In this document: in pieces, positions 1 to 51,086 of the stretch
Position numbering within the stretch: the stretch's first letter is position 1
How the letters are laid out: every line of letters begins with the position of its first letter
The notes under the pieces: generated by a model
The model's input: the letters and a program-made list of their open reading frames with translations, nothing else
What the model was told of the DNA's origin: nothing
Databases searched by the model: none
Assembly: GCA_003153375.1 (NCBI GenBank)
Contig: PLYM01000194.1
Location: 84,879-135,964, forward strand
Length of the DNA: 51,086 nt
Origin: Planctomycetaceae bacterium
GTDB taxonomy: Bacteria > Planctomycetota > Planctomycetia > Pirellulales > PALSA-1355
Reading direction: 5' to 3'
Position numbers and translations under genes: made by a program

Positions 1-110
1 CGCACGGCATCGGCCGCCGTAAAGCGACCGACGTGCCCCAGGGCCCCAACGCGCACCAGGTGTTGCCGGCCCAACGCGGGTTCCATTTTGACGGTGACGT
101 CAATCATCAT
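1..110 (-). CDS. PSP1-domain (RicT/YaaT-like) protein, N-terminal fragment
   Basis: The gene is cut by the left window edge, so only its first 36 codons are visible. Reading leftward from an ATG at 110 (a second ATG follows directly), residues 20-36 read LVRVGALGHVGRFTAAD. This resembles the start of PSP1 C-terminal-domain proteins (RicT/YaaT type), which in Firmicutes act in a complex affecting RNA processing and phosphorelay. The frame stays open upstream of 110, so an earlier start is possible. It is divergent from bioB across about 230 nt. The family call rests on very few residues and is tentative. Confidence 0.45.
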   Translation of the reverse strand, partial: MMIDVTVKMEPALGRQHLVRVGALGHVGRFTAADAV

Positions 111-338
111 GCACGACCGGTTCCGAGTGGTTCGCTGATCCTTCTATTTCCATTGTCGGCCACGGGTGGTCCTCTGCCAAGATCGGCAGCTTCGGCCTAT
201 CACTGTGCAGGTTTTGCAGTCGCGCCCTCCAGGTGGGCGCCGGCATGATCTCGCCGCCCCGATGCCCCCTTGCGTAAAGGCACGCCATAACGATACTTAT
301 GTCACGTTATTATTTCGAGCTGACCCGAGAGCCCTGCC

Positions 339-1388
339 ATGATTGATCGATCGCACGAAGCTGCCGTCGACGCCCCCTGCCCCACGAACTCCTGGAACCA
401 TCTCGCCACGCGAGTTCTCGAGGGCGAAGAGCTGACTACCGAGCAGGGGCTGGCGATGCTGCAATGCCCTGACGCCGAGTTGCTCGATCTGCTGGCCGCC
501 TCGTATCGCATACGCCGACAGTATTTCGGCAATCGTGTGCAGTTGTACTTTCTTATGAATGCCAAAAGCGGATTGTGCCCCGAGGACTGCGGATACTGCT
601 CGCAATCCAAAGTCTCATCGGCCGACATACCGCGCTATAACCTGCTCAGTGCCGAAAAACTGCTGGACGGTGCCCGCGTGGCGGCCGAGCGGCAAGCCAA
701 GACTTTTTGCATCGTCATTTCGGCCCGCGGTCCCTCGAATCGCGAGATGGACGCGGTTTGCTCGATCGTGCCGCAGATCAAGTCGCAATACAATTTGAAA
801 ATTTGCGCCTGTCTGGGTCTACTCACTCCCGATCAGGCGGAGCGTCTGAAGGCCTGTGGCGTCGATCGCGTCAACCACAATCTGAACACGAGCGAAGCCT
901 ACTACGGCGACATTTGCACGACCCACACCTTTCAAGATCGCGTGAGCACTTTGTCGGCGGTGCGCAACGCCGGCATGGAGTTGTGCTCCGGCGGCATCAT
1001 CGGCATGGGGGAGGCCGACGCCGACGTGGTGTCGATGGCCTTTACCCTGCGTTCGCTGCGTGTCGAGTCGATTCCCGTGAACTTTCTGAACCCGATCGAT
1101 GGCACGCCGTTGGCCGGAATGCGAAAGCTCAATCCACGCTATTGCCTCAAGGTGCTGGCAATGTTCCGCTTTGCCAATCCTGATCGCGAATTGCGAATTG
1201 CCGGCGGCCGCGAATTGCACCTGGGCAGTCTGCAATCGCTGGGACTCTACCCGGCCAATTCGATTTTTGTCGGCGACTATTTGACGACCAAGGGGCAAGC
1301 CCCGGCAGCCGACTACAAGATGGTCGAAGACCTCGGCTTCGAAGTGGTGCACAATCCCGAGCCCGCCGCGGTGTTGCAAACCGGCTGA
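339..1388 (+). CDS. bioB: Biotin synthase
   Basis: Radical-SAM enzyme that inserts sulfur into dethiobiotin in the last step of biotin synthesis, in the cytoplasm. The 349-residue length fits BioB. The CxxxCxxC cluster motif is at Cys80, Cys84 and Cys87 (CPEDCGYC), after the typical YFLMNAKSG segment. YNLLSAEKLL, the GGIIGMGE glycine-rich motif, PVNFLNPIDGTPL and AGGRE follow in the usual order. No other biotin genes (bioA, bioD, bioF) are nearby, so it stands alone. The start ATG at 339 gives a 30-40 residue N-terminal extension typical of non-enterobacterial BioB. It is convergent with the PQQ-propeller gene that ends at 1428. Confidence 0.97.
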   Translation: MIDRSHEAAVDAPCPTNSWNHLATRVLEGEELTTEQGLAMLQCPDAELLDLLAASYRIRRQYFGNRVQLYFLMNAKSGLCPEDCGYCSQSKVSSADIPRYNLLSAEKLLDGARVAAERQAKTFCIVISARGPSNREMDAVCSIVPQIKSQYNLKICACLGLLTPDQAERLKACGVDRVNHNLNTSEAYYGDICTTHTFQDRVSTLSAVRNAGMELCSGGIIGMGEADADVVSMAFTLRSLRVESIPVNFLNPIDGTPLAGMRKLNPRYCLKVLAMFRFANPDRELRIAGGRELHLGSLQSLGLYPANSIFVGDYLTTKGQAPAADYKMVEDLGFEVVHNPEPAAVLQTG

Positions 1389-1427
1389 AAGCGCGGCCTT
1401 CAGCGACGCCTGGTCCGCACGATCGTC

Positions 1428-2705
1428 TTACTTGCCAATCGCGTACAGCGCCTCGAACGTGCGGAGATAAATCCGCCCGTTGGCAATCGCTGGCGACGAT
1501 GAAATGGCCTCGTCCAGCGAGTTCGTCGACAGCACCTCGAACTGCTTGCCCGGTTTCACCACCGTGACCGTGCCGTCGCGTGCCGTAAGGTAGATCTTGC
1601 CGTCGCCGTAGACGGGCGAGGCGCGGTGGCGGTCTGAATGAGTCCGCTTAACGTAAAACTCCTCGCCCGTGCGCGCATCGAGACACAACAGCGTTCCATC
1701 CTCGCGGCACAGGTAGGCCAGACCGTCGACGACCAACGGCGACGGCACGTCGGGCGTGTTGTGTTCGCGAGACCAGATGTGCCCCTCGGTCGAGTTCGAG
1801 ATATCCCCCTTGCTGGTCGGGTCGAGCGCCAGCACCGGACCGTTCTTGGCCGATGGCACAAGAACCATGCCTGGCAGCGCCAGCGGTGAGGCCACAAAGC
1901 GGAGCGTCGGGTTGTACTTTCCCTTTGGGTTCAAGCCGCCACACCGCCACACTTCGTCACCGTCGGTCAAGCGATGCGCCACGATGTAGTCGCAGCCGTG
2001 CGTCAGCAACAGCTCGAGCTTTCCGTCGCGATAGAGAATCGGCGAGGCGTACGAATGTTCGCATTCGGCTCTCGCGTCACTCTTGCGGGTTTGCTTCCAA
2101 ATCTCGTTGCCAGTCGCCTTGTCGAGGGCCAACACCAGCGCGCCTTTGCTGTGCAGCAATTGCAAGTAGAGCCGGTCGCCATCGAGCACGGGCGTCGAAG
2201 TCATGCCGAACTGAATGTCGAATTTTCCATACCGCTCTTGCAAATTCACCTTCCAGACCGGCTGGCCGTCGGCGGTGAAGCAGGCCAGGTCGCCCGTGCC
2301 CATCAGCGTCCAGACGTGCTTTCCATCGGTCGAGGGGGACGGTGACGCGAAGTTGCCCTCGTCGCCTCGTACTGGCTGATTGTGATCGGCGACCACGGCC
2401 TTCCAAAGTTGCTTGCCCTCGGTGCTGACGGCCAACAACACCAGATCAGAGCCTTCGGCCGAGGTCAGGTAGATTTGGTCGCCCCAAACCGCTGGCGTCG
2501 ATCCGGCCGGGCCCGGCAAGGGAAGCCGCCAGGCGATGTTTTCCGTTTTGCTCCAGTGTTCGGGCAAGCCTTTCTCATGGCTGACACCGTCGAGCTTGGC
2601 ACCCCGCCACTGCGGCCAGTTTTCGCCACGGGCTGAAGGTACGAATGCTGCGGAACTGACTGCAAAGGCCAACAGCGCGACGTGGACCGGGCGGGGAGCA
2701 TTCAT
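1428..2705 (-). CDS. Exported PQQ-type beta-propeller repeat protein
   Basis: 425 residues. An N-terminal hydrophobic signal segment (about residues 8-27, ending SARGE) is followed by WPQWRGAKLDGVS, the opening motif of planctomycete outer-wall-binding beta-propellers. Repeated blades with G-x-x-x-ALD-x-x-TG-x-x-x-W signatures follow (for example LVLALDKATGNEIW and LLCLDARTGEEFY). The fold is that of PQQ-dependent dehydrogenases, but no dehydrogenase catalytic site or PQQ-binding disulfide is evident, so an enzyme role is not supported. It is probably a periplasmic or cell-surface binding or scaffold protein. A paralogue lies at 31634-32980. The substrate is unknown. Confidence 0.88.
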   Translation of the reverse strand: MNAPRPVHVALLAFAVSSAAFVPSARGENWPQWRGAKLDGVSHEKGLPEHWSKTENIAWRLPLPGPAGSTPAVWGDQIYLTSAEGSDLVLLAVSTEGKQLWKAVVADHNQPVRGDEGNFASPSPSTDGKHVWTLMGTGDLACFTADGQPVWKVNLQERYGKFDIQFGMTSTPVLDGDRLYLQLLHSKGALVLALDKATGNEIWKQTRKSDARAECEHSYASPILYRDGKLELLLTHGCDYIVAHRLTDGDEVWRCGGLNPKGKYNPTLRFVASPLALPGMVLVPSAKNGPVLALDPTSKGDISNSTEGHIWSREHNTPDVPSPLVVDGLAYLCREDGTLLCLDARTGEEFYVKRTHSDRHRASPVYGDGKIYLTARDGTVTVVKPGKQFEVLSTNSLDEAISSSPAIANGRIYLRTFEALYAIGK

Positions 2706-2922
2706 CGGGGATCTCGTCTCGGCGGGGTTGATCGGGAAGGTCGGCCGACGAGCGCGATGGCTTGCGGAACCCCAGGTTCCTAACTGCTTCGCGAGGGCGT
2801 CGGCGCGGTCTCAACCAGTGTGGTCGACGGAATTGCAGACGTCAACGAGCCGGCAAATTGGGCAAATACCGAGCAGACCCAGGGCGCGCTCGAGGTCTCG
2901 ACCCTGCTGGCTGGCGAAGGTG

Positions 2923-3123
2923 CTAGGCCGCCTTGACGGCCGGCGCTGTGACGGGGCGAGTGGGAAGCACCATTTGCGAGCCCGCTTTGGCCGCCAGCGG
3001 CGCATACTCAGCCAGCACCTGTTCGATCCGCCGCTCCAGCTCGTCGAGTTGCCTGAGCACCTCGTCCTGCCGGGCCTCAATGTCAACCAGCCGGGCAGTC
3101 GATTCTGATAGCGAGTCCATCAT
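2923..3123 (-). CDS. Small coiled-coil protein, function unknown
   Basis: 66 residues starting at the tandem ATGs at 3123/3120. Residues 5-45 form a charged heptad-like helix (ARLVDIEARQDEVLRQLDEL and onward) that should make a short coiled coil. A proline- and alanine-rich tail follows. An upstream in-frame ATG at 3186 would add 21 residues with no helix pattern, so the shorter start is preferred. There is no clear Shine-Dalgarno site. It superficially resembles SlyX-type small coiled coils, but I cannot assign a family. It lies between the divergent PQQ-propeller and rpsU genes. Confidence 0.5.
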   Translation of the reverse strand: MMDSLSESTARLVDIEARQDEVLRQLDELERRIEQVLAEYAPLAAKAGSQMVLPTRPVTAPAVKAA

Positions 3124-3530
3124 GAGACGCGGAATGAGGCATCGAAAAGGGAGAGACAGGAGGAGACACGGTAAGCCATCGGCCAATCGATGCCGAACAC
3201 TTCAGACGGCGGGGGCACGCCGCGCAAGGTCACCGATGTCACTTTTGGCAAGCTTTGCCGGTTGCGCGCGCTGTAACGCCCGGTGGCGCCGGGTAAAGGG
3301 TGCTGCCTCGTCCGTTCTACTTGTGGGCCATGCGTTTAGCGCGAACTGGGCGTGCCCAAGGGAATGCCGGCTCGATCAAAGCCTTTGCCCAAGTCCAGCG
3401 ACGAATGGGACACCAGGTTGAACGAATGCGGCTGGACAACAAGACCGTCTGGAGTGTAGATTCTGGGCGGATTATCGTTGATGGAAACGAAGTAACGTGG
3501 TGTCGTGCCAACTGATTCAAAGGAGGATGC
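3124..3530. other. Intergenic region upstream of rpsU
   Basis: About 400 nt without a convincing gene. A weak 71-codon frame on the plus strand (3300-3515) has irregular codon use and no family resemblance, and I do not call it. The last 10 nt carry the strong rpsU ribosome-binding site. No clear terminator or sigma-70 promoter was found; the rpsU promoter is probably here. Confidence 0.5.
3521..3526 (+). promoter_or_regulatory. Shine-Dalgarno site of rpsU
   Basis: AGGAGG lies 4 nt before a GTG start at 3531. It is an unusually perfect site for this window, where many genes have weak or no Shine-Dalgarno sequence, and it fixes the rpsU start. Confidence 0.85.
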
Positions 3531-3725
3531 GTGGTTAAGTTGAACGTCAGAGACCGCGAGAGTATTCAGGAGGCGGTCCGTCGATTCCGCAAGCTGGTCG
3601 AGCGGAGCGGCATCAAGAAGGAAATGCGTCGCCGAGAGTACTACGAAAAGCCGAGCGAGACACGCCGTCGTGCTCGGTTGCGGGCCGCCCGCCGCGGGCG
3701 CGCCAATCTGCTCGAGAGCATGTAA
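3531..3725 (+). CDS. rpsU: 30S ribosomal protein S21
   Basis: 64-residue basic protein of the small ribosomal subunit, which helps base-pairing of mRNA leaders with the 16S 3' end. It has the conserved N-terminal [19 protein letters not shown], then [18 protein letters not shown] and an Arg/Ala-rich tail, matching bacterial S21 in length and order. The start is GTG at 3531, set by the strong AGGAGG at 3521. It is monocistronic in this window; the next gene converges from the other strand. Confidence 0.96.
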
Positions 3726-3794
3726 CGGCGACGACTCGGTTCTCTTGGACTTGCCACGGTGCGCCGGTGGTTGCGCGCGCGTCGGGCCAACGGC

Positions 3795-4250
3795 TCAGTT
3801 TGCCGCATAGAGCGCATCATCGGTCGGCATTGTCGAAGCCGTCACGGATTCCATGCTCGTGATATCCGGTTCGACATTCGGCGGACCGACAATCTGGTCG
3901 ATCAACCGTACCAGCTCGCGCGGGCTAAATGGCTTGGCCAGGATGCCAACGATGCCCCACTGGCGGACCATTTCCGAGTACCCCAGCTCGAAGCCCTTGG
4001 CCGTGAGCATCAGGACCGGCAGGTTTTGCGTCGCCGGATTCGCGCGAATCCTCTCCGTCAGCCCAATTCCATCCAGCCGCGGCATCTGCACGTCGGTCAC
4101 CAGCACATCGGGCATATCCTGCTGAATCGCTTCCCAGGCTTCCTGTCCGTCGTGCGCGATACGCACGTCGTAGCCGGACCGCGAGACCTTGATCTCGGCC
4201 GCCCGCAGGATGTGGATTTCGTCATCGCACAGCAACACTTTCTTGCTCAT
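3795..4250 (-). CDS. Single-domain response regulator (CheY-like REC)
   Basis: 151 residues. A receiver domain occupies about residues 3-120: acidic pair CDDE at 8-11, phospho-acceptor Asp53 in VTDVQMP, the switch Thr in LMLTAKG, and the conserved Lys in GILAKPFSP. A roughly 30-residue tail without known structure follows. There is no DNA-binding or enzymatic output domain, so it likely acts by protein contact or as a phosphorelay intermediate. Its ATG overlaps the stop of the upstream kinase by 4 nt, so the two are translationally coupled and are almost certainly cognate partners. Confidence 0.93.
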   Translation of the reverse strand: MSKKVLLCDDEIHILRAAEIKVSRSGYDVRIAHDGQEAWEAIQQDMPDVLVTDVQMPRLDGIGLTERIRANPATQNLPVLMLTAKGFELGYSEMVRQWGIVGILAKPFSPRELVRLIDQIVGPPNVEPDITSMESVTASTMPTDDALYAAN

Positions 4251-5386
4251 CGGATGTCCTCGCTAGTTGCAAACTGCTCATCGGTGTTTTCATTCGCGCC
4301 CGAGCGGCTGCCGGCGGTGCAGGGCAGAAAAACCTGAAATAGATTGCCCGATCGCGTTGCGCTGTGCAGTTTGACGCCCGCCACTTCCACGCTGCCGCCA
4401 TGCACCTGCTCGACGACGTACCGCGAGAGCGGCATGCCGAGGCCGCTGCCGACCGCCAGGCCTTGATTCGGCCGCAAGCGGTAGAACTTCTCGAAGACTC
4501 GGCGCCGTTCTTCGCCCGTCAACGGGGCTCCATCGTCTTCGATTTCGAATTGTGCCTCATTGCCCGCGGCACGCGACCGCAGCGTGATCAGCCCACCGCG
4601 CGGTGCCAGATTGACTGCGTTGCCTAGCAGGTGGACCGCTGCCTCGATCGTCAAATCGCGGTCGACGCGCACTTGTAGGTCTTCCGGGCTGAATTCGCGG
4701 CGCAGGGTAATGTTCTGCCGATCGGCCGCGCCCTCCACGGCGCGAAGCGCTTCGGACAACAGGTCGTTGAGCGAGCAGTTCTGCTTGTTGACGCGCGCCA
4801 CGGCGGCTTCGAGCCGGGCCAAATGCAGTAGGTTGTCGACCAGTTGTTGCAGTCGATTGGCCTGGGCGGAGATCACGTCCAGGAATTCGTGCCGCGTTGG
4901 CTCGTCTTCTGCCTCGTCGTCGGCCAGCAACTCGACAAAGGCTCTGATGCCGGCCAACGGTGTCTTCATCTCGTGGCTAATCGCCGCGACGAACTGCGCG
5001 GTGCGCTGCTCGAGATTCACTTTGGCGTCGATGTCGTGCAGCACGCACACAACCCCGGCGGCGCGGCCGTCTAGTTCCAGGCGGCGGGCCGTCACCCGAT
5101 ACCAGATCGTGCCGACGCCGGGGTCGCAAATTGCCAGGTCACGGCTGCGACGCTGTGCGTCTCCACCGGAAACCGTGCGCACCAGATCGATCAGTCCGTC
5201 GCACCGCACCAGGTTCGACAGCCTGCGATCGGTGGCATGAGCCAGATCGATGTCAAACAGTTCGGCGGCCGCTCGATTGATGAACACGAGGTGGCCGAAC
5301 TCGTCCGTGGCCAGGATCGGATCGTCCAACTCTAGGGCGGTTGCCAAAAGATGTTCGTGCTGACTCAGCGTTGTCGACGAAACCAT
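4247..5386 (-). CDS. Soluble PAS-domain sensor histidine kinase
   Basis: 379 residues from the ATG at 5386, preceded by a GGAAGAG Shine-Dalgarno sequence. The frame continues upstream to 5638, but that part is unlike protein. A PAS-type sensor covers residues 10-120 (DDPILATDEFGHLVFINRAA). A HisKA domain follows with phospho-acceptor His138 in ISHEMKTPLAG. The HATPase domain shows an N-box (LLGNAVNLAP), a D-x-G (EDDGAP), FEKFYRL and G-box GSGLGMPLSRY. No transmembrane segment is present, so it senses a cytoplasmic signal. Partner: the receiver protein overlapping its 3' end. The signal is unknown. Confidence 0.93.
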   Translation of the reverse strand: MVSSTTLSQHEHLLATALELDDPILATDEFGHLVFINRAAAELFDIDLAHATDRRLSNLVRCDGLIDLVRTVSGGDAQRRSRDLAICDPGVGTIWYRVTARRLELDGRAAGVVCVLHDIDAKVNLEQRTAQFVAAISHEMKTPLAGIRAFVELLADDEAEDEPTRHEFLDVISAQANRLQQLVDNLLHLARLEAAVARVNKQNCSLNDLLSEALRAVEGAADRQNITLRREFSPEDLQVRVDRDLTIEAAVHLLGNAVNLAPRGGLITLRSRAAGNEAQFEIEDDGAPLTGEERRRVFEKFYRLRPNQGLAVGSGLGMPLSRYVVEQVHGGSVEVAGVKLHSATRSGNLFQVFLPCTAGSRSGANENTDEQFATSEDIR

Positions 5387-5628
5387 GTTGTCTCTTCCGG
5401 GGAAACAGGGAGTCCAGACCGGACTCGGTGATTTGTTGAAGGCGCGGCAGAGTCCCCTCAAGCTCCACTCTTCCCTGCCGCGCCTCGGTGACCAACGCCT
5501 CTCCCCAAAGGCGCAGGTACATCGAAAACATAGGTCGTTGAACCCCTGTGTCAAATCTCCGCGAAATCGCGGAAAAAGGCCGATAAAATGCCAGAGAAAT
5601 CGGCGGTTTGCCGGGCGCGGATCAACCC

Positions 5629-6555
5629 TTATCGCCAATCGAGTCCGACGTCGAGACAGGTCGCCGAGTGGGTCAAGGCCCCCACGCTGATCCGCTCCAC
5701 GCCACTGGCTGCGATCGCGGCGACGGTCTTTAGATTCACGCCCCCCGAAGCTTCCAACTCGACGAGCGGCGACCGCGCGTCGCGCAGGACGACGGCCTGC
5801 TCGAGCATTTCGGGCGACATGTTATCGAGTAGCACGATGTCGGGACCCGCGCCCAGCACATCGGCAAGTTGCTCGAGCGTGTCGACTTCCACTTCCACGA
5901 TCAACGGTGCGGTGGCCTGGTCGGCGATCGCCGCATCGGCTGCCGCGCGAGCACGGCGCACCGCCTCTGCCGGTGAGACGTGAGCACCACCAATGCCCGC
6001 CGCGCCGAGCGCCAGGTGGTTGTCCTTGATCAGAATAGCGTCGAATAACCCGGTGCGATGATTGTGACCGCCGCCGCAACGCACGGCATATTTCTCGAGC
6101 CGCCGCCAGCCGGGCGTCGTTTTTCGCGTGTCATAAATTCGGGCCCGCGTGCCGCTCACGGCCTCGACGTATCGCCGTGTCAGCGTAGCCACGCCCGACA
6201 GCCGACCGATCAGATTGAGAACGATGCGCTCGGCCGAAAGCAGACTGCGGGCTGGGCCCGAAACGGTCGCCAAGGTCTGCCCGGGCACAAGCGGGTCGCC
6301 GTCAGCCACTAGCGGCGACCAGTGGACTTGGGCATCCATTTCGCTTAGCGCCAAAGCCGCGGCGCGAAGCCCTGCCACGACCCCGGCCTGCCGCGAAACG
6401 AGTGCCGCTTCGCCAGCCGTGCCTGACGGCACCAGGCATAACGTCGTCCAGTCGAACAGCCGGTCCAAATCTTCGCGCACCGCCAGTCGGATGATTTGCC
6501 GGCAATCATCCTCGACCTGTGCATCCCACTCGAGTTGGTGAAATTCTTTGGGCAC
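5629..6555 (-). CDS. nadC: Nicotinate-nucleotide pyrophosphorylase (quinolinate phosphoribosyltransferase)
   Basis: 308 residues. Converts quinolinate and PRPP to nicotinate mononucleotide in de novo NAD synthesis. Family signatures in order: N-terminal ALREDL-type helix (AVREDLDRLFDWTT), ERIVLNLIGRLSGVATLT, DTRKTTPGWRRLEKYAVRCG, GGHNHRTGLFDAILIKDNH, EVEVDT, LLDNM and EASGGV. It is divergent from the ComEA-like gene with about 100 nt between starts. nadA and nadB are not in the window. The histidine kinase lies 242 nt downstream on the same strand. Confidence 0.96.
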   Translation of the reverse strand: MPKEFHQLEWDAQVEDDCRQIIRLAVREDLDRLFDWTTLCLVPSGTAGEAALVSRQAGVVAGLRAAALALSEMDAQVHWSPLVADGDPLVPGQTLATVSGPARSLLSAERIVLNLIGRLSGVATLTRRYVEAVSGTRARIYDTRKTTPGWRRLEKYAVRCGGGHNHRTGLFDAILIKDNHLALGAAGIGGAHVSPAEAVRRARAAADAAIADQATAPLIVEVEVDTLEQLADVLGAGPDIVLLDNMSPEMLEQAVVLRDARSPLVELEASGGVNLKTVAAIAASGVERISVGALTHSATCLDVGLDWR

Positions 6556-6602
6556 GAAGACAACACTCTGATGAAATGCGTGATGCAGGCCGCGGTCTGG
6601 CT

Positions 6603-6608
6603 TATACT
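6603..6608 (+). promoter_or_regulatory. Possible -10 element upstream of the ComEA-like gene
   Basis: TATACT sits about 50 nt before the ATG at 6658, in the short divergent region shared with nadC. It fits the T-A-T-A-x-T pattern found at other likely promoters here (46924, 10114). No good -35 was found, so this is tentative. Confidence 0.35.
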
Positions 6609-6657
6609 AGCGTTCTTGCAGGGCGTTGAGATCCCAACTTATTTTTACCCGCTGTCG

Positions 6658-7062
6658 ATGCGACACCCCACCCCAAATCGTGCCTCCACTGGCTCTCCGT
6701 GGTTGAAACGGATGGACCAGGCGGCGATCGCGGCGCTGACGGTGTTGGCGGTCGCGTCGGTAGGGCTCTATTGGGTGGGGCAAGGCGGGGCCCGGGGACG
6801 ACTGATCGAATTAGATCGCGAGCCGCGACAATCTGTTAGTTTCCAAATCGATCTGAACGAAGCCGATTGGGCCGAATTCTCGCTGCTGCCCGGTGTGGGG
6901 GAATCGCTGGCGCGGCGCATTGTCGAGTCGCGAAAAGCCGAGGGCCGCTTTGCGGTGCTCGAGGATTTGCGGCGTGTGCGAGGCATCGGACCCAAGACAC
7001 TCGAGCGCATCAAGCCATATTTGCGTCCTCTACCGGAAACGGGCAACGTGGCCGGGCAGTAG
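6658..7062 (+). CDS. ComEA-like helix-hairpin-helix protein
   Basis: 134 residues from the ATG at 6658; the frame is open upstream but that part overlaps nadC. One membrane segment (about residues 21-38, ALTVLAVASVGLYWVG) is followed by a linker and a double helix-hairpin-helix module: DLNEADWAEFSLLPGVGESL, then LRRVRGIGPKTLERIKPYL. Such proteins bind DNA non-specifically outside the membrane; in competent bacteria ComEA is the DNA-uptake receptor. Planctomycetes often carry ComEA-like proteins without a demonstrated competence system, so the role is inferred. uvrB follows 139 nt downstream. Confidence 0.85.
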   Translation: MRHPTPNRASTGSPWLKRMDQAAIAALTVLAVASVGLYWVGQGGARGRLIELDREPRQSVSFQIDLNEADWAEFSLLPGVGESLARRIVESRKAEGRFAVLEDLRRVRGIGPKTLERIKPYLRPLPETGNVAGQ

Positions 7063-7201
7063 CCAATCGCGGCGCGATCCCGTATCCTTCTTTATGGCCT
7101 AGCCCGGCATCGCCCCCGCTGGGCGACCCAGGGCGCGCTGGACGCCCTAATGGCCGCCACCCCCCCTTCCACGGAACGATCCCTTTCACGGAACGATCTC
7201 A

Positions 7202-9259
7202 GTGCCCTTCGATCTCGTCAGCCCGTTCCAGCCCGCCGGAGACCAGCCCCAGGCCATCGAGGCTCTGGTGTCCGGCCTGCGAGGCAATCGCAAGCACCAG
7301 GTCCTGATGGGGGTGACCGGCTCGGGCAAGACGTTCACGATGGCCAACGTCATCCAGACCGTGCAGAAGCCCACGCTGGTTCTGTCGCACAACAAGACGT
7401 TGGCCGCCCAGCTCTATTCGGAGTTCAAGGAGTTTTTTCCCCACAACGCCGTCCACTATTTCGTCAGCTATTACGACTACTACCAGCCCGAAGCCTACAT
7501 TCCGCAGCGCGACATCTATATCGAGAAGGACGCCTCGATCAATCAGGAGATTGACCGATTGCGTTTGGCCGCCACGAGTGCCCTGGTGAGCCGCAAGGAC
7601 GTCATCATCGTGGCCAGCGTGTCGTGCATTTATGGCTTGGGCTCTCCCGACGACTACAAGGCGATGATGATCAGCCTGCGGCGCGGCATGTCGGTCGATC
7701 GCGATGCCGTGCTCATGAAGCTGGTCGACGTGCAGTATGAGCGCAACGACGTCGAATTTGCCCGCAGCAAGTTTCGCGTGCGAGGCGATTGCGTCGAACT
7801 GTGGCCGTCGTACGAGGAATTTGCCCTGCGCATCGAGTTTTGGGGAGATGAGGTCGAAAAGCTGTCGATCATTAATCCGATTTCGGGCGAGACGATTCGC
7901 CAGGAAGAGGAAATGTTCATTTATCCGGCCAAGCACTTCGTCATGCCCGAGGAACGGATCGCCGCGGCCATCGACGCCATCAAGCAAGAGCTTGAAGACC
8001 GGCTGGAACAACTCAAAAACGCCGGAAAACTCCTGGAGGCCCAGCGGCTGAACGCTCGCACGCGGTTCGACATCGAGATGATGCTCGAAGTGGGCTTTTG
8101 CCCGGGCATCGAGAACTACAGCCGCCCCTTGAGCGGCCGGCCGCCCGGCTCAACGCCACAAACGCTGTTCAATTTCTTCCCCGACGACTACTTGCTGTTC
8201 GTCGACGAGTCGCATGCCACGGTGCCGCAGGTGCGCGGTATGTTCGCCGGAGACAGTAGCCGCAAGACGACGCTCGTGGAACACGGCTTTCGCCTGCCCA
8301 GCGCCCTCGATAATCGGCCGCTCAAGTTCGACGAGTGGGAACAAAAAATCAACCAGGTTGTCTTCGTATCGGCGACCCCCGGTCCCTATGAGTTGCAAAG
8401 CACCGGCGGAGAATTCGTCGAGCAGGTCATCCGGCCGACCGGCTTGCTCGATCCGGTGATCGAAGTCAGCCCGGCGCGCACCCAGGTGCCGCATCTGCTC
8501 GAACAAATTCGCGAGCGGGCCGCCGTCGGCGAGCGCGTTTTGGTGACCACGCTCACCAAGCGGCTGGCCGAGGATCTTTCCTTTTATCTGTCCGAGCAAG
8601 GCGTCCGCTGCAAATGGCTGCATAGCGAGCTCGACGCCTTTGAACGCGTCGATTTGCTGCGCGAATTGCGCGAGGGGCGATTCGAGGCCCTGGTTGGCGT
8701 CAATCTGTTGCGAGAAGGTCTCGATCTGCCGGAAGTTTCCCTCGTCGCGATTCTCGATGCCGACAAGGAAGGCTTCTTGCGCAGCGAGACCTCGCTGATG
8801 CAGACGATTGGCCGCGCGGCCCGCAATGTGAATGCGAAAGTGACACTGTATGCCGATCGGGTGACCGATTCGATGCAGCGGGCCATGGACGAGACCGATC
8901 GCCGCCGGGCGGTGCAAGCCGCCTATAATCGCGAGCATGGCATTACGCCCGAAACGATTCGCAAGGGCATCCGCGCGGGCATCGAAGCCGAGGCCAATGC
9001 CCACGCCCAGGCGAACGCCGCGGTGGGCCGCGCGGACGATGCCCAGTACATCACCGAGGAATACCTGGCCGAATTGGAAGGCGAGATGATGGCCGCCGCC
9101 GACGCCATGGAGTTCGAGCGGGCGGCGGTGCTGCGCGACCGCATCGAACGCATGCGCTCATCGGTCGGCCGCCAGGTCGCCGAAGTCGAGGCGCGCGGTT
9201 CGAACAAGGGAGGGCGCCGCCGCGGCAAGGGTGGGCGCTTGCCGCGTCCCAAACGCTGA
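7202..9259 (+). CDS. uvrB: Excinuclease ABC subunit B
   Basis: 685 residues, DNA damage-loading helicase of nucleotide excision repair. Walker A GVTGSGKT is at residues 37-44. The beta-hairpin that inserts into DNA ([15 protein letters not shown]) and the DEAD-type box (LLFVDESH) are present. So are the C-terminal helicase motifs ([36 protein letters not shown]) and a C-terminal UVR motif binding UvrA/UvrC ([15 protein letters not shown]). It ends in a basic Gly/Arg/Lys-rich tail. The GTG at 7202 gives the standard [14 protein letters not shown] start. Confidence 0.97.
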
Positions 9260-9265
9260 CACGGT

Positions 9266-9307
9266 AAAAAAACCGGACCGACGCGCATCCATTGCGCATC
9301 GGTCCGG
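9266..9307 (-). terminator. Rho-independent terminator of the lipoprotein gene
   Basis: Near-perfect 15-bp inverted repeat (arms 9273-9287 and 9293-9307, loop of 5 nt, one mismatch), GC-rich. On the minus strand the stem is followed by seven Ts (9272-9266). It ends the lipoprotein transcript from 9820-9341. On the plus strand the stem follows uvrB by a few nt but lacks a T-run, so it is at best a weak uvrB terminator. Confidence 0.85.
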
Positions 9308-9340
9308 CAAATTGCCTGGAACGAACGTCTGGTGACCGGC

Positions 9341-9820
9341 CTAGCGACGATCCGATTCGGTGTCGTCCTCGCTCAGACGCTCCTCGGCGGCCCGCAGCCG
9401 ATCCTGGGCCGATTGCAAGCTCGAGCGCAGGTTGCCCTTCAAGCGAGCCGTGGCGTTATCGACGGCCGCGGGAACGTCTTCCGCGCGGTCCTTGGCCTCT
9501 TCTGCGAGTTCGGCCGAGTATTCTTGCAATTCGCGGGCATGGGCCTGCACCTTCGTGGTCGTCTGCTGCCGAGTTTTACGCAACGCGGCCTCGGCCTCGG
9601 CGGTCACGTTATCGATGTCCTGCTTGGCGCGCTGGGCCTGCAGCTCGATCGCACGCTCTGATTCGTCCAAGGAGTCGCCGGTCTTGTGGTCGTGACCATC
9701 ACCGTGAAAATGGCTCGTTTTGTTGCTGGCCGGCTTGGCGGCGGGGGTCGACGTGCGACCACAACCGGCTGCCGCGACGGCCAAGATTGCCAAGCAAGTT
9801 ACGAAGGATCCTTTGTTCAT
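9341..9820 (-). CDS. Helical lipoprotein with a His/Asp-rich N-terminal stretch
   Basis: 159 residues from the ATG at 9820 (another ATG three codons earlier). A signal peptide with lipobox (AVAAAGCG, acylated Cys near residue 20) predicts a lipid-anchored periplasmic protein. A metal-binding-like cluster HFHGDGHDHKTGD follows. The remaining roughly 110 residues are a charged Ala/Glu/Arg-rich helix that should form a long amphipathic or coiled-coil structure, as in YtxH- or apolipoprotein-like stress proteins. Function unknown. A strong terminator at 9266-9307 closes its transcript. Confidence 0.8.
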   Translation of the reverse strand: MNKGSFVTCLAILAVAAAGCGRTSTPAAKPASNKTSHFHGDGHDHKTGDSLDESERAIELQAQRAKQDIDNVTAEAEAALRKTRQQTTTKVQAHARELQEYSAELAEEAKDRAEDVPAAVDNATARLKGNLRSSLQSAQDRLRAAEERLSEDDTESDRR

Positions 9821-9829
9821 GACGTACAC

Positions 9830-10229
9830 CTTCCATGTTCGTTTTACGGGTGAGTTTGAGTTGCGCGGGACGTCCCCGCGCGGGTCCGATCTCAGCAGCC
9901 GCTCGGGCGGTTCGTGCGACAGTCCTGAAATTCGGAGCGGGAGTGTAGCGGTGATCGGAGGCTTTTCAAAGACGAGTTTTGGTCATTCAAACAGGTGCCC
10001 TGCATGCTAGCTCGCTCGCGATCTGCACGAATCGATCCCAGCCGGTCGGTCGTCGCGAAAACTGGGGGCAAGACACGGCTTTTGGGGTCGCTGGGATTCG
10101 CTGTCAAAGGGGGTATACTGAACCCCCGTCGGTCCGATTTTGGAGGGGGATCGCTTTTCGCGGTCGTTCGCGGGCGGATGGGAATATTCCACCGCCATTG
10201 GGCCTCTAAGGATATGGAAGGGCCAGTTC
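9830..10229. other. Divergent intergenic region, lipoprotein/sigma factor
   Basis: About 400 nt without a convincing gene; short frames here have no family resemblance. It holds the promoters of the divergent lipoprotein and ECF sigma genes, including the palindromic element at 10109-10127. Confidence 0.55.
10109..10127 (+). promoter_or_regulatory. Palindromic promoter-like element upstream of the ECF sigma gene
   Basis: Five Gs (10109-10113), TATACT (10114-10119), then GAA and five Cs (10123-10127): a G5/C5 inverted repeat enclosing a -10-like hexamer, about 110 nt before the sigma gene start. It could be a promoter with an overlapping operator, or an RNA hairpin. No clear -35 is visible. 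Confidence 0.35.
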
Positions 10230-10805
10230 ATGGCTGAGCGTTCAGCGCCAGGGGATCTCGCCCAATTGGTGACCGACCATGCGCCGGTGCTGTATCGCTA
10301 TGCCTATCGCCTCAGCGGCTCGGCGGCCGATGCCGAAGACCTGACGCAAGAGACCTTTCTGATCGCCCAACGCAAGCTCGACCAGGTGCGCGACTCGCAG
10401 AACGTGCGGGCGTGGCTCTTTACGGTCTTGCGAAATTGTTATTTGAAAAACTGCCGCCAGCGACCGCCTCGGGTGCTTGGCGACAGCGATTTTGACATGG
10501 ATGGCGTGCCTGGCCAGGTGTGCCAGCAACCGTTGGACACCGAGGATTTGCAGCGGGCCATCAACTCGCTAAGTGATGAGTTCAAGGTGGTGGTATTGAT
10601 GTTCTACTTCGAACATCGGTCCTACCGCGAGATTGCCGAGCTACTCGACCTGCCGGCCGGCACAGTCATGAGCCGCCTGGCCCGGTCCAAGGCCCACCTG
10701 CGGCGGTGGCTGTCGGAGCCAACGGACGTGACGATTCGGCTAGCGACAAAAGAGACGAGCGGGTCTATTACGGACCTTAAGAAACCGGCTAGCGTCGGGC
10801 ATTGA
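10230..10805 (+). CDS. ECF-type RNA polymerase sigma factor
   Basis: 191 residues from the ATG at 10230. Region 2: YRYAYRLSGSAADAEDLTQE, then the -10-binding helix with ENVRAWLFTVLRN-like text (QNVRAWLFTVLRNCYLK). Region 4: LSDEFKVVVLMFYFEHRSYR then EIAELLDLPAGTVMSRLARS, the helix-turn-helix that reads the -35. Two-domain length is typical of group 4 sigma factors. A 35-residue Thr/Lys-rich tail follows region 4. The next gene, 51 nt downstream, is a likely membrane anti-sigma partner. Confidence 0.93.
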   Translation: MAERSAPGDLAQLVTDHAPVLYRYAYRLSGSAADAEDLTQETFLIAQRKLDQVRDSQNVRAWLFTVLRNCYLKNCRQRPPRVLGDSDFDMDGVPGQVCQQPLDTEDLQRAINSLSDEFKVVVLMFYFEHRSYREIAELLDLPAGTVMSRLARSKAHLRRWLSEPTDVTIRLATKETSGSITDLKKPASVGH

Positions 10806-10856
10806 TTGCGCTCAAGGCAATTGCCAGGGACGTGTGCCAGAGGCGAGTGAGTGATC

Positions 10857-11705
10857 ATGGACAAACGCATCCGCGAGGGCATCGAAGCCTGCCGACCCGA
10901 TAGCGAAGATTTGCGCTCGCCCGAAATGGCCGACGTGGCCGCCGCGATCGACCGCGACCTTGAGGCACGGAGATTCTTCGACAGCGTGCAAGGTTGGGAT
11001 GCGACGATCTCCGAAGCGATGGAGAGTTTGCCGCTGCCTGCTGGTCTCTCCGAGCGACTGCTCGCGCGGCTCAAGGCTGAGGAGCCCGTGACGGAGCCGG
11101 TTGTTTCAGTGACCGCCGCGTCGCGTTCGAGCGAAGCGACAACCTTGGTCGGCGGCATGAGTCCAGATTCTTCCGTGCCGGTTGCGTCGTCCGATCGCCG
11201 CTGGTCGCGCCGGCAGCGCTGGTCGCGGCGTCAGTGGATCGGAGCTGGCGGTTGTTCGGCGATTGCCGCGAGCTTGTTGATCGGCGTGGGAATTTTTCTG
11301 GCACGTCCGCCTGCCGATTCCGCCATCGAGAACCTGGCCGAGGACTGGTCGAAGCAGCTTTCCGCCGACCCGGCTGCCTGGCGCGCCGTGCAATCGGCGC
11401 CGCCCGAGTTCGCGGTCCCCGCCACGATCGTGGCTTCACCGGTCAGTTGGCAGTCAATTGGCAAGATGGCCAAAGGCGTGGCCTACAAATTGACCCACGA
11501 AAAGGCCGGCGCCGCGATGCTGTACGTCGTGCGGCTTGCGCGTCCTGGCCTGCCGTCGGCCCCGCCCAACACGCCACAGTCGACAACCGGCGGCCAAGCT
11601 GTCGGCTATTGGCGGAGCGGCAAAGTGATTTACGTTCTGGTGGTGCCTGGTGATGAGCGCAACTACCGGGGCTTCGTGCGAACTGGGGCCGTACCCCTGG
11701 CCTGA
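10857..11705 (+). CDS. Probable membrane-anchored anti-sigma factor
   Basis: 282 residues from the ATG at 10857 (GTG at 10851 also possible). A soluble N-terminal region contains helical segments and PLPAGLSERLLARLKAE, a form common in planctomycete anti-sigma proteins. One membrane segment follows at about residues 134-151 (CSAIAASLLIGVGIFLA), then an extracytoplasmic domain of about 130 residues with no known fold. No HxxxCxxC zinc motif is visible, so it is not a ZAS-type anti-sigma. The assignment rests on position directly after the ECF sigma gene plus topology. Confidence 0.7.
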   Translation: MDKRIREGIEACRPDSEDLRSPEMADVAAAIDRDLEARRFFDSVQGWDATISEAMESLPLPAGLSERLLARLKAEEPVTEPVVSVTAASRSSEATTLVGGMSPDSSVPVASSDRRWSRRQRWSRRQWIGAGGCSAIAASLLIGVGIFLARPPADSAIENLAEDWSKQLSADPAAWRAVQSAPPEFAVPATIVASPVSWQSIGKMAKGVAYKLTHEKAGAAMLYVVRLARPGLPSAPPNTPQSTTGGQAVGYWRSGKVIYVLVVPGDERNYRGFVRTGAVPLA

Positions 11706-11961
11706 GTTGCCCAGTTTCTCCGCCACGACAATCAGCTATCACTCGCTCATCAGGCACGACCGCCAAGATCGTTTAATCTTGCGGCCCCCGCCGGGCCGAA
11801 TCGGAGTATAGCGAGCAACGCGCCCGGTGCGGTTGCGAGTTGCTCGTTCCTGCCCCTTCATTCCACGTTTGACTCACTTCCCTGCACGCTCCCGCCACCT
11901 ATTCGTTTGCGCCTCGATCGCGGGCGCGAATGCCTACCGGACTCTCAGGAGAACTTGGCCG

Positions 11962-12381
11962 ATGTCACGGAAGATTTTCGTTCCGCTGTCGCTGTTGGCT
12001 TTGTGCATGGCAGTGCCGTGTGGTGCTCAAGAGGCGCAACAAAATCTGCGCCGCGATCAACCCGTGCACACGACGCATGTGCCCGAAAGCCTGGGCGCCG
12101 TCACTCCCACTCCAGAAATGTGGTTCTACGACCAGCAATGGAAGCGTCACGACAATCCTCGCCTGGCCATTCGCCGCCGCGCCGAAGAGCGGGCGCAGGA
12201 CCGCCACGACCGGATGGCAAGCCAGCAGTGGTATGGCATCGACAACGCGCGGCCCACGGTCAGCGGCACCTGGGCGGGAGGCTACTCGCCTTACTGGGGC
12301 TCAAACACCAATGATCCGATGCGTTGGCGAGCCGTGACCGCCCCTCTGGTCGTCGTGAGTCCGACCGACGTTGCCCGCTGA
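11962..12381 (+). CDS. Secreted protein, function unknown
   Basis: 139 residues from the ATG at 11962, with AGGAG about 10 nt upstream. A signal peptide (KIFVPLSLLALCMAVPCGAQ) is followed by a mature region rich in Arg, Trp and Tyr (WFYDQQWKRHDNPRLAIRRR; QQWYGIDNARP; GYSPYWGSN). Small, positively charged, proline/tyrosine-rich exported proteins of this kind are common in planctomycetes but uncharacterised. It follows the sigma/anti-sigma pair by 256 nt and could be in its regulon, which is only a guess. Confidence 0.7.
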   Translation: MSRKIFVPLSLLALCMAVPCGAQEAQQNLRRDQPVHTTHVPESLGAVTPTPEMWFYDQQWKRHDNPRLAIRRRAEERAQDRHDRMASQQWYGIDNARPTVSGTWAGGYSPYWGSNTNDPMRWRAVTAPLVVVSPTDVAR

Positions 12382-12445
12382 CATACCGGTCAAGACGACG
12401 TCGAGGCTGCTGGCGACGCCCGGCCCGTGCGATTACGATGCGGGC

Positions 12446-13639
12446 ATGAGCTCCAGCGAAACCACGCGCGTTACGGGTCGCCACTACGCCACGGGCGGCG
12501 GTGTACAGGTCGACATCTCCGGCGGCCGGATCGACGCCGTGCTCGCTTTGTCCGATCGGTCCGCCGCCGACCCATCGTTGCCCTGGATCGCACCCGGCTT
12601 TATCGACATTCAGAGCAACGGCTACGGTGGCCAGGAATTCAGTTCGCCCGAACTCACGGTCGACGATGTCGTCCAAATCGTTTCGCAGCAGGCGGCCTTC
12701 GGCGTCACGCAGTTTTGTCCAACCGTGACCACGGCCAGCTTTGAAACGATCGGGCACGGCCTGGCCACCATCGATCAGGCCGCCCGCCAATCCAAGTCGA
12801 TCGACTATACGATCGCCGGCATCCACCTCGAGGGGCCTTACATCGCGAGCGAAGACGGCCCGCGCGGGGCCCATCCCCTTGAGCACTGCCGCCCACCCAA
12901 CTGGGATGAATTTCAGCGCTTTCAGCAAGCCGCTGGCGGCCGAATTCGCATCGTGACGCTCTCGCCCGAGTATCCCAAGGCGATTGAATTCATCGCCCGC
13001 GCCGCGGCAAGTGGCGTGGTTGTAGCCATCGGACACACGGCGGCCGACTCGGCCCAGATTCGAGCCGCGGTCGACGCGGGCGCGACATTGAGCACCCACT
13101 TGGGCAATGGGGCCCATCGTATGCTCCGCCGGCATCCCAACTACCTCTGGGACCAATTGTCCGACGACCGCTTATTGGCGAGCTTGATCGTCGATGGCCA
13201 CCATCTGCCCCCGGAAGTCGTGCAAACGATAGTCCGGGCCAAGACTTCCAGCCGTGTGATTCTGATAAGTGACTTGTCGGGGCTGGCCGGCAAACCGCCA
13301 GGCCGCTATGCGACGCAATTGTGCGATCTGGAGATCCTGCCCGATGGCCGGTTGGTGATCGCCGGGCAAGATCAGCTTTTAGCCGGCGCATCCCAGCCGA
13401 TTGGCGTGGGCGTGGCCAACGTGATGCGATTCGCCGGCGTCGACCTGCCCACGGCCGTACACATGGCCAGCCATCACCCCGCGCGGTTGCTGGATCGGCG
13501 TGAAATCAGCCTGGCGGCCGGTGACTCGGCCGACATGGTGCTGTTCAATCTGCGTCCGGCCGCTGGCGGGCGGGCGACGCATCTCGATGTGGTGGCCACG
13601 ATTACGGGCGGGCGACTCGCGAAGTTTGGCTGCCCGTAG
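12446..13639 (+). CDS. N-acetylglucosamine-6-phosphate deacetylase-like amidohydrolase
   Basis: 397 residues. Amidohydrolase-fold enzyme of the NagA family. Seen in order: APGFIDIQSNGYGG (like PGFIDVQLNGCGG in E. coli NagA), TQFCPT, metal ligand Glu129 in HLEGPYIAS, the GHTAAD His, STHLGNGAH and the catalytic Asp in LISDLSG. It departs from classical NagA in the THLFNAM segment (THLGNGA here) and has no nagB or PTS neighbour, so the exact amino-sugar substrate is uncertain. The ATG at 12446 is chosen because the upstream in-frame part overlaps the previous gene. Confidence 0.82.
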   Translation: MSSSETTRVTGRHYATGGGVQVDISGGRIDAVLALSDRSAADPSLPWIAPGFIDIQSNGYGGQEFSSPELTVDDVVQIVSQQAAFGVTQFCPTVTTASFETIGHGLATIDQAARQSKSIDYTIAGIHLEGPYIASEDGPRGAHPLEHCRPPNWDEFQRFQQAAGGRIRIVTLSPEYPKAIEFIARAAASGVVVAIGHTAADSAQIRAAVDAGATLSTHLGNGAHRMLRRHPNYLWDQLSDDRLLASLIVDGHHLPPEVVQTIVRAKTSSRVILISDLSGLAGKPPGRYATQLCDLEILPDGRLVIAGQDQLLAGASQPIGVGVANVMRFAGVDLPTAVHMASHHPARLLDRREISLAAGDSADMVLFNLRPAAGGRATHLDVVATITGGRLAKFGCP

Positions 13640-13663
13640 ACATCCGTCGTGTCACGCGCAACG

Positions 13664-13700
13664 AAAAAGGGGCCATGCCCACACGGGTGGACATGGCCCC
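13664..13700 (-). terminator. Rho-independent terminator of the HdeD-family gene
   Basis: 14-bp inverted repeat, arms 13669-13682 and 13687-13700 with one mismatch and a 4-nt loop. On the minus strand it is followed by five Ts (13668-13664). It lies 42 nt beyond the stop of the HdeD-family gene. The stem may also block read-through from the convergent NagA-like gene. Confidence 0.82.
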
Positions 13701-13742
13701 ATCGTTTGCTGCGCGAAACGTTGACGGTCGATCGTGCCGGGC

Positions 13743-14366
13743 TTAGGCGGTCGCCTGCGCGGCGTCCTCCGGAATCGAGCGGATGGCCAGGGCCAACATG
13801 ATCCAGGTCCAGCCATTGAAGAGCATCTCGATGCCGACCAGCAGACCGATGACCCAAAAGGCGTCAGCGGGGAGCAGGCGGAACACGATCAGGCCGGCCA
13901 GCAGCGTGACCACGCCATTGAGCAGGGCCCAACCCCACTGTGGGAACCGCAGCGTCAGCGCGCCCACGACGCGAAACGCGCCCAGCACAATGAACGACGC
14001 CGCGATCCACACGGTCAAAACCATGACCGAAAGCTCGGGATGCCGAAACGTCACGATGCCGCCGACGATATACAAAATGCCCACGAGCAATTGCACGACC
14101 AGACCCGTCCAATTGCCGGCCCAAAATGCGCCGACGATCGTGGCCACGCCGCCCACGAGCAGCAGCGCACCCAAGAAAATCACCACGGCGAACGAGGTCT
14201 CGACGGTCAATTGCGGAAAGACGATCGCCGCGGTGCCGCACGCGACGAGCAATGTGCCCAGCGCCAAAAACCACCACCAATGCTTGCGCATGTGGTGCAA
14301 TTCGTGACGCATGGCCCGCCCCAGCGGCGAGTTGCCCGAACCCACCATTCCCAAATCGTTGTTCAT
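13743..14366 (-). CDS. HdeD family membrane protein (DUF308)
   Basis: 207 residues from the ATG at 14366, preceded by AAGGGG at 6 nt. After a roughly 35-residue cytoplasmic N-terminus there are six membrane helices in three similar pairs, each with a G-x-x-x-x-x-G-P/A-type pattern (WWWFLALGTLLVACGTAAIV, AVVIFLGALLLVGGVATIVG, LVVQLLVGILYIVGGIVTF and so on). This is the DUF308/HdeD architecture, linked in E. coli to acid resistance at high cell density. The role here is inferred. A strong terminator follows. Confidence 0.85.
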   Translation of the reverse strand: MNNDLGMVGSGNSPLGRAMRHELHHMRKHWWWFLALGTLLVACGTAAIVFPQLTVETSFAVVIFLGALLLVGGVATIVGAFWAGNWTGLVVQLLVGILYIVGGIVTFRHPELSVMVLTVWIAASFIVLGAFRVVGALTLRFPQWGWALLNGVVTLLAGLIVFRLLPADAFWVIGLLVGIEMLFNGWTWIMLALAIRSIPEDAAQATA

Positions 14367-14690
14367 GAAATTCCCCTTGTGAAGATTCCTGCGGTCGCAC
14401 GTCCCTGCAAATGTCATATTTCCTGATGCGATGAACCTAGTCGCGCCTGGCGCGATTCTAGCCCTCGCGGGTAGATGGAAGACGTCGCTAGTATAGCTTT
14501 TTCCCGGCTTTCGGCGGCCGCCCCGCACAAGCGGCAGATTCGGAATGAACCTGCCAGTTGAGGGCCAGACATCCTGACTTCCGCACGATTCAGCGGCCGG
14601 TGGTCGGGCGCCAGGCCCTTTGCCCCGGCCGTGCTCTGCCTACAATGCGAGTTTCCTCAGGCAGTCCTTTTTGGGGCGTGAGAAGTCATC
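14367..14690. other. Divergent intergenic region with a short palindrome
   Basis: 324 nt between the HdeD-family and flavoprotein starts, no gene seen. It contains a perfect 7-bp inverted repeat with 1-nt spacer (TCGCGCC T GGCGCGA, 14441-14455) flanked by CTAG on both sides. On the minus strand, near 14490, there is a TATACT-like hexamer that could be the HdeD-gene promoter. Confidence 0.45.
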
Positions 14691-16346
14691 ATGAGTTATG
14701 ACGCGGATGCGATTGTCGTGGGTGGCGGACTGGCAGGGCTGGTGGCGGCGGCCGAGTTGGCCGACGCCGGCAAGCGGGTAATCGTGATTGACCAGGAAGC
14801 CGAGCAGAACCTTGGTGGGCAGGCCTTTTGGTCGTTCGGCGGCCTGTTTCTCGTCGACTCGCCCGAGCAGCGCCGCATGGGCATCAAGGACTCCTTTGAC
14901 TTGGCCCTGGAGGATTGGCTGGGCACCGCCGGCTTCGATCGCCCCGAAGACCATTGGCCGCGCCGTTGGGCCGAGGCTTACGTCGCGTTCGCCGCCGGCG
15001 AAAAGCGATCGTGGCTCCATCAACAGGGCGTGCGCTGGTTTCCAGTCGTCGGTTGGGCCGAGCGTGGCGGCTATGGCGCCGTGGCTCACGGTAATTCGGT
15101 GCCCCGTTTTCACATCACCTGGGGCACCGGCCCCGGCCTGCTCGAACCCTTCGTTCGCCGCACTCGCGCTGCCGAACAGCAAGGCCGGCTCAGCTTCAAG
15201 TTCCGTCACCAGGTCGACGAATTGCTGACGACCGACGGTACGATCGACGGCGTGCGCGGAACCGTGCTCGAACCGACCGGCGTCGAGCGCGGCGCGCCGA
15301 GCTCGCGGGTCAAGGTGGGAGAGTTCTCGCTTCGCGCCGGGGCCGTGATCGTGGCCTCGGGCGGGATCGGCGGGAACCCGGAACTAGTGCGGCAAAACTG
15401 GCCGCATCGAATGGGCCGCGCGCCGAAGTTCATGGTTCAGGGAGTGCCCGCGCACGTCGATGGTCGGATGTTGGGCATTACCGAAGCTGTCGGCGCCCGG
15501 CTGATCAACCGCGATCGGATGTGGCACTACACCGAGGGCTTGCGGAATTGGAACCCGGTTTGGAAGGGACACGGCATTCGCATTCTGCCCGGACCTTCGT
15601 CCTTGTGGCTGGACGCGACCGGCCGGCGCCTGCCCCCGCCTTACTATCCCGGCTACGACACGCTGGGCACGCTCGAATACATCATTAAAACCGGTTACGA
15701 CCACACCTGGTTTCTGCTCGACCAGGCGATCATCAAGCGCGAGTTCGCCCTGAGCGGTTCGGAGCAGAACCCCGATCTGACGGGCAAGAGCTGGCGGCTC
15801 GTCCTATCTCGCGCCTTTGGCAAAAAGGCCACCGGCCCGGTCGAGGCTTTCAAGGAACACGGCGCCGACTTCGTGGTTCGCGACAATCTGCCGGCTTTGA
15901 TCGCCGGGATGAACGCCCTCACGGACGAGCCGCTGTTGGATCCCGCGGTCGTTGAGCGCGAGGTGATCGCTCGCGATCGGCAACTCAACAACGCCTATGG
16001 CAAGGACTCGCAGATCGGCGCGATTCTTTACGCCCGTAAGTATTTTGGCGATCGGCTATTTCGCGCCGCCAAGCCGCACCGCCTGCTCGACCCCAGCGCG
16101 GGTCCGCTGATCGCGGTGAAGCTGAATATTCTCACGCGTAAGACGTTGGGCGGTTTCGAGACCGACCTGTCGAGCCGAGTCTTTGGAACCCATGGCGCGA
16201 TTCTGCCCGGTTTGTACGCCGCCGGCGAAGCAGCCGGTTTCGGCGGCGGTGGGGTACACGGCTATCGTTCGCTGGAGGGCACTTTCCTGGGCGGCTGCAT
16301 CTTCTCGGGCCGCGCCGCTGGCCGCGCCGCCGCGACGGACGTCTAG
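14691..16346 (+). CDS. FAD-binding dehydrogenase (KsdD/fumarate-reductase-like flavoprotein)
   Basis: 551 residues. A Rossmann FAD site at the N-terminus (IVVGGGLAGLVAAAELADAG, then acidic IDQE) and the C-terminal FAD motif GLYAAGEAAGFGGGGVHGYR with LEGTFLGGC place it in the succinate dehydrogenase/fumarate reductase/3-ketosteroid dehydrogenase superfamily. The FWSFGGLFLVDSPEQRRMGI segment is typical of the long cytosolic FAD-binding dehydrogenase subfamily. The substrate is unknown, and no steroid- or fumarate-metabolism neighbours are present. No signal peptide, so it is cytoplasmic. Confidence 0.88.
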   Translation: MSYDADAIVVGGGLAGLVAAAELADAGKRVIVIDQEAEQNLGGQAFWSFGGLFLVDSPEQRRMGIKDSFDLALEDWLGTAGFDRPEDHWPRRWAEAYVAFAAGEKRSWLHQQGVRWFPVVGWAERGGYGAVAHGNSVPRFHITWGTGPGLLEPFVRRTRAAEQQGRLSFKFRHQVDELLTTDGTIDGVRGTVLEPTGVERGAPSSRVKVGEFSLRAGAVIVASGGIGGNPELVRQNWPHRMGRAPKFMVQGVPAHVDGRMLGITEAVGARLINRDRMWHYTEGLRNWNPVWKGHGIRILPGPSSLWLDATGRRLPPPYYPGYDTLGTLEYIIKTGYDHTWFLLDQAIIKREFALSGSEQNPDLTGKSWRLVLSRAFGKKATGPVEAFKEHGADFVVRDNLPALIAGMNALTDEPLLDPAVVEREVIARDRQLNNAYGKDSQIGAILYARKYFGDRLFRAAKPHRLLDPSAGPLIAVKLNILTRKTLGGFETDLSSRVFGTHGAILPGLYAAGEAAGFGGGGVHGYRSLEGTFLGGCIFSGRAAGRAAATDV

Positions 16347-16354
16347 TAACTTGC

Positions 16355-17515
16355 TCAATCGCCGTTCGTAGCCCGCGGTTCGTCGTCATTCCGCGCTCGC
16401 GGCTCGGTCTGGCCGACCCCGCGCAGCCAGCCTTTGCGGCCGAAGAAATACAACAAGCCTCCGGCCACCGACAGCATCACGGCCCACACGGCCGGATAGC
16501 CGAAGCGCAATTTCAGCTCGGGCATGTTCCAGGGCGAGACGGCCGTGTCGAAATTCATTCCGTAGACTCCCACGATGAAGGTTAAGGGGATGAAGATCGT
16601 GGCGATCACGGTCAGCACCTGCATCACCTCATTCATCCGATTGCTGAGCGACGAGTGGTAGAGCTCCAGCAGGTCGGAGGCTAATTCGCGATAGGTTTCC
16701 AACAGGTCGATCAGCTGGAAGGTATGGTCGGCGCAGTCGCGCAAGTAGACTCGTGTGCTTTCGTGGATGACTGGAATGGGATCGCGTACCAGCACGTGCA
16801 AAGCCTCGCGCAGCGGCCAAATGGCGCGACGCAGCACGAGCAGCTTGCCTTTGACGCTATGCGTGCGGCTGATGATGTCGCGCGATGGTTTGCCCATGAT
16901 CTCGTCTTCCAACGCGTCGATCTCTTCGCCGAACCGCTCCAGAATCGGGAAATACGAGTCGACGATGCTGTCGAGCACTCCATAGGCCAGGTAATCGGGC
17001 CCCGAGGTGCGGATCACTCCGCGGCCTTCGCGAATCCGCACGCGCAAGGGGTCGAAGCAATCGCCAGGCAAGTGCTGGAAGGTCAAAACGTATCGGGCTC
17101 CCAGAAACATGCCCAACTGGTCCCTCTCGCAACGTGCCTCACCTTCGATCATCCGGGCCACGATGAACAAGTGGTCGCCATATTGCTCGACCTTCGAGCG
17201 CTGGTGCATGTTCATGACGTCTTCGAGCGCCAGAGGATGCAGCCCAAACGTTTTTCCCAGTCGCGCCACGAGGTCTGGATCTCCCAGCCCATCGACGTTG
17301 ATCCACGTGACCGGAAACTTGTCGAGAAATTGGGGAATCGTGTCGAGGTCGGCCGGCGTCTCCAGCTTCTGCTCGACCAGTTGCTGCGGACCATAGGCGA
17401 TCAACGTCACCACGGGCTTCGGGGCCCCCGGCTCGGCCAACAGCGTGCCCGGAGCGGTGCCGGGAAGGTTTCTGCGGCGAGTCAAAAGCTTGCGACGTCG
17501 TTTCGTTTTCTTCAC
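16355..17515 (-). CDS. corA: Magnesium/cobalt transporter CorA
   Basis: 386 residues from GTG at 17515 (AGGGA about 7 nt upstream); an in-frame ATG at 17563 would add 16 residues. A basic N-terminus is followed by the cytoplasmic funnel domain (LGKTFGLHPLALEDVMNMHQ; VEQYGDHLFIVARM) and the long stalk helix (ERFGEEIDALEDEI). Two C-terminal membrane helices follow, with the selectivity motif YGMNF after the first (FIPLTFIVGVYGMNF). It is a homopentameric inner-membrane Mg2+ channel. The frame extends far upstream to 18313, but that region overlaps the opposite-strand LEPR-XLL gene and is not protein-like. Confidence 0.94.
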   Translation of the reverse strand: MKKTKRRRKLLTRRRNLPGTAPGTLLAEPGAPKPVVTLIAYGPQQLVEQKLETPADLDTIPQFLDKFPVTWINVDGLGDPDLVARLGKTFGLHPLALEDVMNMHQRSKVEQYGDHLFIVARMIEGEARCERDQLGMFLGARYVLTFQHLPGDCFDPLRVRIREGRGVIRTSGPDYLAYGVLDSIVDSYFPILERFGEEIDALEDEIMGKPSRDIISRTHSVKGKLLVLRRAIWPLREALHVLVRDPIPVIHESTRVYLRDCADHTFQLIDLLETYRELASDLLELYHSSLSNRMNEVMQVLTVIATIFIPLTFIVGVYGMNFDTAVSPWNMPELKLRFGYPAVWAVMLSVAGGLLYFFGRKGWLRGVGQTEPRARNDDEPRATNGD

Positions 17516-17873
17516 GGATGAGTCCCTGCGATTCTGTCCGAGTGGGGCATCGAACGTATGCATAAGCGAACGGTCGCACAAATGCCAGATCAAGGCCCTG
17601 CGAGCCGACAGCAAGGGGTCGTGAGACCTCATTGCCACCAAGGAGAGTCGCCCGATCTCGATGGGCTTTGCCCATGCCCGGCTGCTCAAAGGCGCGTCAA
17701 CTCGCGTCTCGGGGATTAGGCAGTCACCCAACCGAGCGGTCCTTCCGAGTGACAATACCGCTGCTCCGGACGCTTTTTTGGCCAGTTGACCGCCGCTCGA
17801 CTGCGTCCGGCATTCCATTTGCAGCTTGAACCTGGCGGTGGATTCTTCGTCTTTTTTGCGAAGGACTGACCTC
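17516..17873. other. Divergent intergenic region, corA/LEPR-XLL gene
   Basis: About 360 nt with no gene. I looked for a magnesium-responsive leader ahead of corA (M-box or Mbl-like) and saw no convincing conserved fold by eye. The region must carry the promoters for both genes. Confidence 0.45.
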
Positions 17874-18335
17874 ATGCGTGCCATCCAAAAACGTCCGTTT
17901 ACCCGTCTGAGAATCGAAGAGCTCGAGCCGCGATCCATGCTGGCCGTTTCGACATTGACCATCGACGGGGCCGGTTTTCCAATCGATCCGACGCCGGACA
18001 CCGTGTCCGGACTGTTCGCTTCGGCGACGCCGGGCGCTCCGGGGGCGTTGAACATCACCGACGGCATGGGGCCGGCGGGCTCGACCGGAACCACGACCCC
18101 CACGGGCAGTCTGGATTCCGCCGGCACGATGAGTTTCACGGGCATCGCGGACACGAGGGGCCCAAACTCGACGAGTTCCATCCCGGGAGCTGCCGCGGGA
18201 ATCGAGAATCCGACGAGCCGGCTGGGCTTCGACGCCACCAGCGGCAACGGCCAGATCACCCTGACCACCGGCGCTGGCACACCCGGCATCAGCAGCTTTG
18301 CCATGTCCACCACCGGCGTGGCAATGGATTACTAG
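17874..18335 (+). CDS. Small LEPR-XLL-motif exported protein
   Basis: 153 residues from the ATG at 17874. The N-terminus RLRIEELEPRSMLAVS is the LEPR-XLL motif found at the start of many very large planctomycete surface proteins (basic region, then L-E-P-R-x-[LM]-L-A), thought to act in export or anchoring. The rest is a low-complexity Gly/Ser/Thr/Pro stretch without catalytic motifs or Cys. It is unusually short for this class and could be a complete small surface protein or a shortened copy of a larger one. No frameshifted continuation is apparent downstream before the ggt-like gene. Confidence 0.75.
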   Translation: MRAIQKRPFTRLRIEELEPRSMLAVSTLTIDGAGFPIDPTPDTVSGLFASATPGAPGALNITDGMGPAGSTGTTTPTGSLDSAGTMSFTGIADTRGPNSTSSIPGAAAGIENPTSRLGFDATSGNGQITLTTGAGTPGISSFAMSTTGVAMDY

Positions 18336-18382
18336 TTCCTCGGAGCCCGCAGTCGCGAAGAGTATGACGCTTCTAGCAGGAG

Positions 18383-18422
18383 TCGATTTCCAGCGTTTAA
18401 TTGACACTCTGTTGGAAATCGA
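18383..18422 (+). promoter_or_regulatory. Inverted repeat around a -35-like hexamer, upstream of the ggt-like gene
   Basis: Perfect 10-bp inverted repeat, TCGATTTCCA (18383-18392) and TGGAAATCGA (18413-18422), separated by 20 nt that include TTGACA (18401-18406). It begins about 95 nt before the next start codon. It could be a repressor operator over a promoter or an RNA stem-loop closing the preceding transcript (no T-run follows). The -10 is not clear. Confidence 0.45.
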
Positions 18423-18477
18423 TCACTCTAAATCCTCATTGAACCTGCCTGCGCGGTCTCCGTGAGGATCTTTCGCC

Positions 18478-20226
18478 ATGCTCTGGCCTCGCTTCATGTA
18501 TCGTCTGACAGTTGCCAGCGCAGCTGTCTTCGTTTGCCTCCAATTCGTAAACTTCGGCCATCGAAGTGCCCGGGCTGCCGAGTACGATCGTCCCGCGGCA
18601 AATCCACGGCAGAGTCGCTCGGTCGTCGTGGCCGAGCACGGCATCGTTGCCGCCAGCCAACCGTTGGCTGCTGAAGTTGGCTTGGATATTCTGAAACACG
18701 GCGGCAACGCGGCCGACGCGGCGATTGCTACGAATGCCATGCTGGGACTGGTCGAGCCGATGAGTTGTGGCATCGGGGGCGATCTGTTCGCCATCTATTG
18801 GGACAACAAGTCGCAAAAGCTCTATGGCCTGAACGCGAGTGGCCGTAGCCCTTATAAGCTCAATCGCGAGGTCTTCAAGCAAAAGAGCTTGAACTCGATC
18901 CCGGGGCGCGGATTGCTGTGCTGGTCGGTGCCCGGTTGCGTGGCCGGCTGGGAAGACTTGCACGCGCGTTTTGGCAGCAAGCCACTGGCCGAAATCCTCG
19001 CGCCGGCGATCAGCTATGCCGAAGGTGGGTTCCCGGTTACCGAGATCATCGCTGGTTTTTGGCGCGGTTCGGCCAAGACGCTGGCCGAATGGCCCGATAC
19101 CGCAAAGACCTACCTTTCACTCGGCCATGCGCCGGCCGAGGGGGAAATCTTTCGCAACCCGGCGCTAGCGCGCAGTTACCGGGCGATTGCTAACGAAGGG
19201 CGTGCCGCGTTCTATACCGGCGCCATTGCCCAGCAGATCGTTTCGTTCAGCGACGCCCACGGCGGCTATCTGTCATTGAAGGACCTGGCCGACCACCACA
19301 ATGATTGGGTCGATCCCGTTTCGACCAGCTATCGCGGCTACGACGTTTGGGAACTGCCCCCCAATGGCCAGGGCATCGCGGCCTTGCAGATACTGAACCT
19401 GATCGAGCCCTACGACGTGCGCAAAATGGGCCGTGGCAGCGCCGAGTGGTATCATCTCTTCATCGAGGCCAAGAAGCTGGCGTTTGCCGACCGGGCGAAG
19501 TTCTATGCCGATCCGGATTTCAATAAGCTGCCAACCGCCGAGTTGATCTCCAAGGAGTATGCGGCCAAACGCGGCAAGTTGATCGATCTGGCGCGGGCCG
19601 CGACCGACGTGGCGCCGGGCAATCCGTTGCTCTCGCGCAGCGATACGATCTATCTCTCGGTCGTCGATAAGGATCGCAATTGCTGCTCGCTGATCCAGAG
19701 CAATTTTGGCGGCTTCGGTTCCTATGTGGTGCCCGGCGACGTGGGCTTTGTCATCCAGAATCGTGGACAACTATTCGCCCTGGACGATCAGCACCTCAAT
19801 CGCCTCGAGCCCCATAAGCGACCCTTTCACACGATCATTCCCGCCATGGTGACCAAGGGCGGCAAACCGTGGTTTTGCTTTGGCGTGATGGGCGGCGACA
19901 TGCAGGCTCAGGGCCACGTGCAAATCCTGGTCGACCTGATCGACTTCGATATGAACGTTCAGGAGGCGGGCGACCTGGCGCGCGTCCGGCACGACGGCAG
20001 CGCCGAGCCCACCGGAGAGCCCGCCGAGCCCGCTGGTGGTCGCGTGGTCGTGGAGAACGGGGTTTCGCCCGAGGTGGTCGCGGCCCTGGTCAAGAAAGGG
20101 CATCAGGTGACATTCGGGCGAGGCGGCGGTTTCGGCGGATATCAGGGAATTCTCATTGATGCCGAACGGGGCATTCTGCGAGGCGCCACCGAGCCCCGCA
20201 AGGACGGCTGCGCGGCCGGCTATTAG
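18478..20226 (+). CDS. Gamma-glutamyltransferase family protein
   Basis: 582 residues with a signal peptide (hydrophobic 11-24, cleavage near SARAAEY), so exported. An Ntn-hydrolase that self-cleaves into two subunits. The large subunit shows VVAEHGIVAASQPLAAEVGL, ILKHGGNAADAAIA and PMSCGIGGDLFA. The likely autoprocessing nucleophile is Thr390 in SDTIYLSVVDKDRN, four residues before the conserved Ser. The small subunit shows GGDMQAQGHVQ in place of the usual GSPGG-type loop (FGVMGGDMQ), and AGDLARVRHD. This is the YwrD-like branch, whose substrate may be glutathione or another gamma-glutamyl compound. Confidence 0.87.
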   Translation: MLWPRFMYRLTVASAAVFVCLQFVNFGHRSARAAEYDRPAANPRQSRSVVVAEHGIVAASQPLAAEVGLDILKHGGNAADAAIATNAMLGLVEPMSCGIGGDLFAIYWDNKSQKLYGLNASGRSPYKLNREVFKQKSLNSIPGRGLLCWSVPGCVAGWEDLHARFGSKPLAEILAPAISYAEGGFPVTEIIAGFWRGSAKTLAEWPDTAKTYLSLGHAPAEGEIFRNPALARSYRAIANEGRAAFYTGAIAQQIVSFSDAHGGYLSLKDLADHHNDWVDPVSTSYRGYDVWELPPNGQGIAALQILNLIEPYDVRKMGRGSAEWYHLFIEAKKLAFADRAKFYADPDFNKLPTAELISKEYAAKRGKLIDLARAATDVAPGNPLLSRSDTIYLSVVDKDRNCCSLIQSNFGGFGSYVVPGDVGFVIQNRGQLFALDDQHLNRLEPHKRPFHTIIPAMVTKGGKPWFCFGVMGGDMQAQGHVQILVDLIDFDMNVQEAGDLARVRHDGSAEPTGEPAEPAGGRVVVENGVSPEVVAALVKKGHQVTFGRGGGFGGYQGILIDAERGILRGATEPRKDGCAAGY

Positions 20227-20512
20227 GGTGCGTGCCACGCAGGCGTCGAAGGAAGTTGGCTGTTAGGACTCGCCAGTTCGATGCGTCCAAGGGTGGGCGG
20301 CGAGGCTCCAATTCTCTCCAGCGGGATTGCCGCTATAACCGGCCAGGGCCTTTCCCCCTTTTTCTGGGAGGTTGGGGCCCTTTCGCTTTCGGACCTGGGT
20401 AATTATTCTAGAACCAACGCGATCGCCCTTCGCTCTGGCCGGCTATCTGACGACCAGGCTGTGCGAGTCACGGACGTTTCTCCCCAAGTGTCGATAGCGT
20501 GTGGAGGTGAGT

Positions 20513-21223
20513 GTGTCGCAACTCGTGATGTTGTTGACCGCACTGGTGCTCAGCACCCCTGTTGGTCCTACGGAAGTCGTCTCCTACCAACAAGATGGAT
20601 CGCGAACGGCGGCGGCCCGCATCAAGAATTGGATCAGCGGCTATCGTAAGCCCGGCCCGGCTGTCACGGGCAGCGGCACGCTCACGGCAATCGATGGCAA
20701 GGCCGGAATGGTGATCACGGCCGCCCATCTCTTCGAGGAAAAGATCGGCCCGATCACGGTCGAGTTCAAGGACGGCCAGGTCTCTGGGGCCCGCATCCTG
20801 GCCATCGATTACAAGCTCGATATCGCCGCCCTGTGGATTTATGCCCCCAAGGACATCGAGCCGGTGCCCATTGCGCTGCACGCTCCGTCCATTGGGCAAC
20901 AGGTCGAAATCTGGGGCTACGGTCCCAAGCGGTTTCGCTCATTCCAGGCCAAGGTTTCGAATCCGATCGCCCAGTCGGGCGACATCCCCCGGGCGCTTGT
21001 GGGGGCCCAAGGCGTGCAGGATAAACAGGTCACAATTCCCGGCGACAGTGGGGGCCCAATTATTAGCCAGGGCAAACTGGTCGCCGTCCATTGGGGCTAT
21101 CGCGGCAGCGAAAAGGATCCTCGCCGTTGCGTGCACGCCCTGAGTTGCGACATGCTGCGAACCTGGCTTAAAGCCGAGCTCTCGCCCAAGATCTGGCAGC
21201 GCTGCCTGGCGATGGCAAATTAG
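20513..21223 (+). CDS. Trypsin-like serine protease (S1 fold), exported
   Basis: 236 residues from GTG at 20513, set by GGAGG at 20503-20507. A short signal peptide (residues 2-20, ending VGPTEV) is followed by one protease domain. The catalytic triad is visible: His72 (ITAAHLF), Asp103 (DYKLDIAAL) and Ser179 (IPGDSGGPI). There is no PDZ domain, so it is a minimal trypsin-like protease and not a DegP/HtrA. Located in the periplasm or outside. Target unknown. comM follows 124 nt downstream on the same strand. Confidence 0.85.
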   Translation: MSQLVMLLTALVLSTPVGPTEVVSYQQDGSRTAAARIKNWISGYRKPGPAVTGSGTLTAIDGKAGMVITAAHLFEEKIGPITVEFKDGQVSGARILAIDYKLDIAALWIYAPKDIEPVPIALHAPSIGQQVEIWGYGPKRFRSFQAKVSNPIAQSGDIPRALVGAQGVQDKQVTIPGDSGGPIISQGKLVAVHWGYRGSEKDPRRCVHALSCDMLRTWLKAELSPKIWQRCLAMAN

Positions 21224-21347
21224 GCACGCCACCGGGAATGCGAAGTCGGCAGATCGTTCGAGCGGCTGCTTGCGGCGAGCCTGATCCTTCGGGACAATGG
21301 CCCGCGAGCCAGTCGATAACGATCCTTTGCCATTTCATCAGCTCCGC

Positions 21348-22886
21348 ATGCTCGCCAGGCTTCGTACCTTCTCGTTGTTGGGCATCGACGCATTGCCGGT
21401 CGAAGTCGAGGTCGACGTCTCGCCTGGCGCCCTGCCCAAGACGGTGTTGGTCGGGCTTCCCGAGGCTGCGGTCAAGGAGAGCACCCACCGCGTCGAGCGC
21501 GCCATGGTCAACTCGGGCTATTTGCGCCCCGATGATCGCATCGTGATCAACTTGGCCCCGGCCGAATTGCCGAAGCAGGCCGCGTCGTTCGATCTGCCGA
21601 TCACGCTCGGCATTCTGGTCGGCAGCGGTCAGATTTCCTCGGAGCTGTTCGACCGCTATGCCGTCGTCGGTGAGTTGGCGCTCGATGGCACGACGCGCCC
21701 AACCCGCGGGGCGCTGTCGATCGCCATGGCCGCGGCCCAGCAAAAGGGGCTGCGCGGCCTGGTGGTGCCAACCAGTAGCGCGGCCGAGGCGGCCGTGGTC
21801 GAGGGCATCGAGATCATCGCCGTTTCCAGTCTGGCGCAGGCCGTGGCGTTCTTCACCGGCGCGATCGAGATCGATCCCACTCCGCCGCGGCTGAGCGAAT
21901 GGTTCGAGGAGTTCTCGGTTTACGACGTCGATTTCACCGACGTTCGCGGTCAGGAGATGGCCAAGCGCGCGATCACGATCGCCGCCGCCGGCAACCATAA
22001 TATCCTCATGCTCGGCCCGCCCGGATCCGGCAAGACGATGTTGGCCAAGCGCGTGCCGACGATTCTGCCGCAGCTGACGGCTGGCGAGTCGATTGAAACC
22101 ACGCGCATTTACAGCGCCATGGGGCTGCTCAAGCCGGGGCAGCCGCTGCTGGCCAAGCGCCCTTATCGCTCGCCCCATCACACCATCAGCGACGCGGGCC
22201 TGGTGGTGGGCGGCTCGACGCCCGCCCCGGGCGAGATCAGCCTTTCGCACAACGGGGTGTTGTTCCTCGACGAATTGCCCGAGTTCAATCGCCGCACGTT
22301 GGAAGTGTTGCGCCAGCCGCTCGAAGACGGCACGGTCACGATTTCGCGGGCCCTGTCGAGCACGATGTTCCCGGCCAGTTTCATGCTGATCGCGGCGCTG
22401 AACCCCTGCCCTTGCGGCTATCGCAACGATCCGCGGCGCGATTGTCATTGCAGCGTGCCGCAGGTCGAGAGATACATGTCGAAAATCAGCGGGCCCTTGT
22501 TAGATCGCATCGACATCCACATCGAGGTGCCGGCCGTGCCGTTTCGCGAGTTGGCCGCCACCAGCGGCGGCACGTCGAGCGCCGTGATGCGGGCGAGCGT
22601 CGTGGCGGCTCGCCAGATCCAGCACGATCGCTTCGCCGGCTCGCCCACGCGATTCAACGGCCAGATGGCCCATCGCCAGATTCGCAGCCACTGCCAACTC
22701 GACGAAGCCGGCATGAACCTGCTCCGCGCCACCATGACCGAATTGGGCCTTTCGGCCCGGGCCCACGACAAGATCTTGCGGCTGGCCCGCACCATCGCCG
22801 ATCTCGACACCAGCCCCGCCATCACCTCGGCCCACATCAGCGAAGCGATCAACTATCGCATGCTCGACCGTAATCTGTGGTCGTAG
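21348..22886 (+). CDS. comM: YifB/ComM family Mg-chelatase-like AAA+ ATPase
   Basis: 512 residues from the ATG at 21348, which gives the typical LRTFSLLGIDALPVEVEVDV start. An N-terminal Lon-protease-like (ChlI) domain is at 1-180, then Walker A GPPGSGKT at 223-230 and Walker B NGVLFLDELPEF. Also seen are the zinc-like Cys group (NPCPCGYRNDPRRDCHCS), the sensor/arginine finger region (SGPLLDRIDIHIEVP) and a C-terminal helical lid (SARAHDKILRLARTIADLD). In Vibrio ComM is a branch-migration helicase acting in natural transformation. With the ComEA-like gene at 6658 it hints at DNA uptake capacity. Confidence 0.93.
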   Translation: MLARLRTFSLLGIDALPVEVEVDVSPGALPKTVLVGLPEAAVKESTHRVERAMVNSGYLRPDDRIVINLAPAELPKQAASFDLPITLGILVGSGQISSELFDRYAVVGELALDGTTRPTRGALSIAMAAAQQKGLRGLVVPTSSAAEAAVVEGIEIIAVSSLAQAVAFFTGAIEIDPTPPRLSEWFEEFSVYDVDFTDVRGQEMAKRAITIAAAGNHNILMLGPPGSGKTMLAKRVPTILPQLTAGESIETTRIYSAMGLLKPGQPLLAKRPYRSPHHTISDAGLVVGGSTPAPGEISLSHNGVLFLDELPEFNRRTLEVLRQPLEDGTVTISRALSSTMFPASFMLIAALNPCPCGYRNDPRRDCHCSVPQVERYMSKISGPLLDRIDIHIEVPAVPFRELAATSGGTSSAVMRASVVAARQIQHDRFAGSPTRFNGQMAHRQIRSHCQLDEAGMNLLRATMTELGLSARAHDKILRLARTIADLDTSPAITSAHISEAINYRMLDRNLWS

Positions 22887-22926
22887 GATCGACTTCGGTT
22901 CGCTCCGAAGCGCCCACGCGATCCAA

Positions 22927-25074
22927 CTACGGCATCGTCGCCGCCGGGTTTCCTGGAAGAAGCGCCGCCGGTCGACGGAATGCGAGCAGCACTTGCCACA
23001 GGCTGGCGTAGTCATCGGTCCAGACGACGGGCGTGTCGTTGTGCGTCCGGGACTTTTGCACGGCGGCTACGACCAGTGGGTTATCGAAGAACGCCTGATT
23101 AGCACTGAAAAGCGCCCACGACGAATAGTATCCGCCGCTGGAAGTGTTCGCCATGGCATCGATCATGACCCCCGACAGGCGCAGCTCTTGCGAGATGCCG
23201 CGAACGACCTGGAAAAGATCGAGAAACATGTTGGTGACATGGATGCACAGGATGCCGTCGGGTTTGAGATGCTTCAGGTAAAGCTGCACGCACTCGAGCG
23301 TGAGCAAGTGCATGGGTATCGAATCGCTGGTAAAGGCATCGATCACCAGGACATCGAATTTCCCGGGCTTTTTGGCGTCCAGTTCGCGTTCCATCTCGAT
23401 GCGCGCATCGCCCTGCACGATTTCGATCGTGGCCGGCGAGTCGTCGCGAAAGGTGAAGAATTCTTTCGAGATTCGGATCACGTCGGGATTGATCTCGTAA
23501 AAACGCAGATAATCGCCCGCTCTGGCTTTGGCGGCCAGCGTGCCGGCTCCCAGGCCGACCACGCCAATTCGTAAATTGCGCTGCGACGGATCGGCGGCCG
23601 CGCGGCGCGGATGATGATCGAGAGCCACGCTCACGCCGCTGTCGGGCATGTAGTACGTCGTGGCCCAACGTCGCTTGACCGGATCGAGGTATTGGACTCC
23701 GTGCTCGACCCGGCCGTTGGTCAAGACCCGCTTGCGCCCCAGCAGATCATGCTCGTCATCGACGTCGCTTAATCGTAAGGCCCCGTAGAAAGTCCGGGTT
23801 TGTTCGACGAGTGTGCCCGCGTGAGTAACCGGATTGGACAGCCAGGCCGCGCTGCCGGCGAAGAGCGCCACGGCCGCCGCGCCTGCGGCGAACCATTGCC
23901 AATAGGGCGGCGGTCCGCGCGTTCCGCTGGTCCGCAGCAAGCCGATGCCACCGAGGAGTACCGTGGCGGCCAGGGCGAGCGGATACTCCCAAAAACCATT
24001 CAACAGCCAGGGCGCCACGATCGCGACCAAGATCCCGCCCACGGCTCCGCCGATCGACACCACAAAGTAGAACAGCGTGGCAAATTGCGGCGCCGGCCGC
24101 GAGCAGGCCAGTTCGCCGTGGCAGACCATGCAGCAGACGAACATCGTCGCCGAATAAATGGTGAACTGTTGCCACGTCGGCAGCTCCTGACCGTAGCGCA
24201 AGGCATAGAAGCCCAGTCCCACCGCGGCGGCCAACAGCACCAGGAAAACCCCCCGGTGATACCAGCGCTCGTGATCGAAGCAGATGATGAAGGTCAGCAA
24301 GTACAACGCCAACGGCAGCACCCACAGAAACGGCACCGGTGGGATTTCTTGGGTCACTTGGTTGGTCGTCGCCAGGAGCATCACCGACCCACAAGCTGCC
24401 AGCGCCAGCCACAACCCGATCTGAGTCGCGGCCGGCCGCGCGGCTTGCCGCAATGCCTTCAGCGCCTGCTTGTCAAACTTGGCCGTTGCGGCGGGCACAC
24501 TGGCCAATCGCCACGCACACACGCCGCACAGCAGCACGAAGATCACGTATCCCACCGACCAGGTGATGACCTGGGTATGTAATTTCAGTTGCGGCTCGAA
24601 GACGAAAGGATAGGTCAGCAGCGCTAGCAACGATCCGGCGTTCGACAGGGCATAGAGCCGATAGGGCGGCTGGTCCGTCTCGCGGCGATAGCTCTCTTGC
24701 AACAGCGGGGCCGTCGACGACAACAGAAAATAAGGCAAACCGATCGTGGCCAGCAAAAGCAACAGGATTCGTTCGGTCGGAATCACGCTGCCCGACGGTT
24801 TCCAGACTTCCGCGTTGGGAGCGATCGGCAGGAAGCACAACGACACGGCCAAAAGCGATAGATGCACGGCACGCTGCACGTCGCCCGACAGCCGACTGCT
24901 GATGAAGTGCGCATAGGCGTAGCCGCCCAGCAACACCATCTGAAAGAACAGCATGCATGCCGTCCACACCCCGGGGCTGCCGCCGAACCAGGGCAGCACG
25001 AACTTACCGATCAGCGGTTGGACCTGAAACAACAGGAAGGCGCTGAGAAAGATGGTCGTGGCGTAACGAAACAT
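22927..25074 (-). CDS. Membrane protein fused to a spermidine-synthase-like domain
   Basis: 715 residues from the ATG at 25074. The N-terminal two thirds (about 1-430) is a polytopic membrane region with roughly a dozen hydrophobic helices, beginning FRYATTIFLSAFLLFQVQPL. The C-terminal third is a Rossmann methyltransferase-like domain of the polyamine-synthase family: the SAM/dcSAM motif GVVGLGAGTLAAKA, acidic FYEINPD, VVQGDAR-like VQGDARIEME and the catalytic-type VLVIDAFTSDSIP. Such fusions are widespread in planctomycetes and other bacteria; their substrate is unproven and they may not make spermidine. No speD is nearby. Confidence 0.87.
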   Translation of the reverse strand: MFRYATTIFLSAFLLFQVQPLIGKFVLPWFGGSPGVWTACMLFFQMVLLGGYAYAHFISSRLSGDVQRAVHLSLLAVSLCFLPIAPNAEVWKPSGSVIPTERILLLLLATIGLPYFLLSSTAPLLQESYRRETDQPPYRLYALSNAGSLLALLTYPFVFEPQLKLHTQVITWSVGYVIFVLLCGVCAWRLASVPAATAKFDKQALKALRQAARPAATQIGLWLALAACGSVMLLATTNQVTQEIPPVPFLWVLPLALYLLTFIICFDHERWYHRGVFLVLLAAAVGLGFYALRYGQELPTWQQFTIYSATMFVCCMVCHGELACSRPAPQFATLFYFVVSIGGAVGGILVAIVAPWLLNGFWEYPLALAATVLLGGIGLLRTSGTRGPPPYWQWFAAGAAAVALFAGSAAWLSNPVTHAGTLVEQTRTFYGALRLSDVDDEHDLLGRKRVLTNGRVEHGVQYLDPVKRRWATTYYMPDSGVSVALDHHPRRAAADPSQRNLRIGVVGLGAGTLAAKARAGDYLRFYEINPDVIRISKEFFTFRDDSPATIEIVQGDARIEMERELDAKKPGKFDVLVIDAFTSDSIPMHLLTLECVQLYLKHLKPDGILCIHVTNMFLDLFQVVRGISQELRLSGVMIDAMANTSSGGYYSSWALFSANQAFFDNPLVVAAVQKSRTHNDTPVVWTDDYASLWQVLLAFRRPAALLPGNPAATMP

Positions 25075-25257
25075 AGAGCGGAGTTCGTCGGTGGGATCCG
25101 GCGGCCGGGTTTCAGGGACGAGTGAAGAGTTGGGGCAATTCAAGCGACACCGGCCATTGTCGGCGTTGCAGTGAGATTTGAGAAGCGGGGTTTGACGGCA
25201 CCACCAAGAGGGCCAGGCAGTCTGAAAGTTGTCGAACGTGCTGGCCCGTCATTGAAG

Positions 25258-25881
25258 TTACAAGCCCAATTCGATTCGTTTCACGATCACGAACCAGGCT
25301 TTGGGGCCGCCGGCCGTAAACACGTGGCTGAACGCCGGGATGACTTCGAAGTGGGTCGGCTGGACCGACTCGATTTGCCAATGGTCTCGAAAGGCCGCTT
25401 GCAGGTCGGCTTTGGAGATGCGCCGCGGTCCGACGACGCCCGGTTCTTCGTCGCTGAAGCACATCAGATAGAGCCGGCCGCTGGGCTTGAGCACGCTGGC
25501 CAGACCGGCGACATACTTCTTACGATCCTCGTCACTGAAGACGTGAAACAATCCCGAGTCGATCACGCTGTCGAACGTCTCAGGCAAAGTCGCTAGCGCC
25601 AGGGCATCCATGACCAGGAAGTTGACGGGTACGCGTCGCTCAGCGGCCTTCTGCTTGGCGCGGCGAATCGGTTCTTCAAGGTAATCGATGCCGGTTACCT
25701 TGTGGCCCCCGTTGGCAAAGAACAGGGCGTTCTCGCCGGTGCCGCAACCGGCATCCAAAATCGATCCCGTGATCTGGCCCGCGATGGCCACGTAGGCCGG
25801 CTGGGGTCCCGCGATGTCCCAAGGAGCCTTGTCGGCATAAGCATTCTCGAAGGTAGATCGGTCGGGGATGTTAATCATCAT
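25258..25881 (-). CDS. Class I SAM-dependent methyltransferase
   Basis: 207 residues from the ATG at 25881 (tandem ATG at 25878; an ATG at 25911 would add 10 residues). SAM-binding motif I ILDAGCGTGENALFFA, motif II acidic GIDYLEE, motif III-like FLVMDAL and FDSVIDSGLFHVFSDEDRKK are all clear. The last segment is characteristic of a small-molecule methyltransferase subgroup, close to the thiopurine/thiol (TehB/TPMT) type. The substrate is unknown. It is divergent from aidB and lies about 180 nt upstream of the polyamine-synthase-like fusion gene on the same strand. Confidence 0.88.
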   Translation of the reverse strand: MMINIPDRSTFENAYADKAPWDIAGPQPAYVAIAGQITGSILDAGCGTGENALFFANGGHKVTGIDYLEEPIRRAKQKAAERRVPVNFLVMDALALATLPETFDSVIDSGLFHVFSDEDRKKYVAGLASVLKPSGRLYLMCFSDEEPGVVGPRRISKADLQAAFRDHWQIESVQPTHFEVIPAFSHVFTAGGPKAWFVIVKRIELGL

Positions 25882-26116
25882 GTCGTTGCACTCCCATGCC
25901 GCAGAGGGCACTTGAACGTTCCCATGACGTCGCCATGGAGCTCATTATAGTGCGTCGCAAGGCCCCGCAAGCCAATCCTCGTCATCGAACGTCATCGGAT
26001 CAACGCTCGGAGCGGGCTGTTCCCGACAGTCATTGTGGTCCGCCTCCGACCCGACCGCTATACTGGCCGGCAGAGGCGGTTTCGATTTGGCGGTGCGCTG
26101 CGGGAGGGTCGGCTCG

Positions 26117-27742
26117 ATGCCCACACATGAAGTTCAAAATCAGGTTCCCCCGCTGGTGGACTACAATCTGTTCGCGACCGACCGAGTGTTGGGCGAGGCC
26201 CTCAGCCGTGAAGGGGGAGATTGGGTTGCCGACCAGGCCCATAAGTTGGGCGAAATCCTGGGACGCGAAGAGGTCATGCAGTGGGGATTTGACGCCAACA
26301 GCAACCCGCCGGTGCTACACACCCACGACGCGCGCGGCGAACGGATCGACGAGGTGCGATTTCATCCATCCTGGCATTCGCTGATGCGACTGTCGATCTC
26401 GTTCGGGCTGCACAGCCTACCGTGGAGTGAACCGCGGCCGGGGGCTCACGTCGCCCGGGGGGCCTTGTTCTTCCTCTCGGCCCAGAACGAAGGGGGACAT
26501 GGTTGTCCGATCTCGATGACCTACGCGGGCGTGCCGGCGCTCCGGCGCGAGGCGAAGGTGGCACGGGAGTGGGTGCCTCGGTTCACGACCCAAGAGTACG
26601 ACCAACGATTCATCCCGGCAGACCGGAAGACCGGCGCGCTGCTGGGCATGGCAATGACCGAGAAGCAAGGCGGCTCCGACGTGCGGGCCAACACCTCGCG
26701 GGCCATTCCGGCCGGTGCAAGCGGCTCGGGCGAGGAATATCGACTCACTGGCCACAAGTGGTTTTGCTCGGCGCCAATGTGCGACGCTTTTTTGATGCTG
26801 GCTCACGCTCCCGGCGGGCTGTCATGCTTTCTCGTGCCGCGTTGGAAGCCCGACGCTCGTCGCAACAACTTCTTTCTACAACGCCTGAAGAACAAGCTGG
26901 GAAACCGCTCGAACGCTTCGAGCGAAATCGAGTTCGAAAACGCCTTTGGCACTCTGATCGGCGACGAAGGCCGCGGGGTGCGAACGATCCTGGAGATGGT
27001 CAACCACACGCGGCTCGATTGTGCGCTCGGCTCGGCGGCGGCCATGCGGCAGGCCGTGGTGCAAGCTGCGCACCACACGCGTCACCGCGCTGCCTTTGGC
27101 CGCAAGCTGATCGATCAGCCATTGATGCGCAACGTGCTAGCAGATTTGTGCCTTGAGTCGGAAGCGGCCACGGTGTTGGCGATGCGTCTGGCCCGCAGCT
27201 ATGACCGAGACGACGAGCGCGAAGCCCGCTTCCGGCGCATTGCCACGGCGGTGGCAAAATACTGGGTCTGCAGACGGTCCGCCGCGTGCGTCGCCGAGGC
27301 GCTCGAGTGCCACGGCGGCAACGGATTCGTCGAAGACTCGATCATGCCACGGCTCTATCGCGAATCGCCCCTCAACTCGATTTGGGAAGGCTCGGGCAAC
27401 GTCATCTGTCTCGACGTGCTGCGCGCCATCGGCCACGAGCCCGGCACGATCGAGGCCCTGCTTGACGAGATTGACATGGGCCGCGGCGGCGACCTGCGGC
27501 TCGATAAGTTCGCCGAAGACTTGCGAGCCAACTGGAAGTCGTTGGCCAGCGAGCAACAGGCCCGGCGGCTGGTCGAGCGTCTGGCATTGGCCCTCCAAGG
27601 CTCCCTGGTCGTGCGGCACTCGCCCGCCGCGGTCGCCGACGCGTTTTGCCAGTCCCGACTGGCTGGTGATTGGGGACGGGTGTTCGGCACGCTGCCCTCC
27701 GGCGTCGATGTGTCGCCAATCATCGAGCGGGCCTGGCCCTAA
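26117..27742 (+). CDS. aidB: AidB-like acyl-CoA dehydrogenase family flavoprotein
   Basis: 541 residues from the ATG at 26117. It matches the AidB layout closely: RFHPSWHSLM near the N-terminus, GMAMTEKQGGSDVRANT in the flavin site, LTGHKWFCSAP, GGLSCFLVPRW, RLKNKLGNRSNASSEIEF, RLDCALGSAA and YRESPLNSIWEGSGNVICLD. In E. coli AidB is part of the adaptive response to DNA alkylation and can bind DNA; its catalytic role is unclear. A TATACT-like hexamer lies upstream near 26059. No ada or alk genes are in the window. Confidence 0.92.
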   Translation: MPTHEVQNQVPPLVDYNLFATDRVLGEALSREGGDWVADQAHKLGEILGREEVMQWGFDANSNPPVLHTHDARGERIDEVRFHPSWHSLMRLSISFGLHSLPWSEPRPGAHVARGALFFLSAQNEGGHGCPISMTYAGVPALRREAKVAREWVPRFTTQEYDQRFIPADRKTGALLGMAMTEKQGGSDVRANTSRAIPAGASGSGEEYRLTGHKWFCSAPMCDAFLMLAHAPGGLSCFLVPRWKPDARRNNFFLQRLKNKLGNRSNASSEIEFENAFGTLIGDEGRGVRTILEMVNHTRLDCALGSAAAMRQAVVQAAHHTRHRAAFGRKLIDQPLMRNVLADLCLESEAATVLAMRLARSYDRDDEREARFRRIATAVAKYWVCRRSAACVAEALECHGGNGFVEDSIMPRLYRESPLNSIWEGSGNVICLDVLRAIGHEPGTIEALLDEIDMGRGGDLRLDKFAEDLRANWKSLASEQQARRLVERLALALQGSLVVRHSPAAVADAFCQSRLAGDWGRVFGTLPSGVDVSPIIERAWP

Positions 27743-27868
27743 TGCGGCCGGCGACCGGAATTCTCGACAGTAACCGCTCCGCGGGCTAATCTGAGTACCC
27801 TTGCCGATCGCGCGGGCCATCTGGTATCGCCCCGCTCATCGACAGCCGCTTTCATCAGGAGCGCACTT

Positions 27869-29680
27869 GTGATTCGCTTGATTACTTTTTCGGCAGTTGG
27901 CACGGCCATGTTCACAGCCTTTGCGGCTTGGGCCGCCGAGCCACAGGATGACATCCGCGAACTGAAGCTACGCGATTGGCAGCCGCGGTCGATGTTGGTG
28001 ACCAAAGCCACCGCGGTCGACCGGCCCAAGTTTCCGGCGATCGACGTGCACAATCACTTGGGAACCGGTAAACAGACTCTTACGCCCGATCGGGTGGCTG
28101 GTTATCTGGCCGAGATGAATGAGGCCGGCGTGCGAACCGTGGTCAATCTCGATGGCTTGTGGGGTGACAAACTCAAGGAGACCTTGGCGGCCCTCGACGA
28201 ATCGCATCCCGGCCGTTTTCTCACCTTCGCACAGCTCAATTTCGACGGCATCGACAGCGATGACTGGAGCCAGCGTGAACGCGACCGGCTCGAGGAGAGT
28301 TTTCGAGCCGGTGCCAAGGGGCTGAAGTTCCATAAGTCGCTTGGGCTGACTATTCGCTATAAGAATGGCAACTTGATGCGCGTCGACGATCCCAAGCTCG
28401 AGGCGATTTGGGAGACGTGCGCCAAGCACCAGAGACCGGTAATGATCCACACGGCCGACCCGGCGGCATTCTTCACGCCGCTCGATCGATTCAACGAACG
28501 TTGGCACGAGTTGAACGAGCATCCTGCCTGGCTCTTCCATGGCAGCCGCTTTCCCGGGCGCGAGGAGTTGCTCGAGCAACTGGAACGAGTGGTCGCCGGG
28601 CACGCCAAAACCACATTCATTGGCGCTCATTTTGGCAACAACGTCGAGGATCTGGCCGCGGTCGGGCGGTGGTTGGATCGTTATCCGAATTTCGTGGTCG
28701 ACCTCGACGCCCGAATCTCGGAACTCGGCCGGCAGCCCTACACCGCGCGGCGATTCTTCATCAAGTACCAGGACCGCATCCTGTTCGGCACCGACACCAC
28801 GCCACGCCGCGAAGCCTTTCGCATCTATTACCGTTTCCTTGAGACCGACGACGAGTACTTCGATTGCCAGGCCAGCCATCATCTGCAAGGCTTCTGGATG
28901 ATTTATGGAATTGACCTGCCAACCGAGGTGCTGGCCAAGATCTATCACCAGAACGCCGAGCGGCTGCTGTACTCTGTAAATGCCCCGACGAAAGTGAGTG
29001 CCGACATGCCCGATACGACGAACCGGACGGCCGCCAAGGAATTGCACGTCAAACGGGTCGAAGATTTTTCCGTCACCGGCGACGGTTCGGCGAAAGCGTG
29101 GCAGCCAATCCCCTGGGAACCGTTGACTCGGCGTGGCAGCGAGGGCGCGGACTACAATGCGCGAGTCAAGGTCGTCTATTCCCAGACGGGGCTCTATGTC
29201 CTGATGAACGGCTCAGACAAAAAAGTCACGGCGACGATTACCGAGGACTTTGCCGATCTGTGGCACGAGGACGTGTTCGAGTTTTTTCTCTGGCCCGATG
29301 AGCGGCAGTCGATCTATTTTGAGTATGAGATCTCGCCCTTGGGCTACGAGCTGCCGATCCTGGTGCCGAACGTCGACCACAAATTTCTCGGTTGGCGGCC
29401 CTGGCACTACGAGGGGGACCGCAAGATTCAAAAAAGAGTGCGCGTCAACGGCGGCGAGCCGAAGAGCGGCGCCACGATCAGCGGCTGGACGGCCGAAGTG
29501 TACGTTCCCTACAAGCTGCTCGAGCCCCTTGCCAGCGTGCCGCCGAAGGCCGGATCGCACTGGCGAGCGAACTTCTATCGTGTCGACTACGACGACGCCA
29601 AGATGACGGAATGGGACTGGGCCCGCGTGGGACCGAGCTTTCACGAATTCGAGAAATTCGGCACGCTGGTCTTCGACTAA
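27869..29680 (+). CDS. Exported amidohydrolase joined to a CBM9-like domain
   Basis: 603 residues from GTG at 27869 with AGGAG upstream. A signal peptide (ending AAWAAEP) is followed by a TIM-barrel amidohydrolase-2 domain with an intact metal site: HNH in IDVHNHLG, His in PVMIHTADP, His in FIGAHFGN and Asp in ILFGTDTTP. From about residue 395 a second, beta-rich domain resembles carbohydrate-binding family 9 (LHVKRVEDFSVTGDGS; GLYVLMNGSD; DLWHEDVFEFFLWPDE; YFEYEISPLG; WRANFYRVD). The combination suggests hydrolysis or decarboxylation of a sugar- or glycan-linked substrate outside the cytoplasm. The substrate is unknown. Confidence 0.87.
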   Translation: MIRLITFSAVGTAMFTAFAAWAAEPQDDIRELKLRDWQPRSMLVTKATAVDRPKFPAIDVHNHLGTGKQTLTPDRVAGYLAEMNEAGVRTVVNLDGLWGDKLKETLAALDESHPGRFLTFAQLNFDGIDSDDWSQRERDRLEESFRAGAKGLKFHKSLGLTIRYKNGNLMRVDDPKLEAIWETCAKHQRPVMIHTADPAAFFTPLDRFNERWHELNEHPAWLFHGSRFPGREELLEQLERVVAGHAKTTFIGAHFGNNVEDLAAVGRWLDRYPNFVVDLDARISELGRQPYTARRFFIKYQDRILFGTDTTPRREAFRIYYRFLETDDEYFDCQASHHLQGFWMIYGIDLPTEVLAKIYHQNAERLLYSVNAPTKVSADMPDTTNRTAAKELHVKRVEDFSVTGDGSAKAWQPIPWEPLTRRGSEGADYNARVKVVYSQTGLYVLMNGSDKKVTATITEDFADLWHEDVFEFFLWPDERQSIYFEYEISPLGYELPILVPNVDHKFLGWRPWHYEGDRKIQKRVRVNGGEPKSGATISGWTAEVYVPYKLLEPLASVPPKAGSHWRANFYRVDYDDAKMTEWDWARVGPSFHEFEKFGTLVFD

Positions 29681-29729
29681 CCGACCGCAGCATTCACGCA
29701 GGCTGTCAAGCCGCCACGCGCTGCGGCCC

Positions 29730-30344
29730 TTAAAAAATCCCCGCGCCAAATCCGTCGCGCTTCGTGCCCTGTTGGTTCTGCATGTGATGGTTCGGACGAT
29801 GACTGGGCGGCTTGTGAGGGCTGCGCGGCTGTGGCTCGGCCGGCTGAACCTGTGTCTTCTCGCGCAAAGACGCGGGTGCTGGCGCGGGCTCGGACCGTCG
29901 GATTTGCGGCGCCGGGGCCACCGCGTCCTCGGGGTCATAGTCATCGTAGGTGGATTTATAGCCGGGCAGCTTGGAGCGGCTCAGCTCAGTCTGAAAATCG
30001 CGGATCACGCGCTCCTGGATCATCTCGCGGCAGAGCGAATTGATCGGATGCGCGATATCGGCATAGAGCTTGGCGCGCCCGTCCTCGTCTTTGACCAACC
30101 GGTCTTCCGACAATCGCCCGCCGCACTGGTTGCAATGGGCGGCGCGCAGGTGATTCTTGCAGCCGCACGCCGGGCAATGGGCCGTGAGCTTGCGGCTGGG
30201 CATGGCCACGAAAGGACCATTGACTCCGTCGATGATTTTCAGATCTCGGATCACGAAGCTGTTGTCGAAGGTGATCGAGCAGAAGGCCTGGAGTCGTTCA
30301 CTCGCCTCCTCCATGAGCTTGATGCGTACCTCGGTGATTTCCAC
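29730..30344 (-). CDS. spoVG: SpoVG-family protein with inserted zinc ribbon
   Basis: 204 residues from GTG at 30344, with AAGGAGAA about 7 nt upstream. The SpoVG core is split: [10 protein letters not shown] to [10 protein letters not shown] (1-52) and [20 protein letters not shown] (94-113). Between them lies a zinc-ribbon insert with CPAC (Cys57, Cys60) and CNQC (Cys71, Cys74). The C-terminal 75 residues are disordered, rich in Pro, Gln and His. In Firmicutes SpoVG is a nucleic-acid-binding regulator. It follows ispE by 23 nt, and ispE lies near spoVG in Bacillus too, so this order is conserved over a long distance. Confidence 0.9.
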
Positions 30345-30367
30345 GGCCGTTCTCCTTACGACTGGCG

Positions 30368-31273
30368 TTAGTTGCAGGTGCTGACGGCATAGACATGGCC
30401 TATGCCGCGAGCTCGCAAACGTCGCGCGACACGATCCGCGTGCCGCGCATGACGACAAATTCCGAAATAGCCTGTGCCGCTGCCACTCATCTGCGCCGCA
30501 AGGCAATCCTGGGCGGCCAGTTCCGCCCTTAAACGGGGAATCCAAGGCGATAATGTCACCGCCGCGCCTTCCAGGCGGTTATGGAGCAAGCCGGAAATGC
30601 CGCGCATGTCCCCCGCGCGCAAAGCACCAATCAATGGCTCGACCGATCGGGGCGGATCGGCGGGCACGCAGTGAGCATAGACTCGGGCGGTCGACAGCCC
30701 CTCGGGCGGGCGGACCAGCGCCAGATGCAGATTGCCCGTGCCACTGACGGGTTCGATGCGTTCGCCGCGACCGCGACAGACCGCGGCGCTCGAGCCGAGA
30801 AAGAACGGCACGTCGCTGCCCAATTCGCCGCCCAAGTCAGCCAAGGCCGCCCGCGGCCAGCCCAAGCTCCAGAGGGCATTGGCGGCCAGCAAGGCCGCGG
30901 CGGCGTCACTCGAAGCGCCTCCAAAACCCGCGGCCGAGGGAATGCGCTTGATGAGCGAAACGTGGATGCCCCGCGCCGTGCCTGCCCGCTCGCGCAGCAA
31001 GTGCAAAGCCCGCGTGACCAGATTGTCGTGTTCCGACGGCAAATCCCCTAGCGATTCCGCGGCGCCGTCGACCCCAGCAACCCAACGGCAATCGACGCGC
31101 ACCTGGCCGGAGTCGCTGGGTGACGCGATGAGTGTATCGAACAAGCTGATGGGCACCATCAGCGTTTCGATCTCATGGAAGCCATCGCTGCGCTTGGCAA
31201 GTGCCTCGAAGAAGAGGTTCACCTTGGCCGGTGCTTGCACCAGCACGCCCGCGGCTAGCCGGTGGACGTTCAT
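30368..31273 (-). CDS. ispE: 4-diphosphocytidyl-2-C-methyl-D-erythritol kinase
   Basis: 301 residues. GHMP kinase that phosphorylates CDP-ME in the non-mevalonate isoprenoid pathway. Seen: substrate-binding [20 protein letters not shown], the GHMP ATP loop as [15 protein letters not shown] (canonical P-x-G-G-G-L-G-G-G-S-S-D), LGSDVPFF, and the C-terminal [11 protein letters not shown]. Two Gly positions in the loop are replaced by Ala, a mild variant. The gene is first in a probable operon with spoVG. Confidence 0.95.
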
Positions 31274-31633
31274 GCTAAGCGTTCCCTGCTTGCGTGACTC
31301 TTTACCGTGCTATGTCTAGTTGCGCGATGAAAGTTAGAAGATGATTGGGATGAAAATGAGTCCGTAAGCGGCGCGAATAAATGAGAAAAAGCCCGCTGGC
31401 GACACTCTGATAAAACGCCTGGAATTGTAGCCCGGCCGAAAAGGGCGTCAATCTCGATAATGCCCGATTTCCGTAGTTTCCTTACTCAGCTTGCTCCGCC
31501 CACAGGCTACAGGCGCGAAGCTGGCGTGGTGTGGCAAGAAGCGTTAGTTGGGGGGCGCGTCTTGAGCACAAGCGTGTAGATGCAGGTCCGACCGCGCGCT
31601 GAATCGGCTTGTCAAAATCTGATCGATGCGAGA
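31274..31633. other. Intergenic region upstream of ispE
   Basis: 360 nt, more AT-rich than its surroundings. No gene, hairpin terminator or repeat was recognised. The ispE promoter should be in the left part, on the minus strand. Confidence 0.45.
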
Positions 31634-32980
31634 TTAATTCTCGCCCGCCGCGAGACTGGCACAGACCAGTTCTTCATCGTTGCGGGCGAAGACGTGGCGG
31701 CCGGCATACGCTGGATGCGACCAGCAGACACCGCCCCGCTGCGGCAGTTGAACGCGCGTCGGCTCGATCAATTTCGCGCGGCTGATCTCTTGATAGCCTT
31801 CGGGTGACAGTCGGGCGATCACCAACTCGCCACGCTCGTTGAACATCCACATACGGTCACCGTTGCGTACCATGTGAATCGTGCTCCAACGCGACTTGGG
31901 GGTCGGCTGCAGACTCTCCCAAACACGATCGCCGGTCTTGGCATCCAGGCAGCGGAACTCGCCGTAACTGTCGACACCATAGACATAATCGCCCTCAAGG
32001 TACGGCGTGCTGATAATGGAGTGCAGGCTATCGGTGTGCTGCTCGTCGCGTCCAATCCGGCGCCAAACGGAAGACACCTCCAAGCGGTCCTGCCGCACGT
32101 CGAGCATCAGCGAGCCGTCGTAGAAGCTGGTGAAGAACAGGCGATTCTTTTCCAGCACCGGCGTGGCAATGTTGATGACCATTTTGGCTGGCTTGAAAGG
32201 AAACTGCCAGAAGACCTGGCCCGTCGTGGCGTTCATGCCCACGACGCTTTCGCCTGTCCAGCAAACCATCACGCGCCGGCCCGCCTGCTCGATCATGATC
32301 GGCGACGAGTACGACGCGTTGTCGTCGAGCGCATGCCATTTTTCCTCACCCGTCTTTTTGTCAAAGGCCACGAGGCAGGCTCCTTCGCCGCCGATTTGCA
32401 CGATCACCAGTCCATTTTCCACCAGCGGCGACGCGGCAATGCCCCAAATCGGCATGCGAATCTTGTACTGCTCGTTGAGATCCTTGCTCCACAACACCTT
32501 GCCCGAGGCGGCTTCGAAGCAAAACAAGTGGCCCATCGAACCCAGCGAATAAGCCCGCCCGTCATCGATCGTCACGCTGGCCCGCGGTCCGGCCGTGTAT
32601 CCGACCTTGTCGTAGACGCAGTCGTAGCTGTGCGACCACTGTGGTTCGCCGGTTTTCCAATCGAAGCAGTGCACGCGCTCGACTTGCTTGGGCTCAACCA
32701 GTCGATCGGTCACATAGACCCGCCCGTCGGCAACCGTCGGCCCGCTGTAGCCGCTGGCGATCGGTTGTCGCCAGCGAATTTTCAATTCCTTGTCGGCACA
32801 TTTCTGCAGCAGGCCATCTTCGCTCCACACGCCGTCACGATTCGGCCCCCGCCATTGCGGCCAATCATCGGCCAGGGCCGTGCGCATCAGCAACAACAAC
32901 AAAGTCAGCACCGCGCGGGGCGCGCTTCGACCAGGGGCGATGAGCCATCGGCCGGCGGAAGAAGTCAGAACGACTTGCAT
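31634..32980 (-). CDS. Exported PQQ-type beta-propeller repeat protein (second copy)
   Basis: 448 residues. A signal peptide with the hydrophobic stretch AVLTLLLLLMRTALA is followed by DDWPQWRGPNRDGVWSEDGL and about seven propeller blades (for example HLFCFEAASGKVLWSKD, LVAFDKKTGEEKW, VVGMNATTGQVFWQFP, FRCLDAKTGDRVWES). It shares the W-P-Q-W-R-G start and blade pattern with the protein at 1428-2705 but differs in most positions, so it is a distant paralogue. It is probably periplasmic or surface-located. No catalytic site was identified. ilvE lies 73 nt upstream on the same strand. Confidence 0.88.
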   Translation of the reverse strand: MQVVLTSSAGRWLIAPGRSAPRAVLTLLLLLMRTALADDWPQWRGPNRDGVWSEDGLLQKCADKELKIRWRQPIASGYSGPTVADGRVYVTDRLVEPKQVERVHCFDWKTGEPQWSHSYDCVYDKVGYTAGPRASVTIDDGRAYSLGSMGHLFCFEAASGKVLWSKDLNEQYKIRMPIWGIAASPLVENGLVIVQIGGEGACLVAFDKKTGEEKWHALDDNASYSSPIMIEQAGRRVMVCWTGESVVGMNATTGQVFWQFPFKPAKMVINIATPVLEKNRLFFTSFYDGSLMLDVRQDRLEVSSVWRRIGRDEQHTDSLHSIISTPYLEGDYVYGVDSYGEFRCLDAKTGDRVWESLQPTPKSRWSTIHMVRNGDRMWMFNERGELVIARLSPEGYQEISRAKLIEPTRVQLPQRGGVCWSHPAYAGRHVFARNDEELVCASLAAGEN

Positions 32981-33053
32981 AGTTCTCTCCAGCTACAGAG
33001 ACCCAGAGACCGCTGCGTGAGCGCTCGCAGGTTGAGCGCCGACAGTCGACGCT

Positions 33054-33971
33054 TTAGCTGCGCGTGAGCTTGTGGAATCGCTCTTTCAGGTCGCACGTGA
33101 TCGGGCCCGGCGTGCCGGGGCCGATGCGGCGGCTGTCGACCTTGACGACGGCGATCACCTCGACCGCGGTGCCCGTCAAAAAGCACTCGTCGGCAATATA
33201 GACGTCGTGACGAGTGAGAGTTTGCTCGCGCACCTCGAGACCCGACTTCCGGGCCAATTCGATCACGGCGTCGCGCGTGATTCCTTCCAACACGCCGGCG
33301 TCAACCGGCGGCGTCAGCAGCACGCCGTCGCGCACCAGGAAAATGTTGTCGGCCGTACACTCGGACACTTCGCCCTTGTGATTGAGCATCAAGGCTTCCA
33401 TGCAACCCGCTTGCAGACACTCGATCTTGGCCAGAATGTTGTTCAGATAGTTGAGCGACTTGATGCGCGGGTTGAGCGCGGCCGGGTGATTGCGCATCGT
33501 GCCGGCGGTCACGATCTCGAGCCCCTGCCGATAGAGCTCCTCGGGATAGACGGCGATGTAGTCGGTGATGATGATCACCTGCGGATTGCTGGTGCGATTC
33601 GGATCGAGCCCCAGGCTGCCGGAGCCGCGGGTGACGATCAGCCGGATGTAGCCATCCTGCAAGCCGTTGGCGGCCAGCGTTTCGTTGATCGCGCGGGCGA
33701 CCTGCTCGCGCGACAGGGGAATCTCGAGCAGAATGGCCTTGGCCGAGTTCCACAGCCGCGTCAGGTGCTGCTCCAGCCGAAACACCTTGCCGCCGTAGCT
33801 GCGCAAACCCTCGAACACTCCATCGCCATAGAGCAGGCCGTGGTCGTAGACACTGATCTTGGCGTCTTCTTTTTCATAGAGCCGGCCGCTGATCCAGACC
33901 TTGAAGGCCTTGCTCTCGCGGGGCGTGGCGGACGATTCGCTGGCGCGTGCCGAAGACGATTGTACAGACAA
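33054..33971 (-). CDS. ilvE: Branched-chain amino acid aminotransferase
   Basis: 305 residues, PLP fold type IV. Transfers amino groups to branched 2-oxo acids in Ile, Leu and Val synthesis. Seen: VYDHGLLYGDGVFEGLRSYG, the PLP lysine Lys171 in RIKSLNYLNNI, GEVSECTADNIFLV, GITRDAVIELA, and TGTAVEVIAVVKVDSRRIG. The length and motifs fit IlvE; D-amino acid aminotransferase is the main alternative but lacks the EGLRSYGG form. An N-terminal Ser-rich extension of about 20 residues is unusual, and the start may lie further downstream. Confidence 0.9.
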   Translation of the reverse strand: MSVQSSSARASESSATPRESKAFKVWISGRLYEKEDAKISVYDHGLLYGDGVFEGLRSYGGKVFRLEQHLTRLWNSAKAILLEIPLSREQVARAINETLAANGLQDGYIRLIVTRGSGSLGLDPNRTSNPQVIIITDYIAVYPEELYRQGLEIVTAGTMRNHPAALNPRIKSLNYLNNILAKIECLQAGCMEALMLNHKGEVSECTADNIFLVRDGVLLTPPVDAGVLEGITRDAVIELARKSGLEVREQTLTRHDVYIADECFLTGTAVEVIAVVKVDSRRIGPGTPGPITCDLKERFHKLTRS

Positions 33972-34138
33972 GGCGACCTCCCCCTAGCGACCCATTCCGA
34001 ATGTCGCCCACCACGGACAAACGATTCGCCAAGCGGCCACGCGAGACATGACGTAACGACCGCGTATTACCTCGATTTTAGCCCCCGGCCACCCATTTGC
34101 AAGGCTCGCCCGGTCGGTTCGACGTCGGCCCCAATGGC

Positions 34139-34954
34139 CTAGGCAATCTCCATTTGACCCTGGGCCAGCCGAACCGTGCGATCGGCCTGCGCGGCGATGG
34201 CGCGATCGTGTGTCACCATGATCACGGTCAGCCGTTGCGATTCGTTCAGGCTGCGCAAGATTGTTAGGATCTCCTCGCCCGTGCGGGTATCCAGATTCCC
34301 GGTCGGCTCATCGGCCAAGAGCACTTCGGGGCCAGCAACGAGAGCCCGAGCGATGGCAGCGCGTTGCATCTCGCCCCCGGACAGCTCGCGCGGGCGATGC
34401 TTCAGGCGGTGCGAAAGTCCCACGCGATCCAGCAATTCCTTCGCACGTTCGAGATGCTCGCGGCGTCGGCGAAAATAACTCCATGCTCCCTCGGCGATCA
34501 ACAGTGGCGACAGCACGTTCTCCAAAGCGGTCAACTCGGGCAGCAGGTGATAGAACTGGAAGATCATTCCCAGTTCCTTGTTGCGCAACTGATCGCGGCG
34601 GCGGGCCGATACATTGTCAATGCGCTGGCCCTGAAAGCGTATCTCTCCCTGGTCGGGCACGTCCAGCGTACACAGCAGGTGCAACAGCGTGCTCTTGCCC
34701 GAACCGCTCTGGCCGATGATCGACACGAACTCGCCGCGACGCACTTCCAACTCAACTCCGCGCAAGACGGGAATCTCGACGCGGCCTTTGAAGTACCGCT
34801 TCCACAACCCTTGGGCCGCCATCTGGGGCGCTTCGGTTGCCTGGAAGGGCGCGCGGGGCGCCAAGGCCGCGCCGGGCTGCGGGTCGAATTTCACATGGGT
34901 CCGTGCGGCGTCGTGCGCGGCGGTGGGTGTCTTCACTAGCGGGGCGTTACTCAT
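34139..34954 (-). CDS. lolD: Lipoprotein-releasing ABC transporter ATPase (LolD-like)
   Basis: 271 residues. ABC ATPase: Walker A GQSGSGKS (81-88), FQFYHLLPELTALENV, signature LSGGEMQRAAIARAL, Walker B VLLADEPTGNLD and the H-loop MVTHD. This is the MacB/LolD subfamily, which powers transfer of lipoproteins or other substrates from the inner membrane. The start ATG at 34954 overlaps the upstream permease stop by 8 nt, supporting translational coupling. It gives a 45-residue Ala/Pro-rich N-terminal extension. An internal ATG at 34822 would give the standard length. Confidence 0.9.
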   Translation of the reverse strand: MSNAPLVKTPTAAHDAARTHVKFDPQPGAALAPRAPFQATEAPQMAAQGLWKRYFKGRVEIPVLRGVELEVRRGEFVSIIGQSGSGKSTLLHLLCTLDVPDQGEIRFQGQRIDNVSARRRDQLRNKELGMIFQFYHLLPELTALENVLSPLLIAEGAWSYFRRRREHLERAKELLDRVGLSHRLKHRPRELSGGEMQRAAIARALVAGPEVLLADEPTGNLDTRTGEEILTILRSLNESQRLTVIMVTHDRAIAAQADRTVRLAQGQMEIA

Positions 34955-36542
34955 AGCGCAGAGCCTCCACGGGGTGTAAGCGTGCTGCCCGGCGCGCCGG
35001 CAGGATGCTGGCCATAATCGCGATCGCCATGGCTCCCAGAACGATCCAACTCACGGTAAAGGGTTGGACGATCGTGGGTATTTGCTGGAAGTAATAGATC
35101 GAGGGGTCGAACACCTGCTGACCGGTGACCCAGGCTAGGCCATCGGCGATTTCGTTGATGTGCGCCACGAACACCAAACCGATTAGCATGCCCACGCCCG
35201 AGCCGACGATGCCCAGCGACAGCCCATAGGCCAGGAAAATGCCCATGATGCCGCTGCTGGCCGCGCCCAGAGACTTGAGAATGCCGATGTCGCGGGTCTT
35301 CTCGACGACGATCATGTAGAAGATCGCCAGGATGCCGAAGCCGGCCACGGCGATAATCATGAACAACAGTACGTTCAGAATCGCGGTTTCCATGTGCACG
35401 GCCGCCAGCAGCGGCCCCTGCTTGTCGCGCCAGGTTTGAATGCCGAATAGCTCGGGCGGGAACGCCGCCTGCAGCAGGTTGCGCACGTGCTGGCCGTCGG
35501 CGTCGTTGTGCAGCTTGATTTGAATCGACGTCACGTTGCCGATGCCGGTCTGGGGGTCGATCATGCCCCGCATCTCTTGCAGCTTGCGAATCGGCACGAA
35601 CACGAAGTTCGCGTCATACTCGCTCATCTTGCTCTCGTAGAAATCGACGATCGTAAAATTGTCGTCGACGATCTTCGGAGGCATGCCCGCCGTGGGAACC
35701 GTGACCTTCACGTCGTCGCCGGGCAGCACCATGAAGTGATCGGTGCCGTCGCGTCCGCGAAAGCTGGCCAGCGCAATGCCCATCACGATGCCGCAGTGCG
35801 TCTCGTTGGCCGGATCGAACTCGGCCGGGCGGGATCGTTCGAAGGGGTCCTTGGTTTCGGGCGGCTTGGCGGTAAGTTGTTCGCCGCGCCGATAGGTCCA
35901 GCCTTCGTGTTCCAGTTCTTCCGGCGGTGCCTGCGGTTCCGGGGCGCTGGCGACCCGGGACTGCGGGGGCGAGTCGCTCAGACGATCGGCCTGGATCGGG
36001 CCCTTGATCTTGGCCAGGATGCGGCGATATTCCCAGCCGGCGATTTCCATTCGGTCTCGAGGCTTCGATTTGTCAGAACCCTGATGGTCGATCGTGTCGT
36101 AGCCCCCATTGCGCAGGTCGAAACTGAGTTGCTCGCGATTCTTGGGATGTTGCAGGTAGCGATTGAAGTCACTCACCTGGCCGTGGGTCTTTTCGTCGAC
36201 GCCGATGAAGTTCACCTGGCGCGTGATGGTTTGGCCCTGAACTTCGAAGATCAACAGGGCTGGAATCACGACGGTCGAGGTCATGCCCGCGATGTAGTCG
36301 CCGGCCACCTGGCGAATCTGTTCCATCTTGCCTTCGGGATCGGGAAAGCCCTCGAGGCTGTGGCTTTCGAACACCACGTCCGAGAGGATGCCGTGGATGC
36401 GGTCCTGCATCTCGTGGGTAAAGCCTTCCATGACGGCATTGACCACGATCATGGTCGCCACGCCCAGCGTGACGCTGACGACTGAAGCCAGCGCGATATA
36501 CCGCGTTCGCAGATAACGCCAGCAGAGCAGGAACTTGTACAT
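34947..36542 (-). CDS. Lipoprotein-releasing ABC permease (LolC/LolE-like)
   Basis: 531 residues from the ATG at 36542. One N-terminal membrane helix (YIALASVVSVTLGVATMIVV) is followed by a long periplasmic MacB-type core and then three C-terminal helices of the FtsX domain (AILNVLLFMIIAVAGFGILA, FLAYGLSLGIVGSGVGMLIG, SWIVLGAMAIAIMASILPAR). It ends PARRAARLHPVEALRYE, typical of LolC/E. The periplasmic region carries a charged, Pro/Glu-rich insert (about residues 170-250), longer than in proteobacterial LolC. There is one permease gene, so a homodimer with LolD is likely. Confidence 0.9.
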   Translation of the reverse strand: MYKFLLCWRYLRTRYIALASVVSVTLGVATMIVVNAVMEGFTHEMQDRIHGILSDVVFESHSLEGFPDPEGKMEQIRQVAGDYIAGMTSTVVIPALLIFEVQGQTITRQVNFIGVDEKTHGQVSDFNRYLQHPKNREQLSFDLRNGGYDTIDHQGSDKSKPRDRMEIAGWEYRRILAKIKGPIQADRLSDSPPQSRVASAPEPQAPPEELEHEGWTYRRGEQLTAKPPETKDPFERSRPAEFDPANETHCGIVMGIALASFRGRDGTDHFMVLPGDDVKVTVPTAGMPPKIVDDNFTIVDFYESKMSEYDANFVFVPIRKLQEMRGMIDPQTGIGNVTSIQIKLHNDADGQHVRNLLQAAFPPELFGIQTWRDKQGPLLAAVHMETAILNVLLFMIIAVAGFGILAIFYMIVVEKTRDIGILKSLGAASSGIMGIFLAYGLSLGIVGSGVGMLIGLVFVAHINEIADGLAWVTGQQVFDPSIYYFQQIPTIVQPFTVSWIVLGAMAIAIMASILPARRAARLHPVEALRYE

Positions 36543-36617
36543 GGCCAATCCTTTGGCTTGCGGAAGTTGAGCGCCCCCAGACGCTGACCACGGCGTCGCA
36601 CCAGCGGGCACGCGGGG

Positions 36618-38174
36618 CTAGCGGTTTTTCGCCTCGGTTCGGAGCAGGGGAAACAAGATCACTTCGCGAATCGTCTGGCTGTTGGTCAACAGCATCACCA
36701 GTCGGTCGATTCCCAAGCCTAGCCCGCCGGCCGGCGGCATGCCGTGCCGCAAGGCGCGGATGAAATCCTCGTCCATCTTGGCCATCGAGTCCTCGGCCTT
36801 CTGTCCGGCCAGTTGCGTGCGGAACAGTTGTTCTTGCAAGTCCGGATCATTCAACTCGGTGTAAGCGTTGGCGATTTCCATTCCTTGCACGAACAGCTCG
36901 AACCGCTCGGCCACGGCCGGATTGCTGGTCTTGCGCTTGGTCAACGGGCAAATCGTGGCCGGATAGTCGAGCACGAACACAGGGCCCATCAACTGGTCCT
37001 CGACCTTGTGCTCGAACACTTCGCTCTTGATCACGTCGGGATCCTTGCCGGCGGTCTCCAGCCCGATGTCGTCGGCCAACTTCTTGATGGCCACAGTGTC
37101 AGCGGCATCGACGCCCGTATGGCGGGTGAACAGTTCGTCGTAGGTATGCCGGGCGAACGGCGGTGTGAAGTCGATCGTGGCGTCGTTCCAAGGCAACTGA
37201 TAGCCCCGGCCCGTGGCGGCAATTGCGTCCAGAATTAGCCGCTCAGTCAGGTCCATCATCGAACGATAATCGCCATAGGCCTGGTAGGCCTCGAGCATCG
37301 TGAATTCGGGGTTGTGCCGTGGGCTGACCCCTTCATTGCGGAACACACGTCCCAGTTCGAACACCCGCTCCATGCCACCGACCAGGAGCCTTTTCAGGTG
37401 TAGCTCCAGCGCAATCCGCAAAAACAGTGGCATGTCGAGCGCGTTGTGGTGTGTCTTGAACGGCCGCGCGGCCGCCCCGCCGGCAATTGTGTGCAGCGTC
37501 GGGCCCTCGACCTCGACAAAGCCCTGGGCACCCAGCGTGTTGCGAATCGAGGCCACGATCTTGGAACGGTCTAGAAACCGGGGCAACACCCCCTCGGTAT
37601 AGGCCAGGTCGACATAACGCATCCGATGGCGCAATTCGGGGTCGGTCAGCCCGTGATGTTTCTCGGGGGGCGACTCCAACGACTTGCTGAGAAAATGCAG
37701 CTTCTCGGCAAAGATGGTCAACTCGCCGGTCTTGGTCCGCTTCAATTGGCCGTCGACTCCGACCAGATCGCCGAGGTCAAAGCATTCGGCCAGGGCCCAG
37801 TTGTCTTCGCCCACCTGTCCGCGGCCGATGAACAGTTGGATCTGGCCGCTCCAATCGCGGATATCGGCGAAGATCAGCTTGCCCTTCTTGCGCTGCAAGA
37901 CGATGCGACCGGCGGCCCGGACATGCGGGCCGTGTTGCGTCGGTTCGCGCTGGTCGGAGCCGGCCGGAATGGGCTCGACGACGATCTCGCCCTCGCGAGC
38001 GCGGATTTCTCCGATCGACATCTGGCCATCAAAACGGCTTCCCCAGGGGTCATGCCCCAGCTCTTGGATCTTGCGGAGTTTCTCGCGGCGAGACGCCTCG
38101 TGCATACCGGGTGATTCGCTGGAAGAACTCATTGCTGGCGGCACGTTGCGAGAAGATTGGTCGATCAGGCTCAT
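36618..38174 (-). CDS. lysS: Lysyl-tRNA synthetase, class II
   Basis: 518 residues. Charges tRNA-Lys. An N-terminal OB-fold anticodon-binding domain (AAGRIVLQRKKGKLIFADIR; GDLVGVDGQL) is followed by the class II catalytic core. Motif 1 surrounds FVEVEGPTLHTIAGGAAARP, motif 2 includes FELGRVFRNEGVSPRHNPEF, and motif 3 is GGLGLGIDRLVMLLTNS. The N-terminus has a roughly 25-residue low-complexity start; a start at the internal ATG near 38132 is also possible. It lies upstream of lolC on the same strand with a 75-nt gap. Confidence 0.96.
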   Translation of the reverse strand: MSLIDQSSRNVPPAMSSSSESPGMHEASRREKLRKIQELGHDPWGSRFDGQMSIGEIRAREGEIVVEPIPAGSDQREPTQHGPHVRAAGRIVLQRKKGKLIFADIRDWSGQIQLFIGRGQVGEDNWALAECFDLGDLVGVDGQLKRTKTGELTIFAEKLHFLSKSLESPPEKHHGLTDPELRHRMRYVDLAYTEGVLPRFLDRSKIVASIRNTLGAQGFVEVEGPTLHTIAGGAAARPFKTHHNALDMPLFLRIALELHLKRLLVGGMERVFELGRVFRNEGVSPRHNPEFTMLEAYQAYGDYRSMMDLTERLILDAIAATGRGYQLPWNDATIDFTPPFARHTYDELFTRHTGVDAADTVAIKKLADDIGLETAGKDPDVIKSEVFEHKVEDQLMGPVFVLDYPATICPLTKRKTSNPAVAERFELFVQGMEIANAYTELNDPDLQEQLFRTQLAGQKAEDSMAKMDEDFIRALRHGMPPAGGLGLGIDRLVMLLTNSQTIREVILFPLLRTEAKNR

Positions 38175-38327
38175 AGGTCGGCTTGCATTTCATGGAAAGA
38201 ATCGCAACATTCTAGTGCAACTGGAGTTGTGGTCAATGTCAGCTCCCCGCGGCGAGCCGCGGACTGGAAGCAGCCCACAACGCCTAAAGCCTTCAGACCG
38301 TAGGCTGTTGCGCCCGCGAGCCACCTT

Positions 38328-38705
38328 ATGAGCATCCGTCGCGACGACCGACCCGGCCTCTACTGTGTCGAGCTGCGCACCAACAAGTGGGAAGAGTTGG
38401 TCGACTGGTATCGCGAGATCATCGGGCTGCGGGTGTTGGTGCGCGTGATGGACGACGGCTATGCCTTACTCGAAGCCGGCGACACCCGGCTGGCCTTGTT
38501 GGCGCGGCCCTCGCCGGGCGAGCCCTCGCGGCGGATCAGCCTAGCCTTCGAGGTGAGCGACGTGCGGCAAATCTGTGCCCGGCTGCTGGCGAATGGCTCA
38601 CTGGTGACGCACCCCAAGCGTGACCCCGAGGGCCTCCGCGAAGCCAACACCTTCGACCCCGACGGCAATCGCGTCCGGTTGTTCTCCTGGCCGCACGGCC
38701 GCTGA
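38328..38705 (+). CDS. VOC-family (glyoxalase/dioxygenase-like) protein
   Basis: 125 residues. Single vicinal-oxygen-chelate domain: YCVELRTNKWEELVDWYREI, then a paired beta-alpha-beta repeat and the C-terminal REANTFDPDGNRVRLFSW, whose F-x-D-P-D-G-N turn is typical. The two modules are compact and no partner domain is present. Function is not predictable: glyoxalase, fosfomycin-resistance-like or ring-cleavage enzymes share the fold. It is divergent from lysS. Confidence 0.85.
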   Translation: MSIRRDDRPGLYCVELRTNKWEELVDWYREIIGLRVLVRVMDDGYALLEAGDTRLALLARPSPGEPSRRISLAFEVSDVRQICARLLANGSLVTHPKRDPEGLREANTFDPDGNRVRLFSWPHGR

Positions 38706-39032
38706 GCGGGGCCCGGTTGTCGCCTGGATTCGCCGGCCGGACGTAAACCGGCGGGGTGCCACCCCCGTAGAAAGCAGGATGGCCCGCCCCGTGTTTCGAG
38801 CCGTCACCACCGACCGCCCCCCACCGACCGCACGATCCGTATAACCGGCCCCCGGGGTGATGTTCCCCGGGGAGGTACTATTGGCATGGTGCAAGTGCCC
38901 TGTACGATAAACCTTGTGCGTCGAGCTCGCGATTCGTGCTCCGCCGGATGTGGCACTGGACCGTGAGCAATCGACCGATCGCGCGTTCCCGGCGCAGGGA
39001 GAACCTGGATTTTTCCAGGTCGATAGTGGCTG
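38706..39032. other. Leader region of the kinase-cyclase pair, with hairpins
   Basis: 327 nt with no gene. Two structured elements stand out. CCCCGGGG occurs twice (38850-38857 and 38865-38872), and each copy is itself palindromic. A perfect 7-bp stem with TTTT loop (39003-39020) ends 12 nt before the kinase start, where it could affect translation. No unequivocal promoter was seen. Confidence 0.5.
39003..39020 (+). promoter_or_regulatory. Hairpin just upstream of the Ser/Thr kinase start
   Basis: ACCTGGA (39003-39009), TTTT loop, TCCAGGT (39014-39020). A perfect stem 12 nt before the ATG at 39033. Placed this close to the ribosome-binding region, it may modulate translation start. There is no adjacent T-run, so it is not a terminator. 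Confidence 0.4.
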
Positions 39033-41183
39033 ATGGATTTCAATCACACGCAACAGCAGTCTGGCGATGAGCAGTTGCGGGCTCAAGCGCTGAGCCTCAA
39101 GCCTTCGCGGCCGCCCACTCAGGTGCCCGGCTATGAGCCCCACCGCTTCTTGGGCGCGGGCGCCTATGGCGAGGTCTGGGTCGCCGTCGATCGCACCACC
39201 GGCCGCAAAGTGGCGATCAAGTTCTATGCCCATCAAGGCGGCCTCGACTGGTCGATCTTGTCGCGCGAGGTCGAGAAGCTGGCTTTCTTGTCAGCCGATC
39301 GCTACGTGGTGCAACTGCTCGACGTCGGCTGGGAAGCCGATCCGCCTTATTATGTGATGGAGTATATCGAACAGGGTTCGCTCGAGGACTTGCTCGCGCG
39401 CGAAGGCAAGCTGCCCGCCCGCGAGGCCGTGGCCCTGTTCCGCGACGTCACGGTCGGTCTGCTCCACGCGCACGGCAAGGGCGTGCTCCACTGCGATCTC
39501 AAGCCGGCCAACGTGCTATTGGATCAAGACACGCGTCCACGACTGGCCGACTTTGGTCAATCGCGGTTGTCGCACGAGCAGACGCCCGCACTCGGCACGC
39601 TGTTCTACATGGCGCCAGAGCAGGCCGATTTGCACGCCGTGCCCGACGTGCGCTGGGATGTCTACGCTTTGGGCGCGTTGCTCTATTGCATGCTGACGGG
39701 CTCGCCGCCGCACCGCAGCGAGTCGGCGGTCACCGAATTCGAAACCGCGACCGATCTGGAAGAACGTCTGGCCCGCTACCGGCAGTTGATTGAGAACTCG
39801 CCCCCCTGCAACAAACATCGCCAGGTGCCCGGCGTCGATCGCGAGTTGGCCGATATTGTCGACGGCTGCCTGGCGCCGCGGCGAGAACAACGATACGCCA
39901 ACGTCCAGGAGGTGATCGACGCGCTGAACGCTCGCGACCGCCGCAAAGCGCGGTGGCCGCTGGTGCTGCTGGGCTTTGTGGGCCCGGCCCTGTTGCTGGC
40001 CATCGTGTCGATTTTTGCCTGGAGCTCGTTCGAGACCGTGATGGCCGAATCGGACGAAGCGCTGCAAGCCCGGGCGTTTGAGAGCAATCTGTTCGCCGCC
40101 AAGTATGTGGCCAAGACGGTCACCAACAAGCTCGAGTTGTACTATCGCGCCGTCGAGGAAATGGCCGGCAGTGCGCGCTTCGAGAGCCTGCTGGAAGAAA
40201 CGATCGACGACCCGGAGATCGTCGACCTGCGCCGGCAACTGAACAGCACGCACTTGGACGCCGAAGCGCGCGACGCGCTGCGCGCCCGGTTGATCGATCA
40301 TCCGGCCCGCAAAAAACTGCAAGAGCGCTTGCAGGATCTCTTGCACGACGAGAGCGAGCCGGACGTGGCCAGTTGGTTCGTCACCGATCCCGAAGGGATG
40401 CAACTGGCCCGCGCGCCGGAGCATTCGACCGTGGGCGACAACTTCTCGTGGCGCACGTATTTTCACGGCGGCAACGAGGACTATGCCGAAGACTGGCGGG
40501 CCAAGCCCAACGACCACATCACAAAGCCGAACTTGTCATCGGTGTTTTTCAGCCAGGTGAATGACTGCTGGATGGTGACCATCTCGACGCCGGTCTATAA
40601 GGAAGAGGCGAAGGAAGACACGGACGAGACCGATCGACGCTTCCTCGGTGTGATTGGCCTGTCGGTCAAGGTGCGTCAGTTCGTCAAGCAGGAGAGCAAT
40701 CGGCCGTTCGTGGCGCTGGTCGATTGGCGGCCGGGCGACAACAAGGGGCTGATCTTGCAGCACCCCCTGTTCGACAAGCTGCTGGCCGACGACAAGCAAG
40801 TGCCCGATCGTTTTCCGACTTATCGACTCAAAGACGGCAGCGAATTGCCCGACTCGCCGGCCAAGCGAGAGAACTACATCGATCCGCTGGCCAAGGATCC
40901 GCAGGGCAAGGAATACGACAAGCACTGGCTGGCAGCCGCGGCTCGCGTGAGCATTCGTGACGGCCAAACCGGCTGGATCGTCATCGTGCAAGAGTCGTAC
41001 GAAGGCGCCATTGGCGGCGCGCTCGCCAAGCTCAAGCAAAGCTTGTTCTCTGGCAGCCTCGTAGCCGCCTTGCTGATTGTCGTGTTGTCGGCCGTTCTGT
41101 GGGCCCTGGTCGTGCGAGCCTTGGGCGAGCCGACGCGCGCCACGATCAAACCGCCAGTGCCGCAGCCGGAGCCCACGGCGTGA
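39033..41183 (+). CDS. Transmembrane Ser/Thr protein kinase with extracytoplasmic Cache-like sensor
   Basis: 716 residues. The cytoplasmic Hanks-type kinase (34-300) has the Gly loop LGAGAYGEVW, ATP lysine Lys63, catalytic loop HCDLKPAN (Asp155), DFG at 173-175 and APE at 194-196. Cys154 replaces the usual Arg of HRD, making it a non-RD kinase. Membrane helix 1 is at 308-330 and helix 2 at 673-693. The roughly 340 residues between them (including DVASWFVTDPEGMQLARAPE, GDNFSWRTYFHGG, and STPVY then LGVIGLSVKV) resemble a dCache ligand-binding domain as in chemoreceptors. An input outside the membrane thus seems to control the kinase. The FHA-cyclase gene follows after 40 nt. Confidence 0.92.
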   Translation: MDFNHTQQQSGDEQLRAQALSLKPSRPPTQVPGYEPHRFLGAGAYGEVWVAVDRTTGRKVAIKFYAHQGGLDWSILSREVEKLAFLSADRYVVQLLDVGWEADPPYYVMEYIEQGSLEDLLAREGKLPAREAVALFRDVTVGLLHAHGKGVLHCDLKPANVLLDQDTRPRLADFGQSRLSHEQTPALGTLFYMAPEQADLHAVPDVRWDVYALGALLYCMLTGSPPHRSESAVTEFETATDLEERLARYRQLIENSPPCNKHRQVPGVDRELADIVDGCLAPRREQRYANVQEVIDALNARDRRKARWPLVLLGFVGPALLLAIVSIFAWSSFETVMAESDEALQARAFESNLFAAKYVAKTVTNKLELYYRAVEEMAGSARFESLLEETIDDPEIVDLRRQLNSTHLDAEARDALRARLIDHPARKKLQERLQDLLHDESEPDVASWFVTDPEGMQLARAPEHSTVGDNFSWRTYFHGGNEDYAEDWRAKPNDHITKPNLSSVFFSQVNDCWMVTISTPVYKEEAKEDTDETDRRFLGVIGLSVKVRQFVKQESNRPFVALVDWRPGDNKGLILQHPLFDKLLADDKQVPDRFPTYRLKDGSELPDSPAKRENYIDPLAKDPQGKEYDKHWLAAAARVSIRDGQTGWIVIVQESYEGAIGGALAKLKQSLFSGSLVAALLIVVLSAVLWALVVRALGEPTRATIKPPVPQPEPTA

Positions 41184-41223
41184 GCATTCCACGCCGCGCG
41201 GCAAGCCGCCCCAGGAGTTGTGC

Positions 41224-43008
41224 ATGGCCGATCTAATTGCCCAGGGAGCCGATTCGCAGCATCGCTGGCGGCGGACTTTGCTCGTCGGCCGGCCCGTTAC
41301 GTTGGGCCGCGCTCCGGGCGGTTGGCCCACGTCGTGGGATGATCGCGTTTCGCGGCAGCACGCCGAGGTTTCTTGGGACGGGCAGCGCCTGGACGTGCGC
41401 AGGCTCGAGGGGGCCCGCAATCCGATCTTCGTCAAGGGCCGGCCCGAGGCACAGTTCAAGATCGAGCCCGGCGAGCATTTCGTGATTGGTGAGACGACCT
41501 TCACGCTCACCGACGAACGGGTGAACGTCTCGCTCGATGTGCCGCCGCCCGCGCAACAGCAGACCTTCAGCTCGCAATATCTGCAAAAGATTCAATTTCG
41601 TCACACGGGCGCCCACATCGACGTGCTGGGACGCCTGCCAGAAGTGATCTCGGGGGCCAGCAGCGACTCGGAGCTCTCGGTGCGGTTGGTCAATCTGCTA
41701 CTCACGGGCTTGCCAAGGGCCGGCGCCGTGGCGTTGGTGATGGTCAAGCATCCGGAGAGCGCGCGGCCGGGCATCGAAGTCTTGCACTGGGATCGCCGCT
41801 CGATGATGGCCGGCGATTTTCAACCGAGCGAACGGTTGATTCTCGATGCCATTCGCCGCCGCCAAAGCGTGTTGCACGTCTGGAATGCTGCCGACACGAC
41901 CACCGCGTCCAGCTTCACGGTCACCCAGGGGGTCGACTGGGCTTTCTGCACGCCCGTGGGCGGAAAGGCTTGCGACGGATGGGGCATCTATGTCGCTGGC
42001 CGTTTTGTCGACGATCATTCGACGCCCGTCGACGTCTCGGATCCGAACGACTTGCGAGACGACCTCAAATTCACCGAACTGGCCGCCACCACGCTGGCCG
42101 CGCTGCGTGATGTGCGCGTGCTCGAGCGGCATCGGGCCGGCTTGAGCCAGTTCTTTTCGCCGGTCGTGCTCGAAGCGTTGCAAGGCGTCGATCCCGAGAT
42201 GGTGCTGGCGCCGCGCGAGACGGAAGTCTCGGTGTTGTTTTGCGACTTGCGCGGCTTTTCTCGCCAATCGGAACGCTCATCGGAAGATCTGCTGGGCTTG
42301 CTCAACCGCGTCAGCCAGGCCTTGGGTGTCACGACGCATCAAATTCGCGAGCAAGGCGGCGTGTTGGGCGATTTTCACGGTGACGCCGCGATGGGTTTTT
42401 GGGGGTGGCCACTGGCGCAGCCCGACGCCGCCGCGCGGGCGTGTCAGGCGGCACTGGCCATCCGTGCCGAATTCATTGAGACGGCCCAACGCATTGACGA
42501 TCCGCTCACCGGCTTTCGCGTCGGCATCGGCATTGCCACCGGCCGCGCCGTGGCGGGCAAGATTGGCACCGTCGACCAAGTGAAGGTGACGGTGTTCGGA
42601 CCCGTGGTCAACCTGGCGTCGCGCCTCGAAGGAATGACCAAGATCCTGCAAGCGCCCATCCTGATCGACCGCCGCACGGCGATCGTGGCTCGCAATTGGT
42701 TGTCGCCGCAAATGGCCCGGCTGCGGCGCGTGGCCGTGGTCAAGCCCTATGGTCTGGACCGCAAGGAAGAAGTCGTCGAGCTGCTGCCGCCGCTGTCGCA
42801 GTACCCTGCCCTGACCGATCAGCACATCGCCGAGTATGAAAAGGCCCTCGACGATTTGCTCGCCGGCAACTGGTCGGGCGCCTTCGAACGCCTGCACCGC
42901 GTCCCCGCCGAAGACCGCGTGAAAGACTTCCTCACCGTCTTCATCGCTCAGCACAATCGCACTCCGCCCGAAGGCTGGAACGGAGTCATTCCGCTACTAA
43001 CCAAATAG
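41224..43008 (+). CDS. FHA domain-GAF-like-class III nucleotide cyclase
   Basis: 594 residues from the ATG at 41224. Residues 15-100 form an FHA phosphothreonine-binding domain (VTLGRAPGG, RVSRQHAEVSW, LEGARNPIFVKG). A GAF-like middle region (about 135-300) follows. The class III cyclase domain has metal ligands Asp341 (LFCDLRGFS) and Asp387 (FHGDAAMGF), and transition-state residues Asn463 and Arg467 (VVNLASRLEG). The adenine-recognition pair, usually Lys and Asp, reads Asp383 and Lys454. It is cytoplasmic, with no membrane segment. Directly downstream of a membrane Ser/Thr kinase, the FHA domain probably docks on that kinase or its substrates. Confidence 0.9.
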   Translation: MADLIAQGADSQHRWRRTLLVGRPVTLGRAPGGWPTSWDDRVSRQHAEVSWDGQRLDVRRLEGARNPIFVKGRPEAQFKIEPGEHFVIGETTFTLTDERVNVSLDVPPPAQQQTFSSQYLQKIQFRHTGAHIDVLGRLPEVISGASSDSELSVRLVNLLLTGLPRAGAVALVMVKHPESARPGIEVLHWDRRSMMAGDFQPSERLILDAIRRRQSVLHVWNAADTTTASSFTVTQGVDWAFCTPVGGKACDGWGIYVAGRFVDDHSTPVDVSDPNDLRDDLKFTELAATTLAALRDVRVLERHRAGLSQFFSPVVLEALQGVDPEMVLAPRETEVSVLFCDLRGFSRQSERSSEDLLGLLNRVSQALGVTTHQIREQGGVLGDFHGDAAMGFWGWPLAQPDAAARACQAALAIRAEFIETAQRIDDPLTGFRVGIGIATGRAVAGKIGTVDQVKVTVFGPVVNLASRLEGMTKILQAPILIDRRTAIVARNWLSPQMARLRRVAVVKPYGLDRKEEVVELLPPLSQYPALTDQHIAEYEKALDDLLAGNWSGAFERLHRVPAEDRVKDFLTVFIAQHNRTPPEGWNGVIPLLTK

Positions 43009-43067
43009 ACTGAAGTGAGAACGCTCACTTTCAGCCTTTCGCAATCAGCGATTGAGGGCCAGCAAAA

Positions 43068-43691
43068 ATGATGCGGATTCCAGTCTACATCGCAATCTTC
43101 AGTCTACTCCTGCTCACGCCGCGCGTGCTGTCGGCGGCTGACGGCCAACGTCGAACCTGGAATTTCGATCACGATAAGACGGGCGAGATCGCCCCGGGCT
43201 TCGTCGGGGAAGTCGGCACCTGGCGCGTTGTCGAAGCGGGGCAAGGCAAAGTGCTCGCGCAATCCGCCAAGAACTCGGACCCCACGTTCAACGTCACGCT
43301 TATTCGCGATACGAATTCGAAGGACGTCGACATTTCGGTCGACGTCCAAGCCATCGCTGGTGAGTTGGATCGCGGCGGCGGAATCGTCTGGCGCGCCAAG
43401 GACGCCAAGAACTACTACCTCGCCCGTTACAACCCGTTGGAAGACAACTATCGACTCTATCACGTCGTCGATGGTAAACGCACGCTACTTCAAAACGCCG
43501 ACCTCCCGCATTCCGATCGCGCATTCACCCTCCGCATCGCCATGACGGGCGACCACATCGAGTGCTACTACAATGGTAAGAAGTACCTCGACTTCCATGA
43601 CGCCACGATCACCAAGCCCGGCATGATCGGCCTGTGGAGCAAGGCCGACGCGCAATCGCAATTCGACAATCTTATTTTGATTGGCAAGTAG
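43068..43691 (+). CDS. Secreted DUF1080/LamG-like protein
   Basis: 207 residues. A signal peptide (YIAIFSLLLLTPRVLSAAD) is followed by one jelly-roll domain: WNFDHDKTGEIAPGFVGEVG, DVDISVDVQAIAGELDRGGG, YYLARYNPLEDNYRLYHVVD, HIECYYNGKKYLDFHDATIT and GMIGLWSKADAQSQFDNL. This is the concanavalin-like fold of DUF1080 and 3-keto-disaccharide hydrolase-related planctomycete proteins, usually binding or cleaving sugars. No catalytic residues can be assigned. It starts 59 nt after the cyclase gene but is probably a separate unit. Confidence 0.8.
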   Translation: MMRIPVYIAIFSLLLLTPRVLSAADGQRRTWNFDHDKTGEIAPGFVGEVGTWRVVEAGQGKVLAQSAKNSDPTFNVTLIRDTNSKDVDISVDVQAIAGELDRGGGIVWRAKDAKNYYLARYNPLEDNYRLYHVVDGKRTLLQNADLPHSDRAFTLRIAMTGDHIECYYNGKKYLDFHDATITKPGMIGLWSKADAQSQFDNLILIGK

Positions 43692-43799
43692 AATTGTGAA
43701 GAGAGTTGGCGACAGATGCCAAAGAAATGGCCGGCGGCAGCACCAAGCGAACGACAGCGCTAATTGAGTCGAATGAACCCAGTTGCGGTTGCTTTCTCT

Positions 43800-43840
43800 G
43801 CTCGGTAATCTCTCTGTGTTCTCGGTGTCCTCGGTGGCAA
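43800..43840. repeat. Short tandem 9-mer array
   Basis: Three adjoining imperfect 9-mers: CTCTGTGTT (43812-43820), CTCGGTGTC (43821-43829) and CTCGGTGGC (43830-43838). A related CTCGGTAAT begins at 43801. It sits in the gap between two convergent genes. Strings of CTCNGTGTN units are, as I recall, scattered between genes in several bacterial phyla including planctomycetes. The function is unknown. Confidence 0.55.
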
Positions 43841-43866
43841 AGTTTTAAAATCTTCGCCCGCCGCTC

Positions 43867-44853
43867 TCAAAACAACCGCCGCTGCACCGGAGTCTGGACC
43901 GTCAGCTTTTCCTTCGGCGGTTCCAACGGATAGGCATTGTGACCGGCCGCGCGCAGGCAATCGACGAAGCTGAGGGGGCCGTGGGTGCAGTAAATGATGC
44001 GCGGATTGACCCGTTCGACGGCTTCGAACAGCTCGTCGTAATCGGCGTGGTCCGAAAGTGGAATCGCGTGGTCGACTCCCAACCGGTCGCGGGTTCGCTC
44101 ATGCGTGGCCCAACCGGTGACGGCGAACGAGACAGTGCGGCGCAGGTTGGGCAGACGCGAGCCGCGGTGCATGCGCGGCGGCACGACCACCACATGGCCG
44201 GGCAAGGGATGGCCCGGATAAAGATGGCAATCGCCCAAGTCAACGCCGCGAGCGCGATAGACCTCGCTGACGGCGAAAATTCGCGGATCTTGCAGCACGG
44301 GAAAGCCGTGGCTTGTGAGCAACCGCGTGACTTCCTGGCCCTTGCCGAGCACGTAAGCTTCGACGACCGGCGTGCGGTCGTCGTCGAGCGCGGCCTGCAC
44401 CAGCGAAAAAAAACGATCGAGAACACCGGCGCGCGGCGGATGGCGATAGAGCGGATTGCCGTAGGTGCTTTCGATCACCAGCACGTCGGCCGGCGGCAAC
44501 ACGGCTCGCTCGGCCGTGGCCGACTCACCCAGCTTGAAGTCACCGGTGTAGAGCAACGACTGATCGCCGTCCTCGGCCAAAAGCATCGCCGAGCCCAGGC
44601 AGTGACCGGCCGGATGCGTCGTCAGCCGCAGCCCGCCGAATTCCAGCGGTTCGCCGTAGGGCATGTCGCGCGTCGGGCGTTGGCCGTATCGCAGGCAATA
44701 GAGTGCGCCCGTCGACGGCGTGCACAGCGCGTACTCGTGCCGTGCCATGTGATCGACGTGGGCGTGCGAGACAAAAGCCCGCGGCTGCCGTCGACGAAAG
44801 TCAACGGCCAGATCGGCGCGCGTCAGCTTGAGTCCGCGGTCGTAGTGAAACAC
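43867..44853 (-). CDS. Metallo-beta-lactamase-fold nuclease-like hydrolase
   Basis: 328 residues. Metal site HAHVDH (His30, His32, Asp34, His35), GHCLGSAML, LLYTGDFKLGE, LVIESTYGNP, then a beta-CASP-like segment (VVEAYVLGKGQEVTRLL), LSDHADYDEL and YCTHGP at the C-terminus. These match the ligase-associated or CPSF-like nucleases of the beta-CASP group, which process RNA or DNA ends. No ligase or Lhr helicase gene is adjacent. The TIM-barrel gene lies 51 nt upstream on the same strand and may be cotranscribed. Confidence 0.87.
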   Translation of the reverse strand: MFHYDRGLKLTRADLAVDFRRRQPRAFVSHAHVDHMARHEYALCTPSTGALYCLRYGQRPTRDMPYGEPLEFGGLRLTTHPAGHCLGSAMLLAEDGDQSLLYTGDFKLGESATAERAVLPPADVLVIESTYGNPLYRHPPRAGVLDRFFSLVQAALDDDRTPVVEAYVLGKGQEVTRLLTSHGFPVLQDPRIFAVSEVYRARGVDLGDCHLYPGHPLPGHVVVVPPRMHRGSRLPNLRRTVSFAVTGWATHERTRDRLGVDHAIPLSDHADYDELFEAVERVNPRIIYCTHGPLSFVDCLRAAGHNAYPLEPPKEKLTVQTPVQRRLF

Positions 44854-44904
44854 GCTCTCGCTCGCGGTTGGGGTGAGCCGGTCGATCGGTCCAAGTTGGA
44901 CGCA

Positions 44905-45795
44905 CTAGTGACGCGGCACGGCCGTGAGCCGACCCGCGGGGTTCAAGCCGGCAGACTTCCATACCTGGTCGAGCGAAGTGCCGGCTTGCTTGGCCAGTTT
45001 GTCGCGGCCGAGGCCAGACAACTGATTCTTCCCCGGCACCGGCGTGACAGGGCCATCGTAGCCCATCTCGGCCAGCGCCGTCAGCACGGCCGCGTTGTCG
45101 ATCGCCCCGCCGTCGTTCGGCCAGCGGCGCGCGTCAAGTTGGGCATTGGCCGCCGTCGTATTCGGCTCGGCGTCAGCCAGCGACAAGGTGATGACTTGCT
45201 CGGCCGACAGGCTCCTCAGCGATTCAATCTTGCCGCCGCCTAGGTGCCAGTGCCAGGTGTCGAGCGCGATGCCGACATTGGACGAAGTCACGCTGCGCAG
45301 CAGCAACACAAGCTCATCGACCGTCTGCATGAACTGAAACGGACGTCCCTCGCGGCAGGCCAACGGCGCCAAAATGCCAATGCCCAGCCGGATGTTGAAG
45401 GGCTCCAAGGCGTCGCCGATTTCGGCCAGGCGGTGGCGGTGATACTCGAAGTTCTCGTGATAGGGCCGCCGCTCGCTGGCCGGTTCGATGAACGTCGTGG
45501 CCCGCGTGCAGCCAATTTGCTTGGCCACGTCGGCCCAAATCGGCAGCTTGTCGAGTTCGGCCTTGTGCCGCTCCAGGTCGTCTTGCCAGCGCAGTGGGAG
45601 ATCAAAACTGCCGACCTTCAGTCGCGCGCTCGCGATCAGCCGCGACGCGCGGGCCAAGCCGTGCGTCTTCACTTGTTCGGCGAAATCGACCAGATTCAGG
45701 TCGATGCCCTTGAAGCCGTTGGAAAGCACCAACCCGATGACTTCGCTGTCGCCCCCTGAGATTCCCAGGGACTCCAAATTCAAATTTTTAAACAT
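44905..45795 (-). CDS. Sugar phosphate isomerase/epimerase-like TIM-barrel protein
   Basis: 296 residues from the ATG at 45795; the frame extends upstream to 46422 but overlaps uppP on the other strand. Xylose-isomerase-like barrel: LNLESLGISGG, GFKGIDLNLVDF, ATTFIEPASERRPYHENFEY, IRLGIGILAPLACR, NVGIALDTWHWHLGG and VITLSLADAEPN, giving the usual Glu/Asp/His metal ligands. Such proteins epimerise or isomerise sugars or inositols, or act as endonuclease-IV-fold relatives. The substrate is unknown. Confidence 0.85.
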   Translation of the reverse strand: MFKNLNLESLGISGGDSEVIGLVLSNGFKGIDLNLVDFAEQVKTHGLARASRLIASARLKVGSFDLPLRWQDDLERHKAELDKLPIWADVAKQIGCTRATTFIEPASERRPYHENFEYHRHRLAEIGDALEPFNIRLGIGILAPLACREGRPFQFMQTVDELVLLLRSVTSSNVGIALDTWHWHLGGGKIESLRSLSAEQVITLSLADAEPNTTAANAQLDARRWPNDGGAIDNAAVLTALAEMGYDGPVTPVPGKNQLSGLGRDKLAKQAGTSLDQVWKSAGLNPAGRLTAVPRH

Positions 45796-45975
45796 CGCGC
45801 CCTTCCTGTCCGTTGCCAAAAGCGAGGTCATTATGACAAAATTCGTCGCGGCGTTGAAGTGGACGTCGCACGAGATCGTGCGGCTCGCCGCACAAGGCCC
45901 CCGCCAACAGGGCGAATCGTGTTCTAAAATTGTGAAGACTTTGAGCCACCTGCCCTCTCCCCCGGATTGTCCTTC

Positions 45976-46845
45976 ATGAGTTTCTTCGAAGCCCTGGTGC
46001 TGGGGATCGTGCAGGGGTTGACCGAGTTTTTGCCCATCAGCAGCACCGCTCACCTGCGAATCGTGCCAGCATTGCTGGGCTGGAACGATCCGGGCGCCGG
46101 TTTTACAGCGGTCATCCAATTGGGCACCCTGGCGGCGGTGCTGGCATATTTTCGCGACGATATCTGGCGCATCGGCCGGGCCTGGAACCTGGGGCTGGTG
46201 CGCGGCCGACCCTGGGCTGATTTCGATGCCCGCATGGGATGGATGATGATCGCAGGCACCGTGCCGATCGTGGTTTGTGGGCTGCTGTTCAAGAGCCACA
46301 TCAAGACCACGCTGCGTTCGCTCTATGTGATTGCCGGGGCGATGATCGCACTGGCTGTGCTGCTGGCGGCCGCCGAAGCGCTGATGCGCTGGCGCGCCCG
46401 CCGCGGCGAGCGACAGAAACATTTGCAGGACATCGGCTGGACTGACGCGCTGGTGACCGGGCTGGCCCAGGCCGTGGCCCTGGTGCCGGGCTCGTCGCGC
46501 TCGGGCGTCACGATCACCGCTGGGCTGTTCGCCGGCATGTCGCGCGACACGGCGGCCCGCTTTTCATTCCTGCTCTCGCTTCCCTCGGTATTTGCCGCGG
46601 GCGTATTCGAGTTCTACGAGGCCCGCCTCGAATTGCTGAGCAGCCAGGAAAATATCGTGGCATTGGCTGTGGCAACCGTGGTTTCGGCGGTGGTGGGCTA
46701 TGGCTCGATCGCCTTTTTGCTCAGCTATTTGAAGAGCCACACCACCTACGTGTTCATCGCTTATCGCCTGATTTTGGGCGGCCTGATTCTCTACTGGTTG
46801 GCCACCGGCTCGCTGGCTGCCATGCCGGCCGCCGCAGCGTCCTAA
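45976..46845 (+). CDS. uppP: Undecaprenyl-diphosphatase
   Basis: 289 residues from the ATG at 45976 (TTG at 45967 would add three). Integral membrane enzyme that recycles undecaprenyl pyrophosphate, the lipid carrier for peptidoglycan and surface glycans. Conserved motifs: GIVQGLTEFLPISSTAHL at the N-terminus and LVPGSSRSGVTITAGLFAGM, plus about eight membrane helices. Its presence agrees with peptidoglycan synthesis in planctomycetes. It is also a target of bacitracin resistance by overproduction. Confidence 0.95.
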   Translation: MSFFEALVLGIVQGLTEFLPISSTAHLRIVPALLGWNDPGAGFTAVIQLGTLAAVLAYFRDDIWRIGRAWNLGLVRGRPWADFDARMGWMMIAGTVPIVVCGLLFKSHIKTTLRSLYVIAGAMIALAVLLAAAEALMRWRARRGERQKHLQDIGWTDALVTGLAQAVALVPGSSRSGVTITAGLFAGMSRDTAARFSFLLSLPSVFAAGVFEFYEARLELLSSQENIVALAVATVVSAVVGYGSIAFLLSYLKSHTTYVFIAYRLILGGLILYWLATGSLAAMPAAAAS

Positions 46846-46901
46846 GGTCCGCAGCGCCAAAAAGGTGGCCTGTCACGCCGAATCGTGGCACAACTTAGCC
46901 G

Positions 46902-46929
46902 TTGGACCGATTGGCCCGCGTGCTATAAT
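46902..46929 (+). promoter_or_regulatory. Promoter of ssrA
   Basis: TTGGAC (46902-46907) and TATAAT (46924-46929) separated by 16 nt, the best sigma-70-type promoter in the window. Transcription would start near 46936, about 60 nt before the mature tmRNA 5' end, leaving a leader removed by RNase P. Confidence 0.75.
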
Positions 46930-46994
46930 GACGGTGCCGAAGCGTTTCGCGAGTTCCGCCTGTCGGGACGAACGAATTGCGACCGCACTTCGAC

Positions 46995-47355
46995 GGGGGC
47001 GAACTGGGTTCGACCGGATAGCATGAAGTGTGGGTGGCGTGCCGTGGTTGGTCAGTGGGCCACGTAAAAAGCTGACCAATATCTTCAATTGCCGAAGATA
47101 GCTTTGCTTTGGCTGCCTAGAGATAGGTAACCCGAGTTCCGGGCTTTAGTCGGAGAGGCCCAAAAACTCGTCACCAAATCCGAACCGCCTCGGGTCACTG
47201 CTGGGCACGTCCGAGGTTAAAAAAGTTCCTGGCTGGCTTGCGCGGCACCCCGTCGGTTGGGGGCCTGCGAGCGAGACGCGTAAATGATCCGACTACGCAC
47301 GTAGAAGCCCCCATGGAAATATCGCGGGACGCGGGTTCGATTCCCGCCGCCTCCA
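46995..47355 (+). ncRNA. ssrA: Transfer-messenger RNA (one-piece)
   Basis: Rescues stalled ribosomes. The 5' GGGGGCG (46995-47001) pairs with 3' CGCCTCC (47348-47354), followed by discriminator A at 47355. The 5' end continues GAACTGGGTTCGACCGG and the 3' end has a TPsiC arm, CGGGTTCGATTCCCG. CCA is not encoded. The tag reading frame starts at GCC (47091) and ends at TAG (47118-47120): peptide AEDSFALAA, with the ALAA end recognised by ClpXP-type proteases. It is about 361 nt long and not split into two pieces. Confidence 0.95.
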
Positions 47356-47458
47356 TTCTTTAAACCATTGAAGGACAGCGAGTTGCCGGATCACCACCCA
47401 CGACATCCTGTGCGTGCGGCGTGCTGAAAAGGCCGATCAAACCCCGGCGTTTACCTAG

Positions 47459-47614
47459 GGACCAAAATTCGGGAGTCCGCAGTACAGCGTGGCCTTCGCT
47501 GATTGGATCGCCAAGCAATTCACGGCCAATCCGGATTTCTTCGTGAAGGCTCGCGCTGAACACTCGAAACAGCGGATGTTGAGTAGGGTCAACAAGCTCA
47601 GACACTGGTACTGA
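47459..47614 (+). pseudogene. Possible remnant reading frame, unknown family
   Basis: 52 codons including the stop, with protein-like composition and codon use (ADWIAKQFTANPDFFVKARA). A stop codon precedes it directly; the same frame before that stop also reads plausibly (RRAEKADQTPAFT). A GTG at 47489 could be a start, giving a 41-residue peptide. I do not recognise a family. It may be chance. Confidence 0.25.
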
Positions 47615-47955
47615 AATCGGGAGGGGGTCAGGGAAATGACGGCAACACGGTCGAGTCTGAAGGCCACTTTTCATGCCATCCGTTGTCGCGGTGAGTGGGA
47701 TAGCTCTTGACTGGCGCGCTCCAGCCGCTCGCGAAGCTGTTGCTTTTTGTGCCCGGCAGCCGCGTCGAAATCGAACCCTTATTGGCTATCGCCCTGTGCC
47801 GGTTCAATCAGGGCCGTGCCAGCGCGACGAATCACTATTGCTTTGCCGCGCCCACGCCTACCGTGACGCACCGGACTTCGGAGCCGTTTGACGCCAATTC
47901 AGGCCAGAAGGCTGGCCGGAAACAACTTTCCCCAGCACCCTCCCCCGAAAGCTGC

Positions 47956-47961
47956 TATAAT
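47956..47961 (+). promoter_or_regulatory. -10 element of the small gene at 48049
   Basis: TATAAT within GCTATAATG, the same context as the ssrA promoter. No convincing -35 was found. It lies about 90 nt before the start codon and directly before the hairpin at 47978-47996. Confidence 0.5.
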
Positions 47962-47977
47962 GCCTCGGCTGGAATTG

Positions 47978-48004
47978 AGCCGCCTTCTGGGCGGCTTTCT
48001 ATTT
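47978..48004 (+). terminator. Terminator-like hairpin in the leader of a small gene
   Basis: 7-bp GC-rich stem AGCCGCC (47978-47984) / GGCGGCT (47990-47996), loop of 5 nt, followed by a T-rich run TTCTATTT. It sits between the TATAAT at 47956 and the gene at 48049, so the transcript starts just before the stem. It could be an attenuator, an RNA-stabilising 5' hairpin, or a terminator of upstream transcription. Confidence 0.5.
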
Positions 48005-48048
48005 GCGCTCGTTTCTAATTCGGTTGCTGGCCCAGGAGTTTCTATTGG

Positions 48049-48255
48049 ATGGCGAAAACCCCAGAGATTTATCGAGACATCAAGATAGCCAAGATGAACA
48101 TCCGCGTGTCCAACGGGAAAAAAGTGCCGCAGATCGTCGTGCGGCTGCAATGCGAGGTGGAAGGACAGACGCTTCAAGGTCGCTCGTGGCGTGATCTGGA
48201 GCTTCAGATTGACGAGCAACTCGATCGCTCGAAATTGGCCCAGTCCGCCAACTAA
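48049..48255 (+). CDS. Small conserved-looking protein, function unknown
   Basis: 68 residues, with AGGAG about 10 nt before the ATG. Composition is balanced and protein-like: AKTPEIYRDIKIAKMNIRVS, then VPQIVVRLQCEVEGQTLQ and LELQIDEQLDRS. No motif I can name. The promoter and leader hairpin upstream support it being expressed. Confidence 0.6.
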   Translation: MAKTPEIYRDIKIAKMNIRVSNGKKVPQIVVRLQCEVEGQTLQGRSWRDLELQIDEQLDRSKLAQSAN

Positions 48256-48280
48256 GTGCTCGTGCTTCACCACTCCGAGC

Positions 48281-48296
48281 GCCGGAATCGTCCGGC
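48281..48296 (+). other. Short hairpin after the small gene
   Basis: GCCGGA-ATCG-TCCGGC, followed by a second small repeat GGGT-CAG-ACCC at 48300-48310. There is no T-run directly after, so termination is uncertain. It separates the small genes at 48049 and 48396. Confidence 0.35.
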
Positions 48297-48395
48297 AAGG
48301 GTCAGACCCTCGGTTGGGCTTTTGAACACTGCTATAGTTGAATGGTTCCAGGGAGCCGCCAGCCGGTGGTTTTTTGCTCACTTGAAGGGATGATC

Positions 48396-48584
48396 ATGAA
48401 AAAGTGCAAGTCCTGCTGTGCGCTCATGGTTGGCGAAGCCGCCAGCAAATCGGTCCATCGCCTCGAGACCTTGCTGAAATTCCAAGGTTTCGTGCCCGCC
48501 ACGATCCACGACGTGGCCGTGTCGTTGGGACCGATGTGCGAGAAGTGTCTCAAAGCCTGGGGCAAAGAGCTCAGTTCGAATTAG
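48396..48584 (+). CDS. Small two-CxxC protein
   Basis: 62 residues from the ATG at 48396 with AAGGGA at 5 nt; a start at 48390 would add two residues. Two CxxC pairs, KKCKSCCALM near the N-terminus and MCEKCLKAWGK near the C-terminus, could bind one zinc as a treble-clef-like or ribbon fold. Between them is HRLETLLKFQGFVPATIHDV. Function unknown; small zinc proteins of this size often bind RNA or proteins. Confidence 0.6.
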   Translation: MKKCKSCCALMVGEAASKSVHRLETLLKFQGFVPATIHDVAVSLGPMCEKCLKAWGKELSSN

Positions 48585-49275
48585 TTGCGCCCCGCAAGCC
48601 TGCGATTTCTCTGGCCTCGATTCGTGCGGCATGACACACCGGTTCGACTCCCTCCACTGAGTTCGAACCGAGGTCGGCCGGCACTGGAGCCCGAGCATCT
48701 CTTCCATCTCGTCGGGCCGATGAATCGATGATGCGTGCCCTTCTGGATCGTTCGGACGGCAAACCAAGCGGATGGCTGCGCGTCGCCTCGTTATAACATC
48801 GGGGCGCTCCGCAAGATGTGTAATCGCACGGTAGTTCTCCTGGAGTCGCCATCGGGTCGGAGTTTCCTTTTTTGCTCGCCCACAATTGCCAGTTGGTAAG
48901 TGCTTTTTCGAAAACAGCTCGCGACATTCTTGATAACACGGCCTGGATTTCGAGTGCCCGGGTCTCTGATTTTCGGCCAAGGAAATCCAGGTCTTGTACT
49001 CCAGTAATACTCCAACTAGGCTACCGCCGGGGCGAGGTTTTGATGAGTCGGAGGAAGCGGAGAGCGACGCGTGAGCGGACGAGGTAAGGATTGATCTGCA
49101 TGGTTCTGCTCCCAGAGTGAGTCAGCGAATTGATCGAGCATGGGGCCAACGCAGGTGCGTCGTCAACGCTGCCCGCCGGCAGTTATTTTTTAGAGCAATC
49201 GGCGCCGAGCGGCAATGCCCTGATTGTGCTCTCGCGGCAGGTGAAAAGATTAAGAGCCTTGGCACGATTTTCAGT
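48585..49275. other. Long gap without a clear gene
   Basis: About 690 nt. Overlapping short frames on both strands show no family resemblance. One 26-codon frame at 49021-49101 (minus) has a good ribosome-binding site and is listed separately. GGTTCGACTCCCTCCA near 48641 resembles the 3' end of a tRNA, but no matching 5' half or T-stem pairing was found. The left half is otherwise featureless. Confidence 0.4.
49021..49101 (-). CDS. Possible 26-residue basic peptide
   Basis: ATG at 49101 with GGGAG about 8 nt upstream, reading MQINPYLVRSRVALRFLR then LIKTSPRR and stop. Six or seven Arg among hydrophobic residues would make an amphipathic helix. Too short to judge from composition alone; it may be a chance frame or part of a dispersed repeat. 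Confidence 0.3.
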   Translation of the reverse strand: MQINPYLVRSRVALRFLRLIKTSPRR

Positions 49276-49878
49276 TCATTTGGCCAACACAACTTCGATC
49301 ATCCAGTCGCCGCCGACGTTGGCCGGGCGAATCGTCTTGCCGGGCTGGCCGACCCGCGATCGCGAGCCGTCGGTGCTTTTGTCGACACTCAGATAAATGC
49401 CCCTTTTTTGTTCGGCGTGAAAGTCGAGACCGACCCAGAAGTCACTGGGCACTTCGACGGGCTCGGGAAACATGATCACGACCCACGACTCCGGCCCGCG
49501 CTTGAATCGTGCGTAGGGCGCCGTCTTCGTGGCCACGGTCTGGGACAAATCCTGGTTGAGGAAGTAGATCGAAAACTCCTCCTTGGGCGGCTGCGGCATT
49601 CCATATCTCGACCCATGCACCCGAATCGCCGCCACCTTGGCGCCATCGTTCGGCAGCGTGAACGACAAGAACTCCGCCGCCCCCGCAATGCTCTTCTTGC
49701 CCTCGGCCGTGCCATCGTTGAAACTCAGCCGCGCTGGTGCAAGTTCATCTGCGGCGGCGTCGGCGGCCTTGTCGACTGCGGCTTGAATCTGCGAGGCTGA
49801 AGTCAGGCCAATCGCGAGCACAATCAGCGCCGCGATGCGCGACTGGGCTGGCGTAATGTCAATACGTTGGACATTCAT
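49276..49878 (-). CDS. Secreted beta-rich protein
   Basis: 200 residues. A signal peptide (IAALIVLAIGLTSASQIQA) is followed by a domain with LSFNDGTAEGKKSIAGAAE, VAAIRVHGSRYGMPQPPKEE, FSIYFLNQDL, PYARFKRGPESWVVIMF and FWVGLDFHAEQKRGIYLSVD, ending in VGGDWMIEVVL. The same pattern (N-D-G-x-x-x-G-K-x-S, G-S-R-Y-G, Y-A-R-F) occurs, to my memory, as a C-terminal module in other planctomycete secreted proteins. It is likely a beta-sandwich with an adhesive or binding role. No catalytic residues were identified. Confidence 0.65.
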   Translation of the reverse strand: MNVQRIDITPAQSRIAALIVLAIGLTSASQIQAAVDKAADAAADELAPARLSFNDGTAEGKKSIAGAAEFLSFTLPNDGAKVAAIRVHGSRYGMPQPPKEEFSIYFLNQDLSQTVATKTAPYARFKRGPESWVVIMFPEPVEVPSDFWVGLDFHAEQKRGIYLSVDKSTDGSRSRVGQPGKTIRPANVGGDWMIEVVLAK

Positions 49879-49953
49879 TGTCGCGTCTCCCTGTTGAGGA
49901 ATGTCGGGGCTGGAAACGTTCCATCGGGTCCCGTTCTTCGAAGCTGGATCTTT

Positions 49954-50391
49954 TCAAAGTGGGCGTGGCGGATTGAGGACATTAATGGTGAAGCAATGCG
50001 TGCCTGCAGGATGATTCCAAAACACGGCGTGACCCACGTCGCGCGGTCGCGAAAAGGTCGCGCAGAGCTCAAAGGTCGTTTCGTCCTTAACCGTATATAC
50101 GTATGGCTCGTCGGTCTGCGGATCGCGCAAGTTGATCCGCTGGTAAGTCGCCTTCTCCGCCGCCTCGGCAAGTGTTGCTGGGAGAGGCTGCGACAGCTCT
50201 CCCTTGTCTTCTAGGGAGACAACCATGGACTGCACCTCGCGGGCGATCGTTTGCAAGTCCTCTAGCCGTCGCTCGTCGAACCGCTCCAGCCGTCGCGAAA
50301 TGGGCGAGCCCACGAGCACAAATCCCCAGGCGATGGTCGAGACCACGACCAAGGACATCACGACGGAAAACGCGGCGTGAATCGGCTTCAT
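49954..50391 (-). CDS. Membrane-anchored protein, partner of DUF5671 gene
   Basis: 145 residues. One N-terminal membrane segment (AAFSVVMSLVVVSTIAWGFV) and a periplasmic part of about 110 residues with RRLEDLQTIAREVQSMVVSL, a type IV pilin-like helix, and RINLRDPQTDEPYVYTVKD, LCATF. It overlaps the upstream gene stop by 4 nt, so the two are coupled. The pairing of a DUF5671-like protein with such a small anchored protein recurs in bacteria. The function is unknown. Confidence 0.7.
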   Translation of the reverse strand: MKPIHAAFSVVMSLVVVSTIAWGFVLVGSPISRRLERFDERRLEDLQTIAREVQSMVVSLEDKGELSQPLPATLAEAAEKATYQRINLRDPQTDEPYVYTVKDETTFELCATFSRPRDVGHAVFWNHPAGTHCFTINVLNPPRPL

Positions 50392-51023
50392 TTCGTAGTT
50401 TCCGCTTCAGACCGCAACGTCAGCGCTAGATAGATCGACAGCGCGCCGGTGATCGCCAGCAGGACGGCAAACTTGAAAAGAAAGCGATCGGTCAGCTCGC
50501 CTTCGACGAGATAGTATATCACCGTGATTACGTCAGCCATGATCGTCATCGCACCGACGAACAACGAAAGGAACGAGAGCCAGCGGCGCGCGACTCCCTT
50601 GGCCACCTCCGGTGATCTGCCAACTTCGCGCAGAAGATACCACCAGACGAGTAGAAACAGCGGATAGGAGACGATGAGCGTGGCTAATGACGCGCGGATT
50701 CCGGAAAGAGCCCATTCGACGCCATATGCCGAATCCCGAGTCGCCGGATCGGGATATGCAAACTCGATATAAGAAAAGAGCAAATAGATCAGGCTTATGA
50801 CCGACGCATAAAGCGCCGTAAACGCCACTAGGTGTAAGAACACGTCCCGCGCGGAGCCCAGACCGACTCGCTCTGGAATTCTCATCGACAGTTCGCGAGC
50901 AGCAATCGATTCGGCAATTTCCTTGTCCTTCCAGCCTGACGATCGCAACAGCAAGAAGATCGTCGACGGATCCATGCCCTTCTGCCGTGCATGATCGACG
51001 AAAGTTGATAGGACGTCTGCCAT
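50388..51023 (-). CDS. DUF5671-like multi-pass membrane protein
   Basis: 211 residues. A helical N-terminus with a SHOCT/UBA-like segment (ARQKGMDPSTIFLLLRSSGW, KDKEIAESIA) is followed by four to five membrane helices (FLHLVAFTALYASVISLIYL; ATLIVSYPLFLLVWWYLL; LSFLSLFVGAMTIMADVI; FAVLLAITGALSIYLAL). This order matches DUF5671 domain proteins. Function unknown; the N-terminal helix resembles oligomerisation modules. The start ATG at 51023 lies near the window edge, and the stop overlaps the next gene by 4 nt. Confidence 0.75.
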   Translation of the reverse strand: MADVLSTFVDHARQKGMDPSTIFLLLRSSGWKDKEIAESIAARELSMRIPERVGLGSARDVFLHLVAFTALYASVISLIYLLFSYIEFAYPDPATRDSAYGVEWALSGIRASLATLIVSYPLFLLVWWYLLREVGRSPEVAKGVARRWLSFLSLFVGAMTIMADVITVIYYLVEGELTDRFLFKFAVLLAITGALSIYLALTLRSEAETTK

Positions 51024-51086
51024 GAATGGCTCGGTGCGACCGTTGTCAGTCTGAATTGGGTGTTATACCAACCACCGAAATTGCTT

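Follow-up and report, generated by a model that had tools for sequence, protein, structure and literature searches.

Two neighboring genes of a Planctomycetaceae bacterium (contig PLYM01000194.1) raise the question of whether a signal outside the cell could be relayed, through Ser/Thr phosphorylation, to the production of a cyclic nucleotide inside it. Both lie in a window of 51,086 nucleotides, the whole stretch of DNA that was analyzed, and all features given below are on its + strand. The upstream gene (39033..41183), assigned from its open reading frame and Pfam match, encodes a 716-aa transmembrane Ser/Thr kinase, and the downstream gene (41224..43008), assigned from its conserved start and full-length orthologs, encodes a 594-aa protein with FHA, GAF-like, and class III nucleotide cyclase domains. 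The cyclase reading frame was listed with a TTG start at 41077; because its orthologs share the N terminus M-[AP]-D-L-I-A-Q-G, we reassigned the start to the ATG at 41224. This ATG lies 40 nt past the kinase stop codon and is preceded, at a distance of 6 nt, by the ribosome-binding-like sequence AGGAG (41213..41217). A first-pass annotation had described a kinase with a Cache-like domain of about 340 residues between two membrane helices and, 40 nt downstream, a gene with FHA and class III cyclase domains. Both descriptions were borne out, the first by the Pkinase match and an AlphaFold model and the second by family matches and the retention of key residues.

The kinase is ordered as an N-terminal tail, the kinase domain, a first transmembrane helix, the sensor, a second transmembrane helix, and a short cytosolic tail. 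Its catalytic domain (residues 34-289; 39132..39899) matches PF00069 with an E value of 1.6e-44 and is of the non-RD type. The signature residues of Hanks-type Ser/Thr kinases are complete in the sequence and conserved in the orthologs (the Lys in VAIKF, HCDLKPAN, DFG, and MAPE). The first membrane helix (about residues 307-331; 39951..40025) is a hydrophobic stretch within the model's long first helix, and the second (about residues 672-696; 41046..41120) is the last model helix.

A search of the PDB with the sensor sequence returned no match, and the sensor was consequently identified through its predicted fold. The AlphaFold model (pLDDT 88, pTM 0.79) is that of an extracytoplasmic double Cache (dCache) domain spanning residues ~339-665 (40047..41027), and both Foldseek and VIA matched it to DctB, PscC, PctA, and KinD. 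VIA gave a Z score of 18.0 against DctB (218 aligned residues, rmsd 2.8) and of 16.4 against PctA. The Cache-like character proposed earlier for residues 331-672 therefore stands. At the sequence level, dCache_1 (PF02743) was under threshold in the 716-aa kinase itself (E 6.6e-4) and was detected in 20 of 24 kinase orthologs (best E 2.4e-9). When the PctA residues R126, W128, Y144, D146, and D173, which mark the amino-acid/AI-2 (PctA/CahR) subfamily of dCache_1, were compared by motif register only, the Arg was invariant, the W128 equivalent was Tyr or Phe, and the equivalents of D146 and D173 were non-acidic.

The second protein begins directly with its FHA domain (41224..41517), leaving no N-terminal tail of the kind found in DgcB. 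The domain scores 18.2 bits against PF00498, for which the Pfam gathering score is 20.7, but 25 of 38 orthologs do match PF00498 at E<=0.01 (best 2.7e-7), and a PDB search with the profile of the family retrieves solved FHA domains (3gqs and GarA). The phosphothreonine-binding residues are kept, with R29, H46, and N66 present in 38/38 orthologs, G28 in 37/38, and S43 of the S43-R-x-H46 motif in 36/38; R41 occupies the +3-reading position, and the residue after N66 is Pro instead of Gly. The secondary-structure order of the model suggests a GAF-like domain at residues ~117-270 (41572..42033), a part of the protein for which a profile search gave no sequence match. A long signaling helix follows in the model (residues 274-307; 42043..42144) and leads into the catalytic domain.

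The class III catalytic domain (42205..42798) is identified by a Guanylate_cyc match (PF00211, E 2.5e-12), by structural Z scores of 20-22 to OaPAC, CyaB, and CyaC, and by its residues, as metal-binding Asp341 and Asp387 and transition-state Asn463 and Arg467 are each present in 38/38 orthologs. The first substrate-selecting site holds Asp383 in 38/38 orthologs where Lys or Glu is expected, and Thr456 is found at the second in 36/38. The Lys that marks an ATP-specific class III adenylyl cyclase is thus replaced by Asp, which leaves both cAMP and cGMP as candidate products. The protein remains a class III cyclase, but ATP specificity cannot be assumed. A plasmid search with the cyclase returned only generic matches to the catalytic domain.

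The first-pass annotation had proposed looking for conserved adjacency of the two genes in related genomes. Adjacency does recur across Pirellulales and other orders of Planctomycetia. In a survey of 296 Pirellulales genomes, a kinase ortholog was present in 128 (single copy in 126 of these) and a cyclase ortholog in 126; 117 genomes held both, and in about 40 the two were adjacent. Other orders of the class contributed 74 genomes with both genes, 37 of them with the genes adjacent, and the adjacent pairs numbered 41 within Pirellulales and 39 outside it. All four genomes of the source's own family showed adjacency, and in three genomes (G425, G450, and G052) the whole adjacent pair was duplicated. 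Because adjacency is found in many genomes of separate families, a chance neighborhood is ruled out.

Adjacency is nonetheless common rather than universal, with about two thirds of the Pirellulales genomes that carry both genes holding them apart or on different contigs. As lysS is also kept close to the pair in five loci and the genes are often apart, part of the adjacency is plain inherited gene order. These same two observations would fit an explanation in which gene order is all that is inherited and the kinase and cyclase do not cooperate. We regard this as very improbable, since co-occurrence persists when the genes are unlinked (117 genomes, against 128 with the kinase and 126 with the cyclase), duplication has copied them as pairs, the neighboring glyoxalase and 43068 genes are almost never kept beside them, and an FHA domain is a logical partner for a Ser/Thr kinase. 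Related cyclases do occur in one family (f7) without this kinase. A common second partner or replacement kinase beside unlinked cyclases was considered and rejected; the neighbors were FtsH, DUF1549/1553 proteins, dehydrogenases, sulfatases, and uracil-DNA glycosylase.

What the FHA domain might read on the kinase is suggested by the cytosolic N-terminal tail, where conservation, spacing, and co-loss point to the motif Thr6-x-x-Gln9 (39048..39059) as a candidate phosphothreonine docking site, a feature absent from the earlier annotation. Thr6 is present in 24/24 aligned kinases, and no other cytosolic Thr beyond the folded kinase core is conserved; Thr184 of the activation loop was rejected as an FHA ligand for its lack of conservation. 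The tail Thr sits at a fixed distance ahead of the catalytic domain and is followed at +3 by Gln (or Met), and 51 of the 58 kinases from other orders have a Thr at exactly -34. Among cyclase-bearing Pirellulales genomes, T-x-x-Q was in place in 48 of the 49 sampled, and it was found in 0/7 genomes of the one genus that has kept the kinase and lost the cyclase. Genome G314 is a second case with neither cyclase nor motif, although in G446 the motif is kept where the cyclase was not found. One main lineage accounts for the co-loss of motif and cyclase.

The FHA domain could instead read a phosphothreonine on the cyclase itself, placed there by the kinase, with Thr6 serving another role such as kinase regulation. 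There is precedent in Bdellovibrio DgcB (PMC6733907), a diguanylate cyclase with FHA and GGDEF domains that is gated through a phosphothreonine in its own tail, read by its FHA domain. In the present cyclase, Thr232, which borders a low-confidence loop of the model, is kept in 37/38 orthologs. However, the FHA domain here stands at the very N terminus with no DgcB-like tail before it, Thr232 is followed at +3 by a variable residue, and Thr114 in the linker is kept in only 21/38. Such self-reading would also leave the loss of the kinase-tail motif in the cyclase-less lineage unexplained, and we consider it unlikely.

The +3 residue is the position by which FHA domains select their phosphothreonine ligands, which makes the Gln/Met alternation in the kinase tail of interest. 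Arg83 of Rad53 FHA1 is a known +3 reader (PMC4037201), and its equivalent here lies two positions ahead of the Ser, at FHA position 41. An aromatic residue occupies this position in 20 of 21 Met-type pairs, against 6 of 64 Gln-type pairs. Only 2-3 independent changes underlie the covariation, for which a sign test gives p 0.5, so that it is suggestive and without phylogenetic significance. A second apparent coupling, of Gln/Met with Asp39/Glu39, was perfect in 25 pairs and was rejected when it failed class-wide, where Gln-type pairs with Glu and Met-type pairs with Asp both occur; only the coupling at position 41 holds up across the class.

A further alternative keeps both proteins in one pathway but has the FHA domain dock on a third phosphoprotein, with cyclase activity set either by the GAF-like domain or by phosphate that the kinase adds to the cyclase. 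The FHA domain is divergent and under the Pfam cut-off, the two genes are often unlinked, and the source genome encodes many kinases and 14 other FHA matches, which could also read Thr6. Against this stand the invariant FHA ligand residues, the co-loss of the motif, and the covarying +3 reader, and we think this arrangement quite improbable.

Taking together the domains, the predicted sensor fold, the catalytic and FHA residues, the pairing and co-occurrence of the genes, the tail motif, and its co-loss, we think it probable that the pair forms a two-gene transmembrane signaling module in which FHA docking on pThr6 gates the cyclase. An outside ligand detected by the dCache sensor would set the activity of the cytosolic kinase, which would phosphorylate Thr6 of its own N-terminal tail or of its dimer partner's. 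The FHA domain of the cyclase would then dock on pThr6, reading the +3 Gln (Met in other lineages), and docking may join cyclase subunits or reposition them through the GAF-like domain and signaling helix. The homodimeric catalytic domain would thereby be activated, rather than inhibited, to make its cyclic nucleotide. The first-pass annotation had suggested the same order of control, from an outside ligand through phosphorylation to FHA gating of the cyclase, and this reading is supported. More tentatively, and with somewhat less than even confidence, we suggest that such a system extends across the class Planctomycetia. In it, the dCache Ser/Thr kinase would autophosphorylate its T-x-x-Q/M tail, and the tail would both recruit the FHA class III cyclase directly and gate it; tail and FHA domain would have co-evolved in their +3 specificity, and the cyclase would have an unusual Asp/Thr substrate site.

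Several known systems share parts of this design. DgcB is a cyclase regulated through an FHA domain that reads a Thr in a flexible N-terminal tail, much as proposed here, and an upstream sensory Ser/Thr kinase has only been postulated for it. Its GGDEF domain makes c-di-GMP, whereas a class III domain making cAMP or cGMP is predicted here, and the tail proposed here belongs not to the cyclase but to a dCache receptor kinase encoded by the adjoining gene. PknB/PknG with GarA/OdhI, and PpkA with Fha in type VI secretion (T6SS), are also Ser/Thr kinases with FHA partners whose genes are often clustered, but their outputs are metabolic enzymes or secretion rather than a nucleotide cyclase. Such kinases sense through PASTA domains or domains of other kinds and are not known to use dCache. 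Class IIIb CyaC of Spirulina and Cya2 of Synechocystis share the catalytic fold, the metal, Asn, and Arg residues, and the Thr at the second substrate site; the present family differs in its invariant Asp (38/38) at the position of Lys in adenylyl cyclases or Glu in the guanylyl cyclase Cya2, and in its FHA/GAF-like N terminus. Myxococcus Pkn2, a kinase-cyclase fusion, has a cyclase-like domain (PMC1262709). In Pkn2 and the TOMM kinase/cyclase fusion TIGR03903, a Ser/Thr kinase domain is likewise coupled to a cyclase domain of class III, but here the two are separate proteins with an FHA domain as the proposed link, and the kinase carries a dCache receptor part. Membership in the kinase/cyclase fusion families, including the TOMM model, was rejected, with scores far under the cut-offs.

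Cache-bearing Ser/Thr kinases have been tabulated (PMC4822843), and a paper on the planctomycete kinome mentions neither Cache domains nor cyclases (PMC11032199). Among the papers searched, none joined an FHA domain, an adenylate cyclase, and planctomycetes. The pair looks like a little-described route from an external signal to an internal chemical messenger. Planctomycetes possess dozens of eukaryote-like kinases, and to our knowledge the partners of almost all of them are unknown. The pair gives one such kinase an exact predicted partner, phosphosite, and reader pocket, along with a measurable output, and its co-varying members offer a natural series on which the FHA "+3 rule" becomes testable. 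If the proposed module is correct, extracellular Cache sensing, Ser/Thr phosphorylation, and cyclic nucleotides would be joined in one two-gene circuit.

The window belongs to a genome that its named relatives place in Pirellulales (Planctomycetia). The kinase encoded at 39033-41183 (+ strand) starts with a cytosolic N-terminal tail and a kinase domain of Hanks type (Pfam Pkinase, E 1.6e-44, over residues 34-289); beyond these, two membrane helices flank an extracytoplasmic part of about 340 residues, and the protein ends in a short tail. The cyclase gene follows after a gap of 40 nt. The cyclase reading frame stays open upstream to 41077; we place its start at ATG 41224, which is preceded by AGGAG, because nearly all of its orthologs open with M-[AP]-D-L-I-A-Q-G. 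Downstream lies a gene for a secreted DUF1080/3-keto-disaccharide-hydrolase-like protein (43068-43691) that is not kept beside the pair in relatives, and a tmRNA gene with the tag AEDSFALAA is found at 46995-47355.

The first-pass annotation had proposed that the two genes belong together, and their adjacency is indeed conserved: they are neighbors in all four genomes of the family, form 41 adjacent pairs in Pirellulales, and are adjacent in 37 of the 74 genomes carrying both in other orders of Planctomycetia. A kinase-domain search of 296 Pirellulales genomes returned nearly always one ortholog per genome (E < 1e-91), separated by a clean gap from the many other kinases. Both genes were present in 117 of these genomes, the kinase alone in 11 and the cyclase alone in 9 (Fisher p ~1e-57, which is no true probability since the genomes are related). 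Adjacency is conserved yet dispensable; unlinked pairs also co-occur. Three genomes (G052, G425, and G450) carry the pair duplicated as a unit, and cyclase matches in the phylum sample were confined to the class. Members of one Pirellulales family, f7, encode FHA-cyclases about 40% identical to the source cyclase (loci L213, L214, L215, and L216) with no kinase ortholog, so the FHA domain there must have a different partner.

The Pfam dCache_1 match is weak in the source-genome kinase and present in 20 of 24 orthologs. Structure prediction bore out the Cache-like sensor that had been suggested: an AlphaFold model from the 24 orthologs (mean pLDDT 88) has the dCache fold, with its nearest PDB structures being the dCache domains of DctB (Z 18.0 over 218 residues), PscC, PctA, KinD, and others. 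A comparison with PctA by motif register shows an invariant Arg but none of that protein's canonical amino-acid-binding acids.

The proposed composition of the cyclase stands for its FHA and class III domains. Between the two, the model shows a stretch with GAF-like secondary structure and then a long signalling helix; a profile search with the putative GAF part gave no match. Although divergent, the FHA domain retains GR, SxxH, and N, and the family profile recovered FHA domains with solved structures. Structure comparison places the catalytic domain in class III (Z 20-22 to OaPAC, CyaB, and CyaC), with both metal Asp residues, the Asn and the Arg invariant in 38 orthologs. Two sites in such cyclases select the purine. 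The first holds Lys in adenylyl cyclases, Glu in the guanylyl cyclase Cya2, and here Asp383 (38/38 orthologs; alignment at 42205-42798); the second holds Thr456 in 36/38. These residues appear to make a conserved mixed substrate site, unlike that of canonical adenylyl or guanylyl cyclases, and the product may be cAMP or cGMP. The source genome has 14 other FHA matches; class III cyclase and cNMP-binding domains are each matched only twice.

The kinase N-terminal tail is poorly conserved apart from Thr6 (24/24 aligned kinases) and Gln9 at +3. No other cytosolic Thr is conserved beyond the folded core of the kinase. Thr6 with Gln9 is a candidate docking site for the cyclase FHA domain. T-x-x-Q occurs at -34 from the glycine-rich loop in 48 of 49 sampled cyclase-bearing Pirellulales genomes. 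Of the 11 kinase-bearing Pirellulales genomes with no cyclase match, seven fall in one genus (g68 of family f17), and the motif is lost from every one of these seven. It is retained in the other four; in three of them (G060, G184, and G192) the contig ends at the kinase, so that the cyclase probably just went unsequenced. General divergence of the kinase does not account for the loss in g68, because G139 and G207, whose catalytic domains are equally divergent, have the cyclase and keep the motif. Genus g68 (L217-L220; G109, G216, G164, and G240) retains the dCache kinase, which in the absence of the FHA-cyclase must have a different output. In other orders, 51 of 58 kinases have Thr exactly at -34, and the remainder mostly carry T-x-x-Q or T-x-x-M in a shifted register. 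A second element conserved in the tail, L-S (residues 20-22, LSL; 39090-39098), lies some 19 residues ahead of the glycine loop and is possibly a second phosphosite or a helix cap.

The +3 residue partly governs FHA choice of phosphothreonine ligands, and in Rad53 its reader is Arg83, which precedes the conserved Ser by two residues, although the same source terms the rule controversial (PMC4037201). The pair has either Gln or Met at +3, and residue 41 of its FHA domain, the counterpart of the Rad53 reader, is aromatic in 20/21 Met-type versus 6/64 Gln-type pairs. Met arose at least twice on the kinase tree, the second time in L276 only, together with Glu39 and Phe41. This covariation does not reach significance because it comprises only two or three independent changes (sign test p 0.5). 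Lineages with outlying FHA domains (N66H in L258; H46Q in L263 and L267) have likewise atypical kinase tails.

On the best reading, a ligand outside the cell would act on the dCache sensor, which would set kinase activity; for the later steps, we infer that the kinase would phosphorylate Thr6, on which the cyclase FHA domain would dock and thereby act on the cyclase. Docking would more likely activate than inhibit, because class III catalysis requires homodimerisation. In mechanism, the nearest precedent is DgcB of Bdellovibrio, a diguanylate cyclase gated by an FHA domain that recognises a threonine in a flexible tail; the kinase acting on it is unknown (PMC6733907).

Earlier work tabulated the Cache domains of Ser/Thr kinases and of cyclases (PMC4822843), and FHA-kinase clusters have been described (PMC1262709). 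Our literature search found no paper on this pair or on FHA-cyclases in planctomycetes. Kinase-cyclase fusions were already known. Coupling a receptor Ser/Thr kinase to its effector through an FHA domain is likewise a known kind of arrangement; what is new here is that the putative effector is a class III cyclase.
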